The notes beneath the pieces were generated by a model. It was not told the DNA's origin and did not search any database. It saw only the letters and a list, made by a program, of their open reading frames with translations. DNA of 64,000 nt, from contig NC_015945.1 of assembly GCF_000224085.1 (NCBI RefSeq), positions 3,650,501 through 3,714,500 of the forward strand. The letters are read 5' to 3'. This DNA is from Allomuricauda ruestringensis DSM 13258. GTDB taxonomy: Bacteria; Bacteroidota; Bacteroidia; Flavobacteriales; Flavobacteriaceae. The translations under genes and the position numbers were made by a program. Position 1 is the stretch's first letter; each line of letters opens with the position of its first letter. Below are positions 1 through 64,000 of this stretch, in pieces.

Positions 1-340
1 GCACTACGGCCAACATCACAATGGCCAAAATCCTATTAAAGGTTTCTCCATCTATGTCCACAGCAATATAGGCACCTATAATGGAACCTAAAAAGGCAGC
101 GATGCCCAAATACAGGTTAAAGGGAAAGGTTGAAACTCCCTTGCTTCGAAAGCCAGCCGTTCCAAGCGCGGTCTGTACCACTATGGCCACTCTGTTGGTA
201 CCATTGGCAACGGCGGGAGGCAATCCCAAAAAAATGAGAGTCGGCAAGGAAAGTAACGAACCACCTCCTGCCACGGTGTTTATAAATCCTACTGCAAAAC
301 CTACAGCCACCAAGAGCAAATAGTGGTACCATTCTAGCAT
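1..340 (-). CDS. TauE/SafE-family permease, N-terminal part (cut by window edge)
   Basis: The reading frame is open from an ATG at 340 to the left edge, giving 113 residues of the N-terminus. It begins with a hydrophobic helix and contains the pattern FAVGFINTVAGGGSLLSLP followed by GLPPAVANGTNRVA, which is characteristic of TauE/SafE (sulfite exporter family) inner-membrane permeases; a second hydrophobic helix follows. Members move small organic or sulfur anions, but the substrate cannot be told from this fragment. The gene reads away from the tRNA-Ser gene that follows. The start is chosen because it precedes the conserved first helix directly. Confidence 0.85.
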   Translation of the reverse strand, partial: MLEWYHYLLLVAVGFAVGFINTVAGGGSLLSLPTLIFLGLPPAVANGTNRVAIVVQTALGTAGFRSKGVSTFPFNLYLGIAAFLGSIIGAYIAVDIDGETFNRILAIVMLAVV

Positions 341-453
341 AACACAAAGGTATGACCATTGTTTTGAAAGACATACTGATTTTTACAAACTTTGAATCCA
401 GTTGGTGGTAAAATGATTTATGCCACGATTTAAACAATAATGCAAAAAGGTCT

Positions 454-483
454 TTTGGGATAACAAAAAGCTTTATATATTTG
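454..483 (+). promoter_or_regulatory. Promoter of tRNA-Ser
   Basis: A TTTG box (454-457) is followed after 18 bp by TATATTTG (476-483), matching the Bacteroidota primary sigma consensus TTTG / TAnnTTTG. The expected start of transcription falls a few bases before the tRNA gene at 494. Confidence 0.7.
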
Positions 484-493
484 CACCCGCTTA

Positions 494-578
494 GGAGGAA
501 TGGCAGAGTGGTCGAATGCGGCAGTCTTGAAAACTGTTGAGGGTCACACCTCCGGGGGTTCGAATCCCTCTTCCTCCG
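494..578 (+). tRNA. tRNA-Ser (anticodon UGA)
   Basis: The 7-bp acceptor stem GGAGGAA/TTCCTCC closes the gene. The anticodon loop CTTGAAA holds TGA, reading UCA codons. A long variable arm, typical of serine tRNAs, precedes the T-arm GGGGGTTCGAATCCC. The 3' CCA is not encoded. A tyrosine recombinase gene starts about 250 bp downstream, so this tRNA may be the attachment site of the island that follows, though I could not find a second copy of its 3' end. Confidence 0.95.
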
Positions 579-601
579 CTGAGAGACATCATCTCAAAAC
601 A

Positions 602-636
602 AAAAACCCTGTAAATTATTGATTTACAGGGTTTTT
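602..636 (+). terminator. Intrinsic terminator after tRNA-Ser
   Basis: A perfect 15-bp stem (602-616 with 622-636) contains ACCCTGTAAAT and its complement around a 5-nt loop. The A-run on one side and the T-run on the other make it work in both directions. It lies 24 bp after the tRNA and probably ends its transcript. Confidence 0.8.
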
Positions 637-830
637 CATTTTTTATGATATCAAATAATATCATTTGAAACTATATTAAAAAGTGCCACTTTCGGTGCCC
701 CCTCCAATCTTTGCAAAAAGGGGCACCTAATAACAATTAAAATGCTGTTAATCAGGTGTTTGTAATGTAAATTGTTTAATGTTTTTTTCCTAATTTCAAG
801 GCAAATAATGTTAAATTAGGTGTCTCTTTT

Positions 831-2060
831 ATGGTATCTCTTCTATTCTATCTCAGAAAATACAAAAAAGACCGCGTTGGCAGGTCAACTATTTATATCA
901 GAATCACGGTAAATGGAAGGCGTTCGGAATTCAGCACAGGTCGCAAAATTTATCCCAACACTTGGGATGCCACCAATGGAAAGGTATTGGGGTTCTCTCA
1001 AAAAGTTCGTCAACTGAATTCGCAATTAATGAAAATACGTACCGACCTATTTCGGCATGCGGACAAATTGAAAGACAAGGGCCGACCATTGACCGCTGTT
1101 TCCCTTAAGAACTCTTACCTAGGTGTGGATAAACCCTCAAAAATGTTATTGGAAATCTTTCAAGAGCACAATGAAAGGGTTGAAAAATTAGTTGGAAAAG
1201 ATTTTGCTCCTGGTACAGCAGAACGATACAAAACTGCAAAAAGCCATTTGGCCGAATATTTACAGAACGAGCTTCGAAAGAAAGATATTCCTGTCGTAGA
1301 TGTGGATCATTCCTTTATTTCAGGTTTCGAATATTATCTAAAGACAAAAAGAAAGTGCAGCCATAACACGGCAATCAAATATGTGGTGAACTTTAAAAAG
1401 ATTATAAGGATTGCTTATGCGAATGGTTGGATCAAAACAGACCCCTTTGCCAATTGGAAAGCCCGATTAAAAACTGTAGAACGGGAATTCCTGACTGATG
1501 AAGAGCTTCAACGACTAATGGATCATCCTTTTACAAATGAACGGTTGGAGCATGTAAGGGATTGTTTTGTTTTCTGTTGCTTTACCGGATTGGCCTATGC
1601 GGATGTAAAAAAACTGACACATGATGATTTTGTCATTGGAATTGATGGAGATCTTTGGATAAATACCAAACGTACCAAGACAAAGACCAAAAGCAACATT
1701 CCCGTACTTCCTACTGCATTGATGATTCTCGAAAAATACGAGCACAGTCCCTTACTTGCAGATAAAAAGGTGCTACCGGTATTGACCAATCAAAAAATGA
1801 ATGCCTATTTAAAGGAAATAGCGGACCTTAGTGGAATCAATAAACACCTGACCACTCATTTGGCCAGACACACCTTTGCCACCACTGTAACACTTTCAAA
1901 TGGAGTCTCTATCGAATCGGTAAGTAAAATGCTGGGGCATAAATCATTGCGCACCACTCAACATTACGCCAAGATTTTGAACAGAAAAGTCAGTGAGGAC
2001 ATGCAACTATTGAAAAAGAAGTTGAGCTTCCAAGAAAAAGTCAAGTCAAAAAATGCTTGA
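831..2060 (+). CDS. Tyrosine recombinase/integrase
   Basis: A full-length 409-residue site-specific recombinase. The N-terminus is an arm-binding domain (about residues 1-95, with the signature IYIRITVNGRRSEFSTGRK). A SAM-like core-binding domain spans about 105-200 and the catalytic domain about 215-395. The box HLARH near residue 341 supplies the H-x-x-R pair, LGHKS near 367 the second histidine and HYAKI near 379 the nucleophilic tyrosine. The place where the first catalytic arginine usually sits reads TGLAYADVKKL, with no arginine, as is common in Bacteroidota integrases. It follows tRNA-Ser and probably moved the island ending near 5 kb. It looks intact. Whether it is still active cannot be judged. 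Confidence 0.93.
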   Translation: MVSLLFYLRKYKKDRVGRSTIYIRITVNGRRSEFSTGRKIYPNTWDATNGKVLGFSQKVRQLNSQLMKIRTDLFRHADKLKDKGRPLTAVSLKNSYLGVDKPSKMLLEIFQEHNERVEKLVGKDFAPGTAERYKTAKSHLAEYLQNELRKKDIPVVDVDHSFISGFEYYLKTKRKCSHNTAIKYVVNFKKIIRIAYANGWIKTDPFANWKARLKTVEREFLTDEELQRLMDHPFTNERLEHVRDCFVFCCFTGLAYADVKKLTHDDFVIGIDGDLWINTKRTKTKTKSNIPVLPTALMILEKYEHSPLLADKKVLPVLTNQKMNAYLKEIADLSGINKHLTTHLARHTFATTVTLSNGVSIESVSKMLGHKSLRTTQHYAKILNRKVSEDMQLLKKKLSFQEKVKSKNA

Positions 2061-2608
2061 ATTATAGTAAGGGACATGTTCTTGTTCTGCTGTTATACGG
2101 ATTGGCCTTTGCGGATATTGAAAAGTTGATCGAAGATGATCTGGTCAAGGACATCAAGGGAAATAAATGGATCAAGACCAAAAGGAAAAAAACCAAGGTT
2201 TTGAGCAGCATTCCACTATTGAGCATTCCAGAGGCCATTATCGACAAGTATAAGGAACATCCTAGGGTAGTAGCAAAAGGGACCCTGCTCCCTGTTTACA
2301 CCAATCAACGTACCAACTTTTATTTGAAAGAAATTGCTGCTGGCTGTAAGATCAATAAAGCACTGACAACACACTTGGCCAAACATACATTTGCAACAAC
2401 CGTCACGCTGTCAAATTGGGTACCCATTGAGACGGTCAGTAAAATGCTTGGGCATACTTCTTTGAAAACAACCCAAATCTATGCCAAGGTCTTGGACAGT
2501 AAAATTTCGGATGATATGGAAAAATTGAAAAATGACCCCGCTCTGTTGGAGTTTGCCAAATCCATTTTATACAATTCTTGGGTTGTCCCTGACCCGTTCA
2601 TTGGATAA
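2061..2608 (+). pseudogene. Broken paralogue of the integrase catalytic domain
   Basis: Directly after the stop of the integrase, the next frame codes for a second copy of only the catalytic domain, from a YGLAFADIEKL motif to an LGHTS box and the tyrosine of IYAKVL. It parallels residues from about 245 onward of the upstream integrase but is clearly diverged. It lacks both N-terminal domains and has no ATG at its beginning; only a TTG overlapping the upstream stop is available. The H-x-x-R box reads HLAKH, so the second catalytic arginine is replaced by lysine. It is best read as the remnant of another integrase brought next to the first by recombination. A separate functional role seems unlikely. 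Confidence 0.8.
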
Positions 2609-2614
2609 TCGGTG

Positions 2615-2785
2615 CATATTTCGGAACTGAAATCACTTGAGGTTAATGGTCTGGTCAGCCACAATGTCCTGGTCGATGAATTCCCCGTGGTTGTGGAGTA
2701 TGTCCTGACGAACTATAGCGACTCGTTGTTGGAAATATTGGACACCAGAAAAGGATTATTAAAAAAGTCGAGGTGGCAGACTTAG
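2615..2785 (+). pseudogene. Fragment of an HxlR-type winged-helix regulator
   Basis: About 56 codons without a start encode ISELKSLEVNGLVS and then VVVEYVLTNYSDSLLEIL, ending at a TAG. This resembles the recognition helix, wing and C-terminal helix of HxlR-family transcription factors, where the common form is LRELEADGLI followed by PPRVEYSLT. The N-terminal half is missing and no start precedes it. The match is by motif recognition only, and the fragment is probably debris of island rearrangement. Confidence 0.55.
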
Positions 2786-2978
2786 CCACACACTTATAAC
2801 ACTTTGTTAATCATTAATTTATGACAATTTCAAAAATCATGCACACCTGATTGCACAACAAAATCAAAAAAAGAGCTTTTGAAATAAGATTTGCCCTCAT
2901 TTCATGATATAAAATTATAGAAAGAATCAATAGGAATTAACTATCCTCCCAAAAAACTGCTGAGCCTTAACATCGGCA

Positions 2979-3902
2979 TCAAAACAATTTCAATCTCGAC
3001 TCCAATAGATTTAGATATTTCTCTTTCATTTCATCCGAAAGAAAAGAAACTGCTATCAACTCCTTCCATTTTGGAGTTGCCTGATACATGTCCCCAAGAA
3101 TCACTTCAATTATTCTATCATTCAATTGTAATCGCTCTTTCGCATAATAACCAATAAAATCCGATGCTATGAAATTGCTTTTTTTTCCTTTTAAGGTCAA
3201 TGCGATTTCTTCTTCTGGATTTTTAATGGAAATTGTGGAATTCAATAGATCATAGGCTGGTGCCAAGGTGGTTTTTCCGTTTTTTGTAATCAAGGAAAAG
3301 TTTTTTAAATGCATATCCTCATTTCCAGTTACATAACAGAAAATTATCCTTTTAAAAAAATCAGCCTTTTCAACAACGGGAAATGAACAAAACTCATCAA
3401 CAACGGGAACTACTCTTTCCATGGTAAAGCGGTATTTGGTATCCCTCGTATTTCCCGTTAATTGTGCAAAATCCTCCACAGCGTATTTCTTTCCCTTGCC
3501 ATAACGATCGAAACGTTTTATAAAATACGAGAGACTGCCATCCTTGGCATATACCATCCCATGAAATGGAACATTCAAGCCATAGGCTTTAGCCATGCGC
3601 ATGGTCAGGTCCTCATTTTCGGGCAACTGGGGAAATAAATCATTTTGCGGTTTTATGATGTAGGTTCCGAATTGATCTACAATTTTAAATTCCTGGTCAA
3701 CCACGGAAACAGTTGCACTTAATTTAGGTTGTACCCCTTGGATGGATAGTTTCTTGGCCCTATTTGCTGATTCCCGTCTCAATTCGGCTGCTGAATAGGG
3801 TAAATCCTTCAGATCGGTTAATTTGGGTGCAATCATTTTTAGTCCTCTCCCACTGTATTTCGCCGTACCGCACAGTTCGTATGTGATTGGGCACCTATTC
3901 AT
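2979..3902 (-). CDS. hipT: HipT-like serine/threonine kinase toxin
   Basis: A 307-residue protein equal to the kinase core of HipA without its N-terminal subdomain. The glycine-rich loop reads LSIQGVQPKLS (from about residue 52), matching the autophosphorylated loop of HipA/HipT toxins. The catalytic loop is GNEDMHLKNFSL near residue 205, and the metal-binding aspartate lies in APAYDLLN. Known family members phosphorylate aminoacyl-tRNA synthetases (HipA: GltX; E. coli HipT: TrpS); the target here is unknown. Its ATG overlaps the end of the hipS-like gene by 8 bp, so the three genes are probably co-translated. E. coli HipT has an SIS motif in this loop, while this one reads SIQ, so only the first serine is kept. 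Confidence 0.88.
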   Translation of the reverse strand: MNRCPITYELCGTAKYSGRGLKMIAPKLTDLKDLPYSAAELRRESANRAKKLSIQGVQPKLSATVSVVDQEFKIVDQFGTYIIKPQNDLFPQLPENEDLTMRMAKAYGLNVPFHGMVYAKDGSLSYFIKRFDRYGKGKKYAVEDFAQLTGNTRDTKYRFTMERVVPVVDEFCSFPVVEKADFFKRIIFCYVTGNEDMHLKNFSLITKNGKTTLAPAYDLLNSTISIKNPEEEIALTLKGKKSNFIASDFIGYYAKERLQLNDRIIEVILGDMYQATPKWKELIAVSFLSDEMKEKYLNLLESRLKLF

Positions 3903-4212
3903 CCTCCATTGGTTTTACGGTTATTGCACCAACCAGATCAGCACCTGTCGCCATTAATTGTGAGAAATAATCCTTTTGATCAATTTTTACAATCCTCAAT
4001 AGCCCCTGCAACATTACACCCTCAGGCAACAAACCTTCAAAAAAGGGGGGGAATGATTTAAAACTGTATTTTTTCTGGCTTACTGGCATGGTCAATGAGA
4101 TAGAATCTCCATCATAATCTTCATCATAATCAAAATGATATTCATTTGGAGAAACTTCGGTAAGTACTCCTGCTCTTTTGCCATGGGTATATACAACTGC
4201 CTTTCTCATCAT
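3895..4212 (-). CDS. hipS: HipS-like small protein (HipA N-terminal subdomain as a separate gene)
   Basis: The 105 residues match the N-terminal domain of HipA (HipA_N / couple_hipA), with YTHGKRAGVL at the start, then FPPFFEGLLPEGVMLQGLL, and a C-terminal GADLVGAITV segment. In classical HipBA this is part of the kinase. In the tripartite HipBST system of enteropathogenic E. coli the same domain is a free protein, HipS, that neutralises the kinase HipT. Gene order and size here (71, 105 and 307 residues) follow HipB-HipS-HipT. It overlaps the hipB stop by 4 bp (ATGA) and the hipT start by 8 bp. That it acts as the antitoxin is inferred from this layout. Confidence 0.85.
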   Translation of the reverse strand: MMRKAVVYTHGKRAGVLTEVSPNEYHFDYDEDYDGDSISLTMPVSQKKYSFKSFPPFFEGLLPEGVMLQGLLRIVKIDQKDYFSQLMATGADLVGAITVKPMEDE

Positions 4213-4424
4213 TGTTCAGTTGTCAATGGACTTGTAAATTCCACTTTTATATTTAAAACCTCGAGCACTGCTAAAAGATTGTTCCAACGAACAGTCTCTT
4301 TATCTTTTTCAATATCAAAAACGGTGGTTTTCCCAACTCCAGCCAAATTGGCCAATTCAAGCTGTGTAAGCCCTGCTTTCTTACGATGGTCCTTTACCAT
4401 AGAACCTAAACTAAAATTATTCAT
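4209..4424 (-). CDS. hipB: HipB-like Xre-family DNA-binding protein
   Basis: A 71-residue protein made almost entirely of a helix-turn-helix domain (MVKDHRKKAGLTQLELANLA, then GVGKTTVFDIEKDKE), as in HipB autorepressors. It is the first gene of the operon and should bind the repeated TTTAC-N10-GTAAA sites just upstream. In HipBA it also holds the toxin; in HipBST it helps form the repressor complex while HipS does the neutralising. The ATG at 4424 is supported by the conserved N-terminal helix starting within ten residues. Confidence 0.87.
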   Translation of the reverse strand: MNNFSLGSMVKDHRKKAGLTQLELANLAGVGKTTVFDIEKDKETVRWNNLLAVLEVLNIKVEFTSPLTTEQ

Positions 4425-4425
4425 T

Positions 4426-4445
4426 TTTACCGTTTTAGCAGTAAA
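4426..4445. promoter_or_regulatory. HipB operator-like repeat 1
   Basis: TTTAC-CGTTTTAGCA-GTAAA, an inverted repeat with 10-bp spacing, lies directly against the hipB start codon, where it would overlap the ribosome-binding region and early transcript. It is the first of three similar sites spaced about 70 bp apart. Binding by HipB is inferred. Confidence 0.6.
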
Positions 4446-4495
4446 TATAGGTTATTTACTATTACAGGGCGCATAAAAAAATGTAAAAACTCCAA

Positions 4496-4517
4496 TTTTA
4501 CCGCCATAACAGTAAAA
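4496..4517. promoter_or_regulatory. HipB operator-like repeat 2
   Basis: TTTTAC-CGCCATAACA-GTAAAA is the most symmetrical of the three arms and keeps the same 10-bp spacing. It lies about 70 bp from repeat 1, where a promoter would be expected. Confidence 0.6.
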
Positions 4518-4568
4518 TATATCATTCACACTTGAAAAATTGAATGATAATCAAAAAGGCGTATTGAA

Positions 4569-4586
4569 TTACCGTTATAACGATAA
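4569..4586. promoter_or_regulatory. HipB operator-like repeat 3
   Basis: TTACCGTTATAACGATAA has a perfectly palindromic core (CGTTATAACG) and shares the TTACCG...TAACnnTAA pattern of repeats 1 and 2. It lies about 73 bp beyond repeat 2, furthest from the operon. Confidence 0.5.
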
Positions 4587-4676
4587 AATTATGAATCTGA
4601 ACTGGACCGGTCCAAAGTTAGGTCATAGTTTCAACTTTTGAATTTGATGCTCTTTCCTTCTTTTGAGTGCAAAAAA

Positions 4677-4712
4677 CGGGCATGGTATACCACTTTCGCC
4701 GGAAAAAGTGAG
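4677..4712 (-). repeat. Possible insertion-sequence end relic
   Basis: The minus-strand sequence containing TCCGGCGAAAGTGGTATACC matches the segment at 59053-59089 at about 31 of 37 aligned positions with one gap. The pattern resembles the terminal repeats of IS21-type elements in Bacteroidota, where GTGGTATAC and TCCGG blocks recur. No transposase lies beside it. The 100 bp to its right contain further AGTGG blocks, which may be diverged copies. The IS21 assignment is from memory of the pattern. Confidence 0.4.
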
Positions 4713-4834
4713 CATAGTTAAATTACCAATAAGTCATTGACTCACATTCATTTACAGTAGAATAAAAAGTGGCTCAAACTTTCCGTTTTAGTGGTTCTCA
4801 TAATCCGTCCCATCCAGTTCAATGCCCTAATCCT

Positions 4835-5017
4835 CTATGAACCTCCCCTGCCCCGGTTCCGTGAATTGTCCCACACTTTGGAGGGAAAGCTTCTTTTAAG
4901 GCTGATCTCGGCCCGTTTTCCGTTGACGGTGATTTGAGCATAAATGCTCAATTTTTCAAGGTTGTTGGAAGTATCTCTTGTGAAGAGAACGACCTTTAAA
5001 ATGTTGGAATTTAACAT
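4835..5017 (-). pseudogene. Integrase N-terminal relic (arm-binding domain)
   Basis: Sixty codons give LSIYAQITVNGKRAEISLKR followed by FPSKVWDNSRNRGRG, which lines up with the arm-binding domain of the intact integrase (IYIRITVNGRRSEFSTGRK then IYPNTWD). The frame stops directly after this domain and nothing recognisable as core or catalytic domain follows. It lies on the opposite strand from the intact integrase, so the island carries remains of at least three integrase genes. Confidence 0.75.
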
Positions 5018-5387
5018 GATACTTAAACAAAACAGGTTTGCAAACCACCTATTAACAGCGTCAAACTGTAGCTAAATTATGTACAAGGAACGTACCGAAC
5101 CATTCATCGAACTCTACACCTTTTATATGGTTTTATTTAATATCAGATGAATGCATAAAAAACAAGAAGCGCTGTAAATCAGTCAGTTGACAGTGCTTTG
5201 ATACCACCTATTTAGTGGTTCGTCGGGTTGATAGGTTGTGCCGCCCAATTTTAATTGATTGTTATCCAGTATTTTATACTTTTAGTTCTAAAACAGGGCA
5301 TCCCATGGAACATCTTCGTGTAAATTTTGAAATTTCCTAGTATAAATACAACAAATCGAAGTTGCTAATTATCAACTGTATTCCAAT
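5018..5387. other. Intergenic region, no gene seen
   Basis: About 370 bp at the presumed right edge of the island. It contains a short inverted repeat ACCACCTATTTAGTGGT (near 5205) but no convincing frame, tRNA or copy of the tRNA-Ser 3' end. The last 40 bp are the downstream flank of the SLC13 gene. Confidence 0.4.
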
Positions 5388-6824
5388 TTAGACAAAATCC
5401 ATAATTATCGGTAGAAAAAAATAAACAGCTGAGGCCATTAATACAATCGATAAAATATTCATTAAAAAACCGGTGCGAACCATATCCGGTATACGTAGAT
5501 ATCCAGACCCAAAAACCACGGCATTGGGCGGTGTGGCCACCGGCAGCATAAAAGCACACGAAGCTGCCGAGGTACATGCCACCATCAATAAATATGGATT
5601 AATGCTCAAGGTAAGTGCCAATGGTGCCAACACAGGAAGCATCATTGCGGTTGTGGCCAAATTGGATGTTACCTCAGTTAAAAAATTGACGCAGGTAATG
5701 ACCAGCAACAACAATACAAAAAGGGGCAGTCCATCAAAAAATGTCATTTGCCCTCCGAGATAGGTTGCCAGACCAGTGTCTTGAAAACCTTTGGCTATGG
5801 CTATTCCGCCTCCAAACAAGAGGATAATCCCCCAAGGTATCCGAACTGCTTCGTTCCATTTTATAAGTGGTTCACCAGACCTGTTCGCAGGAATGATAAA
5901 AAGAACAATGGCCGATGCAATCGCAATTATGGTGTCATCAATATTTGGAATGAACTTCTGCAGCAAAAAAGATCGGGTTATCCAGCAAAAAGCTGTTAGT
6001 ACGAAAACAAATAGCACCGTTTTTTCTTCCCTACCCATGGGTCCCAATTCCTTTAATAATCTATCTATTTCTTGTTTCCCTCCAGGAAAACGTCCCTTCT
6101 CCATCGGATATGCGAGCCTTGTCAGGTACAACCATGCCAACACCAATAATACCGATGCAACTGGAAAACCAAATTTCATCCATTGCCAAAAGCTTATGTC
6201 CACACCATATGTTTTTTGAACGAATCCGGCAAATACCAAATTTGGAGGCGTTCCAATCAATGTGGCAATACCTCCAATAGATGCGGCATAGGCAATGGCC
6301 AACATCAATAATTTACTGAAAACTTTGTTTTCATCTTCTGGTGTATCCGGATTATCCTTGAGTTGTTTGACTATGGAAATTGCCATGGGCAATACCATTA
6401 CTGTAGTTGCGGTATTGGAGATCCACATGGAAAGAAAGGCAGTGGCCACCATAAACCCCAGGACTATCGTATACATATTTGTGCCTATGGTCTTAATGAT
6501 CTGAAGGGCTATTCTTTTGTGGAGGTTCCATTTTTCTATGGCCATGGCCAACATAAAGCCCCCCATGTACAGAAATACATACTTATGACCATAACTTGCC
6601 GTGGTGTCTCCCAAGGGTATCGTGTCCATTAATGGAAAAATAATTATGGGAAGCAGTGCGGTCACCGCTATGGGAAGCACCTCGAACACCCACCAAACAC
6701 CAATCCATACAGTGGCTGCCAATATGTCCCTTCCTTCCTCGGACAGGTCTTCCCCATTAAAAAAGAAATGAATCAAAACAAATAGAAGAGGGCCCAATAC
6801 AGCACCAAATCGCTTGTACGACAT
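5388..6824 (-). CDS. SLC13/DASS-family sodium-coupled anion transporter
   Basis: A 478-residue inner-membrane protein with many hydrophobic helices. It carries both hallmark SNT motifs of the DASS family: ISNTATTVMVLP in the N-terminal half and TEVTSNLATTAMMLP in the C-terminal half. The family takes up dicarboxylates, citrate or sulfate with sodium. It is the last gene of PUL 1 and is set off from the lyase-like gene by about 80 bp that hold a terminator-like hairpin, so it may be expressed at a lower level. In this context it could import a carboxylated product or sulfate released from the glycan; this is a guess from position. Confidence 0.88.
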   Translation of the reverse strand: MSYKRFGAVLGPLLFVLIHFFFNGEDLSEEGRDILAATVWIGVWWVFEVLPIAVTALLPIIIFPLMDTIPLGDTTASYGHKYVFLYMGGFMLAMAIEKWNLHKRIALQIIKTIGTNMYTIVLGFMVATAFLSMWISNTATTVMVLPMAISIVKQLKDNPDTPEDENKVFSKLLMLAIAYAASIGGIATLIGTPPNLVFAGFVQKTYGVDISFWQWMKFGFPVASVLLVLAWLYLTRLAYPMEKGRFPGGKQEIDRLLKELGPMGREEKTVLFVFVLTAFCWITRSFLLQKFIPNIDDTIIAIASAIVLFIIPANRSGEPLIKWNEAVRIPWGIILLFGGGIAIAKGFQDTGLATYLGGQMTFFDGLPLFVLLLLVITCVNFLTEVTSNLATTAMMLPVLAPLALTLSINPYLLMVACTSAASCAFMLPVATPPNAVVFGSGYLRIPDMVRTGFLMNILSIVLMASAVYFFLPIIMDFV

Positions 6825-6852
6825 GTTTTAGTTATTTAGTTATGTACTAGAA

Positions 6853-6887
6853 AAAAGGGCGGTGGCCAAAGGCTACCCCCCCCCTTT
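6853..6887 (-). terminator. Hairpin between lyase-like gene and SLC13 gene
   Basis: On the minus strand GGTAGCC-TTT-GGCCACC is flanked by AAAGGG and GCCC, with TTTTTT directly after. One flank is a run of nine G (nine C on the plus strand). It looks like an intrinsic terminator or attenuator inside the PUL 1 transcript, leaving the SLC13 gene partly uncoupled. Confidence 0.5.
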
Positions 6888-6903
6888 GGTAAGTGACCTA
6901 GAT

Positions 6904-9579
6904 TTAGTCCATGTTTTCCCTATCCATCCAGTAAAGCAAATAAGGAATGTTGTATGCGTGCGTCCATCCAAATACACGAAGTCCTTGGTTTGTTTGCCAA
7001 TTGGTAAAACGGCCCTTGCTCATGGGCAGGTTTGATATTTTCAAAAGGTCTTCACTATATTCATTGGTCGATTCATAGGCTTCGGGTTTTTGGGGGAGCA
7101 CACCGATTTTAAGTATTTCAGCTCTTGACATGGCTTCATCCAAGTAGCTTCTTTCCCCACTTATTTCAAATCCTAGCAACAAGGGATATATGGTCGCTAA
7201 ATAGGATTCCATTTCGTGGTTCAAGGGAGGTACGTCACGAACCCATCTGGCATGTTTTAACAATGCTTTTTTCACTTTCTCCTTTCCTGTTATTTGTTGA
7301 TATTTATATAAACCCTGTGCTACATAGGTTTGGCTATACCCATATCGATCAAGCAGTAGGTTGCCACCTTGACGTTCTTGTAGTTCCAGCATCAGCCCTA
7401 CCCTTTCGTCCAGTTCGTCCTTGTATTTCCGGAGCTTGGTCGCATCATAGAGTTCGACCAGGTTTAAAACCGACAAATACAGACGTCTTCCCCTAAGGTC
7501 GTGTTCACCCCAAATCCTTTTTATATAGGTATCACCTGTCATTTTTGCGACCTCCAAAGCTCGATGGTCTGCTGACAAATAATAATCTGCGATCCAACCT
7601 TGTATCCATACGTGGGCACTTAGCAATGCGTACCAATGTTCATTGGCGTGCCTTCGGCCAATACCTAAATACGGGGTTGATTCCGGTTCGTCCTCAAAGT
7701 TCCAAAAATCAATGGCATCGTTGACCTCACCATAATAGGTTCGCTTTTTCGGCCAATGGACATTGTCAACATCCATAGTGTGCCGACTCATGGCCTGAGC
7801 CAATTTGAAATATTTGGGGTCACCGGTCCTCATAAAATTGGTCCACAACATAAAATCGACCATCGGTTCATTATTGGTCCATTGCACCCATTTCCCGTTA
7901 AAAAAATAACTTTTGCCATCTCCATAGTTGAATATCCCGTACCATGGTTCATGTTTTTGGTTATAGGCCCACCATTGGTATCTGTATTGCAATGCATTTT
8001 CAAACTCCGGGTAGGTTACGGAGGCCGGTGCCATGTTCCCATAAACTTTTGAGTCGGTATACCACTGGGGAGTGGCGTGTGCGACGGGACTTTCAATAAC
8101 ATATTCCATTTTTTTCCCTACGGATTCCGTAGCATCATCATCGTGGAAATAATAAACAAACTCCGTGGTCTTTGTGATACCTTGCGCAAAATTGTCCAGC
8201 ATACCTCCATCAGGTTCCGTATTGTGCCTAGCAAAGTTCATTGGGCCATTTTCTTTGGGCCAAATACTTCCCAAAAGAGTATTGTTGGCGGGGTCAACCT
8301 CTATCCCTTTTGGGTGCTCTTTCATAAAATTCTTTATACCAAGACCCACGCCTCTTTTTCCATCGGTCACATTGACCCAACCTTTGGCTTTTTGTGCCTG
8401 GGCCACATTAGCTTCGCCTTTAGAGACGGTTGCCTTAAATTCCAAATCTTTTTCTGACTCGTCATTCCCACCTTTCTTATTGAAGTTGTTAAGGTAAAGG
8501 CTTCTTAAACTGGTGGTTTTGCGCCTATCCGGTCCCTTTTGCAATAATTGAATCGGTGTTTCCCCATTTGCGGTAACTTCCTCCATTACTGTTTTTGCCT
8601 CATCGTTTTTCCAAGACCCTTCATAAAGGGGCATTGAAACGTTCACATTATCGTCCAAATGATATTTAAACTGAAGTCCAATGGCAGCTATCTGGTCGTT
8701 CGGTTGGGTCCAGCCCATATCATCTTCCGTATGCTCTGTAATGATTTTTTTGTTCTGGGTTGCAATATTGGCATGTTGGCCTTCTAGTTTTTTGTGTTTG
8801 TCTGGAATACCAGTATAGGTCATGGTGTGCAACACTTTTATATAGCTCTTACCTGCATAGGCATGTAACCAAATCGTAAATGGTGATAAATTATTATCCT
8901 CCCTGCTGTAGGTATAGGTGCCCTCTATTCGGAAAATAGTATGCATGGGGCCAGAACCCTTTTCCCTGAACACTTCATTGATCACTGCTTTTGAGGCATC
9001 TATTCCCGAATCATCCAATAAATCCAAAAATGACCCCCTATGTCTTTCCGGTGAGGATGCTATTAATTCTTCGGTGTCAAACTTTCCGTCATTATTGGAA
9101 TCCAAAAAAACCTCATCTAAAAAGCCATTGCCCTTTTTATGAATTGAAAAAGATATCGGGCCAGTGTTTACATCAATCCCGCCTTGAGGCCTCATATTGT
9201 TGGTTGAGATGATTTTCTCTTTGGGCAACATAGGAACAACACCGTCCCCATATTCCAAAACATAGTCTTGGGTATCCTCCGAAAAAAAGAACACCCACAC
9301 CCATTTAACACTATCGTCAACAGGTCCCCAATTACTGACTTCTGTAGTCTGGCATGGAATTTCTGTTCCATCGGAAGTTAGCAAACGTAGATGATCTACC
9401 GAATTCAACTCTCCTTTTGGGAAAGGTATCCCAAGAGTTATGGGGGCTCCCTTTTTATTGTCCTCCACGGTAATACTCACCTGTTTCCCTGTTACTGCGG
9501 GCTGTGAACAAGATTTGAGTAGAAAACTTGCTAGCAACACTGTTATTATTATTCTCATTTGTGTAGAAAGGTTATTCAT
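6904..9579 (-). CDS. RIFT-barrel, YetA/PcRGLX-like lipoprotein, probable polysaccharide lyase
   Basis: An 891-residue exported protein whose signal peptide ends in a lipobox (LLKSCSQ). The N-terminal part, with ITLGIPFPKGEL and then WGPVDDSVKWVWVFF, looks like the N-terminal RIFT-barrel domain of YetA and of exo-rhamnogalacturonan lyase PcRGLX (family PL26). The C-terminal half (from about residue 560) is rich in Trp, Tyr and His with helical repeats such as HANEHWYALLSAHVWIQGW, as in an alpha-toroid. Likely role: cleavage of a uronic-acid/rhamnose-containing glycan at the cell surface or in the periplasm. It is separated by 1 bp from the ROK kinase gene. An alternative start is ATG at 9558. 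Fold assignment is moderate; substrate is inferred. Confidence 0.65.
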   Translation of the reverse strand: MNNLSTQMRIIITVLLASFLLKSCSQPAVTGKQVSITVEDNKKGAPITLGIPFPKGELNSVDHLRLLTSDGTEIPCQTTEVSNWGPVDDSVKWVWVFFFSEDTQDYVLEYGDGVVPMLPKEKIISTNNMRPQGGIDVNTGPISFSIHKKGNGFLDEVFLDSNNDGKFDTEELIASSPERHRGSFLDLLDDSGIDASKAVINEVFREKGSGPMHTIFRIEGTYTYSREDNNLSPFTIWLHAYAGKSYIKVLHTMTYTGIPDKHKKLEGQHANIATQNKKIITEHTEDDMGWTQPNDQIAAIGLQFKYHLDDNVNVSMPLYEGSWKNDEAKTVMEEVTANGETPIQLLQKGPDRRKTTSLRSLYLNNFNKKGGNDESEKDLEFKATVSKGEANVAQAQKAKGWVNVTDGKRGVGLGIKNFMKEHPKGIEVDPANNTLLGSIWPKENGPMNFARHNTEPDGGMLDNFAQGITKTTEFVYYFHDDDATESVGKKMEYVIESPVAHATPQWYTDSKVYGNMAPASVTYPEFENALQYRYQWWAYNQKHEPWYGIFNYGDGKSYFFNGKWVQWTNNEPMVDFMLWTNFMRTGDPKYFKLAQAMSRHTMDVDNVHWPKKRTYYGEVNDAIDFWNFEDEPESTPYLGIGRRHANEHWYALLSAHVWIQGWIADYYLSADHRALEVAKMTGDTYIKRIWGEHDLRGRRLYLSVLNLVELYDATKLRKYKDELDERVGLMLELQERQGGNLLLDRYGYSQTYVAQGLYKYQQITGKEKVKKALLKHARWVRDVPPLNHEMESYLATIYPLLLGFEISGERSYLDEAMSRAEILKIGVLPQKPEAYESTNEYSEDLLKISNLPMSKGRFTNWQTNQGLRVFGWTHAYNIPYLLYWMDRENMD

Positions 9580-9580
9580 T

Positions 9581-10426
9581 TTACAGACCTAGTGCGGCTG
9601 CACCCAAAATGGGTGAATCCACCAAATCTGATGTTTCGATTTTAAAATTTTCCAATTGTTTTTGATAGGCAAACGAATCGATAGCCTCTTGCAACGAAGT
9701 TTTAAAAAATGGATAGGCACTGCTTATGGACCCACCAAGTATTATAGATTCAGGAGCAAATAAATAGAGAATGGCCTTTAAGGCTTCCCCCAAATGCACC
9801 CCGTATTCCCTAAAGGCGGTCAAGGCAATTTCATTTTTATCCAATGCTTTTTGATAAAGGACTTTGGCAGACTCTCCATATTCCCTTTCAAAAAAGAAGC
9901 TTCCTGCATATTGTTCCATAATGCCATTTTTGTAAGGAAGCATGCCCACTTCACCAGCACCGCACAAAACGCCGTTGTATAACTTATTGTCTATTAAAAT
10001 TCCCATACCGAGTCCGGTACCTAAAGAAAGTGCCACACAATTGGTATATTGCTTCGCCTTCCCAAAATGTTTTTCGCCAAGCGCAAAACAATTGGCATCA
10101 TTATTTAAATGCACCGGAACATTAAATTGCTTTTGTACAAGCGCTTTTAAAGGGACTTTTTTCCATGCTGGAATGTTCTGCACATCATATACAACACCAG
10201 AATCTGGGTCAACAACTGCAGGAACCCCAATCCCAATAGCTTCAACATCGTCGGTCAGGACCGCATCAATGGTATTAAATAATTTTGAGAGGGAAGTCTC
10301 CTCTGAATCATCCCGATTTACTTTGGAAAGACTGCTTTGTACCACATCCTTTCCCAAAACTCTTCCCGCTTTGATTTTAGTACCTCCTACATCAACCCCT
10401 AAAACTGTCCTATTTTCTTTTTCCAC
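9581..10426 (-). CDS. ROK-family sugar kinase
   Basis: A 281-residue cytoplasmic kinase. The N-terminal phosphate-binding loop is LGVDVGGTKIKAG, the catalytic Asp lies in HLNNDANCFALGE, and SLGTGLGMGILID is the adenosine-side loop. The family phosphorylates glucose, fructose, GlcNAc or ManNAc. The usual zinc-binding cysteine cluster of ROK proteins is absent. It starts at GTG, which overlaps the stop of the MFS gene (TAGTG), so translation is coupled. Beside a deacetylase and a sugar transporter, it probably phosphorylates the monosaccharide imported by that transporter; which sugar is unknown. Confidence 0.85.
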   Translation of the reverse strand: MEKENRTVLGVDVGGTKIKAGRVLGKDVVQSSLSKVNRDDSEETSLSKLFNTIDAVLTDDVEAIGIGVPAVVDPDSGVVYDVQNIPAWKKVPLKALVQKQFNVPVHLNNDANCFALGEKHFGKAKQYTNCVALSLGTGLGMGILIDNKLYNGVLCGAGEVGMLPYKNGIMEQYAGSFFFEREYGESAKVLYQKALDKNEIALTAFREYGVHLGEALKAILYLFAPESIILGGSISSAYPFFKTSLQEAIDSFAYQKQLENFKIETSDLVDSPILGAAALGL

Positions 10427-11682
10427 TAGTCCTTTTTTAAGCTTATAGTCTTATTGTTCACCAAAGGTTTGGCCCAAAATCCTATGGATAGGATGAAAAT
10501 CAAGGGTATAATCAAAAAGAACATCCCTGATTTCAATGACATCAATTCACCCAAACCTCCCACTATAAATGGAATTACAGCACCCCCGGCAATGCCGGTA
10601 CAAAGTATACCTGATAATGATCCATGATGTTCTTTAACAGAGTTAAGTGCGAGAGAAAATATGATGGAGTACATCACGGAAATAAAGAATCCTACCATCG
10701 GGAAACCTATCAACGCCATTTGTGCTGAACCGGTAAGCGCCAAAACGAGGCTAACAATTGTTATGGATGTGGCCAAAATCAGTAATTTTCGACTATCCAT
10801 AAATTTCAAGAGCAATAGACCCAATAAGCATCCCACGGTCAACATGGCCCAGAAATAAGAAACTGTATTTGCACCCACTGTCTGTGGGTCCAATCCGTGA
10901 TATTGGCTCAAAAACTGTGAAATCCAGTTTCCGACACCTTGCTCCGTACCTACATAGCAAAAAATTCCCAAGAAATAGAGAATGGTCCACTTGTTCTTTA
11001 TTAAATCCCAATACGAACTGGTATCACCGGCTTTTTCTTCCTCGGTTTTCTCAAACTTGGGATACCTGGTCAAAAAGACATAGAAAAACAATACCAAACA
11101 AATTACTGCGAACACAATGTATAGCGATGCCCAAGGCAAATCTTGCGGCACCCATCCGCGTAACATTTCGGCTAAAGTATCCCTTCGGTTATCCTTACTT
11201 ACCAAATATTTATACAAATAAGGACTAAGGAACGAGGCGGCCCCAAAAACCAGTTGCGCCAGTACGGAGTTGAAAGCGAAATGTTCCTCTCCCCCTGCTA
11301 CTCGCAACATTGGGTTAATAATTACCTGAAGTACGGCCATACAGCAACCCAATACGAAAAGGGTGATGCTAAAAACACCGTATTGCGGAAATAGAGCAAA
11401 ACCCAGGGAAGCAAGCGCCATGACCAAAAATGAAACCGATAGCAATGTCCTTTCACTATACTTTTCGGATAAGAAGCCTGCCGGTATGGACATAATGCCA
11501 TATGCTATAAAGAAAGTGAACGGCAATAGGCCTGTTAAAGTAAGACTCAGGTCAAAGCTATCCTTAACATCCACTATAATGGAATTAAGGATATTGGTAA
11601 TGAAGGATATCACAAAAAATACGATCATTACCAAACCGATAATGTGGATGTATCTTTTGGTCGTGGGCTTGCTGGTCTCCAT
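10426..11682 (-). CDS. FucP-like sugar MFS transporter
   Basis: A 418-residue inner-membrane protein with about twelve hydrophobic helices. The segments LLPFTFFIAYGIMSIPAGFLSEKYSER are split over helix 2 and its loop, and QVIINPMLRVAGG and FAFNSVLAQLVFGAASFLSPY follow, all as in the FucP/sugar-MFS group (proton symport of fucose, glucose/galactose or GlcNAc). It lies between the deacetylase and the kinase, which fits uptake of the sugar that the ROK kinase then phosphorylates. The GTG of the kinase overlaps its stop codon. Confidence 0.85.
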   Translation of the reverse strand: METSKPTTKRYIHIIGLVMIVFFVISFITNILNSIIVDVKDSFDLSLTLTGLLPFTFFIAYGIMSIPAGFLSEKYSERTLLSVSFLVMALASLGFALFPQYGVFSITLFVLGCCMAVLQVIINPMLRVAGGEEHFAFNSVLAQLVFGAASFLSPYLYKYLVSKDNRRDTLAEMLRGWVPQDLPWASLYIVFAVICLVLFFYVFLTRYPKFEKTEEEKAGDTSSYWDLIKNKWTILYFLGIFCYVGTEQGVGNWISQFLSQYHGLDPQTVGANTVSYFWAMLTVGCLLGLLLLKFMDSRKLLILATSITIVSLVLALTGSAQMALIGFPMVGFFISVMYSIIFSLALNSVKEHHGSLSGILCTGIAGGAVIPFIVGGLGELMSLKSGMFFLIIPLIFILSIGFWAKPLVNNKTISLKKD

Positions 11683-11733
11683 AGTTAATTGGTTGGTTAT
11701 TTAATTTTGGTTACTCTCTGGGGGTTTATTTTC

Positions 11734-12621
11734 TTATTTGGCACCCAACATGGGGAACATTTCCTTAATTTCCTCATCGGTGGGTTGCTTACCGTATTCA
11801 CATATCTCAAAGTATTCCACGTGTTTTACTTTTGAAACATCGAGGTTTGGATACCATCTTTTGACAGCTTCCAAGGTATTGGCATCAGCAGTTCGGTTCA
11901 TCCACTTATCCTTAAGCCAAGCCAATCGTTCCTGTTCCCCCTTAGGTATGGTCGAAACATCCACCCCATTGGTCCATGGCAACCATTCGAACATCTGTGA
12001 ATCGTGAGCGGCCAATCCCTTTACCTTGATATCGATTACATCGTCAATCACAACGGCGATATCTTTCTGAAACGGATATGGTTTTTTAAAATGATCGCTC
12101 ATATACAGAAAGACAGGATTCTTTTTTAAAGGTGGGGTATCGGGAGCTACGTTGGGTACAATGTTCATGTAGGCTGCATCCTGTACTACGGATCCGGCAT
12201 TTCTATGGTCTGGGTGATAATCATTTGGACGAAGGCCCAAAACAATATCAGCGTCCCAGTCCCTGATCCGACGGATTACTTCCAGTCTAACATTCAAGGT
12301 AGGGAAGAGTTCTCCATCATGATTGTCCAATACTTCATATTCGGCGATTCCCAATGCTTTGGCTGCATCTTTCGCCTCTTGTCTACGTTTTTTTGCCAAA
12401 ACTCCTCCTCCCATGGCATAATGACCGGCATCACCATTGGTAAGGGCCAAGAATTTTACCTTGTGTCCCATTTGGGCAAATAGTGCGGCCGTACCACCAA
12501 ATTTCGAATCGCAATCATCGGGATGTGCCCCAATGGCCAAAATGTTCAAGACTTTTTTTTGTTGGGCCTGAAGGGTTGTAAATGCAAAGCATAAACAAAG
12601 GGCCATAATTAATTTTCTCAT
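11734..12621 (-). CDS. PIG-L-family zinc-dependent N-deacetylase, exported
   Basis: A 295-residue protein whose ATG at 12621 is directly followed by a signal peptide (MRKLIMALCLCFAFTTLQAQ). The frame is open further to 12711, but that extension would bury the signal. PIG-L/LmbE motifs are seen: AIGAHPDDCD near residue 30 and NDYHPDHRNAG near residue 138, which together bind zinc and supply the catalytic acid. The family removes acetyl groups from GlcNAc-containing substrates. In this PUL it would deacetylate an amino sugar in the periplasm, and it is the main hint that the glycan contains an N-acetylated sugar. Confidence 0.88.
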   Translation of the reverse strand: MRKLIMALCLCFAFTTLQAQQKKVLNILAIGAHPDDCDSKFGGTAALFAQMGHKVKFLALTNGDAGHYAMGGGVLAKKRRQEAKDAAKALGIAEYEVLDNHDGELFPTLNVRLEVIRRIRDWDADIVLGLRPNDYHPDHRNAGSVVQDAAYMNIVPNVAPDTPPLKKNPVFLYMSDHFKKPYPFQKDIAVVIDDVIDIKVKGLAAHDSQMFEWLPWTNGVDVSTIPKGEQERLAWLKDKWMNRTADANTLEAVKRWYPNLDVSKVKHVEYFEICEYGKQPTDEEIKEMFPMLGAK

Positions 12622-12815
12622 TATTTTATTGGGTATTTGATTTGTTAAAATTTTACAATTGTAGTGCCGGTCATCACGAGGACAACCTTTTAATCCATTA
12701 TTTAAAAACAAGAATCAGATCGATTGGCGCATAGTAATAAGTAGGTAATCCATGGTATGGGGTTCAATCAAACTAACTTAATGAAAACATGCACTTTCTT
12801 TCAGATATAACGCTT

Positions 12816-14195
12816 TTAGTTTTGTACAAAATTTGGATTGATATCCATTTCTCGTTGTGGAATAAAGAAATACGGTCGGGTACTTGTAATGAAGGTTTCG
12901 GCATCAGGGACCAGGCCTGTGGCACCAAATCGTTTTAAGTCGGGCCATCTATGGTTTTCAAAGGCCAGCTCCACTCTTCGTTCATGCAACAATTTTTGTT
13001 CAAACGTGCCCGGTGTCGACGCATCGATATCCGCAAGACCAGCCCTATTCCTAACTGTATTGATCAAATCATAACTCTCAGGTGTTTCTCCGAGGGCTTC
13101 TGCCAACATCAACAATACATCGGCATACCTAAAGACCACAAAATTGGTATCGGAGTCGTTCTCTACGGCCAAATCGGATTGGTACTTTCTGATATGCCTT
13201 GCCTCCACGGTTTCCCCTTCCAAATTCACATAGGTAGCCCCCATGGAGACTTCGTACCTCAAATCTCCCTCTTCATAAGCTTCCTGAATGGAAACAGTTG
13301 GTCGGTTTCGTCCAAACCCGGAACCAGTTTGCAAATCGGTACTAGGAGAAAAGTCATTGGTAAAAAGACTGCCCTGTCCGATACCCCCACTGATATACTG
13401 TACTTCGAAAATCGATTCTGGATTGTTTTCATTGGCAACTCCCCATAAATCGGCATAATCAGGCAATAACTCATACCCATAATCTGCAATGATGCGTCGC
13501 AAGACCGTTTCCGCTGCTGTATTATTCCCCAAGGTCAAATGAACCTTGGCCAACAGGCTGGCCGCTGCTCCCTTGGTCGCTTTGCCTACTTCACTTCCTG
13601 AATAGGAAACGGGCAGGTTTTCTTCGGCTGTGGCCAAATCTGTCACCAACTGTTCCAAAACGGTAATTTCATCGACCTGCACCAGTGCATCCCCACTGGT
13701 ATATGGCGTAAGTTGCAATGGGATATTTCCAAAGCCGATGGCCAAATGATAATAAATCAAAGAACGAATGAATAAAGCTTCCCCAGTAATCCTGTTTTGG
13801 AGTGGTGCATCCATTTCTATGGAGGGGATACGATCCAAAATTACATTACAATTGGCGATTACCCTATAGGACTCGCTCCAGGCAGAAGTAATCTGTTCGT
13901 TGAGTGCATCTTCGGTAAAGGAATTGATCTCGGTATATTGCCGAGCAAGTCCAGTGGCATCTGGGCCCTGGTCAGTATTGTCGCTACGCATCTCGAACAT
14001 GGTCCAATAACCACGACCATAAACCCCAGTGCTCTGTAGTCCGGCATAGCTGGCATTGATGGCTACCTCGAAGTCTTCGGGGGCATTGTAAAAATCAGCC
14101 TCGTTTCTATTGGATATGGGTGCGAGATCGGTAAAGTCTTCACTACATCCGGCAAAAAGAGCCGTACATAGCATGATATATAGAATTCGTTTCAT
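12816..14195 (-). CDS. SusD/RagB-family glycan-binding lipoprotein (PUL 1)
   Basis: A 459-residue lipoprotein (lipobox ALFAGCSED) with the SusD/RagB start pattern DFTDLAPISNRNEADFY, a middle made of TPR-like helices (LFIRSLIYYHLAIGFGNIP), and the C-terminal box LLHERRVELAFENHRWPDLKRF common to this family. It caps the SusC channel at the cell surface and binds the oligosaccharide. It starts 17 bp after the SusC stop, so the two are co-transcribed. About 195 bp without a gene separate it from the deacetylase gene. Confidence 0.95.
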   Translation of the reverse strand: MKRILYIMLCTALFAGCSEDFTDLAPISNRNEADFYNAPEDFEVAINASYAGLQSTGVYGRGYWTMFEMRSDNTDQGPDATGLARQYTEINSFTEDALNEQITSAWSESYRVIANCNVILDRIPSIEMDAPLQNRITGEALFIRSLIYYHLAIGFGNIPLQLTPYTSGDALVQVDEITVLEQLVTDLATAEENLPVSYSGSEVGKATKGAAASLLAKVHLTLGNNTAAETVLRRIIADYGYELLPDYADLWGVANENNPESIFEVQYISGGIGQGSLFTNDFSPSTDLQTGSGFGRNRPTVSIQEAYEEGDLRYEVSMGATYVNLEGETVEARHIRKYQSDLAVENDSDTNFVVFRYADVLLMLAEALGETPESYDLINTVRNRAGLADIDASTPGTFEQKLLHERRVELAFENHRWPDLKRFGATGLVPDAETFITSTRPYFFIPQREMDINPNFVQN

Positions 14196-14212
14196 TTTTT
14201 CCGTGTTTTAGA

Positions 14213-17200
14213 TTAAAACTTTAGGTTTACACCCATGGTAAATGACTTGGTCAAAGGGAATGCTCCGTAGTCTTCTCCCGGTGTCAAACTATTCGTCGTA
14301 ATACTACTGACCTCAGGGTTATAACCGAGATAATCGGTAATGGTAAAGAGGTTGGTAGCGGTAACATAAAACCTAAGTTTTTGAATCTTGCTTCCAAAAA
14401 ACTTTTCGGTCGGCAATGTATAGCCCAAGGTCACATTTCTCAAACGTACATAAGAACCATCCTCTACCTGAAATGAAGAGGGCCGATTATTGTTCCCGTG
14501 GTTACCGGACTCCCTGTCCGCTCGTGGAATGGATCCATTGCCGGGATCGGATGAAGATCTCCATCGCTCATTGAATATGGCATAGGAGTTAAAATTGGCC
14601 TCTCCATTCTTCATATGCCTAGAAGTTAGGTTCAATATTTCATTTCCTTCTACTCCTTGGACCAAAAAACTAAAGTCGATATTTTTAAAGGTCAATCGGT
14701 TATTGATACCCCAAGTAAAATCCGGAAAATAACTTCCGGTCACCGTTCTATCGTCAGGGGTTATCTCCCCATCACCATCAATGTCCTTGAACTTAAAATC
14801 GCCCGGTGCTGGATCTGGTGCCTGTGTATCAAAAGGTGCATTATCGATTTCCCCTTGGGATTGATAAATGCCGTCCACCACATAACCATAGTAGCTACCA
14901 ATGGGGTCACCGACACGGGTAACATGCCTCACACCAGCACTTCCGGAAGAATAGATGGGTTCGTTGCCCTCATTCAAAGCCAGTACCTCATTCGTATTGG
15001 CAGCAAAATTAATATCGGTATTCCATGTAAAGTCGCCTACAAAGTTTTTAGTGCTCAAAGCAACTTCAAAACCCCTATTCTGCACTTCTCCAAGATTTCT
15101 CAAAGTGGTCTCAAAACCTGAAACCGAGGATATGGCCACATTCAATAGAAGATCTCTTGTTTTGGTATCATAATAATCCGCCAATAGAAAAACCCTATTA
15201 TTGAACAATCCCAATTCAATACCTACATCAATTTGTTCGGATTTCTCCCAAGTCAGGTTCGGGTTGGGAATGGTGCTTTGCACCAATCCGTTGATCTCAT
15301 TTCCTCCAAGGTTGTAGTTTTGAGGGGACAATAAACCAACGGCCCCATAGTTAGGAATCTCAAAGTTTCCCGTTTGACCCCAGCTTGCCCTTAGTTTTAA
15401 TTCAGAAATGGTTTCAGAACCCTTCAGAAACGATTCCTCATTCAACCTCCAACCCATTGAAAAGGATGGGAAGTAGCCCGTTTGGTTGTTTTTGCCAAAC
15501 CTTGAGGATTTATCGGAACGAAATGTTCCGGTAAATAGGTATTTGTCCTTGTAACTATAATTTACCCTAAAGAGGGAGGACAACAAAGACCACTGTTCTT
15601 TTACCGACGTCCCTCCGAAAACCTGACCTCCACTTACCGTTGGTACCAAGTCATCTGGATGGTTATTGGCCAGCACTTGTTTCAAGGTCAAATTATCCTT
15701 TTGTGCGGTATATCCCAAAACCGCATCAAAATAATGGTTTCCAAATTCCTTTTTCCAATTAAGGGTATTCTCCCACAACCAGTTGGTTTCCGTAGAGGAA
15801 GATGCCTGTCCGTAAGGATTACCGTCTGCTGAATTTCGATATAATAGTGTGTTGGCACGATAAAAGTCTTGGTTGAACAAGTTGATATAGACTCCTCCGA
15901 AGGTTTTAAAGCTAAGTTCAGGAAGAATATCATAGGTAAGTCCAAGGGTTCCCCGGGTCTGGAATTGGAAAATTTGATCGTCCACTGCCTCAATTATGGC
16001 CAAAGGATTACTTGCTGTGGTAGTTCCACTGCCCAAATAAGATTGGTTGTTCAACTGGTTAATGGTACCATTGGGGTTATAGGGACTCACCGTAGGTGAG
16101 TGCACAATTCCGGAATAAACAATACCGGGAGGTGTAGCAAAATAGGGGGATGATGCAGGAACCCTTTGGTTTTCGGTCACTGTTGGTGCCAATCTCAAAT
16201 CCAAATTTAACTTTTCCGATAGTTGGGAATTCAAATTAAGTAAGACGGAATAACGCTCAAATTTTGCCTTTTCAATAATACCGGTCTGGGAAAAGTATCC
16301 CGTGGAAGCATAAAAGCTGGTCTTGTTTTTAACTGGTGAAGCATATGAAAAATTATAGCTTTGGACTACCCCTGTTTTAAATAAAAGATCTTGCCAATCC
16401 GTATCGGTTCCATCCCAGCTCAAAAAGGATTCGGGCATCTCATAATTTCCATTGCCTCTTTCCCCTGGGCCTATCGGGTCGTCGATTGAGGCTCCTTCAA
16501 CCGATTGTAGATATGCATTGTTTCTTGCATCCCTGGTAAAATCGATCAATTCCTCTGCATTCATCAAATCCAGTTTGTTGGCAACGGACTGCATGCTTAC
16601 ATAAGAATCAAACGAATAGACTCCCTCGTCCCCATTCGATCCTTTTTTTGTTGTAATGAGCAACACTCCATTGCCACCACGGGAGCCATAAATAGCAGCG
16701 GCACTAGCATCCTTCAATACTTGGATCGATTCAATGTCGTTGGGATTTAAGGTAGCCAAGGGATTGATGGTAGGTGGCTGAAAAGTGGACCGTCTATTGG
16801 CAACACCTCCTAGTTGGCTGGAAGAGGTCAGGTTGCGCGAAATGGGTATTCCATCCACAACAAACAAGGGATCATTTCCAGCCGAAATAGACCCTGAACC
16901 TCTTACCCTAATATTAGGGGCCGCCCCGGGCTCACCGGAAACTTCTTGAACCTGCACTCCCGATACTTGGCCGATAAGCGCTGCTTCAGGTGTAAGTGCA
17001 GGTACTTCTGTAATGGTTTCCGTAGATACGGACACCACGGAACCTGTCACCTTCTTTTTGGCCAAGGTACCGTAGCCAACCACGACCACCTCTTCCAAAG
17101 CGGCCGCATCCTCTTCCATGGTCACTGTTACGGAAGTTTGTCCCGACACATTCACTTCTTTTGATCTGTACCCTATGTAGGACACTTGAATGATGGTGGT

Positions 17201-17737
17201 CCCTATGGGCATGGTAATCTCAAAGTTACCGTCAAAATCCGTGGTAGTTCCTACACTCGTTCCCTTTGCGATAACACTGGCACCGGCAAGGGGAATGCCG
17301 GATTCGTCCAACACAAGACCTTTAAGATTGGTTTGAGGTTTTCTACTTTCAACCTTTTGTTGAGGAACCGAATTCTTAAGGGTAGTATTGTTTCTTTTCT
17401 TAATGACAATTTGCCTTGCAATAATTTCGAAGGTCAAATCGGTATCTTTAAAGACTTCCTTAAAAAAATCTTCCACACATAGGTTTCCACCAACTATGGA
17501 AATTTTTTTGTCAAGGTCAACTTCGGAAGCTTCGAAAAAAAACTTATACCCGGTGGTTTCGGTAATGGTTTCGAAAACATCACCCAATTTGGTGTCATCA
17601 AAACTTTTGGCAACCTTATCGTACTGTGCACAGGAAGCTGCACTCACCTGTCCAAACATGAACAGTAGGAAAAAGCAGTACATCAGGTTTTTGCCCAAAT
17701 TGGGCACCAACGCACGTATTGTTTTGGTTTTTTTCAT
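14213..17737 (-). CDS. SusC/RagA TonB-dependent transporter with STN signalling domain (PUL 1)
   Basis: A 1174-residue outer-membrane importer. After a signal region it has a secretin/TonB N-terminal (STN) domain at about residues 45-110 (DDTKLGDVFETITETTGYKF), a carboxypeptidase-like regulatory domain (GLVLDESGIPLAGASVIAKG), a plug (EEVVVVGYGTLAKKKVTGSV, then PLFVVDGIPI and GSRGGNGVLLITTKKG) and a beta-barrel ending in the aromatic GVNLKF. The STN domain is the part that talks to a FecR anti-sigma factor, which is encoded directly upstream. It imports the oligosaccharide bound by the SusD partner and senses its passage. Confidence 0.96.
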   Translation of the reverse strand: MKKTKTIRALVPNLGKNLMYCFFLLFMFGQVSAASCAQYDKVAKSFDDTKLGDVFETITETTGYKFFFEASEVDLDKKISIVGGNLCVEDFFKEVFKDTDLTFEIIARQIVIKKRNNTTLKNSVPQQKVESRKPQTNLKGLVLDESGIPLAGASVIAKGTSVGTTTDFDGNFEITMPIGTTIIQVSYIGYRSKEVNVSGQTSVTVTMEEDAAALEEVVVVGYGTLAKKKVTGSVVSVSTETITEVPALTPEAALIGQVSGVQVQEVSGEPGAAPNIRVRGSGSISAGNDPLFVVDGIPISRNLTSSSQLGGVANRRSTFQPPTINPLATLNPNDIESIQVLKDASAAAIYGSRGGNGVLLITTKKGSNGDEGVYSFDSYVSMQSVANKLDLMNAEELIDFTRDARNNAYLQSVEGASIDDPIGPGERGNGNYEMPESFLSWDGTDTDWQDLLFKTGVVQSYNFSYASPVKNKTSFYASTGYFSQTGIIEKAKFERYSVLLNLNSQLSEKLNLDLRLAPTVTENQRVPASSPYFATPPGIVYSGIVHSPTVSPYNPNGTINQLNNQSYLGSGTTTASNPLAIIEAVDDQIFQFQTRGTLGLTYDILPELSFKTFGGVYINLFNQDFYRANTLLYRNSADGNPYGQASSSTETNWLWENTLNWKKEFGNHYFDAVLGYTAQKDNLTLKQVLANNHPDDLVPTVSGGQVFGGTSVKEQWSLLSSLFRVNYSYKDKYLFTGTFRSDKSSRFGKNNQTGYFPSFSMGWRLNEESFLKGSETISELKLRASWGQTGNFEIPNYGAVGLLSPQNYNLGGNEINGLVQSTIPNPNLTWEKSEQIDVGIELGLFNNRVFLLADYYDTKTRDLLLNVAISSVSGFETTLRNLGEVQNRGFEVALSTKNFVGDFTWNTDINFAANTNEVLALNEGNEPIYSSGSAGVRHVTRVGDPIGSYYGYVVDGIYQSQGEIDNAPFDTQAPDPAPGDFKFKDIDGDGEITPDDRTVTGSYFPDFTWGINNRLTFKNIDFSFLVQGVEGNEILNLTSRHMKNGEANFNSYAIFNERWRSSSDPGNGSIPRADRESGNHGNNNRPSSFQVEDGSYVRLRNVTLGYTLPTEKFFGSKIQKLRFYVTATNLFTITDYLGYNPEVSSITTNSLTPGEDYGAFPLTKSFTMGVNLKF

Positions 17738-17798
17738 AATTAAATTTGTAGTTAGTTAGTAATTGTTTTTTGGACTATTGGTTTTCACTTCATAGGCA

Positions 17799-18977
17799 CT
17801 ATTGTTTATTAGGTTTTTCAATAATTATTAAATCATCTTTTTTCTTGTAACTAAAATGGGTGTGGGCCTGAATTGTCCTTAGGACATGATCAATTTTTTC
17901 CTCATCGAACATACCGGTAAACCGTCTTTCATCAAGCTCCTTATAGGTGTTGTCAATTTTGACATTGTATTGGCGTTCCAATCTTTTAATGATATTGTCC
18001 ATAGCTTCATTTTGAAAGGTCAAAATCCCTTTGGTCCAGGAGATATAGGAGGATACGTCAACATCCTCAACTGTAAATTGCCCCGTTTCCTTCAAACTTG
18101 AAGCTTTTTGTGAAGGTTCGAGCATCTGAAGTACCTCATGCCCTTCTTTGAGATGCTTTCCAACACCTACGGAACCTTCTACCAGTACCACTTCATTCCG
18201 TTCATCATCTTCATATGCAGAAACATTGAACACCGTCCCATAAACCCGAGTGTACATTTTTGAGGTCTTTACGATAAAGGGGTGGTTCGGGTTTTTGGCA
18301 ATTTCAAAATAAGCCTCACCACTAAGTGCAACCTCTCTGTTCTCCATTCCTTCAAAACTGGAAGGATATATCAAACTTGAACCGGAGTTGAGCATAACCC
18401 TTGACCCATCCTGAAGCGTGATGGTTAGCGTTTTGCCAAAGGGTACCCTTATGGTATTCTTCTTGCTTTTTCCAATGGATTTTTCATCTTTTTGGGTCAC
18501 CCCTCCTTTCACCAGCCACTTCAAGCTACTTCCATTATGGATTTGTAGGCTTTTATCAGATTCCGGGTCTATTGTAAATACTTTCCCGTTGTCCAATTGC
18601 AAGGTAATTTGGTTGGGATCCAGTTGTAGGTCATCAGAAACAGGGTTCAGAGATGCCTGGGTCAATAGAAAAAACAAGGAGGAACCTACCATAATGGTGA
18701 TGATGGCGGCATATTTCCAAAGTTCTTGTGGTAGATTTAAAGTCCATACTCCCTTATGTTCTTTCTCTTGTATAGCACCTAGGAAATGCTCAAAAGCATC
18801 CTCGGTCTCCCACGATTTATCCTCATAATTGACCAGAAAATCAGCTTGCACCAACTTTTTAAATACCTCCTTATTGTTTCCTTTTTGGACCCATTCGTAC
18901 AAAATGGCCAATTCTTCCTGAGAAGCTTCTTGGTTGATATATCTTGTAATTATCCTTCTAATATCAAGTTTGGTCAT
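17799..18977 (-). CDS. FecR-family anti-sigma factor (PUL 1)
   Basis: A 392-residue inner-membrane protein. A cytoplasmic N-terminal region (about 1-85) would hold the sigma factor, one membrane helix follows (LWKYAAIITIMVGSSLFFLL), and the periplasmic part has a FecR domain (TLQDGSRVMLNSGSSLIYPS) and a C-terminal STN-like DUF4974 domain (GILTFQNEAMDNIIKRLERQ). It receives the signal from the STN domain of SusC and releases the ECF sigma factor encoded just upstream. The gap to the SusC gene is about 60 bp. Confidence 0.95.
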   Translation of the reverse strand: MTKLDIRRIITRYINQEASQEELAILYEWVQKGNNKEVFKKLVQADFLVNYEDKSWETEDAFEHFLGAIQEKEHKGVWTLNLPQELWKYAAIITIMVGSSLFFLLTQASLNPVSDDLQLDPNQITLQLDNGKVFTIDPESDKSLQIHNGSSLKWLVKGGVTQKDEKSIGKSKKNTIRVPFGKTLTITLQDGSRVMLNSGSSLIYPSSFEGMENREVALSGEAYFEIAKNPNHPFIVKTSKMYTRVYGTVFNVSAYEDDERNEVVLVEGSVGVGKHLKEGHEVLQMLEPSQKASSLKETGQFTVEDVDVSSYISWTKGILTFQNEAMDNIIKRLERQYNVKIDNTYKELDERRFTGMFDEEKIDHVLRTIQAHTHFSYKKKDDLIIIEKPNKQ

Positions 18978-19126
18978 CTGAAATATTTTGTCACTTTATT
19001 AAGAGACGTGATATTTTTAAAAAACCCTTACAAGAATTTATTTTTTTAACACTTTTATTGAGAAGTAAACAGCAATTCACCTTAGATGTTACATAGAAGA
19101 ATTGTGAAAGAGATATTGAACGAATT

Positions 19127-19681
19127 TTAAAGGAAGCTGGTAAGTTGTGCCCTAAGACGTTTCATGGCCCTTGCCATGTGCACTTCAACAGTTTTGATGG
19201 ATATGTGCAGCTGTTCGGAAATTTCCTTGTATTTCAATCCTTCCTTTTTACTCAGGATAAAAACCCTTTTACATTGTTCGGGGAGATTGTCTATTTCTTT
19301 TTCCACCCGTTTAAGTCGTTCCTCAAAAAGGGAACTGTCCACTTCGGCAATTTCCAAATAGGCTTGTTGCCTTAGGCTTTCCAATAATTGGAGCTCCTTC
19401 TTCTTTCTACGTTGCGTATCTATGAACACATTATAGGCGATCTTAAAAACGTATCTTTTCAATTTGCCCTTCCCTACTTGGAGTTTGGAGCGATTTTCCC
19501 ATATTTTTATGAAGGCTTGTTGGGCAATTTCTTCAGACGCCTTGGAATCTCCTGAAATTGCAGTAAGATAATTGCAGAGTTCCTTGTGGTACAACAGGAA
19601 AAGGTGGCCGTAAGCTTCTTTGTGGCCTTTTTTTAACTGCTCAACAAGATACGGTTCGTGTTTAAAGCTATTTCGATCCAT
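19127..19681 (-). CDS. ECF RNA polymerase sigma factor (PUL 1)
   Basis: A 184-residue sigma-70-family protein with region 2 (YGHLFLLYHKELCNYLTAI, then ASEEIAQQAFIKIWENR) and region 4 (LPEQCKRVFILSKKEGLKYK, then EISEQLHISIKTVEVHMARA). It belongs to the Bacteroidota FecI-like group that works with FecR. It is first in the minus-strand order sigma, FecR, SusC, SusD, so released sigma should switch on PUL 1, possibly including its own operon. Confidence 0.95.
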   Translation of the reverse strand: MDRNSFKHEPYLVEQLKKGHKEAYGHLFLLYHKELCNYLTAISGDSKASEEIAQQAFIKIWENRSKLQVGKGKLKRYVFKIAYNVFIDTQRRKKKELQLLESLRQQAYLEIAEVDSSLFEERLKRVEKEIDNLPEQCKRVFILSKKEGLKYKEISEQLHISIKTVEVHMARAMKRLRAQLTSFL

Positions 19682-20266
19682 TTTTTCGCCATTATTTTAA
19701 AGGATTTGATATTCGTAAAAGCAATAAACCCTGGTTTGTTCAATACTTTTAAAGACCAAATCCTATCATTCCTAATACAAAGCCGCTACAATTATAAATA
19801 CTGAGCGAAATCTGTATAAACGAAAAAAGTGCCCTAAGCGGGAAAATTGAACCAAGGAGTTGGATAATTTTCCCAAAAGAAAAGTAATCATTGATTCTTT
19901 TACCTTAAAAACCAATAGTAATATTTTCCAAAAAACGTTAACAAATTATAAAAAAATCTTTAAACCCTCCCATTTTTTTATTTTTTCTACACTTATTTCC
20001 TAAAAAGTAGAAAGTTTCGATTGATTCCTTGGAGTTCCGAGGAGGGTTTGGTAGTTGCCATCCAATGCTAGGCAACTTTAAAACCTTATTTTTAAAAATA
20101 TTTTGCATTCCAAATATCATTCAATTGAGGCATAGTAATCAAACAGGCTAACCCTTATACTGTTTTGTACACTGGATAAAGGTGTGTTATTGTCTGTGTT
20201 TATTGGTATGTGTATTAAATTGTCAACCAAAGTGGAATTTTTGAATGACTTTATAGAGGTCAGTAG
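19682..20266. other. Intergenic region before PUL 1
   Basis: About 585 bp, mostly A+T-rich. It must contain the promoter of the sigma factor gene, but I see no exact TAnnTTTG box in the right place. A small inverted repeat, GTTGCC-N11-GGCAAC, lies near 20055. No frame here resembles a protein. Confidence 0.4.
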
Positions 20267-21114
20267 TTAGTTACTTATTAATTGTGGTTGATATATTTTG
20301 ACCCCTTGGACCATCTTGGTGATAAGGTTGTTGAATATCGTATCCTTGCTTTGGGAACGGTTGATCCGGAAGCAGAATTCATTGAAGTACCTGTTCAGGT
20401 TATCACCGCTGACCCAGGAATAGGTCGTCCTTATCCAGGATTTCACTTGGTGGATCATTGTGTGGAGCGTTTTGAAGTTCATTCCCTTTTTGCTCTCTAT
20501 CTAGGCAATGTCGTAAGCTTTTGCTATGGGCCTGTAGCCCTCCACTTGTCGGTCGTTACCCGTGCTTGTCGACTGATGTGGTTTATGAAGATGTATTGTA
20601 GGGACCGTGCGGAAAAATCATCGATCTTCATCGCATACATTCTCTTTACCCTGCCGTCCCGGGTAAGTTGGACGGCCGTCACCGCCTTCTTTTTCCTGCC
20701 ATCATAGCTCCTTCCCGTTTTTCCCTCGTCCTTTCCCCCAAGGACAAATTCGTCAACGTGCACTTCCCCGTCCATGGGATTGTTGCCGCTTGATGCCATT
20801 GCTTCCCTGACCTTGTGCATGAAAAGCCTGGCGGTCTTTTCCGTGACACCGTAGCGCACCGCCACATAACTTGCCGATAGGCTCTTGCTCGTTGTGGCCA
20901 TCTCGAAACAGATGAAAAACGCCTTTCTGACCCCGAACTTCACTTTATGGAAAAGTGTATCGGCAGTAGCGGATTCTATATGCCCACAGATATTGCACTG
21001 CCTGGCGAAGTCCTTGCGGATCTGGCAGGCAGTATGGTTGCAACGGGTGCATTTATATTCACTTTTGGCCTTTATCGATGCCAAATATTGGTGGATTTTC
21101 AGTTTAATATGTAC
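20267..21114 (-). pseudogene. IS1595-family transposase, frameshifted and interrupted
   Basis: The N-terminal zinc-ribbon (YKCTRCNHTACQ, then RQCNICGHIESATADTLFH) and the ISXO2-like catalytic region (GEVHVDEFVLGGKDEGKTGR, containing a DDE-type aspartate and glutamate) are intact. After VTTDKWR the frame shifts by one base to GYRPIAKAYDIA, meets a TAG where a glutamine codon would be expected, and resumes with IESKKGMNFKTLHTMIHQ and the family's usual C-terminus QVKSWIRTTYSWVSGDNLNR. The element is therefore dead. The frame is open to 21114 with no clear start. I could not identify terminal inverted repeats. Confidence 0.85.
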
Positions 21115-21352
21115 TTATATAGATTCTTGTCAACTCACACAACCATTGATAACCGAGACCGTTACCAAAGTTCAAATAAACGATGAATCACCAAACTCAA
21201 ATCTTACAACAATCTCCAATTTTAAATTCCTGATCAACCAGATTACCACGCAAACCATTTCTTGATTTTTATTTGTATTAAATCTAAATAAGATTTGTTC
21301 TCATATAGTTAATGTTTTATTTTCGCTCCTTATTTTAAATAAATCCAAATTA

Positions 21353-23737
21353 ATGAAACTCATAACTCTTGCTACGGCACTACTATTCACCTTTAGCGCA
21401 TTTTCCCAATCCAATCTAAAGGGGAAAGTTACGGATGAACAAAATCAGCCCCTAATGGGAGCCACAGTCTTTATTCCGGCTTTGCAAATAGGGGCCACGA
21501 CAGATCTTGATGGCAACTTTGAACTCACCTCCATAGAGGAAGGCACCTGGGAGGTCACCTTCAGGATGTTGGGCTATCGGACACGCGTAGAGAAACTGAC
21601 CTTTCCACAAAATGGAACCGTCCCGTTCACGGCGGTATTGACCGAAGACCTGAGCAGTCTGGACGAGGTCGTGATATCGGCCAGTAGGAACTCGGAATAC
21701 CTTTCCGAGATCCCGGCCTCTGTGACCGTGGTGGGAGAGGTCAAACTACAGGAATTCTCCAACTCCACCTCGAACATCAGTGAAATATTGGAGTTTACGG
21801 TACCCGGTCTGGCAGTGTCCACAGGAACCTTTTCCAATTGGGGGCAGACCCTGCGGGGACGTTCTCTCTTGGTAATGGTCGATGGGATTCCCCAGTCCAC
21901 TCCACTACGAAATGGGCAGTTGGGCATAAAATCGATAAGCCCCAATGATATCAGCCGGGTCGAGGTGATCAAAGGAGCCACCTCCATTTTTGGCAATGGG
22001 GGCAATGGGGGCTTCATCAACTATATCACCAAAAAACCGAACGCCACCGAAAAAATAGAGGGCTCCACCAATGTTTGGGGCACCTCCAACTTGGCGGCCA
22101 CCGATGACGCCCTTGGTTTTGGGGTGTACCAATCCCTCAAGGGCAAATTTGATAGGTTCAATTACTACATCAGCGCTAGCTACGAAAAGACCGGCACCAA
22201 ATATGATGCGGACGGAACCGTGATCTTGCCCACCTATGGTCTGGACAACACAACCATCTACAGTACCCTGGCCAAGTTGGAATACCAGATTTCCGATAAC
22301 CAAAACATCACTTTGGGCGGTAACCTGTACAAATCCGCCCAGGATACCCCTTTCATACCGGTTCCGGCCGAGTTCGAGGTCTTTAATGAAGAAGGGGATT
22401 ATTCCCTCAGAGCTGGATATGGGGTCGAGGGTTCTGTAGAGGGACAGGAAGCCACGGGATCCACCTTGGTGAACGGGCAGCTGAAATATAACTTGACCGA
22501 AATTTTTTCTGGGACCACCGATTTCACAACAGATCTATATTACCAGAACACGGAAAACATCTTCTTTTATTCCGATAAATTTGAAAATGGCGGTCAATCT
22601 GTCATCAATGCCGAGAAATATGGGCTGAGACCCAATTTCAATACAAGCCTCGCTGTCAATTCTATAACGGACATCTCCCTGACCTATGGCCTGGACCTGC
22701 TCCGTGACAAGACCAATCAAGGCCTTTTGGACGGCAGGTTATGGGTGCCGAACATCAAAATGTTCAGTTGGGCACCATACCTTCAGTCCACTGCAAAGTT
22801 CAATGGGACATGGGTGATGAAGGCCGGTCTTCGTTTCGATGACATGAACTTGGACATTGAGGACTACAATACGCTCCCCTATTCTCCCTTGGGGGATGGC
22901 AATTTCAATCCATCGGTGGCCGTAGAGGGTGGTAAGATAGGCTTTGACAACTTGGCCTTCAATGTTGGGCTCCGTTACATCAAACACCAAGAGTTCATTC
23001 CCTACGTGAGCTATTCCCAAGGATTCTCCATTGCCGATTTGGGTTCGGTGCTACGGTCCGCGACCGCGGACAATATCAATGACATCCAACTGGAACCAGC
23101 GGTGACCAAAAATTATGAGTTCGGCTTCCTGTCCAAGTTTCAAAACTTAAAATTTGAAGCTGTGGGATACTACAGCACCTCCAATTTGGGCACGGGCGTT
23201 GTATTCGATGAGAACATCAACTCCTTTGTCCCTTCAAAACAGCCCCAGGATATCTATGGTGGGGAAGTTTCCCTGGATTATTTTTCCATTGACAACAAAT
23301 GGCAACTGGGCACCTCCTATACCTATGTGGAAGGAGTGACCCACAATACGGGCAATGAAAACAATCTGGTCTATTTGGGAGGTGATGTCATTGCTGCCCC
23401 AAAATGGACGGCCTATGTCAATTGGGCTCCATCGGAAAAAGTGGGCACCTCCCTTCGGTTGACCCATTTGGGGGACAGGGACAGGTTTGATCCCTATCTT
23501 GATGCCAATGACAATTATACCTATAGGCACACCCAATTTCCCGTGGAAGGCTATACCTTGCTCAATTGGTCCGCGACCTATCGTTTGCAGTCCAATATAT
23601 CCGTCTCTTTGGCCATCAATAACCTATTGAACGAATATTACCTGCCCGCCAGGTCACAATGGGCAGCGCCCTTGCGCACCTTTACGGGAGCCGGGGAAGG
23701 TATCAATACAAAGTTGAGCCTTTTGTACAGTTTCTAA
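21353..23737 (+). CDS. TonB-dependent outer-membrane receptor, siderophore type
   Basis: A 794-residue receptor: signal peptide (MKLITLATALLFTFSAFSQ), a carboxypeptidase-like regulatory domain (LKGKVTDEQNQPLMGATVFI), a plug (LDEVVISASRNSEYLSEIPA, then VEVIKGATSIFGNGGNGGFI) and a beta-barrel ending in LSLLYSF. It has no STN domain. Its pairing with a PepSY membrane protein and the barrel segment AVTKNYEFGFLSKFQNLKFE fit the FhuA/FecA-like siderophore receptors. The ligand is not visible. Base composition is clearly richer in G+C than the PULs on either side, which together with the dead transposase on its left suggests transfer. Confidence 0.88.
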   Translation: MKLITLATALLFTFSAFSQSNLKGKVTDEQNQPLMGATVFIPALQIGATTDLDGNFELTSIEEGTWEVTFRMLGYRTRVEKLTFPQNGTVPFTAVLTEDLSSLDEVVISASRNSEYLSEIPASVTVVGEVKLQEFSNSTSNISEILEFTVPGLAVSTGTFSNWGQTLRGRSLLVMVDGIPQSTPLRNGQLGIKSISPNDISRVEVIKGATSIFGNGGNGGFINYITKKPNATEKIEGSTNVWGTSNLAATDDALGFGVYQSLKGKFDRFNYYISASYEKTGTKYDADGTVILPTYGLDNTTIYSTLAKLEYQISDNQNITLGGNLYKSAQDTPFIPVPAEFEVFNEEGDYSLRAGYGVEGSVEGQEATGSTLVNGQLKYNLTEIFSGTTDFTTDLYYQNTENIFFYSDKFENGGQSVINAEKYGLRPNFNTSLAVNSITDISLTYGLDLLRDKTNQGLLDGRLWVPNIKMFSWAPYLQSTAKFNGTWVMKAGLRFDDMNLDIEDYNTLPYSPLGDGNFNPSVAVEGGKIGFDNLAFNVGLRYIKHQEFIPYVSYSQGFSIADLGSVLRSATADNINDIQLEPAVTKNYEFGFLSKFQNLKFEAVGYYSTSNLGTGVVFDENINSFVPSKQPQDIYGGEVSLDYFSIDNKWQLGTSYTYVEGVTHNTGNENNLVYLGGDVIAAPKWTAYVNWAPSEKVGTSLRLTHLGDRDRFDPYLDANDNYTYRHTQFPVEGYTLLNWSATYRLQSNISVSLAINNLLNEYYLPARSQWAAPLRTFTGAGEGINTKLSLLYSF

Positions 23738-23743
23738 ACTAGA

Positions 23744-23779
23744 GAAAACGGTGCCGATGGGAACATCGGTACCGTTTTC
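23744..23779 (+). terminator. Strong hairpin between receptor and PepSY gene
   Basis: A 16-bp stem (23744-23759 with 23764-23779; GAAAACGGTGCCGATG against its complement with one G-T pair) around a GGAA loop begins 6 bp after the receptor stop. No T-run follows, so it is more likely an attenuator or RNA-protecting stem than a full terminator; the PepSY gene starts 28 bp later. Confidence 0.6.
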
Positions 23780-23807
23780 AAATAATTTAGGTACCCTACC
23801 GACTACC

Positions 23808-24896
23808 ATGAACAAAACGATACGGAAAATACACCTTTGGTTGGGCCTCACCTGTGGGCTCATCGTTTCATTTTCCGGTCTCAGCGGCTCCCTTTATGTC
23901 TGGCAGCCCGAAATATCGGCACTTATCAATCCCGATCTGCTCCAAGTTGAGGATATCGGGGACCTGGACGAAAGGGCCATCATGGAAACCACAGCAAGTT
24001 TGTTGGCCACCCATGGGGATAGTATCAACAGTATCTTCCTCCCCTATCGTGAGCAACAGACCATATCTGTTCAATTCAATAATGGAAAAACCTGTTATTA
24101 CCACCCTGAGACCCATGTCTATCTGGGCGGGAAATCGGTTTCCATCCTCTTTTTTGAAAACCTGTTGGTCCTTCACAGGACCTTGGGCATTCCAACATAT
24201 GGCAAATATATCGTTAGGACGAGTGCCATCCTGTTCTTCCTGTTCCTGTTGACCTCGGGCATCTATATTTGGACAACATCCTATCGAAACAACTTGAAGG
24301 AGGGTTTTACCATAAAATGGAAGGGAAAAAGAAAGAAAGTCAATTTCGACCTTCACAAGGTCTTTGGGGCCTATTTTATGGTACCCTTGCTCATCATGGC
24401 TCTCAGTGGTTCCTACTTTACCTATAACTACTACTACAAATCGGCACTTAGCCTATTTGATGACAATCGCGACAGTACGGAAATAAACGTACAACAATCA
24501 TTTAGGCGCGGGGATTCTTTGCGGCTTGAAGATCATCTGTTAAGCGGAAATGAGGCCTACGCCCTTCGGGCCATCCACTTTCCCAAGGACACAGCGGATC
24601 CTTATAGGTTTCGGTACATCAAGGAACGGTTCATAACATCCGGGCTTCGAAAGACCAAAGAAGTGGAACTCGATGCCAAGGGCCGAGTTACAGTGGTGAG
24701 TGATTTTAGGACGGACCCCAACAGCAACCGAATGGCAACACAGTTCTACCCTATCCATATAGGAGAAATGGCCGGTACCATCGGCAGGATCTTGGTCTTT
24801 GTTTCTGGCTTGGTCCCATTACTGTTGTTCATAACCGGGCTCAACATATACCGGAACAAAAAAAGAAGGAAGACTCGAAAAAAGGACAGGATGTAG
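23808..24896 (+). CDS. PepSY-associated transmembrane protein, probable iron-uptake reductase
   Basis: A 362-residue inner-membrane protein with four hydrophobic segments: HLWLGLTCGLIVSFSGLSGS at the N-terminus, a pair in the middle (SAILFFLFLLTSGIYIW, then FMVPLLIMALSGSYF) and one near the C-terminus (ILVFVSGLVPLLLFITGL). This is the PepSY_TM arrangement, with conserved HxxxG at the first helix and DLHKVFGAYF at the third. Such proteins sit beside siderophore receptors and are thought to reduce or release iron. The ATG at 23808 is chosen because it precedes the conserved KIHLWLGL directly; the frame is open further to 23751 through the hairpin. Confidence 0.85.
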   Translation: MNKTIRKIHLWLGLTCGLIVSFSGLSGSLYVWQPEISALINPDLLQVEDIGDLDERAIMETTASLLATHGDSINSIFLPYREQQTISVQFNNGKTCYYHPETHVYLGGKSVSILFFENLLVLHRTLGIPTYGKYIVRTSAILFFLFLLTSGIYIWTTSYRNNLKEGFTIKWKGKRKKVNFDLHKVFGAYFMVPLLIMALSGSYFTYNYYYKSALSLFDDNRDSTEINVQQSFRRGDSLRLEDHLLSGNEAYALRAIHFPKDTADPYRFRYIKERFITSGLRKTKEVELDAKGRVTVVSDFRTDPNSNRMATQFYPIHIGEMAGTIGRILVFVSGLVPLLLFITGLNIYRNKKRRKTRKKDRM

Positions 24897-24993
24897 GGTC
24901 GATGACCTATCCCTGTTTTTTCCCTCTGTTGCCTTGGCCAATCGAGAATGGCAGCGGCTCCATGTTGACCATCCGTACCAAACAGATGAAACA

Positions 24994-25200
24994 TCAGCAG
25001 GCACAACTCCCCTGCTGGACCGGGGGGCATGGGACCGAACCGTAACTGCAAAAAACACAACAGTCCCCGGCTTTGGGCCTCAGGAGCATGCCACAGCTTT
25101 CACAATAATAAAAAAACTGGCAAGCATTGGTCGGCATTTCTTCTTCCTTTTGGTGGCCACATTCAGAACAGGTAATCTTGGAGCGCAATAAAACTTTCAT
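24994..25200 (-). CDS. GDCCVxC-domain small cysteine protein
   Basis: A 68-residue protein with eleven cysteines. It contains an N-terminal ITCSECGH zinc-ribbon-like pair, YYCESCGMLLRPK, and the signature GDCCVFCSYGS followed by CPP. This matches the GDCCVxC-domain (seleno)protein family, which often travels with mercury and other metal-resistance genes. Here the x position is phenylalanine and the residue after it is cysteine, not selenocysteine. It overlaps the end of the merTP remnant by 4 bp and reads on the same strand, which supports a former mer operon. It may bind a thiophilic metal; no enzymatic function is known to me. Confidence 0.75.
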   Translation of the reverse strand: MKVLLRSKITCSECGHQKEEEMPTNACQFFYYCESCGMLLRPKAGDCCVFCSYGSVPCPPVQQGSCAC

Positions 25201-25707
25201 TCTTCTACCTCGTTTTTATCGATTACGGTATAGCCGGCCGCCATAATGGTCCTTTCTATTTGCGGTATATCGGTCATTGACCCATCAAATTCGATCCACC
25301 CAAGTACTGCCACTTTTGTAGGAAGCTGTGGATGTGACGACCCCGGGAAGCTTGTCCACCTCATGTTCGATATGCGCCTCACAGCCCGTACAGGTCATTC
25401 CCTCAATGGGTATTGACACGGTCTTGAGATGAACATTCCCGCCACTTGTCATTTGTTTTTCCGCTTTTGGATAGAACAGGTGCACATAGTTGGGAAAGAG
25501 CAACATCGTACCTGCAAAAACGGTGACGATGCCCAAAAAGAGCTTACTCTGGACAAACTTTGGTTTTTGCTCTGGTTTGCATTGGCATTGGGCCTCTTTT
25601 CCCCGTCTTAGTTTTTGGAACCAGGCAAGACCAAGGACCAATACGGTGGTACCGATCAAAAAAGGGTGTATGGGTTCGAGCCATGTAATCGTCGTGGCAG
25701 AAACCAC
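25197..25707 (-). pseudogene. merTP-like mercuric transporter, truncated and frameshifted
   Basis: The first part encodes the end of a MerT membrane protein (WLEPIHPFLIGTTVLVLGLA, then LFLGIVTVFAGTMLLFPNYV) fused to a MerP heavy-metal-associated domain with the metal-binding box GMTCTGCEAH. After ASYKSGSTWVD the frame ends; the next frame carries on with EFDGSMTDIPQIERTIMAAG and YTVID, the rest of the HMA fold, so one base appears inserted near 25290. At the other end the MerT start and its first helix with the vicinal cysteines are missing; only GTG 25707 is available. Both defects indicate decay, unless the frameshift is a sequencing error. Confidence 0.8.
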
Positions 25708-25876
25708 ATCCGATTTATAAATATTTAAAAATCAATGTTTTGACACCTTAATCTTAAAGGCATTCCCGTTTAGAACACGGAAAGCAAAAAAAACTTTTGA
25801 ACACAAATTTAATGTGTTTCACGTTAGGTAAAAATACTTATAATTTTTTGTTTTTGGATTATAAAATCTTAAGCTT

Positions 25877-26044
25877 TTACTCAATCATTTTCGAGTCTAG
25901 GACAGTTCTGAACCCTAAATGTTCCATTCCAGAGTCAGGACTGGTGGCCAAGTCAAGTTTCGAGCAAGGATTCAGCGCGTATGGGTTTGAAATAATCATC
26001 TTCATTAAACCAAACTCCGCTCCTAATGTACCGGAAGCTACATT
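25877..26044 (-). pseudogene. C-terminal fragment of a formylglycine-generating-enzyme-like (SUMF1) protein
   Basis: A 55-codon stretch without a start ends in LATSPDSGMEHLGFRTVLDS. This resembles the end of FGE/SUMF1 domains, where the typical form is NTPDSSASNLGFRCAAD preceded by an Arg/Cys-rich strand; here NPYALNPCSKLD stands in that place. An in-frame TGA closes it upstream. The family oxidises a cysteine or serine in sulfatases, but this scrap cannot do so. It is the only coding trace I see in the 400 bp between the mer remnant and the BadF kinase. Confidence 0.5.
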
Positions 26045-26117
26045 TCAATCGTAAAAATGATTAGTTAAAATTATAAGCTATCAAAAAATAACATTCTTAT
26101 TAAATCTGTAATGCTAT

Positions 26118-26936
26118 TTATAAGTAATTAATCGGTTTATCCATAAAATGAATTGTTTCATACCCCTTCACTTTTGCTTTCTCCCTTAAGAAGTCTTGTA
26201 AATGAAAAGCAATAGAACCAATAAAATACATGGGGTGTCGCTTCATTTCATACTGATGAGGTCCCAATACACACTCAAAGACCTTTTCCAACCCATCCTC
26301 GATAATCGACCGAAAGAATGGGTGGTTATGGTTCTCGATCATGAACTTGGCAAAATTGGCCAGATAGGAGCTCGGGTTCTCACCGTGGTAAAGTTCCTGT
26401 AGCACAACCTTATCTTTGAGGTCATACCTGTTTCCAAACTCTTCCATCAAATCACTCGGCATATATCCATAAGCATAACTTCGCAACAACTCCCTTCCAA
26501 AATAATTCCCACTGCCCAAATCCATGACCTGGTATCCCAGATCGGGCAATCGTTTGTGAATCTTTGTTCCATCAAAAAAACAACTGTTGGAGCCCGTACC
26601 CAAAACACATACCACTCCCGGCTTTCCATTGGTACACTTAACAGCCATTCCCAGATCATCCGCAATTTGCACTTGGGCATAGTTGAAATATTTCCGAAAC
26701 ATTCGGCTCAACCTTTGTTGTGAGCTGTCATCTTTTCCTCCAGCGCAGTAAAACTCCACTAGGGAAATCTCATCTTCGATATCTTCTTTCACCCCTCGTA
26801 ATATCTTCTCTATATCATCATCCGAGTGAATCATGGGATTGATTCCCTTTGTACTTCTTTTTAATAACCTTACCCCAGATGTATTGTACACATGCCAATC
26901 ACATTTGGTGGATCCACTATCCGCAATCAATACCAT
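26118..26936 (-). CDS. BadF/BadG/BcrA/BcrD-type ATPase, probable amino-sugar kinase
   Basis: A 272-residue ASKHA-fold protein. The phosphate-1 loop is LIADSGSTKCDWH at the start, the adenosine-side loop is VCVLGTGSNSCFFDG near residue 110, and LGSGNYFGRELLRSYAYG near 140 is the segment typical of GlcNAc kinase-like members. These ATPases phosphorylate GlcNAc, glucosamine or MurNAc in the cytoplasm. It ends a minus-strand group with the 95-residue orphan and the SSS symporter, which fits import and phosphorylation of one sugar. The exact sugar is not determinable. Confidence 0.82.
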   Translation of the reverse strand: MVLIADSGSTKCDWHVYNTSGVRLLKRSTKGINPMIHSDDDIEKILRGVKEDIEDEISLVEFYCAGGKDDSSQQRLSRMFRKYFNYAQVQIADDLGMAVKCTNGKPGVVCVLGTGSNSCFFDGTKIHKRLPDLGYQVMDLGSGNYFGRELLRSYAYGYMPSDLMEEFGNRYDLKDKVVLQELYHGENPSSYLANFAKFMIENHNHPFFRSIIEDGLEKVFECVLGPHQYEMKRHPMYFIGSIAFHLQDFLREKAKVKGYETIHFMDKPINYL

Positions 26937-26945
26937 CAGCGTATC

Positions 26946-27233
26946 CTATACTTTAAGAAAATCATATCTCACAAAGGCTTCCATGGCAGCATAGCTGGCC
27001 AGATCAAGGGACTGGTATCTTTTTGCGGTTTCCTTGTTCCGATCTTCCGCTCGCACCCAGAACAAATTTTTGACCCTTACCGGTTTTACCCGAATTAAGT
27101 CCGATATTTCCTTGGCAACCTTCAATAATCCCTGTTTGGAACCTTGGATGATGACATTATCGACCTTTTCATATCTGGTTGCCTCAAACCTTCCGGTCGG
27201 TTCATATCGTATCGATTGTAACGCTGCTCCCAT
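26946..27233 (-). CDS. Conserved-looking small protein of unknown function
   Basis: A 95-residue soluble protein beginning MGAALQSIRYEPTGRFEATR and rich in Lys, Arg and Val. The frame is open further to 27356, but that extension overlaps the end of the SSS gene on the same strand; ATG 27233 leaves a 29-bp gap after it and is preferred. It has no membrane segment, signal peptide or cysteine. It lies 9 bp before the BadF kinase start and so is probably translated with it. I do not recognise a family. Confidence 0.65.
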   Translation of the reverse strand: MGAALQSIRYEPTGRFEATRYEKVDNVIIQGSKQGLLKVAKEISDLIRVKPVRVKNLFWVRAEDRNKETAKRYQSLDLASYAAMEAFVRYDFLKV

Positions 27234-27262
27234 TTTGTATAATTTAAAATTGTTTTTCCAGT

Positions 27263-29110
27263 TTATTTTATGATTTTTTCTATTTTTTTCCAAGTCAGTA
27301 TAAGACATATGGCCGAAACTATCGCAAGGACAGTCAAGGCTCCTGCCAACAACCACTCACCATAAATCCAATGTCCTATGGCAAAAAGGCATAAGTAAAT
27401 CAGTACCGTTCCCAAAAGCATCGCCAATATCCCACTTGGAACGCTCCATTCCTCACCATTTTCCAATGCAACCCCTTCTGATTTGCCTTTACGGACTATT
27501 TTACTCCATCCCGGACCACCTGGGCGGATTTTTTCACAGAATCCCAAAAGTACCTCATCATGCTCGGGTCGGGTAAGGTAGGTTGCTGCCAACCATACGA
27601 ATGTGGTGGTAAAGACAACTAGGGGATACTCCGACCAACTTGGTAACAGCCCGCCATAGCCAGCGAACAAATAATCGCCCAAAGGGGTCAGCTTCAAAAC
27701 CAATGAAAGTATCCCAGAGACGAACATTGCCATGATTTCGCTCCATGCGTTGATTCTCCACCAAAACCATCTCAGGATAAATATCAACCCTGTGCCTGCA
27801 CCAAACACGAGCAGTATCTCAAAAAGCTGAAGTGCATTTTGAAGCAAAAGGGCCAATGCGGCACTGAGCACCATCAATACCACCGTGGATATCCTTCCAA
27901 CTGCCACCAATCGTTTTTCCGATGCCTTTGGATTAACCCTTTCCTTATAAAAATCATATACAATATACGAAGAACCCCAATTGAGCTGCGTGGATATGGT
28001 GGACATATAGGCCGCAACCAAGGAAGTGAGCACCAGCCCTAAAAGTCCTGTTGGTAATTTGGTTAGCATGGCCGAATAGGCAAGATCATGCCCAAGTTTA
28101 TCATCGGATATGATTGGAAAGGCCTGTTGTAGGCTCTGAAGGTCTGGAAAAACAACGATAGAAGCCAGCGCCACCAATATCCAGGGCCATGGCCTGACGG
28201 CATAGTGCATGATATTGAAAAAGAACGTGGCCGCTATGGCATGCTTCCCATTTTTTGCGGAAAGCATTCTTTGGGCGATATATCCTCCACCCCCGGGTTC
28301 GGACCCTGGGTACCATGAACTCCACCATTGTACGGCCAAAGGAATAATAATCAGTGTAATCAATGCTTCGGTATCGTCCAGTTCAGGTATCATTCTCAAT
28401 TTATCTTTGACATCTGGATTGGACAGGAGGTTTCCCAAGCCCCCAATTTCGGGGATGTTCACCAGATAATAGGCTGCTCCTATGGTTCCTCCCATTGCAA
28501 CAAAAAAGAGGATGAAATCCGTGTACACAACTCCCTTGAACCCACCAATTGCACTGAAAATGACCGTTACCAGTCCTGCAATAAGAACTGTCTGCCACGG
28601 CTCGATACCGAGCATGATTCCGCCAATCTTTATAGCGGCAAGGGTCACCGCCGACATAGTTATCACATTAAAGATTACCCCAAGGTAAATGGCCCTGAAT
28701 CCCCTTAAAAATCTAGCTGCTGCCCCACCGTATCTCAGCTCATAAAACTCAAGATCGGTATTGACATTGGATTTCCGCCACAACCTTGCATATATAAATA
28801 CCGTTAGAAGACCCGTCAACAAAAAGGCCCACCAGACCCAATTGCCGGCCACTCCGTTGGTCCGCACAATATCAGTGACCAGATTAGGAGTATCTGTGGA
28901 AAAGGTAGTGGCGACCATCGATATACCCAAAAGCCACCACGGCATCGTTCTACCGGAAAGAAAAAACTCCGAACTGCTCTTGCCAGAGCTTTTGGATACA
29001 TAGAACCCAATGCCGAGGGTAATAGCGAAAAATGTCAGGATTATGGCATAGTCCAATGGTTGTAATGTTATCATATTCATTTTTTGGCTAGGTTGATTGG
29101 AGTTGATCAT
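27263..29110 (-). CDS. Sodium:solute symporter (SSS family)
   Basis: A 615-residue inner-membrane protein with about thirteen to fifteen helices. SSS motifs are visible: LLGISMVATTFSTDTPNLVT after helix 1, a segment with GGGYIAQRMLSAKNGKHAIA and VAAYMSTISTQLNWGSSYIV, the last matching the sodium-site helix of this family. The C-terminus adds extra helices (ILAMLLGTVLIYLCLFAIGH). Likely substrates are sugars, sugar acids or amino sugars. Alternative starts at 29080 or 29074 would begin directly before LQPLDYAIIL; 29110 is kept because an A-rich leader precedes it. It forms a group with the small orphan and the BadF kinase downstream. Confidence 0.88.
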   Translation of the reverse strand: MINSNQPSQKMNMITLQPLDYAIILTFFAITLGIGFYVSKSSGKSSSEFFLSGRTMPWWLLGISMVATTFSTDTPNLVTDIVRTNGVAGNWVWWAFLLTGLLTVFIYARLWRKSNVNTDLEFYELRYGGAAARFLRGFRAIYLGVIFNVITMSAVTLAAIKIGGIMLGIEPWQTVLIAGLVTVIFSAIGGFKGVVYTDFILFFVAMGGTIGAAYYLVNIPEIGGLGNLLSNPDVKDKLRMIPELDDTEALITLIIIPLAVQWWSSWYPGSEPGGGGYIAQRMLSAKNGKHAIAATFFFNIMHYAVRPWPWILVALASIVVFPDLQSLQQAFPIISDDKLGHDLAYSAMLTKLPTGLLGLVLTSLVAAYMSTISTQLNWGSSYIVYDFYKERVNPKASEKRLVAVGRISTVVLMVLSAALALLLQNALQLFEILLVFGAGTGLIFILRWFWWRINAWSEIMAMFVSGILSLVLKLTPLGDYLFAGYGGLLPSWSEYPLVVFTTTFVWLAATYLTRPEHDEVLLGFCEKIRPGGPGWSKIVRKGKSEGVALENGEEWSVPSGILAMLLGTVLIYLCLFAIGHWIYGEWLLAGALTVLAIVSAICLILTWKKIEKIIK

Positions 29111-29217
29111 TGTTCTTTTTCATAAGAAGAAAGGTCGGGAGCAGAGCCTGCTCATCTTCATCAACTAACTCAAAAAGGTCAACCTATTCGGTTCATAATG
29201 TTTTTTTATTTTTTTGC

Positions 29218-30024
29218 TCATAACAAGGAAAATGTTGCTATAATCGGCAAATGATCTGAAGCTCTCGAATCCTTCAGGACTTGAGCATTTTCCACCTTCC
29301 ATTTATTCCGAGGATAGGCCATGAGATAATCAATTTTAATGTTTGGATTATTTGATGGATAAGTAAATGCATCATCAGTCATCGAAAGGTTCCAGACCTT
29401 GGTTAATTGTTGCATTCCTTTGTCATCCATTGTTTGATTGAAATCACCAGCCAATATGGTTGGAAACTCATCCCTGAATTTGCTGTCCAGACACCTTATT
29501 TGGGACCGGTTCACTTCCTTATTGGAATGATCAAGGTGCACGTTCACAATCCTTATTTTGTATATACCCTGTATGTGGATCATTACCTCCAAAGCTATCC
29601 TAGATTCCGCAATGCCATCACTGGGCAAGGAATGTACTTTTGCTTCGAGTATGGGATATTTGGACAAAATAGCCAAACCGTAGTCTCCCCCATCATGGGG
29701 AATAGCTTTTCCAAAGAAGGAGTGAAAACCTGTAATATTGGCCAATTCCAGAGTTAAATCTTTGCCCTGTGATCTCCGCGTCCTGCGATCCACCTCCTGT
29801 AAACAAACAATATCGGGTTGGGCTTCCCTGAATTGATTTCCGATTTTTAATAGATCAAAAGTACCATCAGTTCCATAGCCCGCATGGATATTAAAGGACA
29901 TTACGGTAACAGGCCGCTTTGTTGAATTGCTTTGGGCCCGTAAATGGTTAGTTCCACTTAAAAACAAGCAAATTCCGATCAAGGCGATTTGTTTTATCAT
30001 GCCATCAAACTTTTGGGAAGCCAT
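29218..30024 (-). CDS. Exported endonuclease/exonuclease/phosphatase-family (EEP) protein
   Basis: A 268-residue protein with a signal peptide (IALIGICLFLSGTNHLRAQ). All EEP metal-binding and catalytic boxes are present: VMSFNIHAGYG, DIVCLQEVDRR, LAGDFNQTMDD, KIDYLMAYP and ASDHLPIIATF. The fold covers nucleases, phosphodiesterases and sphingomyelinases; a secreted protein in a glycan locus is more likely a phosphodiesterase or phosphatase. It starts 3 bp after the DUF1080 gene stop, hence one operon. ATG 30000 is an equally possible start just before the signal peptide. Confidence 0.85.
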   Translation of the reverse strand: MASQKFDGMIKQIALIGICLFLSGTNHLRAQSNSTKRPVTVMSFNIHAGYGTDGTFDLLKIGNQFREAQPDIVCLQEVDRRTRRSQGKDLTLELANITGFHSFFGKAIPHDGGDYGLAILSKYPILEAKVHSLPSDGIAESRIALEVMIHIQGIYKIRIVNVHLDHSNKEVNRSQIRCLDSKFRDEFPTILAGDFNQTMDDKGMQQLTKVWNLSMTDDAFTYPSNNPNIKIDYLMAYPRNKWKVENAQVLKDSRASDHLPIIATFSLL

Positions 30025-30027
30025 TTC

Positions 30028-33000
30028 TTATTTTAAATCCTTGATTCTGATATTTCGAAACCAGAGTGTAGAGCCGTGCCCCAAAAACCCAATATGACCA
30101 CTATCCCGTTTAAGTCCTGGATGATTCTGACCATCAGGAGTGCCATTTTCAGAAGCTTTTTTAATATCTGCATCAAGAATGACATAATCATTGAGTGTGA
30201 TTTTGATCTGATTCCCCTTTACCATAACTTCTTGGGAATTCCATTCTCCAACAGGTTTTAAAAAGCCTCTTTTTGCAGCCGCAATTCCATATACCGAGCC
30301 ATGATACTGATAAGGCTTTAAATTGGCATAGATCGGTGCCGTGTTATCCAGAATCTGTAATTCTTTCCCAACGTAAGCTGCGTCACCTTCCAATGGTGCA
30401 TGAATACCTAGACCATTGTTAGCTCCTGGAGTCAATTTAAATTCAAATCGAAAAATGAAATCAGAATACTCGTTAGCGGTATATAAATTTCCGTGCCCCC
30501 CTTGCTCCGGTTGAACCACCAACTCATTGTTTTCAACCGAATAATCTGTCTTATTCCCAATCCAATGGTCAAGGTTCTTGCCGTTAAATAGAGATTGAAA
30601 GCCTTCTTTTTGCTCTTCAGGACTTAAAAGCTCGTTGCCAGACTGTATTTCACGAACGTAAACATTCCTGAACCCCAGATCTTCTCCATGGGCCTGAAGC
30701 TCTATCGCTTCTTTTGTGAAAATCGCTCTATCCCTATCCCAAAAATTTTCCAAAACAACATTATCGGTAACCAATTTTCCGTTCAAATGAACAGTTACAC
30801 GCTCTCCGACCATCTTGATCCTGAATGTATTCCACTCATTTATGGGGTTGTCGGCCACTACTAAAGGCTTACTTGTGTTTTCTTGGTTGTTGTATAATCC
30901 TCCACTCCCCACTTCTGCCCCCACATCGGTAAGTGCCGTATCCCAAATTTGAACTTGTGGGGTCCCTCTCAAGTAAATGCCGCTGTCTCCACCATGCGTG
31001 ATTTTCCAATCGACCAGCATTTCAAAATCCCCATAATCTTTAATGGTACAAATATTATTGTAGCCCTCTCCCTTAAAACCGATGACCCCATCTTTTACAA
31101 ACCAATCCTTCAACATTTGGGCATTTGCCTTTTCCTGAGTCTTTTTCAGGGCACTTTTGGACATCTTTCGCCTTTTAATCGGGTTTTCCACTAAACCTTC
31201 CCATCCGGTCAGGTCCTTACCGTTGAATATGGATACAAATCCCTTTTCCTTGGGCATTTTATCCAAAAACTCTTTTACATCAATTTTTAAATATTGACTA
31301 TCCGGGCCGGTTAAGTTTGCCATACTGTTTGATACGGCTTCTCGGACTACCTCACCACTTAGTCCATTGTTGGCACCAGGTGTTGGCAAGGCAATATTGA
31401 TTACTGCATTGGATGCCACAGCACTTAGTTCTGCATCATCCAAATAATCCGAAACAAAAACCAGGGACAGGAATGTCTTTGCAGACTGAGCTGCCCGGAT
31501 CACTTGCTTCTTCTCTGCTAAGGTTTTGCTGTGCGGCATTAATTTTCGTATCAACAATAATCTTTGATCGTCAGGTTGATCTGAAGTAGCAACTTTTTGC
31601 AAATATTTACCAAAAGCCAATTCCCTGATGTCTCCATTTGAATTGATTATGGCCTTGAACAAATAAGATAGGCTCTTATTACCTTTCCATGCCGAAAGTG
31701 CCTGTATTGCCGCCATTTTTTCCTTAATGCCTCCTGATTGCATTTGTTCCGATATCAGAGTCAATGCTTTTTGACCTCCTATCGCAGGAAGTATTGGAAT
31801 CAATTTGGATTTATCTTCAAAATCTGCAAATACGCTATAAACATCCAAAGAACTATCCTTTTCAGTATTGTTAAGAACTTTGATAATGGCCTGCTGCACA
31901 TAATTAATATTTGCTTCATCATCCACCTTAGAGAGCATTTCCATCAACTCCGATAGATTACTTTCCGTGGAAATGGATGGCATTGCCTTATAAATGTTCT
32001 TTTGTAAATCAGGGTTTGCTTTATCCAACAGCCTAGCAATCGCATCAAATTGATTTGTGGCATTTCGTTCAGCCAGTACATTTACCAATACGCCCTTGGC
32101 TTTTTGATTTTCAAAACGGAATAATTCTTCTGCAATCAAAGGTGCATCGTCAACATCTACAATTTTCAGCAACGTATTTTCAATGGTTGCAAAAGTTGCA
32201 TTGGTATTATCCCCTTGTAAGGTTTTAAAAAGCAGTGGCAATGCCTTGCTCTTTTCTTGAAAATCCAAAGCTCGTATCCCTGCCAACTTTAAGCTTTCAT
32301 TGTCAGATTCGATGGCCTTTGTGATGCACTTATCCAGCACCTTGGACTCTTGACGCTCTCGAAGTATTTCCAGAAGCTGTATTTTTCCAATATCCTCTAT
32401 TTTCTTGTATTGTTTAACCCATTTTGATACTTCTGTAGGTCTCATGTTCTGGCCCGCTGCCTTTAACACGCTCCCCCTATAGGCATCATTGGGATACTTT
32501 GCTTCCTTTAAAAGCGTTTTTGTCGCATTCTTACCCATTGAGGCCGTTAGAAAGTCAATACCTGCTACTCTAAAATTTAATTGGTTATCCTCTGTACAAT
32601 TTTTCAATAGCGACTTGGCTATAAGCTCTCCCAAGGAGAAATTTCCTTGTTCGATAAGTCTATTGCCATAATGGATATATGCAATAATGGCCCTAGTTTC
32701 ACCCAATTGATACGCTTCGCTCTCAACTGCTTTAGAAAGAATGTCGTACGAGTCGGGTTGAGCTATCTCTGCCAATGCCATCAGCGCTTTCTGCTTTAAA
32801 AAAGCATCAGACATGGGATTGGATACCACTTCTACCAAGGTTTTTGATGCAGGGGTATAGCGTAAGCGCCCCAATGACTCAATAAATGCCGCTTTCCTTA
32901 TTCCACTAACTGATTTGACTGCAGAATGAATCGCTTCTGCCGACCTCTGAGTGCCTAAAACGGTTAAAGTAGCCAATGCGGGTTCATATAGTTCTTTATC

Positions 33001-33420
33001 CGTTAGGTATTTGCCCAGTATTTTAACACTTGTGTCGGTTCCACAAAATGCCAAACGGTCTATAAAAAATGTTTTTACCTCTTTATGTTTCGCCTTCTCC
33101 AAAGCGCTCAATAGTGTTTTCTCGACAACAGCTTCCCGATGTTTTCCTGCATAAACCACTAAACTATGGACAGCATACCTTGCTTGGGTATCGTCCCCTG
33201 TTCCCAAGGGAACAATACGTTCATGGAACTTTTGAATCCCTTCGGTGCCCAGTTCCAATATTTCTTGCATTAGCTTGTCCGAATGCGCTAAATCCTTGGT
33301 TGGGAACTGCGCCAATATATCCACTACTTTGGTTTCCAAAGTCCGGTTGATCTGGCCTATGGAAATTTGTAGGGCAAAGAGTAAAAAGAGCGTCGTTATA
33401 TGGTATTGTATTCTTTTCAT
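30028..33420 (-). CDS. HEAT-repeat protein with two DUF1080 (3-keto-disaccharide hydrolase) domains
   Basis: An 1130-residue exported protein. The chosen ATG at 33420 starts a signal peptide (HITTLFLLFALQISIG); the frame is open to 33486. Residues from about 40 to 690 are helical HEAT-like repeats. Two DUF1080/PF06439 jelly-roll domains follow: the first from FVSIFNGKDLTGWEG with GGDSGIYLRGTPQVQIWD, the second from FQSLFNGKNLDHWIG with EGDAAYVGKELQILD. Members of this family in Bacteroides cleave 3-keto-glycosides made by Gfo/Idh oxidoreductases, and such an oxidoreductase is encoded just upstream. Two hydrolase domains behind a long scaffold in one chain are unusual. It is followed after 3 bp by the EEP gene. 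Confidence 0.85.
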   Translation of the reverse strand: MKRIQYHITTLFLLFALQISIGQINRTLETKVVDILAQFPTKDLAHSDKLMQEILELGTEGIQKFHERIVPLGTGDDTQARYAVHSLVVYAGKHREAVVEKTLLSALEKAKHKEVKTFFIDRLAFCGTDTSVKILGKYLTDKELYEPALATLTVLGTQRSAEAIHSAVKSVSGIRKAAFIESLGRLRYTPASKTLVEVVSNPMSDAFLKQKALMALAEIAQPDSYDILSKAVESEAYQLGETRAIIAYIHYGNRLIEQGNFSLGELIAKSLLKNCTEDNQLNFRVAGIDFLTASMGKNATKTLLKEAKYPNDAYRGSVLKAAGQNMRPTEVSKWVKQYKKIEDIGKIQLLEILRERQESKVLDKCITKAIESDNESLKLAGIRALDFQEKSKALPLLFKTLQGDNTNATFATIENTLLKIVDVDDAPLIAEELFRFENQKAKGVLVNVLAERNATNQFDAIARLLDKANPDLQKNIYKAMPSISTESNLSELMEMLSKVDDEANINYVQQAIIKVLNNTEKDSSLDVYSVFADFEDKSKLIPILPAIGGQKALTLISEQMQSGGIKEKMAAIQALSAWKGNKSLSYLFKAIINSNGDIRELAFGKYLQKVATSDQPDDQRLLLIRKLMPHSKTLAEKKQVIRAAQSAKTFLSLVFVSDYLDDAELSAVASNAVINIALPTPGANNGLSGEVVREAVSNSMANLTGPDSQYLKIDVKEFLDKMPKEKGFVSIFNGKDLTGWEGLVENPIKRRKMSKSALKKTQEKANAQMLKDWFVKDGVIGFKGEGYNNICTIKDYGDFEMLVDWKITHGGDSGIYLRGTPQVQIWDTALTDVGAEVGSGGLYNNQENTSKPLVVADNPINEWNTFRIKMVGERVTVHLNGKLVTDNVVLENFWDRDRAIFTKEAIELQAHGEDLGFRNVYVREIQSGNELLSPEEQKEGFQSLFNGKNLDHWIGNKTDYSVENNELVVQPEQGGHGNLYTANEYSDFIFRFEFKLTPGANNGLGIHAPLEGDAAYVGKELQILDNTAPIYANLKPYQYHGSVYGIAAAKRGFLKPVGEWNSQEVMVKGNQIKITLNDYVILDADIKKASENGTPDGQNHPGLKRDSGHIGFLGHGSTLWFRNIRIKDLK

Positions 33421-33535
33421 TTTTTTGTGGTTTTTGACCAATGTGTACTTTCCTACTTCGATTTGATTTCGAAACGCAACATACACTCCATTGGTCTGTA
33501 CTTTTTTTGTTCTATTTGGAAATTAAAGTGAATGA

Positions 33536-34804
33536 TCAATCGGCCCAAGAGGTTCGCATGGGTTGATCCAATAACCTATTGGCCTCCGGGTCGTTTACAA
33601 ATTCTTGTTTGACCGGATCAAAATCCAGGCTCCTACCTAGCCGTAAAGCCACTACCCCCATATTGACAATAGTTGCCGAACGATGTCCGTTCTCCTCATT
33701 CAATGCAAATTTTTGACGGGTTTTAACGGACTCCGAAAACGATGTGATTTGCTCTTCGGGATCGGGAAGGGTATTGATAAGCCCTTCGATATTAGGAATG
33801 GTGGATTTGAACCCGTTGAATATCTTGCCATCGGGCCCTTCTATATAGGCTGCATTCTTATCGCGGTTTTCACCATCCAATATAATTTGACATCCATCGG
33901 CATAGGTATACGTTATCCTTCTCCAAGTTCCGATGGCATCGTAATGCTGTTGCGGGGCATCCACCTCAACCTTGACAGGACTGGTATGGTCCTTTCCCAA
34001 AAAGTATTGAACGGGATCAATATAGTGCTGGCCCATATCGCCCAATCCACCGCCATCGTAATCCCAATAGCCCCTAAAGGTAGAATGGACTCGATGCGAA
34101 TTGTACGGTTTTTCGGGAGCTGGTCCCAACCACATATTATAGTCCAACTGCTCTGGAACGGATTGTGGTGCCAAATTCTCCTTCCCAACCCAATAAAATT
34201 TCCAATTAAAGCCGGTCACCCCGCTTATGGTCACTTTTAATGGCCATCCGAGTGCACCGCTATCGACTACTTTTTTAAGCTTTTTAACGGGTGTACCCAT
34301 TCCATAGAAGTTATCTTTGAATCGAAACCAAGTGTTGAGCCTGAACATTTTCCCATGGATCTTCATTGCCTCAACAACACGTTTCCCCTCGCCAATGGTC
34401 CTTGTCATTGGTTTTTCACACCAAACATCCTTACCTGCTTCTGCGGCCATAATGGACATAAGCCCATGCCAATGTGGAGGAGTGGCAATGTGAACAATAT
34501 CAATGTCCGGTCTGTCCAATACTTCCCTAAAATCCCGATATCCCTTTACATCGGCACCAACTTTCTTAAGTGTATCCGCCAAGTGTTTTCCATCAGCATC
34601 ACAAATGGCCAACAATTTGGTTCCTTCATAGGTTAGGTGGCCCTGGCCCATCCCACCAACACCTATTACCGCTTTGGTAAGTTGGTCACTGGGCGGAATA
34701 AAGTTTGGCCCTCCCAATACATGTCTTGGTATAATGCTTATCCCGGTAGCTGCTATCAAGGACTTTTTGACAAACCCCCTTCTGCTTTTCATTTCTTTTT
34801 TCAT
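33536..34804 (-). CDS. Gfo/Idh/MocA-family oxidoreductase, Tat-exported
   Basis: A 422-residue NAD(P)-dependent dehydrogenase. The N-terminus is a Tat signal (SRRGFVKKSLIAATGISI). The Rossmann motif is AVIGVGGMGQGHL, the family EKP box is DVWCEKPMTRTIGEG, and the substrate-side region holds GGGLGDMGQHYIDPVQYFL. Tat export fits a protein that carries its cofactor folded into the periplasm. With the DUF1080 protein downstream (about 115 bp gap) it would oxidise the C3 hydroxyl of a glycoside so that the hydrolase can eliminate the aglycone. The pathway is inferred from the gene pairing. Confidence 0.88.
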   Translation of the reverse strand: MKKEMKSRRGFVKKSLIAATGISIIPRHVLGGPNFIPPSDQLTKAVIGVGGMGQGHLTYEGTKLLAICDADGKHLADTLKKVGADVKGYRDFREVLDRPDIDIVHIATPPHWHGLMSIMAAEAGKDVWCEKPMTRTIGEGKRVVEAMKIHGKMFRLNTWFRFKDNFYGMGTPVKKLKKVVDSGALGWPLKVTISGVTGFNWKFYWVGKENLAPQSVPEQLDYNMWLGPAPEKPYNSHRVHSTFRGYWDYDGGGLGDMGQHYIDPVQYFLGKDHTSPVKVEVDAPQQHYDAIGTWRRITYTYADGCQIILDGENRDKNAAYIEGPDGKIFNGFKSTIPNIEGLINTLPDPEEQITSFSESVKTRQKFALNEENGHRSATIVNMGVVALRLGRSLDFDPVKQEFVNDPEANRLLDQPMRTSWAD

Positions 34805-34962
34805 CTGGTATGCTTTGATTTGATTATTTACAACAAGCTCATTGAATAATGATGCCGCAAATAAAAAAGCACAGGCTTAAAAAAAGGGGTACCAAATGGG
34901 GTAATGGATTAAAAAAATGTGGTTTTTTTAGGATTTTATATCCAAAAGGCATGAATAAGCTA

Positions 34963-37287
34963 TCATTGGGAGGCTATTATTTCTTCGAAAGAAACTTCGT
35001 AGGCTTCTCCGTAGAGTTTTTCATATTGCTTTTTAAAATTATGACAAGCTTGATGAGCCAAACTAAGCTTTCCTTGTTCAATGAGTACATTGAGTTTCAT
35101 CTTCAAAGCATGTTCATTAAGGTCATCATATAGGTAAATGACCTCGGCTAAATCAAGCATTACGTCCGTATGAGTCTTAATCATCGGATTTTTGCTGATC
35201 TGGATAAATTGTTCCACAATCCGGTTGCTGAACTTTTCAATAAATGGATCCAGCCAAGGAGCACTTGTATTGGCAAACAACCTCCCTTTCTTAACAATGG
35301 GAATCAATTTTCGAAGTTCGGTTACAGCGCAATCTTCGCTCGCCAAGAATTCCAGATATTGCAGTGCCATGGAATAGTCCGAGTAACAGTTCTCACCTAT
35401 ATGCAAAAACCAATGTTTGTCCTTGAAGTTGACCTCAAGGTTTGGACATGTGCCCAACAACTGCCTCAAATTTTGAATTGTTGTGCCACGTGTGTTTTTT
35501 GCGTTTGCTACACTTTTACCTGGCCATAACAATTCGGTAAGACGTTTGGTATCTATGCCCTTTTTATCTCCTTGGCTATGTAAAAAGATAATCATGAACA
35601 GCTTTTTTTGAAGTGGGGACAGTTTTTTTGCAATGTCCAAACCCTGTACATCTATTATCTGTAAAGGACCGAAGCACAGTATTTGAGCGGAATGTCCATC
35701 ATTTTCCTTTGGAATTTTTGGCAAGACAGTGCTTTGCGTTGTTTTTACCTCGTTCGTTTCCGATTTTCTTCTCCAATATTTGGACACACCATAACCGCCA
35801 CCAAACAAGACTAGAAATATCACAACATACTTCAGGAAGGAAGTGTCCTTGTTCGAGGTTTTTGTTTGATTATAATGCGTCTTGATTTCCGAATCATTCA
35901 ACTCGCGCTCCCATATTTTTATCTCCTGGATGTAGCCTTCAAAAAATTCTTCCCACAGATTACTCGCTATAAGTATGTTATAATCTGATGTTTCATATTC
36001 AGAAATCAGTTCTACGCTATCCGTCCGCTCGCCATTGATATAGAAAAAAAGCTTGTTTTCCATTTTGGAGTGCACCAAGGCCACATGGGACCATTCATTT
36101 AATGCTATCGGTGAAGAAGTGGATACATAATCCTTGATACCAGCCATTGTGAAGGTTAAGAAACCATCGTGAATCTTGAACACAAAATTATCCCCCTTCC
36201 CAAGGATGCTATTGTTCTGACCCAATTGGGTGGGTTTAACCCAAGCACTAATGGTAAAATTCCCCTTTAAAGCTGATTTACTGGATATTCCCACGTCAAC
36301 ATAGGCTCCATCTTCAAAATAACTAACCTTTCCAAATAGCGAATCCTTCCGTGCACCAACATCATTTGAAATTAGTCCCTTCGAATTTTCCGCCATTTTA
36401 TCGGTAACCCCATCCTTAAATTCAAAATGATGGGAAAGTCCATATTCAGCATCCAAAGGGAAACCAACAAATTCTTTTTGGTTATTAAGGTTTTCCGGGC
36501 TTGTATAGATAATATCAGGTGAAAAATGAAATCCAGGTTTGTAGGGAACCAATATGGGTAGAGCCAAGGTATCTTGTACTGGATAGCTAAAATGTCCTCC
36601 TACCTGAGTATCTCCAAAATCCTTAAAGATGACCCCATCCAACAATCCTTTTTCCGTTTGTACAACCCCGAATATTTTTGGATTGGTGTTTAATTCGTGA
36701 ACCAAATTTTCAAGATATTCAAAAGAGGTTTCGGCTTTGATGAAATTGGGCATTTTCCCTAGACTTTGCCAAATATCAAGAAGTTTTGAAAACGTAAGGT
36801 TGTTTCCGTGGCCTGCATATATGCTTAAAAGTTCCTTGTCGCTTGATTTTTTTTCCTGATCAATGTTCCCAATTGAATCGAGCTCCACCTTATCCATATC
36901 CAAATCAGCCACCCAGATCAGTGAAAGATCCTTTGGAACCTGTGTGAATGCCCCCACTTGTCCAATAATTACCAATTGGTTTCGATAATTGGAATATTGG
37001 TTAAAAAAAACTGAGTTCTTTTCCCTATTTCCTGAAGGAACTACGGCCCATGGAACATTATCGGACAATGTCTGGAACATCAACGAATCCAAGCTTGTCT
37101 CCTTAAGATCAATTAAGATATGGGAGGTTGTGCGAAGCTGGTGCTTTTCACGTTCAGAAAGTGATGTATATTTTTGGGAGAACGCGGAATCAACCCCAAT
37201 AAAAAGCATCCAAAACCAATAAATGCACCAAATGGGGATATGTTTCGATTGACTTGGAAAATTGTACGCTATAAAGCTCTTGGCCAT
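34963..37287 (-). CDS. Membrane protein with exported LamG domain and cytoplasmic SARP-like DNA-binding module
   Basis: A 774-residue protein. A signal/anchor (IPIWCIYWFWMLFIG) leads into about 280 residues I do not recognise, then a LamG/concanavalin-like domain (about 310-480, with GNFTISAWVKPTQ and NEWSHVALVHSKMENKLFFY), one membrane helix (YVVIFLVLFGGGYGVSKYW) and a cytoplasmic part. The latter looks like an OmpR-type winged helix (about 545-640; LSPLQKKLFMIIFLHSQG, then RLTELLWPGKSVANAKNTRG) followed by a helical bacterial transcriptional activator domain to the C-terminus, as in SARP regulators. It would bind a carbohydrate outside and DNA inside. It stands alone between the oxidoreductase and PUL 2 and may regulate either. 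Domain reading is by motif only. Confidence 0.7.
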   Translation of the reverse strand: MAKSFIAYNFPSQSKHIPIWCIYWFWMLFIGVDSAFSQKYTSLSEREKHQLRTTSHILIDLKETSLDSLMFQTLSDNVPWAVVPSGNREKNSVFFNQYSNYRNQLVIIGQVGAFTQVPKDLSLIWVADLDMDKVELDSIGNIDQEKKSSDKELLSIYAGHGNNLTFSKLLDIWQSLGKMPNFIKAETSFEYLENLVHELNTNPKIFGVVQTEKGLLDGVIFKDFGDTQVGGHFSYPVQDTLALPILVPYKPGFHFSPDIIYTSPENLNNQKEFVGFPLDAEYGLSHHFEFKDGVTDKMAENSKGLISNDVGARKDSLFGKVSYFEDGAYVDVGISSKSALKGNFTISAWVKPTQLGQNNSILGKGDNFVFKIHDGFLTFTMAGIKDYVSTSSPIALNEWSHVALVHSKMENKLFFYINGERTDSVELISEYETSDYNILIASNLWEEFFEGYIQEIKIWERELNDSEIKTHYNQTKTSNKDTSFLKYVVIFLVLFGGGYGVSKYWRRKSETNEVKTTQSTVLPKIPKENDGHSAQILCFGPLQIIDVQGLDIAKKLSPLQKKLFMIIFLHSQGDKKGIDTKRLTELLWPGKSVANAKNTRGTTIQNLRQLLGTCPNLEVNFKDKHWFLHIGENCYSDYSMALQYLEFLASEDCAVTELRKLIPIVKKGRLFANTSAPWLDPFIEKFSNRIVEQFIQISKNPMIKTHTDVMLDLAEVIYLYDDLNEHALKMKLNVLIEQGKLSLAHQACHNFKKQYEKLYGEAYEVSFEEIIASQ

Positions 37288-37417
37288 AACAGCACAATAT
37301 ATAATTATAGTTGATTCTTAGTTTTTCAATACTTGAACAATATTAATCATAAAAAACCATTTACACTACCACTGGTAATTCCGTTTGACTTTGATTTCAA
37401 TTCATCAACGTCCAACC

Positions 37418-38863
37418 TTAATCCATGGTTTCGACCTCCTGTAATCCTTGATTTCTCCAGTATTCTTCAATTTCCTCAAGGGTTTTCCCTTTGGTCTCGG
37501 GTATCATTTTATGGAAGAAAACCGTTGCCATCAAACAAAACCCTGCAAAAACAAAGAACCCTGCATTCATTCCAATGACCGAAACAAACCAAGGGAACAA
37601 AAACGCAGTTCCAAAATTAGCTCCCCAATTGGCAAAAGTTACTACGGACATGGCACGCCCCCTGATTCGGGTTGGGTAAAGTTCACCCAACAAAACCCAT
37701 ATGACAGCATTGATGGAAAATGCCAAGCTTGCCATATAGACACATAACATTACCACAATCCAAATACTAGGAATCGACGGTATCGAAAAGAGCACCCCTA
37801 TTACAATCAAAGATATACAGACGGAGAGCATGCCCCATATCAACAATGGCCTACGTCCCCAACTATCTATTTTCCAAAGGGCCAAGGCCGTAAAAACGAG
37901 GTTGATAAGTCCAATGGCCACTTGAAACTTCAAAGCTCCGTCGAAGTTCAGGCCTGCATCCCTAAGTATGTCGGGGCCATAATAAACAATAATGTTCACG
38001 CCGGTAAACTGACCAAATATCGAAAGTCCCAATCCTGCGATCAAGGCTTTTTTGAAACCGGGCTTGGCCAGTTCTTTCAATGAGCCACCTTTTTTGGACA
38101 AGGCTGCCAGAATGTTTTTCAATTCGGTATTTGCCTTTGGTTTTCCATTTATCCTCTCCAAAATTCTCAAGGCTACATTGGTATTTCCTTCCTTGACCAA
38201 CCATCTCGGACTTTCAGGAATTGTCCATAATAATAGGAAAAACAAGAGAGCGGGCACCATTTCAGTTCCGAACATGGCCCTCCAGACTTCCGATACCATG
38301 ATCCTGTAGAAGATTCCAGAACCTCCAAAACCATCTGGATTGGCCTGGGCATAGTTCAACACTCCCCAATTGGAGAAGTAGGCCAATAATATGCCGATTA
38401 CTATTGACATTTGGTACAAGGCCACTAAACGCCCACGTATATTAGCTGGAGAAAACTCGGAAATGTACAATGGTGCCAAGACCGAAGCAATCCCAATTCC
38501 GAAACCGCCAACGAGCCTTGCAGCTATCAACAAACTGAATGAAGATGGTAAAGCAGACCCCAGTGCAGAAAGAAAGAAAAGTACCGCGGAAACAATTAGT
38601 ATGGACTTACGCCCATACCTGTCTCCAAGTGAACCAGCGATCATGGAGCCGATAATCGCTCCAATCAACGCAGAGCTTCCAAACCACCCCACTTCCATTT
38701 TATCCAACTCAAACTGGGCCTCGACCATACTTATGGTCCCTGAAATTACAGCAGTGTCAAAGCCAAACAACACGCCTCCCAGGGAGGCCACTACGCAGAC
38801 CTGTGCAACTAAAAATGGACTGCCTGTTGGCGCTTCCTTTACTTTACTATTGAAATCAGTCAT
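37418..38863 (-). CDS. Sugar-porter-family MFS transporter
   Basis: A 481-residue inner-membrane protein with twelve helices and sugar-porter signatures: GGVLFGFDTAVISG in helix 1, GDRYGRKSILIVSA between helices 2 and 3, PESPRWLVKEGN before the central loop and PETKGKTLEEIEEYW at the C-terminus. It is close in pattern to XylE/GalP proton-sugar symporters. ATG 38863 overlaps the AGE gene stop by 8 bp, which decides this start over the longer frame to 38980. It is the last gene of PUL 2 and would import the monosaccharide or disaccharide handled by the AGE enzyme. Confidence 0.9.
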   Translation of the reverse strand: MTDFNSKVKEAPTGSPFLVAQVCVVASLGGVLFGFDTAVISGTISMVEAQFELDKMEVGWFGSSALIGAIIGSMIAGSLGDRYGRKSILIVSAVLFFLSALGSALPSSFSLLIAARLVGGFGIGIASVLAPLYISEFSPANIRGRLVALYQMSIVIGILLAYFSNWGVLNYAQANPDGFGGSGIFYRIMVSEVWRAMFGTEMVPALLFFLLLWTIPESPRWLVKEGNTNVALRILERINGKPKANTELKNILAALSKKGGSLKELAKPGFKKALIAGLGLSIFGQFTGVNIIVYYGPDILRDAGLNFDGALKFQVAIGLINLVFTALALWKIDSWGRRPLLIWGMLSVCISLIVIGVLFSIPSIPSIWIVVMLCVYMASLAFSINAVIWVLLGELYPTRIRGRAMSVVTFANWGANFGTAFLFPWFVSVIGMNAGFFVFAGFCLMATVFFHKMIPETKGKTLEEIEEYWRNQGLQEVETMD

Positions 38864-40073
38864 TTTCCGCAGTTGACTTAATAGTATTTTCCAATAATTC
38901 GTGACACCTGAAGAGTATCCTGGGGATATGGAAAAAGCCTTTCCATCCGTTGGCTTTTGTTGACCAAACTGGACTTCCATCGCGATTTAAATAGCCATAC
39001 CACTCGCCATGCTCCCTATCTGGGAAATGGGCAAAGGTATATTGATGTACTTTTTGGTACCATGCTTTGATGTCTTCCCTGCCCGTATGAAGCCATGCCA
39101 GCAACAAAGCATACAATGCCTCTCCATGAGGCCACCATAGCTTCAAGTCCGCTTCCAGTTCATGGGTTGGGGTCCAATCGATATTGGTCAGGTAACGAAT
39201 ACCCCCATACTCTTTGTCCCACCCATGTTCCAATGATGCCAAAATAATCGCTACAGCTTCATTGATCCAGTTTTTTTCATTCCGTTCGATGCCAATTTCC
39301 ATAATCATCCATGCACTCTCAATGGCATGCCCCGGATGGAAGAGTCGACCTTCTGGAATATCCAACATTTTAGAACCGTCCATTCCCACATTTTCCAATA
39401 AATACCCTTCATCCGACTTCCAATGTCTATTCAATATGGATTCGATGGATAAAGTAATGTCTTCATCAAATCGCTTTAAAGGCCAAATATCCTTGAATAC
39501 CTTAGCCACGGTAATCCGACACATATCATGGGAATGCAAATGGAATTCCCTGTTGAGCGGATAGCCCAACATGGGTGTATCCGATGGTTGTCCCAATCTC
39601 GACAACAAGAAATCGTACATCTTGAATGCACGGTCCTTTAAACCTTCATTTTTGCTCAAAGCTGCATATTCGGCCAATGCAATTGCCCCAAAAACCTCGG
39701 TATACAAACTCAGTATAGAAGAAATAGGTTGTCCGACACTGTTCAATCTGAAATGCATTTTCCCATTTTCGCCAAATGCATTGGATAGCATAAAATCCAT
39801 TCCATGTTTAGCAATATCCTTCCATTCTTCCCTTTTTTCAAACCTATTGTACAAATGACTGAACATCCATATCTGTCTACCGGTCATCCACATATCCTTG
39901 TCTTCGGAATAGGGTAAACCATCTTGTGCCAGACGGGTATAATACCCTCCATTCTTTCTATCAACGGAATGGGTTTCCCACCACGGTACAAGGTCATCAA
40001 AGAGTGCCGCACGATAGACCTCTTTCAATTGATGCAAGCTTTCTGATATGTCGTTTTTGCTTTCCAAGCCCAT
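38856..40073 (-). CDS. AGE-family epimerase/isomerase
   Basis: A 405-residue protein without a signal peptide, of the N-acylglucosamine 2-epimerase / cellobiose 2-epimerase family. Typical alpha/alpha-barrel segments are seen: DMWMTGRQIWMFSHLYNRF, FHLHSHDMCRITVAK, FHPGHAIESAWMIMEIG, LKLWWPHGEALYALLLAW and HGEWYGYLNRDGSP. The histidines in these segments are the ones usually involved in catalysis. Substrates in the family include GlcNAc/ManNAc, glucose/mannose and cellobiose/mannobiose. Which applies here is open; the adjacent sugar porter suggests a neutral sugar. It lies 24 bp after the stop of the 723-residue protein. Confidence 0.87.
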   Translation of the reverse strand: MGLESKNDISESLHQLKEVYRAALFDDLVPWWETHSVDRKNGGYYTRLAQDGLPYSEDKDMWMTGRQIWMFSHLYNRFEKREEWKDIAKHGMDFMLSNAFGENGKMHFRLNSVGQPISSILSLYTEVFGAIALAEYAALSKNEGLKDRAFKMYDFLLSRLGQPSDTPMLGYPLNREFHLHSHDMCRITVAKVFKDIWPLKRFDEDITLSIESILNRHWKSDEGYLLENVGMDGSKMLDIPEGRLFHPGHAIESAWMIMEIGIERNEKNWINEAVAIILASLEHGWDKEYGGIRYLTNIDWTPTHELEADLKLWWPHGEALYALLLAWLHTGREDIKAWYQKVHQYTFAHFPDREHGEWYGYLNRDGSPVWSTKANGWKGFFHIPRILFRCHELLENTIKSTAEND

Positions 40074-40097
40074 TCTTCTTTTGTTTGGTTGCTTTAT

Positions 40098-42269
40098 CTA
40101 TTGATGTTCGATTGGCAGCATTTCTTTCTTTAATGCATCGTAATGGTTGTTGATTTCAGAATTCTTGGTCAAGTCCCAAATAGATGTATCCAGCTCACGC
40201 AGGGACAGTATGGTCGTAATCCAACCTTGTGTCCATCCACTTTCTATGGCCCATGCACCCCAGCCGGCATCAGCATTGGACCCCCAATGTTCAAACCTTT
40301 CAAAATCGAAGGCCCTCATCCATCCTCCATGAAGCTCCGGATGTTCTGGTGATTTGACCTGTATACGACAGAGAAATTCCGATAATTGGTCAACCGATTC
40401 CTTGATACGTGGGTCCTTGAGTGTATACCAAGCCTCGTGCAGGCCTACCAGTGCAAAATTGGTGGTATAGAGCAAATCGCTGACGGGGTCTCCGTTCTTT
40501 GCAATTAAAGAGGCTTCGTGCAGACCATATTCGGCATTACTTTTAGAAGGTGGAAAAACTCCTTTTTCAATGCTTCCCAACTCTTCTCTTATGGCTCCGC
40601 TCTCATCCTGAAGCTCCAGTAATCCATCCAAGGCCGTATAGAGCATTTTTCTATTTTCATCCGTATTCTCAACACGTACCAACCACGCAAGCGGCAACAG
40701 GATCCTGGCCTTTTCCTGCGCCAGTCCGTTCATCCATTTCCATTCATGGGGATAGCCTTCCATAGTGGTCTTTATCGCCTTTTTGGTTCTTTCCAAAAAA
40801 ATGGGGTCTCCTGTTTTGTCATAGGCCCAAAGAAAGCAAGCCCAGAGATAGGCTTCCATATGCGGAGATAGATTGACCACTTTGCCATTATAATAGTGTT
40901 GCCAATCATTTTGCTGCAATTGGGGCAAATCAATCCTGTCCCCTCTGAAACCATTTACACCTGTGGTCCGGTGTAATGCGAGTAGCATACGCATCAATGT
41001 ATCATCCTGATTGGTATTTTCGGTAATCGCCGCGGTGATGATGGCTCCCAGAAACAAACGGGCATTGTCGTCCCCATAATTGGCCTTGTACCATGCATAA
41101 CTGGAAATACCCCAAGGCACAAGTCCATAAGCTCCATGGCTCGGATTATCGTATTCCCCTTTCAGCGCAGATGATTCTTTCAGATAAAATTCCAAAAGGT
41201 TATTGGCTATTTCGTAGTTGTCATCCTTACCAAGCACCTTTCCCGATGCGGCAAATGCCCCGGCAACCTCCCCCGTACAATCGCCCCTGAGGACAACCCC
41301 GATGGGTTGATTTCCTTTTTCATCAATTCTGGAGAAAATACATTCGAATACGCCATTGGTGCCATCTCCATTGGGAATGGTATCATTCCAATTGATGAAT
41401 TTGGTCTTTATTTCCTTGTTAGGGGCATTCCCAAGAATATCGTTATAATCTGTGGGCACGAGCATTTTGGCATTTTGAAACCATTCAACCCCTTTCTCAA
41501 CACTTTTTTTCTGATAATCCGGAGGTAATTGCCCATTGCGAGCATAGGTGGTCTGTATCTTGGGCTTCCACTCCAATTTTTCAATTACAGTCTCATCTGC
41601 GAGTAAAAACTGAAGAATACCCTTCCATAGTCCCTGCCATTCAACTTGTGGGGCGTATCTTCCTTTAATGAAATTGCTCAGCCCTGTTGTCGATACCAAT
41701 CCATCATAATCGTTCAATCTGAACAATAAAGGATTATTCTCTTTGGGAATTCCATAAATAGCACTATCCAGACCAGCAACCCTAGCCGCAACGATATGGG
41801 CATTGGAAACTTGGGTAGGAATGTAGGTCAGTCCATTAACGGACAAAATATCAAGGCTATCGGGAAGATTCCCAAAAAAAGAAGAGTTAACGACAGCACG
41901 TTCATACTCTGATACTTTATTTTTTGGTTGGGTCTCCACCCCTGGAAGTTTATCCATGAATTCGACATAAAATCGACTTTCCTTTTCTTTCAATAGATTG
42001 AAAATATGATTTGGAACCTCTAGACGTTCATTTGGATACGTATCGGTTAAAATAAGTGATGGTTCTCCCTTGCCAATTCCACGTATAAATTGATCTAGGC
42101 TATCGTAACGAACCACTTCCAAATGTTCCAACTTTTGGATTACTTGGAACAGATCATTGGTCTCATCAGAGTACACGTGTATTTTCTGAGGGGCCGAATA
42201 CCATACCATTAGCATATAAACAATGACCAAAGGCCCTAGGAACATTAGTATTTTTTGAAATGATTTCAT
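40098..42269 (-). CDS. Membrane-anchored protein of unknown function with a helical-toroid-like C-terminus
   Basis: A 723-residue protein. ATG 42269 precedes an N-terminal membrane anchor (ILMFLGPLVIVYMLMVW); the frame is open to 42329 but adds nothing hydrophobic. The first 270 residues look like an alpha/beta fold (IHVYSDETNDLFQVIQKLEH, then GEPSLILTDTYPNERLEV), possibly class-I amidotransferase-like. From about residue 340 there are helical repeats rich in Trp (EAYLWACFLWAYDKTGDPIF, then EWKWMNGLAQEKARILLPLA and GGWMRAFDFERFEHWGSNAD), as in six-hairpin glycosidases. It sits between SusD and the AGE enzyme, so a role in breaking down the imported oligosaccharide at the membrane is likely but unproven. 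Confidence 0.6.
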   Translation of the reverse strand: MKSFQKILMFLGPLVIVYMLMVWYSAPQKIHVYSDETNDLFQVIQKLEHLEVVRYDSLDQFIRGIGKGEPSLILTDTYPNERLEVPNHIFNLLKEKESRFYVEFMDKLPGVETQPKNKVSEYERAVVNSSFFGNLPDSLDILSVNGLTYIPTQVSNAHIVAARVAGLDSAIYGIPKENNPLLFRLNDYDGLVSTTGLSNFIKGRYAPQVEWQGLWKGILQFLLADETVIEKLEWKPKIQTTYARNGQLPPDYQKKSVEKGVEWFQNAKMLVPTDYNDILGNAPNKEIKTKFINWNDTIPNGDGTNGVFECIFSRIDEKGNQPIGVVLRGDCTGEVAGAFAASGKVLGKDDNYEIANNLLEFYLKESSALKGEYDNPSHGAYGLVPWGISSYAWYKANYGDDNARLFLGAIITAAITENTNQDDTLMRMLLALHRTTGVNGFRGDRIDLPQLQQNDWQHYYNGKVVNLSPHMEAYLWACFLWAYDKTGDPIFLERTKKAIKTTMEGYPHEWKWMNGLAQEKARILLPLAWLVRVENTDENRKMLYTALDGLLELQDESGAIREELGSIEKGVFPPSKSNAEYGLHEASLIAKNGDPVSDLLYTTNFALVGLHEAWYTLKDPRIKESVDQLSEFLCRIQVKSPEHPELHGGWMRAFDFERFEHWGSNADAGWGAWAIESGWTQGWITTILSLRELDTSIWDLTKNSEINNHYDALKKEMLPIEHQ

Positions 42270-42349
42270 TTTAGGAGATTGTGTTTTGATGACATGGAGT
42301 GTAAACGGTGAAGACGGATATGACCACAAAATGCTCCATCATTTAGTAT

Positions 42350-42378
42350 GCGGCCTTCCGCAAAAATTGGAAGGCCGC
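42350..42378 (-). terminator. Strong hairpin after susD of PUL 2
   Basis: GCGGCCTTCC (42350-42359) pairs perfectly with GGAAGGCCGC (42369-42378) around a 9-nt loop. No T-run follows on the minus strand. A stem directly after the SusD stop is often found in PUL transcripts and would stabilise the susCD mRNA or lower expression of the enzyme genes behind it. Confidence 0.6.
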
Positions 42379-42406
42379 AACTAAACTGCATATAAAAATG
42401 CTATGG

Positions 42407-44167
42407 TTAGTATCCTGGGTTTTGTTTTAGGTTTGGGTTTAATGTGAGCTGGTCTACAGGTAAAGGTGCCAAGTAGTTTTTTGAAGGGTCAAATCCTACT
42501 TCCCCTTCGCCAAAGGTTTGTAGCAGAGGAGATATATAGCCATCAACATTTTCTACCCTAGGGGATACTTCATCCACATCATAGGCGGGCTCGAAGGGTC
42601 GGTCCCTCCATTGCTCCAATTTAGATCCAAGTCTGGGCGCTCGAATCAAATCCGTGGCCGCCCAACGATACAGATCATCTGTTCTAAATCCTTCGAAGGC
42701 CAGTTCCACTCTTCTTTCCCTTCTGATTTCATTCATCAAAGGTGATAGTTCGGGAAAATTCCAATTGGGATCGGTAAAACCAACTACTGCATTAAGATGG
42801 GGAACACCTGCTCTGTCCCTTAATAAATTGATGGTCCGATCCAACACTGCCTGGGTACAAGTTCCCAGTTCTTCATGTGCCTCGGCAGCTATCAACAATG
42901 CCTCTGCATATCTGAACAAAGGAACGGCATTGGAGGTATTGTTCCCAGAAGCATCTTCAGTCGCTATAAATGGACTGAGCCACTTGTAAATTTGATACCC
43001 CGTGGTATTGGGCCATGGATTCAAGGTTAGAAAGGGCAGTTCATACCTGTCCACTACCCCATTGGATATCTTGATAGGCATCCCTGGGGTCGATACGGTC
43101 ATTTTCAAGCGAGGGTCTCTATTGGTCGTCACATCTTCCAATGTTTCATCTCCCATATACTCTGGGCTTACACTAATTGGTAATCCATCATCGCACAGGT
43201 AAGCATCCACCAAAGATTTTGAAATTCCTTGTCCATTGGGCCCTCCGGAGGTTCTAATTTGCTGACCCCAATAGATCAAATCCAAATCGGCACTGTACTC
43301 TCTTGCCAACAGCACTTCTGATATTCCTGAAATTTCTGAGCTTGGTGTTGAAAACAATCTCCAGTAACTGAAGCCATTGGGGATTTCGGGATGTGAAAAA
43401 TCATTGTAAAGCGTATATCCACCTTCCATGACTTCTTCAGCGGCATCCCTTGCTTGGACAAAAAACCTGTTCACATCCCTACCATCACCTTCAAAGGGAG
43501 TTCCTGCATGGTACTTCTCCCAAGTACCTTCGTAAAGAGCCACCCTGGCTTTAAAAAGAAGAGCAACATCCCTGTGGATACGTCCTTCTTGGGTTTGTGT
43601 TTTTGTAGGCAGCTTTTCAATGGAACGATTTAATACGGAAAGTATGGAATCGGCAACCACCGATCTGGACAAACGTCCTTCGAACAGTTCTGGAGAGTCC
43701 ACATCCAATGTAGTTGACAACCAAGGCAAATCGCCAAACCTTTTCATTAAATCAAAATAAAAGAAGGCCTTAAAAAATAGTATTTCCCCCATATACTTGT
43801 CTTGAGCGGATTGCGGCGCTTCGGAGACAGAAATATTGTCCAAGAAAAAATTGACATTGCGGATGTTCCCCCAATTCCAACCTCCACCTGAAGCGGGAAT
43901 AGTCTGGGTTCCAAATGCCAATGGATATGATGTAAATGAAGCTGGAACATTATTATCAGATGCAGCATCGGATTCCCACGCCCATGCTGCCATGGTTCCC
44001 GGCAAAGATGTGTAAAACTGGTTGGCGTACATTTCCATCTCATTGGCCGAGAATGTAATACCTTGATCGGTAATAGTGTCCTTTGGAATAGTGGTCAATT
44101 CATCTTCGCATGATAGCATCGCAACAAGTAGTACGGCCATCATTGTGACTAGTGTATATTTTTTCAT
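42407..44167 (-). CDS. SusD/RagB-family glycan-binding lipoprotein (PUL 2)
   Basis: A 586-residue lipoprotein with lipobox VAMLSCEDE and the SusD N-terminal pattern ELTTIPKDTITDQ. TPR-like helices (GEILFFKAFFYFDLMKRFGD) and the family box IRRERRVELAFEGFRTDDLY near the C-terminus confirm the family. It is longer than the PUL 1 SusD (459 residues). ATG 44167 is chosen because it starts the signal peptide MKKYTLVTMMAVLLVAMLSC; the frame continues four codons further to 44179. The gap to the SusC stop is 14 bp. Confidence 0.95.
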   Translation of the reverse strand: MKKYTLVTMMAVLLVAMLSCEDELTTIPKDTITDQGITFSANEMEMYANQFYTSLPGTMAAWAWESDAASDNNVPASFTSYPLAFGTQTIPASGGGWNWGNIRNVNFFLDNISVSEAPQSAQDKYMGEILFFKAFFYFDLMKRFGDLPWLSTTLDVDSPELFEGRLSRSVVADSILSVLNRSIEKLPTKTQTQEGRIHRDVALLFKARVALYEGTWEKYHAGTPFEGDGRDVNRFFVQARDAAEEVMEGGYTLYNDFSHPEIPNGFSYWRLFSTPSSEISGISEVLLAREYSADLDLIYWGQQIRTSGGPNGQGISKSLVDAYLCDDGLPISVSPEYMGDETLEDVTTNRDPRLKMTVSTPGMPIKISNGVVDRYELPFLTLNPWPNTTGYQIYKWLSPFIATEDASGNNTSNAVPLFRYAEALLIAAEAHEELGTCTQAVLDRTINLLRDRAGVPHLNAVVGFTDPNWNFPELSPLMNEIRRERRVELAFEGFRTDDLYRWAATDLIRAPRLGSKLEQWRDRPFEPAYDVDEVSPRVENVDGYISPLLQTFGEGEVGFDPSKNYLAPLPVDQLTLNPNLKQNPGY

Positions 44168-44181
44168 GATCTTATCCAATT

Positions 44182-47100
44182 TTAAAATTCAATGTTTACA
44201 CCCATGGTAATTGTTCTAAACAATGGGTATGATTTACCCGGACCATAATATCCGTGAAGTCTTTCCGGGTCAAAGTTCTCATCAATGGGCGAAAAGGTCA
44301 GTAGGTTTTCTCCACTAACATAAACTCTAAGCCTACTAAAGCCTAAGGGATCCAAAACAGTACTCGGTATGGAGTAGCCCAACTGAAGGTTTTTCAACCG
44401 CATATAGGAAGCATCTTGCAAAAACCTTGTTTGCTGTTGTTGATTTTTCCTGATTTCGCCCGTTGCATACGGTCTCGCAAAATAGGCATCCGTATTTTCG
44501 GGTGTCCAATAGTCCAGTGTTGTTTCGAACACTTGTTGTGTCCAACTTCCCGTAAGACCATAAAACGGAATGTCGCCCAACGAAACTTCTCTTTTGGCAA
44601 TCCCCTGCCAAAACATATTGAAATCGAATCCTTTCCAATCGAATCTGGTAGTGAATCCAAAGGCATAACGCGGTGTTGTATTTCCTATCCTTCTTAAGTC
44701 TCCTGGGTCTTCGATGGTATTTTCCCCTTGGGAGATTACACCATCTCCGTTCAAATCGGTATATTCAATATCTCCGAGGTTCCAGTTTCCGCCATAGATG
44801 TAAGTCGTCTGGTCAGCCATATTGTTCAATTGTTCATCACTTTGGATAATTCCCGCGGTGGTGTACCCCCATATTTCACCAATTTCCTTGCCTGGGTAAT
44901 AGCCCCAAATATTGTTGGTTGTACTGTTGTATTTGGTAATCTTGGAAAAGTTATCCGATAAATTGAATTGTAGTGAGTAATGGAACTCTTCGTTAATGAC
45001 ATCGTTCCAACCCAAGGTCAATTCAAATCCTTTGGTCACCATATCTGCATTGTTGGTTACCGGGACACCCACTCCTAAAATGGAGGGCAAAGCTTCTGCT
45101 GGACCAACCATATCCAAAGTCTTTCTTTCAAACCAATCAAAACTCAGACTCAAACGATTCTTCAACATCGTTACATCCAAACCAAAATCCAAGGTGTTAG
45201 CTGTTGCCCAGGTTAAATTATTACTGACCAACCCTGGCGCAGAAATATAATTGGGCCGCTCACCATCAATTATATACCCCAGATTGGTACGAATGGGGAC
45301 TTGTGCATAAAAGAGGTAATTTGAAATTTGCTGATTCCCGAGTTCTCCATAGGAGGCCCTTAGCTTAAGGGAGTTGATTTCCTCAACCTTGAAAAAGTTT
45401 TCCTTGGCAATGTTCCAACCTGCGGATACCGATGGAAAAAATCCCCATTGATTTCCCACAGGAAATTTTGACGTTCCATCATACCTAGCATTCGCCTCAA
45501 ACAAATATTTGCCTTTGTAATTGTAGTTTACCCGGCCGAAAAAACCAATATTGACCCACTCATCAATTGAATCGGATGTTTGCCTAATACCTGTTCCCGT
45601 ATTCAAGGACGGTATGGCGTCGGTCACCAAATTGGGAACATAACCCGATATTGCATTGCGGGTATAATCTTCTCTCTGGCCTCCGAGTAGCACGTTAAAA
45701 TAGTGTCCGCCAATGGTTTTATCATAAGAAGAGAACAACTCTAAACTTTCATAATCCCTCGATGCATTTGTTTTGCTCACAGAATTGACGGACTGAATAT
45801 CGTATGGATTCCCATTCGTATCATGCGCCTGTAAAACAGCCTGATGGGCGTTGACTTCTGTCATTAATTTGGAGTACGAGTACCGTGCAGTGGTTTTCCA
45901 ATCTTTTATGGGCTCAAATACCATGGTTCCCATCAATTTTAATTCATCCTCCCTAATCTTACGTCTTGATCCTTCAAAATATTGGATTTCCGAGGTCCAC
46001 AAAGGATATCCATTAGGATCGTACAGTGGCCAGTGTGGCTGTCTCGTATAGGTAATATGAAAAAGGTCACCTGTCTGTGCCGAATAATCATAAGGTTCGT
46101 TGGTAAAACCTCTATTGTACAGGGTTTGAAAGCTAAACTTGAGTTTCTCGTTCAAATCCGTATTAATATTGGCCAAAAGATTGTACCGTTTGTAGTTATC
46201 CTGTCCTATCTCATAAATCCCATCTTGGTCCAGGTAGCCCAAAGAGATACGATAATCTGTATTGTCTCCTCCTCCACTTACCGCAAAGTCGTGTTTCTGG
46301 CTTACCATGGAATCACTGTAGTACGCATCAAAATAATCCACATTTGCGTTACCCAGTCCATAACTCCAACGCGAAGGATCTCCGGGCTCGGGAACCGTGG
46401 TCGGAATACTCCCTGGATCGGAAAGGTATTGTCGTATTCTATCCATCTGGTCTGGACCAAAAATCGGGTTCATTCCCGAGTTGGCCGCAGCTGCATTCAC
46501 TGTTTCTGCATAAAGCAGGGAATTTACTGTTTTTGGAAAAACAGTTTGTGCGTTGTTCGACACCGAACTGTTAATACTTACCGTGGTTTGCTTTCTGGAA
46601 CCTTTTTTTGTGGTTACCAAAATGACCCCAAAAGTTGCTCGGGCCCCATAGATTGCAGCTGATGCTGCATCTTTCAACACCGAAATGCTCTCTATATCAA
46701 CAGGATTGAGAAGGTTCAAATCCCCCTGCACACCATCTATAAGGACCAGCGGTGCCGCTCCTCCATTGATATCGCCAAGTCCCCTAATTTGAAAAGTGGA
46801 GCCCTGACCGATTCTTCCCGGTGAACCGGGATTCGTGGTTACACTAAGGTTGGCAACAGTTCCCTGCAAAGCTTGGCCCGCATTTTGAACTGCCCTGTTT
46901 TCAAGTACTACGCTAGAGGTCTCACCAACGGCGCCCGTCAAGTTTTCCTTCTTCTGTACACCATATCCAACAACAACAACCTCATCCAGCTTACTGGTAT
47001 TTTCCTCCATGGTCACATCAATGACATCGTTGGTAACTTCAACACGCTGAGTGATCATCCCCATATAGGAAAACACAAGTACGTCCCCTTCATCCGCTTC

Positions 47101-47628
47101 TATCGAATAATTACCGTCAAAGTCAGTCTGCGTACCATTGGTTGTTCCATCCACCAAAACATTGACCCCTGGCAGTGGGTTTCCGTCAATGTCCTTGACA
47201 GACCCTGACACCATTTGCTGGTAATTGGTTCCCGTATTTTTTTCTGTTTTGGATTCATTCGTCTTTGCCAATGCACGCTTCAGTATGATCTGTTTTTTGA
47301 AAACCTCATAGGTTATGGGGGTTTTCGAAAACAGTTCTTCCAAGATTTTGGAAATGCGTTTGTTTTTTACACTGATCGAGACTTTCTTGGCATATTCAAT
47401 TTCGTTATCGTTGTACAAAAACTTGAACTGTGTATTGGACTCGATTTCTCTCAACACTTTTTCTACACTGACATTCTCTAAATGCAAAGTGATTTTGGTA
47501 TTCTGGGCATAAGAACTTGCCTGAACCTGAAAAAGGGAAATGATAAAAAGGTAGACTGTCAATTTCATTTTAAGGTCTAACTTCAAGTATAAGGGGGGCA
47601 TGCCCCTTAACATCGAAAGGATTTTCAT
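44182..47628 (-). CDS. SusC/RagA TonB-dependent transporter with STN signalling domain (PUL 2)
   Basis: An 1148-residue outer-membrane importer. After the signal region (LTVYLFIISLFQVQASSYAQ) comes an STN domain at about residues 45-115 (LENVSVEKVLREIESNTQFK), a regulatory domain (VSGSVKDIDGNPLPGVNVLV), the plug (LDEVVVVGYGVQKKENLTGA, then APLVLIDGVQGDLNLLNPVD) and a barrel ending in GVNIEF. Many flavobacterial SusC proteins carry the same extended leader before the signal, so ATG 47628 is kept; ATG 47568 is the alternative. The STN domain pairs it with the FecR encoded upstream. Confidence 0.95.
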   Translation of the reverse strand: MKILSMLRGMPPLYLKLDLKMKLTVYLFIISLFQVQASSYAQNTKITLHLENVSVEKVLREIESNTQFKFLYNDNEIEYAKKVSISVKNKRISKILEELFSKTPITYEVFKKQIILKRALAKTNESKTEKNTGTNYQQMVSGSVKDIDGNPLPGVNVLVDGTTNGTQTDFDGNYSIEADEGDVLVFSYMGMITQRVEVTNDVIDVTMEENTSKLDEVVVVGYGVQKKENLTGAVGETSSVVLENRAVQNAGQALQGTVANLSVTTNPGSPGRIGQGSTFQIRGLGDINGGAAPLVLIDGVQGDLNLLNPVDIESISVLKDAASAAIYGARATFGVILVTTKKGSRKQTTVSINSSVSNNAQTVFPKTVNSLLYAETVNAAAANSGMNPIFGPDQMDRIRQYLSDPGSIPTTVPEPGDPSRWSYGLGNANVDYFDAYYSDSMVSQKHDFAVSGGGDNTDYRISLGYLDQDGIYEIGQDNYKRYNLLANINTDLNEKLKFSFQTLYNRGFTNEPYDYSAQTGDLFHITYTRQPHWPLYDPNGYPLWTSEIQYFEGSRRKIREDELKLMGTMVFEPIKDWKTTARYSYSKLMTEVNAHQAVLQAHDTNGNPYDIQSVNSVSKTNASRDYESLELFSSYDKTIGGHYFNVLLGGQREDYTRNAISGYVPNLVTDAIPSLNTGTGIRQTSDSIDEWVNIGFFGRVNYNYKGKYLFEANARYDGTSKFPVGNQWGFFPSVSAGWNIAKENFFKVEEINSLKLRASYGELGNQQISNYLFYAQVPIRTNLGYIIDGERPNYISAPGLVSNNLTWATANTLDFGLDVTMLKNRLSLSFDWFERKTLDMVGPAEALPSILGVGVPVTNNADMVTKGFELTLGWNDVINEEFHYSLQFNLSDNFSKITKYNSTTNNIWGYYPGKEIGEIWGYTTAGIIQSDEQLNNMADQTTYIYGGNWNLGDIEYTDLNGDGVISQGENTIEDPGDLRRIGNTTPRYAFGFTTRFDWKGFDFNMFWQGIAKREVSLGDIPFYGLTGSWTQQVFETTLDYWTPENTDAYFARPYATGEIRKNQQQQTRFLQDASYMRLKNLQLGYSIPSTVLDPLGFSRLRVYVSGENLLTFSPIDENFDPERLHGYYGPGKSYPLFRTITMGVNIEF

Positions 47629-47776
47629 ATCTTTGTTCTGTATTAAGATGATTTAACATTTGGTTTAAATCACTCTTTTATCCAATCGGGGAATGTGTCA
47701 GCATTTTCCGATTTTTTTCTTCTAGAGTGATGGTTATTTATATTCAAAAGTTCATTTCATTGGCAGATTTTTTTGG

Positions 47777-48982
47777 TTAATAAATATTGATTTTGTCGTT
47801 TTCAATATCATAGTCAAAGCCGTAATTTCTTTTGAACGACTCCAGTATATCTTCCATTGATTCAATTTTGATATCAAAGGTCGCCGTGAAGGTTTCTTCT
47901 CCAAGCTCTACGTTGTTGTTTGTGATTGACACATTGTAGCATCGCGCCAATTTCTTGATGATGTCCTCAAATTTCATGTGACTGAACACCATCCTTCCCT
48001 TAGTCCATGCGGTATAGATATCCGTATCCACTTCTGTGACAGCGATATTTTCCTCCTCTTTGTTCCATGCCCCCATGAACCCGGGCTCCAACATGGTATA
48101 CCTTTCCTTGTCTTTTTTCTGAGAACCTTTGTTTTTATATAGCCCAACGGAGCCCTCAAGCAAAACCGTATTTATAAATGCATCCTCAGGGTAGGAAGAA
48201 ATCACAAATTGGGTCCCCAGTACTTGGACGCCTAGGCTGCCCGAATTCACTATAAATGGTTGTTCCTTATTTTTTTGGACATCAAAAAAAGCCTCACCCT
48301 CCATAAAAACCTCCCTGTTCTTGTCTTTGATAAACCGCACAGGGTATTTCAAGGAAGTCCCTGCATTTAAATGCACCCGGGTTCCATCGGACAAGACAAG
48401 TTGAAACGTTTTACCATAAGGCACAGTTAGTTTATGATACCCCATTGGCTTCTTATCACTATCGGAACTGCTGGATCTTTCTTCTGCTTGGGTATAATCA
48501 AGTTGATCGAATTTTTGCATCCCCACGACGTTTCCTTTGCTGTTCTTAAACAGTCGATTATCGGATTTTGACAGTTTTTCAACAGCACCATTTTCAAGTT
48601 CCAGAGTAATCGATTCTTGTTCGGGCAATGCACCAGTCCCCTCCTCCGTAAAATTTCCACTTGAAAAAAAGTAGGTACAGACAGCAATACCGATAAAAAT
48701 AGCGGCAACTTTGACCATTATTTTTAAATATCTAAGCTTTGAATCCGCAACTGTATTTGCTCTTAACCTTTCCCATTCCCTTGCGTGCGTTTCATCCACC
48801 TCCTTTTTCAAACGACTTCTCTCAAGCCAATGACTGGGTTCTGCCAATTTTTGCATGATATAATCCCGCTCGTCTTGATTCAGCTCCTCTGAGGTATCCA
48901 CCTCATCAATCCTTTCTCGAAGTAGGATTGTTCTAGCCAGTTTTTTAGCCAGTTCGATTAGTTTGCCGAAATCCCTTAACAT
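47777..48982 (-). CDS. FecR-family anti-sigma factor (PUL 2)
   Basis: A 401-residue protein with a cytoplasmic N-terminal part (about 1-100, with EELNQDERDYIMQKLAEPSH), one membrane helix (YLKIMVKVAAIFIGIAVCTY), a periplasmic FecR domain (FQLVLSDGTRVHLNAGTSLK) and a C-terminal DUF4974 domain (GRMVFSHMKFEDIIKKLARC). Its longer cytoplasmic part differs from that of the PUL 1 FecR, suggesting the two switches do not cross-talk. The SusC gene follows after about 150 bp, enough room for an internal promoter driven by the sigma factor. Confidence 0.94.
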   Translation of the reverse strand: MLRDFGKLIELAKKLARTILLRERIDEVDTSEELNQDERDYIMQKLAEPSHWLERSRLKKEVDETHAREWERLRANTVADSKLRYLKIMVKVAAIFIGIAVCTYFFSSGNFTEEGTGALPEQESITLELENGAVEKLSKSDNRLFKNSKGNVVGMQKFDQLDYTQAEERSSSSDSDKKPMGYHKLTVPYGKTFQLVLSDGTRVHLNAGTSLKYPVRFIKDKNREVFMEGEAFFDVQKNKEQPFIVNSGSLGVQVLGTQFVISSYPEDAFINTVLLEGSVGLYKNKGSQKKDKERYTMLEPGFMGAWNKEEENIAVTEVDTDIYTAWTKGRMVFSHMKFEDIIKKLARCYNVSITNNNVELGEETFTATFDIKIESMEDILESFKRNYGFDYDIENDKINIY

Positions 48983-49054
48983 ATGGTAGTAATTGTTGCT
49001 TTCTTTAGTTTAAAGACGATGTTACATGCAAATGGGGTTAAACATTTTTCTTTT

Positions 49055-49633
49055 TTATGGCAAAAAGATGTGGGCCACTAAGGCAATGTGTTCCCGAAGT
49101 TGGAAACGGAGCTTACGATAGGCTATTTTTTTCTGGGCCTTTACAGTGTTCAAGGTTATCTCCAATTCATTGGCGATTTCACCATTTTTATAGCCCAATA
49201 AACTTAGTTTTATGATTTTCTTACATCTCAATGGCAAGGTATCCACAGCATGGTCCACCAATCGTGCCGTTTCTTGCAATACGAGCTCAGTTGAAAAAAA
49301 AGAATCGGTTTCCATACTTTGAATGGCCTCGACAGATAAGTCGCATTTCGATTTATACCTTTTGCTTTTCAGCACATCCAACGCTCTATTCTTTACTGCT
49401 GTATACAAATAGGATTTAACAGTATTCTGGCTTTTAAAAACCGTTTTTTGGTTCCAAACTTTTATGAAAATCTCCTGTACGACATCCCTTGCCATCTCGA
49501 TATCGTTCAAATAACGATTGCAAAACAAACAAAGTGAAACGTGGTGGGTATCAAAAAGAACCTTGTATTCTTTGGTAGTTAGGCGGTATGTTTTATTGGC
49601 TTTCAGTTTTAAGGGGTTATTTATACTGTACAC
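49055..49633 (-). CDS. ECF RNA polymerase sigma factor (PUL 2)
   Basis: Sigma-70-family protein with region 2 (EMARDVVQEIFIKVWNQKTV) and region 4 (LPLRCKKIIKLSLLGYKNGE, then IANELEITLNTVKAQKKIAY). The frame is open to a TTG at 49672, but that lies inside a terminator hairpin. The GTG at 49633 is a better start and gives 193 residues, the usual length for the FecI-like group. It heads PUL 2 in the order sigma, FecR, SusC, SusD. Confidence 0.88.
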   Translation of the reverse strand: MYSINNPLKLKANKTYRLTTKEYKVLFDTHHVSLCLFCNRYLNDIEMARDVVQEIFIKVWNQKTVFKSQNTVKSYLYTAVKNRALDVLKSKRYKSKCDLSVEAIQSMETDSFFSTELVLQETARLVDHAVDTLPLRCKKIIKLSLLGYKNGEIANELEITLNTVKAQKKIAYRKLRFQLREHIALVAHIFLP

Positions 49634-49661
49634 TATTAAACTCCGCCGTTTATGCCACAAA

Positions 49662-49690
49662 AAATAGGGCAATCCAAGACTGCCCTATTT
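49662..49690 (-). terminator. Intrinsic terminator before the PUL 2 sigma gene
   Basis: On the minus strand AAATAGGGCA pairs with TGCCCTATTT around a 9-nt loop and runs into a T-stretch. It ends transcripts coming from the right, that is, from the promoter at 50098-50164 through the frame at 49695-50072. It therefore isolates that small unit from PUL 2. Confidence 0.75.
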
Positions 49691-49694
49691 CAAA

Positions 49695-50072
49695 CTAACT
49701 AAACGACTTAACAATTATGTAAATATTTACGATGCTAGGTAACTTTAGTATACCATTATGTTTGTTTCCTCTCATAACACTACTAAGACGACCATAAGTT
49801 GAAATAGGGTTAAAAATTTTTAAATAATTTATGTTCCAGCACGTCACCACGTGTTTATCCATTTCAGAATCCATTTTGGAAAATAGTCCTGTACATGCAA
49901 TTAAACCCATTATGGGCTGAACTCCCTGCCCAGACACATCATCATTTAAGGCACATTGAAAACCATCTTTTTTCTTGGACAAAAGCAAATGCTCGATATG
50001 GTTTGGACCCAACGAGCATAAAATGTACAAACAAGGCTCAATAAAAGAGAATGGAGGTCGGGGGCTGAACAT
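49695..50072 (-). CDS. Possible small gene (or untranslated RNA) under the shared 41-bp element
   Basis: A 125-codon frame starting at ATG 50072 and stopping 5 bp before an intrinsic terminator. I recognise no family; there is no signal peptide and six cysteines are scattered. By composition alone I would dismiss it. What supports it is context: a promoter nearly identical to that of the giant T9SS gene lies upstream, and the distance from the TAnCTTG box to the ATG is the same within 3 bp. Promoter, frame and terminator together form a complete unit of about 430 bp. It could equally be a small regulatory RNA with a chance frame. Confidence 0.35.
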   Translation of the reverse strand: MFSPRPPFSFIEPCLYILCSLGPNHIEHLLLSKKKDGFQCALNDDVSGQGVQPIMGLIACTGLFSKMDSEMDKHVVTCWNINYLKIFNPISTYGRLSSVMRGNKHNGILKLPSIVNIYIIVKSFS

Positions 50073-50097
50073 ATAGTAAAATCAATGTTTTCAAACA

Positions 50098-50164
50098 CAA
50101 GATAACTTACCATACCTTCAATAAAAATACGTACACCAGTACGATTTTTACGTAGGGGTACGTA
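50098..50164 (-). promoter_or_regulatory. Promoter with 41-bp activator-like element, copy B
   Basis: Positions 50124-50164 match 58801-58841 at 34 of 41 bases. The distal half contains TACGTAGGGGTACGTA, two TACGTA palindromes around four G, identical in both copies; the proximal half has diverged TACG/GTAC half-sites. Reading on the minus strand, a TATCTTG box (50098-50104) follows after exactly 19 bp, as in copy A. It lies 14 bp past the stop of the response regulator gene and probably binds that protein. Confidence 0.7.
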
Positions 50165-50178
50165 TTTCTGGCTTATGA

Positions 50179-50820
50179 TTATAGTGACAATATTAAATCC
50201 TTATACTTGGAAATCCAGGAAGCCCATTGGTCTCCGCCACCCAATTCCAATTTTTGGATGATATTGCTTCTATGCTTCTGAACGGTCCGCAAAGATATCA
50301 ACAATTCCTCGGCAATTTCCTTGGACGTCTTTGACTGCGCCACCATTCGAAGAATAGTGCGTTCTGAAGAAGACAGTAGTTTTAGTTTTTTTAGCTGTGG
50401 ATTAATGGTTGTTTCCACCATTTGTTCAAAGGTCTTGCTAAAGTACGTTTCCCCTGCGCTCACCTTTAGGATACACCTTTCCATTTCCAAAAAAGGTTCT
50501 TCTTTAAGCAAATAACCACTGATTCCCAGTTGTTTGGCCCTATAAACAAGCCCTTCCTCCTTATGGGAAGTAAGTAGGATAAAACGGGTAGTACAGCCTG
50601 CATCCGTTGCCTTTGTTATCACTTCTATTCCAGAAAGCATGGGCATTTGAATATCCAAAATAGCAATATCGGGTCTTAGGTCCAATAGTTGTTCCAAGGC
50701 CTCTAAGCCATTGGTTGACTGAGCAATCACATTATATCCTTTGGATTCAAGCTCATCAACCAATCCTTTCAACAACAAAGGATGGTCATCGGCCACCAAT
50801 ATGGTATGTGCATTATGCAT
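50179..50820 (-). CDS. NarL/LuxR-family response regulator
   Basis: A 213-residue cytoplasmic regulator. The receiver domain begins HTILVADDHPLLLKGLVDEL; the phosphoacceptor is the Asp of IAILDIQMPMLSG, with Thr/Ser in ILLTS and Lys in LKEE completing the site. The C-terminal LuxR-type helix-turn-helix reads LSSSERTILRMVAQSKTSKE, then LISLRTVQKHRSNIIQKLEL. ATG 50820 overlaps the kinase stop by 8 bp, which decides this start over the longer frame to 50889. The 41-bp elements at 50124 and 58801 are the likely targets. Confidence 0.93.
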   Translation of the reverse strand: MHNAHTILVADDHPLLLKGLVDELESKGYNVIAQSTNGLEALEQLLDLRPDIAILDIQMPMLSGIEVITKATDAGCTTRFILLTSHKEEGLVYRAKQLGISGYLLKEEPFLEMERCILKVSAGETYFSKTFEQMVETTINPQLKKLKLLSSSERTILRMVAQSKTSKEIAEELLISLRTVQKHRSNIIQKLELGGGDQWASWISKYKDLILSL

Positions 50821-52858
50821 TTGTAATGGGGATATGGGCATTAATAGATGTTCCTCTATTCTTTGTGGTCCGGATTTGAACATTACCACACATCATCTGG
50901 ATTCTTTTTTCCATGGTTTTGAGACCTAGGCCTTGACCCTTATGTTCTTCATTATAGTCAAAACCTATTCCATTGTCCGTAATCAGTAATTTGACACAAT
51001 CTGTCTTCTTAATAATCTCAATCAATACTTCGGTCGCTTGTGAATGTTTTACCAAATTGGTCATGGCCTCTTGTACAAATCTGTAAAAATTAACATTTTG
51101 CTGTTTTTCAAAGCAATCGTCTATCGCATCCATTTCCAAGGTAAAAATAATATTGTACTTCTCATCAAAAGTATAGATTAGCTGCTGTATGGCTCCGGTT
51201 ATTCCCAAGTTTGCCAATGCAGGGGGAAGAAGCCCTTTTGCTACCATTCTGACTTCTTCCAAGGTATCTTGGGACAGTTTCAACAGTTCTTTTTGTCTGG
51301 TATCCCTTGCTTTTTTTGACATCAAGGTCAGTTGTTGCCCAACGCCGTCGTGCAATTCTCTTGCGATATATTCCTTCTCCCTTTCCTGTTGCCATAACAA
51401 ATCTTGTGAATATTTTTCGGTAAGTTCTTGCTCCTTTTTGGCAAACCGCCGATTTCTGTACAACCATAAAAAACCAGATCCCCCAACAAGCATCACACCA
51501 CCAAAGATCATCCAATAGGTCTTTTCCTTATTTTGTGCATCGAGAATTTTAATATCCTGCTTTTGACGTGCAATCTCCATATCCTTCTTTTCCGCTTCAA
51601 GTTCGGCTTGAATAAAAGCGAATCTCCTCCTAGCGGTTACATTGTTGACAGAGTCTTTCATCCTTACATAATTTTTAAAGTGCCGCAGGGATTGTGGCAA
51701 ATTGTTCATTTTCTCATAGATATTGGACAACAACAACTCAGAGCGCATAATATTTTGGGCTTCCAAAGTTCCCTTTACACCTTCATGGGCTTTTTGGGCG
51801 TACCTTTCTGCTTGAGTAAGTTGGTTGTTGGCCAATGCATTCCAACTCATGGCCAAATGATAGTATGTTTCTAAAAAAGGATTGTTAATATGAGGACCTA
51901 TCTTGGAAACAAGCTCCCGTTTATATAAGTCCGAAGTATCCCGTATCCCGTTCCTGGCATAAGTGGAAACGGCATAGGAAAGGGTCAATATATTCACTAT
52001 GCCCTGTATATCTGATTTATGGCTCCGCTCTTTAAGTGCCAATCGTATTTGATGAAGCTCTTCGGCCATGTCATTTTTACGGTTGGCCTCATTACAGGCA
52101 GCCAAACGTGCCATGGTAACCACTTGATACTCTTTTATGGCCGTTCCTCTTTCAAATACCTCTTGACGGGCTTTCTCTGCCCTATCATATAATCCATTTT
52201 TACCGTAGAGCTGTGCCAAACCATTCTGCGCCCACAAATACATCAATGTATCCTTTTGATGGGCAAATATTTTCTTGGCCTTTTCAAAATAGCCCACACT
52301 CTGGGAAATCTTGTTCACCTTGTCACTATTTTCACCAGCTTTTAAATAAGCGTAACCGAATTCATATAAGGAGGAATCCTTTTGCTTTTCCATGAACTGG
52401 ATTCCCTCATCCAATATGTCCAAGGATCTTTTATAATATTGCATAAATGTTGCCGCCTCGGCATAAGTAATGTAAAACAATGATATTTGCTTTTCATCAC
52501 TGCTATGTTGGACATAAGGCTGATAGTTCTCCAATATCCCGAATGCCTTGGTATGGTTAATGGATTCGTAAATATAATAGCCCCCTAATGCATTTGTGAA
52601 CAACAAGGCTTCATTCCATTGTTCTTGTACCAATGATGAATCTCGATACTGAAGAAAAATATTGGCAATCCCATCGTTGTTCAACCGTCCATCATCAAGT
52701 AATTCCCGTAAATGATTCACTTTTGTTTCAAATGTTGCCATTGAATCCAAAATGACCGACACATTATCACGGTCTTCCCTTGTTTGGGAACTACATATTT
52801 CGGAAACCAAACAAAAAACTATGATCAGTATGGGTATGGGGAATTTATACACAAGCAT
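50813..52858 (-). CDS. TPR-containing sensor histidine kinase (HisKA_3 type)
   Basis: A 681-residue kinase. A signal/anchor (PILIIVFCLVSEICSSQ) is followed by about 400 residues of TPR-like helices in the periplasm (SLYEFGYAYLKAGENSDKVN, then YLWAQNGLAQLYGKNGLYDR), one membrane helix (TYWMIFGGVMLVGGSGFLWL), a coiled linker, the phosphoacceptor box ARELHDGVGQQLTLMSKKAR, and an ATPase domain with N-box VQEAMTNLVKHSQA and G-boxes DNGIGFD and GQGLGLKTM. It has no recognisable small-ligand domain, so the TPR array is the probable sensor, perhaps of a secreted or envelope protein. It is co-translated with the response regulator. Confidence 0.92.
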   Translation of the reverse strand: MLVYKFPIPILIIVFCLVSEICSSQTREDRDNVSVILDSMATFETKVNHLRELLDDGRLNNDGIANIFLQYRDSSLVQEQWNEALLFTNALGGYYIYESINHTKAFGILENYQPYVQHSSDEKQISLFYITYAEAATFMQYYKRSLDILDEGIQFMEKQKDSSLYEFGYAYLKAGENSDKVNKISQSVGYFEKAKKIFAHQKDTLMYLWAQNGLAQLYGKNGLYDRAEKARQEVFERGTAIKEYQVVTMARLAACNEANRKNDMAEELHQIRLALKERSHKSDIQGIVNILTLSYAVSTYARNGIRDTSDLYKRELVSKIGPHINNPFLETYYHLAMSWNALANNQLTQAERYAQKAHEGVKGTLEAQNIMRSELLLSNIYEKMNNLPQSLRHFKNYVRMKDSVNNVTARRRFAFIQAELEAEKKDMEIARQKQDIKILDAQNKEKTYWMIFGGVMLVGGSGFLWLYRNRRFAKKEQELTEKYSQDLLWQQEREKEYIARELHDGVGQQLTLMSKKARDTRQKELLKLSQDTLEEVRMVAKGLLPPALANLGITGAIQQLIYTFDEKYNIIFTLEMDAIDDCFEKQQNVNFYRFVQEAMTNLVKHSQATEVLIEIIKKTDCVKLLITDNGIGFDYNEEHKGQGLGLKTMEKRIQMMCGNVQIRTTKNRGTSINAHIPITNA

Positions 52859-52971
52859 AAAAATACCACTAATACATAAACTTTTATGAGCGTAAACTCA
52901 AATATCTTTTGCTGCTTATCCTGATGGTTTTGACGCACTCATCCAGTATACCCATCGGATGCATCATGGGC

Positions 52972-53874
52972 TTAATTTATATTTGAAATAAAATCATATC
53001 TCAAAAAAAATTCATGCGTACCACCAGTATAAGGGCGGATTCCCGATACCGGGACTTCGTAAGCATACCCCAACATCAACTTTTTCCCTATCATAAAGCT
53101 TCCCAAGCCACCAACGGCATCATAACTATTAAAACGATAGTTGGCCCCTATCATAAATCGGTCATGAAAACTGACATTGGCCCCGGCATCGATGGAAACC
53201 GGTGCAGCATCCGTCAAAATCACCATGGACCTTGGCTTCAATGTGATGGAATTGGCAAGTGGAAAATCGTATCCTGCCGTAACATATAAATTGGGTCTGT
53301 CCGAAACCCTGAAGGATGTGTCGGTGTCCACTATATAATCCACATTGAACATTTGAGGTACGGATACTGCCACATACCAGCGTTTTCCATATAAAAAACT
53401 TCCCACCCCCACGTTTGGCGACCAACTGTCCGAATAATAATTAAAATAGGGATCCGATTGCACATCAGGTCTGTTCAATAGTTCCGGACTCAAGGAATAA
53501 TGGGTAAAGCCTGCCTTGATTCCAAAAGCTAGGCGAGTAGTCCTACCTACTTGCAGCGTATAAGAGAAATCGCCATAGAGGTAATCAAACTTTTCTTCGC
53601 CCAAAGCATCGCTCACAAGCGAAAGCCCCAGCCCTACCTTTTCATTGCGCAAAGGGGTATGTGCCGAAAACATTTGTGTGGATGGTGCTCCCTCGAAACC
53701 ACTCCATTGTGAACGGTGCATCAAAATGGCCGAAAAGCCTTTTGTACTTCCTGCAAATGCAGGGTTGATACTAACGGGGTTGTACAAGTATTGTGTGAAC
53801 TGTGGTGCCTGTTGGGCTATGGCATGGTGATGGCACACAACCACAACGACCATCAATAATATAAACTTCTTCAT
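52972..53874 (-). CDS. PorP/SprF-family type IX secretion membrane protein
   Basis: A 300-residue outer-membrane beta-barrel-like protein with a signal peptide (ILLMVVVVVCHHHAIAQ). The family start AQQAPQFTQYLYNPVSINPA, then FAGSTKGFSAILMHRSQWSG, is the PorP/SprF hallmark, and the final strand ends in HEFFLRYDF. Such proteins are encoded directly after type B T9SS cargo genes and help secrete or hold that cargo on the surface. It follows the giant gene by about 9 bp, so the two form one transcript. Confidence 0.95.
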   Translation of the reverse strand: MKKFILLMVVVVVCHHHAIAQQAPQFTQYLYNPVSINPAFAGSTKGFSAILMHRSQWSGFEGAPSTQMFSAHTPLRNEKVGLGLSLVSDALGEEKFDYLYGDFSYTLQVGRTTRLAFGIKAGFTHYSLSPELLNRPDVQSDPYFNYYSDSWSPNVGVGSFLYGKRWYVAVSVPQMFNVDYIVDTDTSFRVSDRPNLYVTAGYDFPLANSITLKPRSMVILTDAAPVSIDAGANVSFHDRFMIGANYRFNSYDAVGGLGSFMIGKKLMLGYAYEVPVSGIRPYTGGTHEFFLRYDFISNIN

Positions 53875-53883
53875 CTTAATCTT

Positions 53884-56800
53884 TTATTTTGTACCTATAT
53901 AGATACTACCCCTAATGGGTTCCTTCTTGGAGTCCAACACCTGTATCACGTAGAAATAGGTTCCTGAAAACAATTTTCCTTGGGTATTGCCCTGTGTGGC
54001 ACCCCAATCGTTTTGATAATCATCCGACTGATATACTTGCTGCCCCCAACGATCAAAAACCATCAGTGAGATGTTATTTCCATGAGTATCGGGACCATCG
54101 ACAATAAAATAATCGTTGTGTCCATCTTCGTTCGGTGTAAGTACCTTGGAAACCTCTATCCTAGCTTCTCTGTCCGGATTACAACCTTCTTCCACGCTTA
54201 CTTCAACAACCACCTGATTGGCACACATTCCTACCTGTTCGGTATAGGTAAAGGTGTACGTACCCATCGACAAGGTTGATGGATTGATTACCGAGCCATC
54301 TAAATTGATATTTTCGTTTTGGGATTCCCAGGTTCCACTCCCTGCTTCACCTTCAATTTTTTGGTAGAGGTCCAAATGGGTTTTGGTAATGCATACCGAA
54401 ATATTTTCATCGGTACTTATCTGTGTTGGAAGTACTGTGATATGTTGCTCAACACGCTTTTCGTTTCCATTGGAATCGGAGGCTATCCAGTAACGTTCAA
54501 TTTGATACCCTTCTCCTAAAATGGTCTCATTTTGACCATATTCAATTTGAACCTCTATATCACAATTATCCTCAAAAACCAGATTTGGGATTTCTGGCAC
54601 TTGATTGCAATACACCGTAAGATCCGTATCCAATGCTGAAATCAACTCAGGAGCCATGGTATCCTCAACGATCACGTGCTGTGTTTGTGTACTGGTGTTC
54701 CCAGCTTCGTCTTCGTAGGTCCATGTGACCACCGTGGTTCCTTGCTGTGTGATGGGCAAAACAGCGTCGTGCGAAACTGTTACCGCACTACTGCAATTGT
54801 CCGTGGCCGTTGGGGCCGTTAGACTGCTTATCTTACATTCATCGGCAATATCCGCTAAACTCGCCTGGTCGGGAACTGGTGCCTCCGTATCTGCAATGAT
54901 TACATGCTGTGTTTGCGTACTGGTGTTCCCGGCTACATCTTCGTAGGTCCATGTGACCACCGTGGTGCCCTGCTGTGTGATGGGCAAAACAGCATCGTGC
55001 GAAACTGTTACCGAACCGTTGCAATTATCCGTGGCCGTTGGGGCCGTTAGACTGCTGACCTCACATTCATCAATAACATCGTTTAAACTCGCCTGATCGG
55101 GAACCGGTGCCTCCGTATCTGCAATGATCACATACTGTGTTTGCGTACTGGTGTTCCCGGCTGCATCTTCGTAGGTCCACGTTACCACCGTGGTACCTTT
55201 GGCCGTAATCGGCAAAGTTGCATCATGGGTTGCTGTTAGCAAACCGTTGCAATTATCCGTTGCCGTTGGGGCCGTTAGACTGATTACCTCACATTCAGAT
55301 GTGATATCCGATAAGCTCACTTGATTGGGAACTGGTGCATGGGTATCCTCTATAATCACGTTCTGTATTTGGGTACTGGTATTTCCAGCTGCATCTTCGT
55401 AGGTCCATGTGACCACCGTAGTACCTTGGGATGTTATCGGCAAAATAGCATCGTGGGTTGCCGTTACCAAACCGCTGCAATTATCCGTGGCCGTTGGGGG
55501 TGTGAGATTGCTTAGCTCGCATTCTGCATTTACATCTGGCAGACTTGTCAAATCAGGAACTGGAGCCAAGGTATCCTCCACGGTAACAGTTGCCGTACAT
55601 TGGACACTTACCCCATTATTGGCCGTTACGGTTAGTATTACTTCATTCGTTCCTAGGTTTGAACAATCAAATTCTGTAACATCGAGGGTAAGCGTTATTC
55701 CATTATCCTCATCATAAGAGCCGTTATCTATTTCTTCAGCGCCTATAATCACCCTACCGTTTGCATCTAGCGCTACTATAATATCCTGGCAAATGGCCAC
55801 GGGTGCCCTGTCTTGTAACTCATAGGCGCCCATATCAACAGTACCACCATTGGCATAGTCGTAAATGCGCTTATTTCCAGCCAAATCGACTGCCGCTTCG
55901 GGTGCCCCTAACGATACCACAAAATTATTGTTCCCAGCATTTATGGCAGGACTGGTCGCTTTTACCCTAAAATCATATTGGGCTGCATCCACAAACTCAG
56001 GGGCTGAAATCAAATTACGGGCCTGCGTCACACTGCCTGAAACAACTCCATTAAAAGTCAATGAATTATACATCCGTCCGAATCCACCAACCAGGTTGAT
56101 TTGGCCATTGGTACCAGTATTATTGGAAAGAATGGAGTTCGCAACCAACAATGCCCCATCGCTTAAATGGACACCTCCTCCCATGTTCGCCGTATTATTG
56201 GCCAGCGTAGAATTCATAATTTCAACTTCACCGGATTCACATGAAACAGCACCTCCAGCAGTGGAGGCAACATTATCATACAGCAAGCAACTTATCAATT
56301 TGGTATCACCGGTAAAACTGATTACCGCGCCTCCCACACCATTGATGCCATCACTAAAGGCAATATTATCGTGCAGTATGCTATTCTTTAAAAGAAAGCT
56401 GGCATTTTGGTTTATATAAAGCCCTCCCCCGGTTCGGCCAATGGCCACTTGACTATTGTCCGTAGGATCATCCGCATAGGAATACGCAATGATAAGTCCA
56501 TCCAAAGTCACATTAGGAGTTGTCACTGTCACAATGGTATGGCTGTCCCCGGCATCTGCCACCGCATTTCCATTGAGATCCCCACTTAGGATGGTCGGCG
56601 CCGCTTTCCAATTCCGTTCGGCCGGTGAAGTTTCATTTCCGGTAAAGCCTCCCAAAAGGGTCACCCCTTCGGGAATGACAAAAGAATCATATTCGGATGT
56701 TCCCGGTTTGTAGGTGCCCTGGGCCACCCATATTTCCGTTAACCCACAATTCGCAGACAGGGCAAGTGCATCCTGTAAATCGGTATATGCATCGTTCCAC

Positions 56801-58746
56801 GAGGTTCCATTGTTTGATCCCGTCGCGTTCTCATCCACATAAATGATACCCGAACTGCGATCATAGGGGTCTTCCACGGTGACTGTAGCTGTGGCCGAAG
56901 CCGAGTTGTAGCCGTCATTTACCGTTAAAGTAACCGTATGCGTTCCCGCATCGGCACAGGTAAAATTGGTTTTGCTCAATGTTCTGGTAAAGGTGGTGTA
57001 ACAGCCATTGGCATCTATACTGTTATCGTCTATATCCTCTGGCCTTAGGATGGCGCCCCCATTACCATCCAGATAAATGGTAGCCGGTTTCGTTTTCACT
57101 ACCGGAGGCGTATTTTTGCTTATTTGGTACACCTTATTATAGGTAGCCTTATTCCCATATTGGTCGGTCACCTCAATGGGCACCAAAACATTGGTGCCTA
57201 TATCGGCACAGGTTGCGGTACGCGTACTGGCCACAGCGGTATAGCTACCACAATTTTCAGAAACATCGAAGGGACCTTCCGGTTTTAACTCTATAGAGGT
57301 ATTATGCCCCAATTCAATAAAATTGGTCTCCAAAAGCATATAGGGCGGGGTAGTATCCACTACGGTCACATTGGCCGTACAGATAGCCCCATTGCCCCTT
57401 GCATCAAGAACCGTTAAGGTAACTGGAACAGTACCAACGTCATCACAGCTAAAAGTTGTTTGTGATAGGGACATGGATGCGACATAAGCATTATCATAAG
57501 ATCCTGCATCAATATCGGCAGCCGTTATGGTAACGGTACCATCGGCCAATAAGGGATTTTCCGGATCAAGGGACACTGTAATATCGTTACATACTGCCAC
57601 AGGGGGCTGTTCATCATAAATGACCCTGTATTGTATATAACCAGTAACAGGAGCATTAGTCGTTCCTCCTTCTGTCTCCACTAGATCTTGTACCATACTA
57701 AGGTTGCCATACGATTGTCCGCCACCGCCGCCACGTTCCAAATCACCGCCACCACCACCAAAGTAACCGCCACCGCCACCGCCTGCTGCTCCTTTTCCTA
57801 AAACCTGATTTGAGCACTCCGTTTCTATGTTAAGATGTGGATAAAATATCGACCCTGCACCTCCACCGGCCCAGCCCGCACCACCTCGATTGACATCCCT
57901 AATTGTTATTTTTACACATCTAGGATCAAATAACCCTCCCGAACAATCTCCAGTATATAAATCAGTAGGTGGATGATATCCTCCTGCACCTCCTTGACTT
58001 GGCGGATTTCCCATAATTTCTCTTTCGAAAGGGAGACCAGGCTCAAAAGCATTATCGCGACTACCTCCACCTCCTGAAAACACATAATAAGTACCCTCTT
58101 CTATACTATTAACACGACCAACTATTCCTCTACCTCCTGCTCCATAATTAAATGTTAGAACTCTTGAACCGGCCTGCCCACAAGAATTTTTCCCATCTCT
58201 GGAAGTCCCGCCTCCATACCCATGGGAAACCATAGCTTCAATGGCCGCTCCCCCACCGCCGCCGGCAGCAACTGCAATGGGATTTGTAACTTGGTTGTAA
58301 GGGGTTATGGCAGTAGCCCCGCCACCGCCACCGCTGGCGGCAACATCATGAGCATCGGATTCCCCACGAGATCCAATAAAAAAATGGAGTCGGTCTCCTG
58401 CATTTTCACTGGTGATGGGCAAGGTAAACCTAACCGTGCCACCTTCCCCGCCCTGTCCTATTTTCTGCGCCACCAAACCTTGCCAGGTGGCACGTCCCCC
58501 ATCGCCTCCTTTAAGAATGAACTCCACGGCTACCACCCCGTCTTCCAATGTTGGCAAATAACCATCCATGGTGGCCCGGGTACGTGAATGACCTCCCCCT
58601 TCGTAGGGCAATGGAGTCCATTCGCTATTGGTCAAGTCTCCTACTTGTGTATGGGGTCGATTTACGGTTTGTCCAAACAGACTCGTTGAACATAAAACAA
58701 ATAAGATTAGTGAAACTGATCGTGATTGAAGTGATGATTTGGGCAT
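53884..58746 (-). CDS. Giant T9SS type B secreted protein with Gly-rich, HYR-like and beta-helix-like parts
   Basis: A 1620-residue secreted protein, signal peptide SVSLILFVLCSTSLFG. Residues about 60-370 are strongly glycine-rich (GGDGGRATWQGLVAQKIGQG, then GGGGGATAIT and similar), resembling the Gly-rich ALK-ligand-like domain. Next come HYR-like repeats (about 380-640), a region with YVDENATGSNNGTSWNDAYT and LILTNSTLANN-like repeats typical of choice-of-anchor Q / parallel beta-helix proteins (640-985), four tight HYR-like repeats of 76 residues (1061-1364), and a T9SS type B tail (VLTPNEDGHNDYFIVDG, then LMVFDRWGQQVYQSDDYQND). It is probably a surface adhesin or matrix protein, secreted through the PorP/SprF partner. 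Confidence 0.92.
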   Translation of the reverse strand: MPKSSLQSRSVSLILFVLCSTSLFGQTVNRPHTQVGDLTNSEWTPLPYEGGGHSRTRATMDGYLPTLEDGVVAVEFILKGGDGGRATWQGLVAQKIGQGGEGGTVRFTLPITSENAGDRLHFFIGSRGESDAHDVAASGGGGGATAITPYNQVTNPIAVAAGGGGGAAIEAMVSHGYGGGTSRDGKNSCGQAGSRVLTFNYGAGGRGIVGRVNSIEEGTYYVFSGGGGSRDNAFEPGLPFEREIMGNPPSQGGAGGYHPPTDLYTGDCSGGLFDPRCVKITIRDVNRGGAGWAGGGAGSIFYPHLNIETECSNQVLGKGAAGGGGGGYFGGGGGDLERGGGGGQSYGNLSMVQDLVETEGGTTNAPVTGYIQYRVIYDEQPPVAVCNDITVSLDPENPLLADGTVTITAADIDAGSYDNAYVASMSLSQTTFSCDDVGTVPVTLTVLDARGNGAICTANVTVVDTTPPYMLLETNFIELGHNTSIELKPEGPFDVSENCGSYTAVASTRTATCADIGTNVLVPIEVTDQYGNKATYNKVYQISKNTPPVVKTKPATIYLDGNGGAILRPEDIDDNSIDANGCYTTFTRTLSKTNFTCADAGTHTVTLTVNDGYNSASATATVTVEDPYDRSSGIIYVDENATGSNNGTSWNDAYTDLQDALALSANCGLTEIWVAQGTYKPGTSEYDSFVIPEGVTLLGGFTGNETSPAERNWKAAPTILSGDLNGNAVADAGDSHTIVTVTTPNVTLDGLIIAYSYADDPTDNSQVAIGRTGGGLYINQNASFLLKNSILHDNIAFSDGINGVGGAVISFTGDTKLISCLLYDNVASTAGGAVSCESGEVEIMNSTLANNTANMGGGVHLSDGALLVANSILSNNTGTNGQINLVGGFGRMYNSLTFNGVVSGSVTQARNLISAPEFVDAAQYDFRVKATSPAINAGNNNFVVSLGAPEAAVDLAGNKRIYDYANGGTVDMGAYELQDRAPVAICQDIIVALDANGRVIIGAEEIDNGSYDEDNGITLTLDVTEFDCSNLGTNEVILTVTANNGVSVQCTATVTVEDTLAPVPDLTSLPDVNAECELSNLTPPTATDNCSGLVTATHDAILPITSQGTTVVTWTYEDAAGNTSTQIQNVIIEDTHAPVPNQVSLSDITSECEVISLTAPTATDNCNGLLTATHDATLPITAKGTTVVTWTYEDAAGNTSTQTQYVIIADTEAPVPDQASLNDVIDECEVSSLTAPTATDNCNGSVTVSHDAVLPITQQGTTVVTWTYEDVAGNTSTQTQHVIIADTEAPVPDQASLADIADECKISSLTAPTATDNCSSAVTVSHDAVLPITQQGTTVVTWTYEDEAGNTSTQTQHVIVEDTMAPELISALDTDLTVYCNQVPEIPNLVFEDNCDIEVQIEYGQNETILGEGYQIERYWIASDSNGNEKRVEQHITVLPTQISTDENISVCITKTHLDLYQKIEGEAGSGTWESQNENINLDGSVINPSTLSMGTYTFTYTEQVGMCANQVVVEVSVEEGCNPDREARIEVSKVLTPNEDGHNDYFIVDGPDTHGNNISLMVFDRWGQQVYQSDDYQNDWGATQGNTQGKLFSGTYFYVIQVLDSKKEPIRGSIYIGTK
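54655..55566 (-). repeat. Four tandem 228-bp repeats in the giant gene
   Basis: The same landmark (GTGTTCCC or ATTTCC before the AGCTTCGTC-type block) recurs at 54695, 54923, 55151 and 55379, exactly 228 bp apart. Each unit encodes 76 residues: APVPDQASLNDVIDECEVSS, LTAPTATDNCNG, a HDAVLPI block and TTVVTWTYEDAAGNTSTQTQ. The two copies nearest 54655 are almost identical in DNA while the one nearest 55566 is the most diverged, pointing to recent duplication at the C-terminal side. Confidence 0.9.
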
Positions 58747-58774
58747 GTGAAAAAGTCTTTATGCTTTCGCGCCG

Positions 58775-58841
58775 CAAGTTATACCCGTATAAAATCAATT
58801 AAAATACGCACCCATGTACAAAATTTACGTAGGGGTACGTA
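58775..58841 (-). promoter_or_regulatory. Promoter of the giant T9SS gene with 41-bp activator-like element, copy A
   Basis: Positions 58801-58841 hold the same element as copy B, including TACGTAGGGGTACGTA at the distal end. A TAACTTG box (58775-58781) follows after 19 bp, and the gene's ATG lies 54 bp from the element. The element would overlap the usual place of the TTTG box, as expected for an activator-dependent promoter. Confidence 0.7.
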
Positions 58842-59052
58842 GGCCACAAGGTGTTCCGTAAAAAATATTTATGAATAATTGATAGTCAAAATATGATTTT
58901 ACAGAAATGGTATTCTTCTTAAGGTAAGGCTATCAATTATGCTATAATGGATGAGCCAGATGGTTGAGGCCACCAAAAACAGAAAATTTGAGCCATCCAA
59001 TACTTCACTGTAGTGATTTGAAATTCAGATTTTTGTGTCGTATTGGTGGGGG

Positions 59053-59089
59053 CTCATTTTTATCCGGCCAAGGTGGTATACTATGTCCG
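59053..59089 (+). repeat. Possible insertion-sequence end relic
   Basis: Contains ATCCGGCCAAGGTGGTATAC and matches the minus strand of 4677-4712 at about 31 of 37 positions. No transposase lies nearby. It is in the 456-bp gap (58747-59202) between the giant gene and the aconitase gene, where apart from promoter copy A I see no other feature. Confidence 0.4.
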
Positions 59090-59202
59090 GCGTTTCCAGG
59101 ATAGTGTTTCCCTATAAAATTTGTATCTTAAAAAGGAAACTCACGACAATATCTACCATTAGCAGGGTTTAAAACCTATTTCGTATAACATAAAACAATC
59201 CA

Positions 59203-61170
59203 ATGAAACCATTGAACGTCACCCAAAAGTTGATACAATCCCATTTAGTGCAAGGAGAAATGAAACCTGGAACTGAAATTGGTATCACCATTGACCAGGC
59301 ACTTCTTCAAGATGCTACCGGAACCTTGGTACAACTGGAGTTGGAAGCCATGGGGCTCGATAGGGCAAAGACCGAAGTGGCCGTACAATATGTGGATCAC
59401 AACCTCTTGCAAACCGATTTTAAAAATGCCGATGACCATCTTTTTTTGTACTCCGCCGCCCAAAAATTCGGACTGTGGTTCAGCAGACCGGGCAACGGGG
59501 TAAGCCATCCGGTACACATGGAACGTTTTGGCATTCCGGGAAAGACCTTGGTGGGTTCGGACAGCCATAGTTGCGCTGCGGGATCTTTGGGTATGTTGGC
59601 CATAGGCACGGGAGGACTGGATGTGGCTACCGCTATTGTAGGCCAGCCTTATTATGTGAAGATGCCCAAGATCATGGGCGTTAAGCTGACAGGAAAACTG
59701 CCCGATTGGGTGAGTGCCAAAGACGTTGTCCTCGAAATGCTTCGCCGGTACGATGTAAAGGGTGGAGTGGGAAAGATTATTGAATACCATGGTGAGGGAT
59801 TACAATATTTAAGCGCCATGGACCGTCACGTAATTGCCAACATGAGTGCGGAAATGGGGGCAACCACCACGGTTTTTCCGAGTGATGGGGAAACGAGACG
59901 GTTTTTAAAATCGCAAGACCGAGAAAAGGACTGGACGGAAATTTTGGCGGACAAAGATTGCACCTACGACCTAGAGGACGAAATTGTTTTGGACACCCTT
60001 GTTCCCTTGATTGCATTGCCCACAAGTCCCGGGAATGTAGTTCCCGTGTCAGAAGTTGAGGGGAGAAAGATAAGTCAGGTGGTAATCGGTTCTTCGGCCA
60101 ATCCCGGATTGCGTGATTTTTGGATGGCAGGCGCGATTGTAAAGGACAAAACCATACATCCCGAAGTATCGTTCGACATTAACCCGACCTCTCGGCAAAT
60201 CATCCAAAATATGATCGAAAACAGAGCCTTTGCTAATTTGATAAAGGCCGGGGGCCGCTTTCACCAGTCGGGGTGCATGGGCTGCATTGGGATGGGACAG
60301 GCTCCTGCAAGCGATTCCATAAGCTTGCGCACCATGCCCCGTAATTTTCCAGACCGCTCGGGGACCAAGGACGATCAGGTGTACCTGTGCAGTCCTGAAA
60401 CGGGCGCAGCTTCCGCCTTAACGGGCAAAATTACGGATCCTAGAACCCTTGAAAAGACACATGGTATGGCCTACCCGACATACGAGCCCCCAGAATTGGA
60501 AATAATCAATAAAGATATGTTGGTGCCACCCACCAAGCACAAAACAGAGATAAAGCTCAAAAAAGGGCCCAATATCAAATCGCTTCCCCATATGGAGGAG
60601 CTAAAATCGGAATATGAAGTTCCGATACTTTTAAAAATGGGTGACAACATTTCCACGGATGAGATCATGAAGGCCGGTGCCGAGGTACTTCCCTTTCGAA
60701 GCAATATTCCCGAAATCAGTAAATTTTCCTATACGGTCATCGATGACACTTTTTATGAAAGGGCCTTAAAAGCCAAGGAAAAATACGGGGGACACATTGT
60801 TGTGGCCGGTGAGAACTATGCCCAGGGAAGCAGCAGGGAACATGCGGCAATCGCCCCTAAATATTTGGGTCAAGTAGCGGTCATTGCAAAAGATTATGCC
60901 CGAATTGCTTGGCAGAACCTTGTAAATTTTGGTATTCTGGCCTTAGAGTTCGAGAATCCGGATGATTATGATATTTTGGAACAGGGGGCAATGGTAAGTT
61001 TCAAAAATTTAAGAAGGGATGTTGCCGAGCGTAATCCCATACGGGTAGTGGTAAAGAACAGGAATGACATACGAGAGGTCATATTGCGGCATAGTCTCAG
61101 TGATCGGCAGATAGAATTATTGATGAAGGGTGGTACCATTAACGATTTCAAGGAAAAGCTGGTCTCTTAG
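59203..61170 (+). CDS. Aconitate hydratase, Aquifex type
   Basis: A 655-residue cytoplasmic iron-sulfur enzyme that isomerises citrate to isocitrate. The iron-sulfur ligands are the Cys of SDSHSCAAGSLGML and the pair in HQSGCMGCIGMG; the C-terminal swivel domain has KMGDNISTDEIMKAGAEVLP and ENYAQGSSREHAAIAPKYLG with the catalytic serine and arginine. The short length, compared with about 900 for AcnA and AcnB, matches the Aquifex-type putative aconitase. Flavobacteria usually have a full-length aconitase elsewhere, so this copy may be an extra isozyme or act on a related acid. It stands alone on the plus strand. Confidence 0.88.
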   Translation: MKPLNVTQKLIQSHLVQGEMKPGTEIGITIDQALLQDATGTLVQLELEAMGLDRAKTEVAVQYVDHNLLQTDFKNADDHLFLYSAAQKFGLWFSRPGNGVSHPVHMERFGIPGKTLVGSDSHSCAAGSLGMLAIGTGGLDVATAIVGQPYYVKMPKIMGVKLTGKLPDWVSAKDVVLEMLRRYDVKGGVGKIIEYHGEGLQYLSAMDRHVIANMSAEMGATTTVFPSDGETRRFLKSQDREKDWTEILADKDCTYDLEDEIVLDTLVPLIALPTSPGNVVPVSEVEGRKISQVVIGSSANPGLRDFWMAGAIVKDKTIHPEVSFDINPTSRQIIQNMIENRAFANLIKAGGRFHQSGCMGCIGMGQAPASDSISLRTMPRNFPDRSGTKDDQVYLCSPETGAASALTGKITDPRTLEKTHGMAYPTYEPPELEIINKDMLVPPTKHKTEIKLKKGPNIKSLPHMEELKSEYEVPILLKMGDNISTDEIMKAGAEVLPFRSNIPEISKFSYTVIDDTFYERALKAKEKYGGHIVVAGENYAQGSSREHAAIAPKYLGQVAVIAKDYARIAWQNLVNFGILALEFENPDDYDILEQGAMVSFKNLRRDVAERNPIRVVVKNRNDIREVILRHSLSDRQIELLMKGGTINDFKEKLVS

Positions 61171-61202
61171 CATAGGTTTATTGGTCAGTACTACAAAAAA
61201 TG

Positions 61203-61236
61203 GAAAGCCATTCTGATATTTAACAGAATGGCTTTC
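61203..61236. terminator. Bidirectional terminator between aconitase and efflux genes
   Basis: A perfect 13-bp stem (GAAAGCCATTCTG, 61203-61215, with 61224-61236) around an 8-nt loop lies between the convergent stop codons at 61170 and 61291. An A-run precedes and a T-rich stretch follows, so it can serve both strands. Confidence 0.8.
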
Positions 61237-61290
61237 GCTTTATTGAGAACCGATAATTAAGCAGGTTGCCAATAGTAATCAATGGAGGTT

Positions 61291-62718
61291 TTAGTTCCAG
61301 CCACCTCCCAAGGAGCGGTACATATTTACTTGGGCCAGCATCTGGTCTTTTTTGGTCTCCACCAGCTCCATTTTGGATTCCAAGGCCTCACGCTGCGCCA
61401 AAAGCACTTCGATATATTCCACCCTTGCGGATTGGAACAAACGTGTGGACAGGTCTATGGATTCCGTTAGAGCCTGTATTTGGCCCTCTTTCAATTCATA
61501 GCTCTTTTTGAGGTTGTCGATGTTGGACAACTGGTTGGCCACCTCGATATAGGCATTCAAAATAGACTTCTCATATTCGTACACCGCCTGCAACTGTCGG
61601 GCCGTAGCATTCTTGTACTGAGCTTTGATTGCATTTCTGTTAATCAAAGGAGCTACCATATCCCCAATCGCCGAATACAATACGGATTCTGGTGTTGTGG
61701 TGAGGTATTTTGTATCAAAAGCCTCCAGACCTAATCCCGCTTTAATTGTAAACTGTGGGTAAAAATTGGCCCTCGCCGCTTTGGTATCCAATTTGGCTGC
61801 TGCCAGTTCAAACTCGGCGCTACGCACATCGGGGCGGTTCTGTAACAATTGCGAAGGTATCCCTGCATAAATGGAATCGATAGGTCTATCTATGAAATTA
61901 TCGGACTCCCTTTGTATATGCTGTGGTGATCGACCAATCAAAAAATTCAATCGGTTCTCCGCTTCCACGATTTCCTGCTGAATTTCATATTTATGACTTT
62001 GATTTTTCAAAACTTCCGCCTGAAAACGCTTTACCGCCAATTCCGTGGCCCGTGCAGCTTGCTTTTGTAACTTAACCATGCGCAACGCATTCTGCTGAAT
62101 CTCCAAGTTTTGGTCTATGATGGCCATTTGATTGTCCAACGCCATTAATTCGTAGTACGAATCGGCTATCTCCGCCACCAAATTGGTCACCATAAAATTT
62201 TTCCCCTCCACACTGGAAAGGTATTCGTAGACCGCTGCTTTTTTCTCGTTACGGAGCTTCTTCCATACATCCAGCTCCCAAGTGGCGAAGGCTCCGACCA
62301 TATAATTGGTCAGGGGTTCGGGGAACTCTTCGTCTTCCTTCACCTCGAGGTTTTTTTCCACAGCTCCATTACGGGTATATTCACCAACTTTTTCCACTTC
62401 GGCACCTGCCTGAAGGTTTACAAAGGGTAAGTACTCCCCTTTTTTGGCTTGAATTCTGTTTTTGGCCATATCCACTTGCTGCAACATAATGTTCAGCTCT
62501 TGGTTTTTTGCCAAAGCGGAATCAATCAACGCAATAAGATTGGGATCCTTGAAAAAAGTTCTCCATTCCACCAATCCTGTATTTACGGTATCGGTGGATT
62601 GATTCTGATAATTCTCGGGAACCGCTACATTCTCGTCCCTAACCTCACGAGTGGGCACACAAGAATAAAGGGCCATCATTGCTATCATTACAACTAAAAG
62701 TGATTTTCTATGCTTCAT
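61291..62718 (-). CDS. Efflux outer-membrane factor, OprM/NodT family
   Basis: A 475-residue TolC-like lipoprotein. ATG 62718 starts a lipoprotein signal (LLVVMIAMMALYSCVPTRE); it overlaps the RND pump stop by 11 bp. The long coiled-coil helices and paired hydrophobic strands of the family are visible (LIALIDSALAKNQELNIMLQ, and LLQNRPDVRSAEFELAAAKL as the conserved NRPD box, with ANFYPQFTIKAGLG). It forms the outer-membrane exit duct for the RND pump encoded upstream. The substrate range is unknown. Confidence 0.93.
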   Translation of the reverse strand: MKHRKSLLVVMIAMMALYSCVPTREVRDENVAVPENYQNQSTDTVNTGLVEWRTFFKDPNLIALIDSALAKNQELNIMLQQVDMAKNRIQAKKGEYLPFVNLQAGAEVEKVGEYTRNGAVEKNLEVKEDEEFPEPLTNYMVGAFATWELDVWKKLRNEKKAAVYEYLSSVEGKNFMVTNLVAEIADSYYELMALDNQMAIIDQNLEIQQNALRMVKLQKQAARATELAVKRFQAEVLKNQSHKYEIQQEIVEAENRLNFLIGRSPQHIQRESDNFIDRPIDSIYAGIPSQLLQNRPDVRSAEFELAAAKLDTKAARANFYPQFTIKAGLGLEAFDTKYLTTTPESVLYSAIGDMVAPLINRNAIKAQYKNATARQLQAVYEYEKSILNAYIEVANQLSNIDNLKKSYELKEGQIQALTESIDLSTRLFQSARVEYIEVLLAQREALESKMELVETKKDQMLAQVNMYRSLGGGWN

Positions 62719-64000
62719 TTTGGTCACCGTTTTTCTTATTCTTTCCATTTCTTGTGGTCATTTTTTTCAAAAGTTTATTCACTTCTTTCAAACGAGTTCG
62801 CAATTTGCTCTCGTTGTCATTATTCTTGAAGAGCTCTTCAGAAATCGGCTCATCGTGTTCATCCCTAATAAGACTCTTACCATCTGCCATTTTAGCAAAT
62901 ACATAGTATAACCCAGGTATCAACAACACCCCGAAAATGGTACCGATAAGCATACCTCCCAAGGCTGAACCACCAATGGTTCGATTACCTATGGCTCCTG
63001 CACCTGTGGCCACTACCAAGGGAATTAAACCAGCAATAAAGGCAAAAGATGTCATCAAAATTGGCCTAAAACGTTGCTTGGAACCTTCAATAGCAGCTTC
63101 GAGTATCGTAGCACCCTGTCGGTGTTTCTGGACGGCAAATTCCACAATCAATACTGCATTCTTACCTAAGAGCCCTACCAACATGATCATACCAATTTGG
63201 GCATACACATCGTTGGACAATCCCATTAACTTCAACAGGAAGAATGAACCAAATACCCCGACCGGAAGTGATAGAATCACGGCCAATGGAAGTAAGAAAC
63301 TCTCGTATTGGGCAGCCAATACCAAATACACGAATATGAGCACTACGATGAAAATGTAGATGGATTCATTTCCACGTTGGGCTTCATCATAAGAGAGACC
63401 TTCCCATGCAATGTCATATCCCCTTGGCAATTTTTGTTCGGCCACCTCTTTTATGGCGTCAATGGCATCCCCACTGGTATATCCTTTGGCGGGCAACCCA
63501 CGAATGGCGGCAGAATTGTACAAATTGTAGCGGGTTACCTCATTTGGCCCGAGGCGTTTCTCCATGGTCATAAAAGATGAGTAGGGTACCATCTCCCCTT
63601 CTTCGTTTTTTACAAAGAGCTTTTCCAAATCGGAGGGCATGCCACGATATTCCGGAGCCGCTTGGGTATACACTTTAAAGAATCGGCCAAAACGGATAAA
63701 CCCTTGTTCGTAGGTACTACCGATAAGAATGTTCAAATTTTCCATGGCTTTTCCTATGGAAACACCTTTCTGCATGGCCGCTTTATTATTGATCTTCAAC
63801 TCATACTGTGGATAATTGGCGGCATAAAAGGTAAATAAGCCTGCCAATTCCTTACGTTCGCGCAAGGCATCCATAAAATCGTTGTTGATCCTTTCGAACT
63901 CATGATAATCCGTGCTATTGGTCTTGTCCAACAAACGCATGGCGAAACCACCTGACGAACCGAAACCTGGAACCGCCGGTGGCTCAAAGTATTCGATTAC
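62708..64000 (-). CDS. RND efflux pump, inner-membrane permease (C-terminal part, cut by window edge)
   Basis: The frame runs from the right edge without a start, giving 430 residues of the C-terminal half of an AcrB/HAE1-type pump. Typical segments are FEPPAVPGFGSSGGFAMRLL (the porter domain), PLAVILSLPVGVFGSFFLLK, then IGMIMLVGLLGKNAVLIVEF and RFRPILMTSFAFIAGLIPLV (helices of the second half), ending in a charged tail. It works by proton antiport with the outer-membrane factor encoded downstream; the membrane-fusion protein should lie beyond the window. The stop overlaps the next gene's start, so translation is coupled. Confidence 0.93.
   Translation of the reverse strand, partial: VIEYFEPPAVPGFGSSGGFAMRLLDKTNSTDYHEFERINNDFMDALRERKELAGLFTFYAANYPQYELKINNKAAMQKGVSIGKAMENLNILIGSTYEQGFIRFGRFFKVYTQAAPEYRGMPSDLEKLFVKNEEGEMVPYSSFMTMEKRLGPNEVTRYNLYNSAAIRGLPAKGYTSGDAIDAIKEVAEQKLPRGYDIAWEGLSYDEAQRGNESIYIFIVVLIFVYLVLAAQYESFLLPLAVILSLPVGVFGSFFLLKLMGLSNDVYAQIGMIMLVGLLGKNAVLIVEFAVQKHRQGATILEAAIEGSKQRFRPILMTSFAFIAGLIPLVVATGAGAIGNRTIGGSALGGMLIGTIFGVLLIPGLYYVFAKMADGKSLIRDEHDEPISEELFKNNDNESKLRTRLKEVNKLLKKMTTRNGKNKKNGDQNEA

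Follow-up and report, generated by a model that had tools for sequence, protein, structure and literature searches.

NarL of Escherichia coli recognizes the heptamer TACYYMT, and PorX has an output domain that differs from the GerE type. NarL binds 7-2-7 sites beside the -35 element and in tandem, with one site beside the promoter and a second upstream at ogt (PMC7419079), and in Porphyromonas gingivalis the PorXY-SigP system controls secretion components via an ECF sigma factor (PMC4800418, PMC7712824). The SM5 promoter class of Flavobacterium psychrophilum, which supplies the TAnnTTGY box class used below, includes remFG-sprCDBF, that is, a promoter ahead of a giant T9SS adhesin gene with sprF (PMC9723704), and SprB-SprF and PorP-like pairs place a giant type B CTD protein beside its PorP/SprF partner (PMC9143113).

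The locus described here lies in a 64,000-nucleotide stretch of the Allomuricauda ruestringensis DSM 13258 genome (the window). It has in common with NarL a regulator of the same family (receiver plus GerE), with SM5 the TAnnTTGY box ahead of a giant T9SS adhesin gene, with PorXY-SigP a two-component system tied to the T9SS, and with SprB-SprF the giant protein and its partner. In contrast to SprB-SprF, the pair is encoded in one gene run with a kinase and a regulator of its own and, in contrast to PorXY-SigP, the cargo genes are apparently controlled directly by the GerE-type regulator. Two copies of one element flank this block, and we consider it very likely that the element is an operator-promoter activated, through tandem NarL-like sites, by the response regulator encoded between the copies.

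The locus and its two matching copies

The genes of the block and the likely terminator, in window positions, are:

53884..58746, minus strand: giant type B T9SS surface protein, 1620 aa (HYR_4C, HYR, CHU_C; weak PKD match)
52972..53874, minus strand: PorP/SprF outer-membrane partner, 9 bp past the giant gene
50813..52858, minus strand: histidine kinase (HisKA_3 and HATPase_c; N-terminal TPR match under the Pfam cut-off)
50179..50883, minus strand: response regulator of the NarL/FixJ type (receiver and GerE)
49695..50072, minus strand: small ORF, 125 aa, without a Pfam match
49659..49690, minus strand: likely intrinsic terminator AAATAGGGCA...TGCCCTATTTTTT, directly past the small ORF

The pairing of a type B CTD with PorP/SprF is seen at the domain level (CHU_C, 82.6 bits; adjacent PorP_SprF, 249.3 bits). 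HisKA_3 and HATPase_c are found in the window kinase, beside the regulator, and in 7/7 relatives scanned, and the kinase appears to have a signal peptide, a periplasmic sensor and one transmembrane segment. The regulator scores above the Pfam cut-offs for Response_reg (77.1 bits) and GerE (54.3 bits), its receiver aspartate D77 (LDIxMP context) is invariant across 10 aligned sequences, and its second-best solved relative is NarL (1a04, E 2.9e-34); comparison with the relatives L026-L028 puts its true start probably near 50820. Four Flagellimonas/Allomuricauda relatives have an ORF at the place and in the frame of the small ORF; it has 122 aa in L025, 144 aa in L027 and 141 aa in L028, and in the last two its N terminus is strongly hydrophobic. 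The likely terminator is kept in four relatives and is absent among the matches of the window terminator scan; an Rfam scan of the window returned one tRNA and nothing else.

The two copies of the element comprise the following parts:

58826..58841, minus strand: copy B, distal palindromic core TACGTA-CCCC-TACGTA, centred at about -64.5 from the predicted start
58803..58810, minus strand: copy B, promoter-proximal third unit TGCGTATT, at element position 32, on the -33 region
58774..58781, minus strand: copy B, -7 box TAACTTGC (TAnnTTGY), exactly 21 bp past the third unit
50149..50164, minus strand: copy A, distal palindromic core TACGTA-CCCC-TACGTA, 14 bp past the regulator stop codon
50126..50133, minus strand: copy A, promoter-proximal third unit TACGTATT
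50097..50104, minus strand: copy A, -7 box TATCTTGT (TAnnTTGY)

Transcripts are predicted to start at ∼58769 for copy B and at ∼50092 for copy A. As the original prediction from the sequence had it, and as a recount bears out, the stretches 50124-50164 and 58801-58841 are identical at 34 of their 41 positions, and the 16-mer TACGTAGGGGTACGTA is identical in both (50149-50164 and 58826-58841); the minus-strand TAnCTTG boxes start exactly 19 bp further on in both copies (TATCTTG, 50104-50098; TAACTTG, 58781-58775), with ATG codons at the distances first given, 51 bp (50072) and 54 bp (58746). The shared spacing had been called hard to explain by chance; as to the agreement in sequence, 200 dinucleotide-shuffled pairs of both 150-bp promoter stretches reach at most 27/41, versus 34/41 for the real pair. 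When the window is compared all-against-all, the other 41-mer pairs with at least 34 identities are internal repeats of the giant gene and two self-complementary hairpins. In its own 3.84-Mb genome the 16-mer occurs at 2 exact places and at 1 more with 2 mismatches, and the reversed pattern, 2 mismatches allowed, at 2 places; the degenerate core TACGTRN4YACGTA by itself is about as frequent there as expected by chance (4 places versus 3 in the control).

Architecture and rigid spacing

The element consists of three TACGTA units, arranged as TACGTA-N4-TACGTA-N14/15-TACGTATT. The element as originally delineated is real, but its third TACGTA-like unit, which is present in both copies, went unnoticed, and the fixed distance to the box is likewise real but is strictly fixed from the third unit, not from the 16-mer. 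We picked 40 non-identical elements by the core (at most 2 mismatches) and the third unit (at most 1) only, blind to the -7 box. TAnnTT lies exactly 21 bp past the third unit (30 bp start to start) in 40/40 of them, a set that contains close relatives, so that the independent number is smaller; at 49 other offsets tested, it is found in at most 3/40 (mean 0.39). The same spacing holds outside the set, at G279, at the second site of G195, in copy B of the window and in copy B of L025-L028. The gap of the pattern is 15 or 16 in 16/16 family matches, in a search that allowed 12-18, and every column of the two core units has the consensus base in at least 38/40 elements. A sigma-70-type promoter scan gave 28 matches, versus 24.0 in shuffles, and does not inform the present case.

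The -7 boxes themselves fall into three types, 23 TAnnTTGY, 10 TAnnTTTA and 7 TAnnTTTG, so that the SM5-type box is present in both window copies and in 23/40 elements, whereas 17/40 differ from SM5 in this respect. A further difference is the fixed operator, SM5 being described without a regulator or upstream operator in the parts of PMC9723704 drawn on here. The core is a 16-bp inverted repeat of the form TAC-N10-GTA, as in the 7-2-7 operators of NarL (ogt, yeaR), but its half-site is TACGTA and not the E. coli NarL heptamer, bases 4-6 being GTA in nearly all elements. The distance from site to site is 20-21 bp here versus 33 at ogt (PMC7419079), the -7 box is that of the Bacteroidota, and the operator is typically found 3' of the gene for its own regulator. 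By its form, the element should work like a NarL operator with a different specificity.

Most likely, regulator dimers would occupy tandem sites near -64 and -43 and switch on a promoter of the TAnnTTGY type. The distal site would be a perfect dimer site (TACGTA-N4-TACGTA, 16 bp, centred near -64); at the proposed proximal site, near -43, strong conservation is confined to the promoter-proximal half, TACGTATT, the left half being weakly conserved, unlike TACGTA. This proximal half-site would take the place of a -33 box at its set distance from the mostly TAnnTTGY -7 box, and, once the kinase is activated, the two dimers, about two helical turns apart, would recruit RNA polymerase. Copy B would thereby switch on the giant T9SS protein together with PorP/SprF, and copy A the small gene that ends at the terminator; if the gene run is one operon, copy B would also drive the kinase and regulator genes, on which it probably feeds back positively. 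That the regulator binds, that it activates and does not repress, that the operon feeds back and that the kinase responds to a signal are inferences. Since the third unit sits on the -33 region, the bound regulator might instead repress, the proximal half-site masking that region until the kinase signal frees the polymerase. We regard repression as unlikely: a distal site that is perfect, lies near -64 and is separated from the proximal site by about two turns fits activation in tandem (as with NarL at ogt), and TATTG, the motif nearest to a -33 motif, is found in at most 10/40 elements.

Linkage to one regulator clade

The distribution of the element also supports a link to the regulator encoded between the copies. 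Of 299 family genomes, 25 have a close regulator (299 bits or more), and 14/25 of these contain the tripartite pattern versus 1/274 others (Fisher p = 1.7e-16), so that the check in relatives proposed at the outset shows the element tracking the close regulator; in the single other genome, G279, the pattern lies 224 bp from a 270-bit homologue. Of the family pattern places, 15/16 lie within 470 bp 3' of a homologue, 14/16 being within 250 bp, and one is 11.4 kb away. Under looser matching, by our own count, an element is recognisable in 21/25 close-regulator genomes; the 4/25 without a clear one are G250, G021, G197 and G235, in the last of which the core is one base shorter. At a loose E of 1e-45, some regulator homologue is found in 140/299 family genomes, and the presence of a homologue alone therefore predicts little; only the close clade does. 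Within the genus (71 genomes), the exact pattern occurs in 4 genomes, all regulator-bearing, and in 0/65 of those without a regulator match, and the element is present in 5/5 genomes whose regulator scores at least 325 bits, in one with 1 mismatch. In the regulator tree, 41/41 tripartite rows fall in one clade of 52 (support 98/83). A dispersed repeat is rejected, there being two exact 16-mers in the own genome and a pattern that follows the regulator.

The usual layout in relatives is the regulator gene, then the element 3' of it, then the target genes, and copy A, originally placed just past the regulator gene, sits likewise. At the loci with distant regulators (L076-L104), a single TACGTRN4YACGTA-type palindrome lies 3' of the regulator in 21/29, and in 17/21 of these a -7-like box is once more found 30 bp from the proximal half of the palindrome. 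The element often stands before surface-protein genes, and the targets that follow it include T9SS adhesins, collar proteins and cytolysin-like lipoproteins (L031 is among the loci with cytolysin-like genes); the geometry of the operator is constant while the sensor parts of the kinases and the target genes vary. The architecture, the rigid spacing, the co-occurrence with one clade and the frequent position before surface genes come directly from the computation. The first proposal, that the neighbouring NarL-type regulator binds the element, is supported by the linkage to the clade together with the 40/40 spacing.

Alternatively, the element might be the site of another, unlinked DNA-binding protein that governs the same neighbourhood. 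In G470, from another family of the same order, the full promoter pattern stands before a secreted-looking gene, and the only regulator nearby in the 16 kb examined is a distant GerE-type one (22-26% identity, 5 kb off). An unlinked protein is nevertheless quite improbable, as presence and absence track the regulator clade, within one genus too, and the element is usually found immediately 3' of the regulator gene. In G168 there is a bare core, with a kinase homologue absent nearby. The element could also act as RNA, as a hairpin or terminator that ends the regulator transcript: TACGTA-N4-TACGTA self-pairs, T-rich sequence often comes next, and the first 30 nt fold with a mean energy of -4.4 versus -2.1 kcal/mol in letter-shuffled controls. 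However, the hairpin is weak, the nearest gene upstream of copy B, that for aconitase (59203, plus strand), points the other way, the offsets from the regulator stop scatter from 1 to 462 bp, and pairing leaves the third unit and the fixed -7 box unexplained, all of which makes an RNA role very unlikely. Recombination or mobile-element ends that let the block move or excise, considered in view of the patchy occurrence of the system in the genus and of the differing genes upstream of copy B in the window and four relatives, would suit direct copies 8.7 kb apart but are scarcely credible, since the 65 genus genomes lacking a regulator match carry no exact-pattern scar, L025 and L026 share sequence past the outer end of copy B, and the -7 box spacing would be meaningless for such a site.

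Implications for surface-protein control

To our knowledge, DNA-binding codes have been worked out for few response regulators of the Bacteroidota, and the switches of individual T9SS adhesins are largely open. Judged by title or the start of the abstract, no description of the element was found in the literature among the matches listed. The operator-promoter reading yields an operator sequence, its likely regulator, the kinase and likely targets together across many species, with spacing so strict that transcript starts can be predicted from it, and it offers a regulated setting for TAnnTTGY promoters, the control of which is left unexplained in the cited parts of PMC9723704.

More tentatively, the element and its regulator may form a portable control cassette, in which a constant operator code and one regulator lineage are kept across the Flavobacteriaceae while sensors and surface arsenal are exchanged around a plug-in site. 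The code would be the three TACGTA units in fixed phasing with mostly TAnnTTGY promoters; the exchanged kinase sensor halves would be TPR-like or propeller/Y_Y_Y-like, and the exchanged arsenal would comprise T9SS adhesins, collar and S74 tail-fibre-like proteins, cytolysin-like lipoproteins and YadA-head proteins. Because the operator lies 3' of the regulator gene, newly gained surface genes inserted there would fall under existing control. If this is true, the position of the operator 3' of the regulator would be a plug-in site for surface display.

Architecture and spacing of the element

The original prediction described two similar 41-bp promoter elements flanking a kinase-regulator-T9SS block, and both copies are as it described them: 34/41 positions are identical, including an exact common 16-mer, with the box following after 19 bp in each and the ATG after 51 bp (copy A) or 54 bp (copy B). 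Shuffled promoter pairs reached a maximum of 27/41 in 200 trials. The features concerned are:

50124-50164, minus strand: copy A, 3' of the regulator gene
50179-50883, minus strand: response regulator, receiver + GerE (NarL/FixJ type)
50813-52858, minus strand: HisKA_3/HATPase_c kinase
58801-58841, minus strand: copy B, before the giant T9SS gene

On the minus strand, copy B is followed by the genes for a giant type B T9SS protein (HYR and CHU_C domains), PorP/SprF, the kinase and the regulator, and then by copy A and a 125-aa ORF whose place and frame are kept in four relatives. Because the intergenic gaps among the first four genes are 9 and 113 bp and the kinase and regulator genes overlap, these four may form one operon. 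A stem-loop with a T run lies 3' of the 125-aa ORF, as it also does in four relatives, which makes it unlikely that copy A drives the ECF sigma factor gene at 49495-49055. The latter is followed by FecR, and its annotated ATG seems too late, given the longer frame (217 aa) in the relative's locus L027. Within the giant gene, at 54659-55524, a 228-bp unit (HYR repeats) is tandemly repeated 3.8 times, some copies being almost identical. Upstream of copy B (58842-59203), the window has a divergent aconitase; plus-strand ORFs at this place vary among four relatives (L025-L028), with a putative resolvase-like reading frame in L025, which has nearly all of the 40 bp preceding the element in common with L026.

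In members of the regulator's clade, the element reads TACGTA-N4-TACGTA-N14/15-TACGTATT, that is, a distal core plus a promoter-proximal third unit. Spacing was analyzed in every non-identical element of the collected loci that lay up to 520 bp beyond a regulator stop codon on its 3' side, with at most two core mismatches and one third-unit mismatch; this gave 40 elements, some from close relatives. In 40/40 of these, the third unit and TAnnTT start 30 bp apart, with other offsets in at most 3/40, and the boxes are TAnnTTGY (23), TAnnTTTA (10) and TAnnTTTG (7). In the Flavobacterium psychrophilum transcriptome study (PMC9723704), TAnnTTTG is the sigma-A -7 box, and class SM5, which takes in a remFG-sprCDBF promoter tested by mutation, has TAnnTTGY at -12 to -5. 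The box geometry in that study predicts transcript starts at ~50092 and ~58769, within 1 nt of those originally proposed (50091 and 58768). Counted from these predicted starts, the cores are centred at -64.5, with the proximal site near -43; among the 39 loci having an ORF, 24 have an ATG at a distance of 88-101 bp from where the element begins.

Linkage of the element to one regulator clade

In the 3.84-Mb genome itself, the 16-mer occurs exactly at two places and with two mismatches at one more (reversed control with mismatches likewise allowed, two places). Specificity is confined to the long form, because the degenerate core alone is no commoner than its control (four vs three places). Across 299 family genomes, the exact 16-mer is found at 12 places in 11 genomes (reversed control, 1), and 14-20 kb were extracted around each of the 10 places in relatives. 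At nine of these, the element lies on the 3' side of a homologue of the window's regulator, at most 470 bp away, and this homologue comes after one of the kinase. The tenth (locus L020, genome G168) is a bare core next to where a decayed secreted-protein gene begins; the 20 kb taken there contain no kinase homologue and only a distant regulator (E 9e-08). L021 and L032, with the same glutamate synthase neighbour, do have the regulator.

The tripartite pattern, all three units together, is found at 16 places in 15 of the 299 genomes (control, 1). Of these, 14/16 lie on the 3' side of a regulator homologue within 250 bp and 15/16 within 470 bp; the sixteenth is 11.4 kb from one, before another secreted-looking gene (1556 aa). 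Because 140/299 genomes have a homologue at the loose cut-off of E 1e-45, the linkage test was restricted to the 25 genomes with a regulator of at least 299 bits: 14/25 have the exact pattern vs 1/274 of the others. Looser matching finds the element in 21/25, leaving G250, G021 and G197 without it, and in G235 the core is one base shorter. In a survey of 71 genomes of the genus, five have a regulator of at least 325 bits, four with the exact pattern and the fifth with one mismatch; the exact pattern occurs in 0/65 without a regulator match, and no element was found in the 4 kb taken from G352, which has a weaker homologue (259 bits). Because a close regulator is present in 5/71 genus genomes, the system looks horizontally moved.

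In a 100-row regulator tree, all 41 tripartite rows fall inside one clade of 52 (98/83), nine rows of which have no element within ~530 bp, and none of the other 48 rows has a tripartite element. The 80 named loci are the best 80 of 429 in the regulator-alignment search, and the nearest among them belong to Allomuricauda, Muricauda and Flagellimonas. When 296 genomes of the order were scanned for the full promoter with zero mismatches, three matched: the genome itself, G203 and G470. In G470, from another family, a secreted-looking gene follows the site, and the sole receiver-GerE regulator in the 16 kb taken is a distant one, 5 kb off.

Sensors and likely target genes

HisKA_3 and HATPase_c are present in 7/7 scanned relatives' kinases, and the sensor parts vary: TPR matches occur in the window, L019 and L023 (exceeding the Pfam cut-off in L019 only) and Y_Y_Y matches in L015, L016, L018 and L021 (exceeding it in L015 and L021), with neither in the 434-aa piece scanned from L014. 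For the targets, 34 of 39 first genes after the element (omitting L027, L118 and L120 as well as L114 and L025, both repeats of the window) and two window genes were run against Pfam. These 36 gave HYR 11, Por_Secre_tail 11, Thiol_cytolysin 5, PKD_4 5, YadA_head 3, glutamate synthase 2 and others fewer. The Thiol_cytolysin (PF01289) matches, at 94-137 bits, are to lipoprotein-like first genes in L031, L048, L055, L074 and L125. By a crude N-terminal rule, 33/39 first genes are secreted. Exceptions to surface-protein targets are glutamate synthase in L021 and L032 and a second kinase in L034, where kinase-regulator pairs are in tandem, the second immediately 3' of the first pair's element. In L014, L019, L022, L023 and L129 (core one base shorter), the element is followed by a small protein and then by a phage tail collar protein (PF07484). 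The collar assignment is Pfam-confirmed in the first four, where a giant secreted protein comes next, and visual in L129.

Distant regulators and a model for the operator

Near more distant regulators (L076-L104), a single palindrome, TACGTRN4YACGTA, is found in 21/29 loci, and in 17 of those 21 its proximal half-site stands at the same distance from a -7-like box as in tripartite elements. This points to the proximal half-site as the fixed contact and to a distal site gained, or retained, by the window's clade. L080-L104 are mostly one sister clade adjoining sucB/sucA, with the palindrome, often TACGTGTTAACACGTA, 3' of the regulator at element position 52 and the -7-like box at position 40 (17/21 of L076-L104). 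In 16/21 distant loci, an ATG or GTG coincides exactly with the predicted start of the transcript (leaderless; a 17th has CTG) and begins a 43-47-aa miniprotein that has a single hydrophobic stretch; 11 carry NYFVS near the end.

Because the tandem sites are 20-21 bp apart, with the proximal half-site at -33 and a fixed distance to the -7 box, two regulator dimers could sit on one helix face, both contacting polymerase; E. coli NarL likewise contacts polymerase from 7-2-7 sites (PMC7419079). The original choice of the neighbouring NarL-type regulator as binder is probably right. The computation establishes the architecture, spacing and linkage of the element; binding by the regulator, activation, feedback and the signal are inferences. 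With that binder, the element would be a new kind of operator for a known family of regulators.
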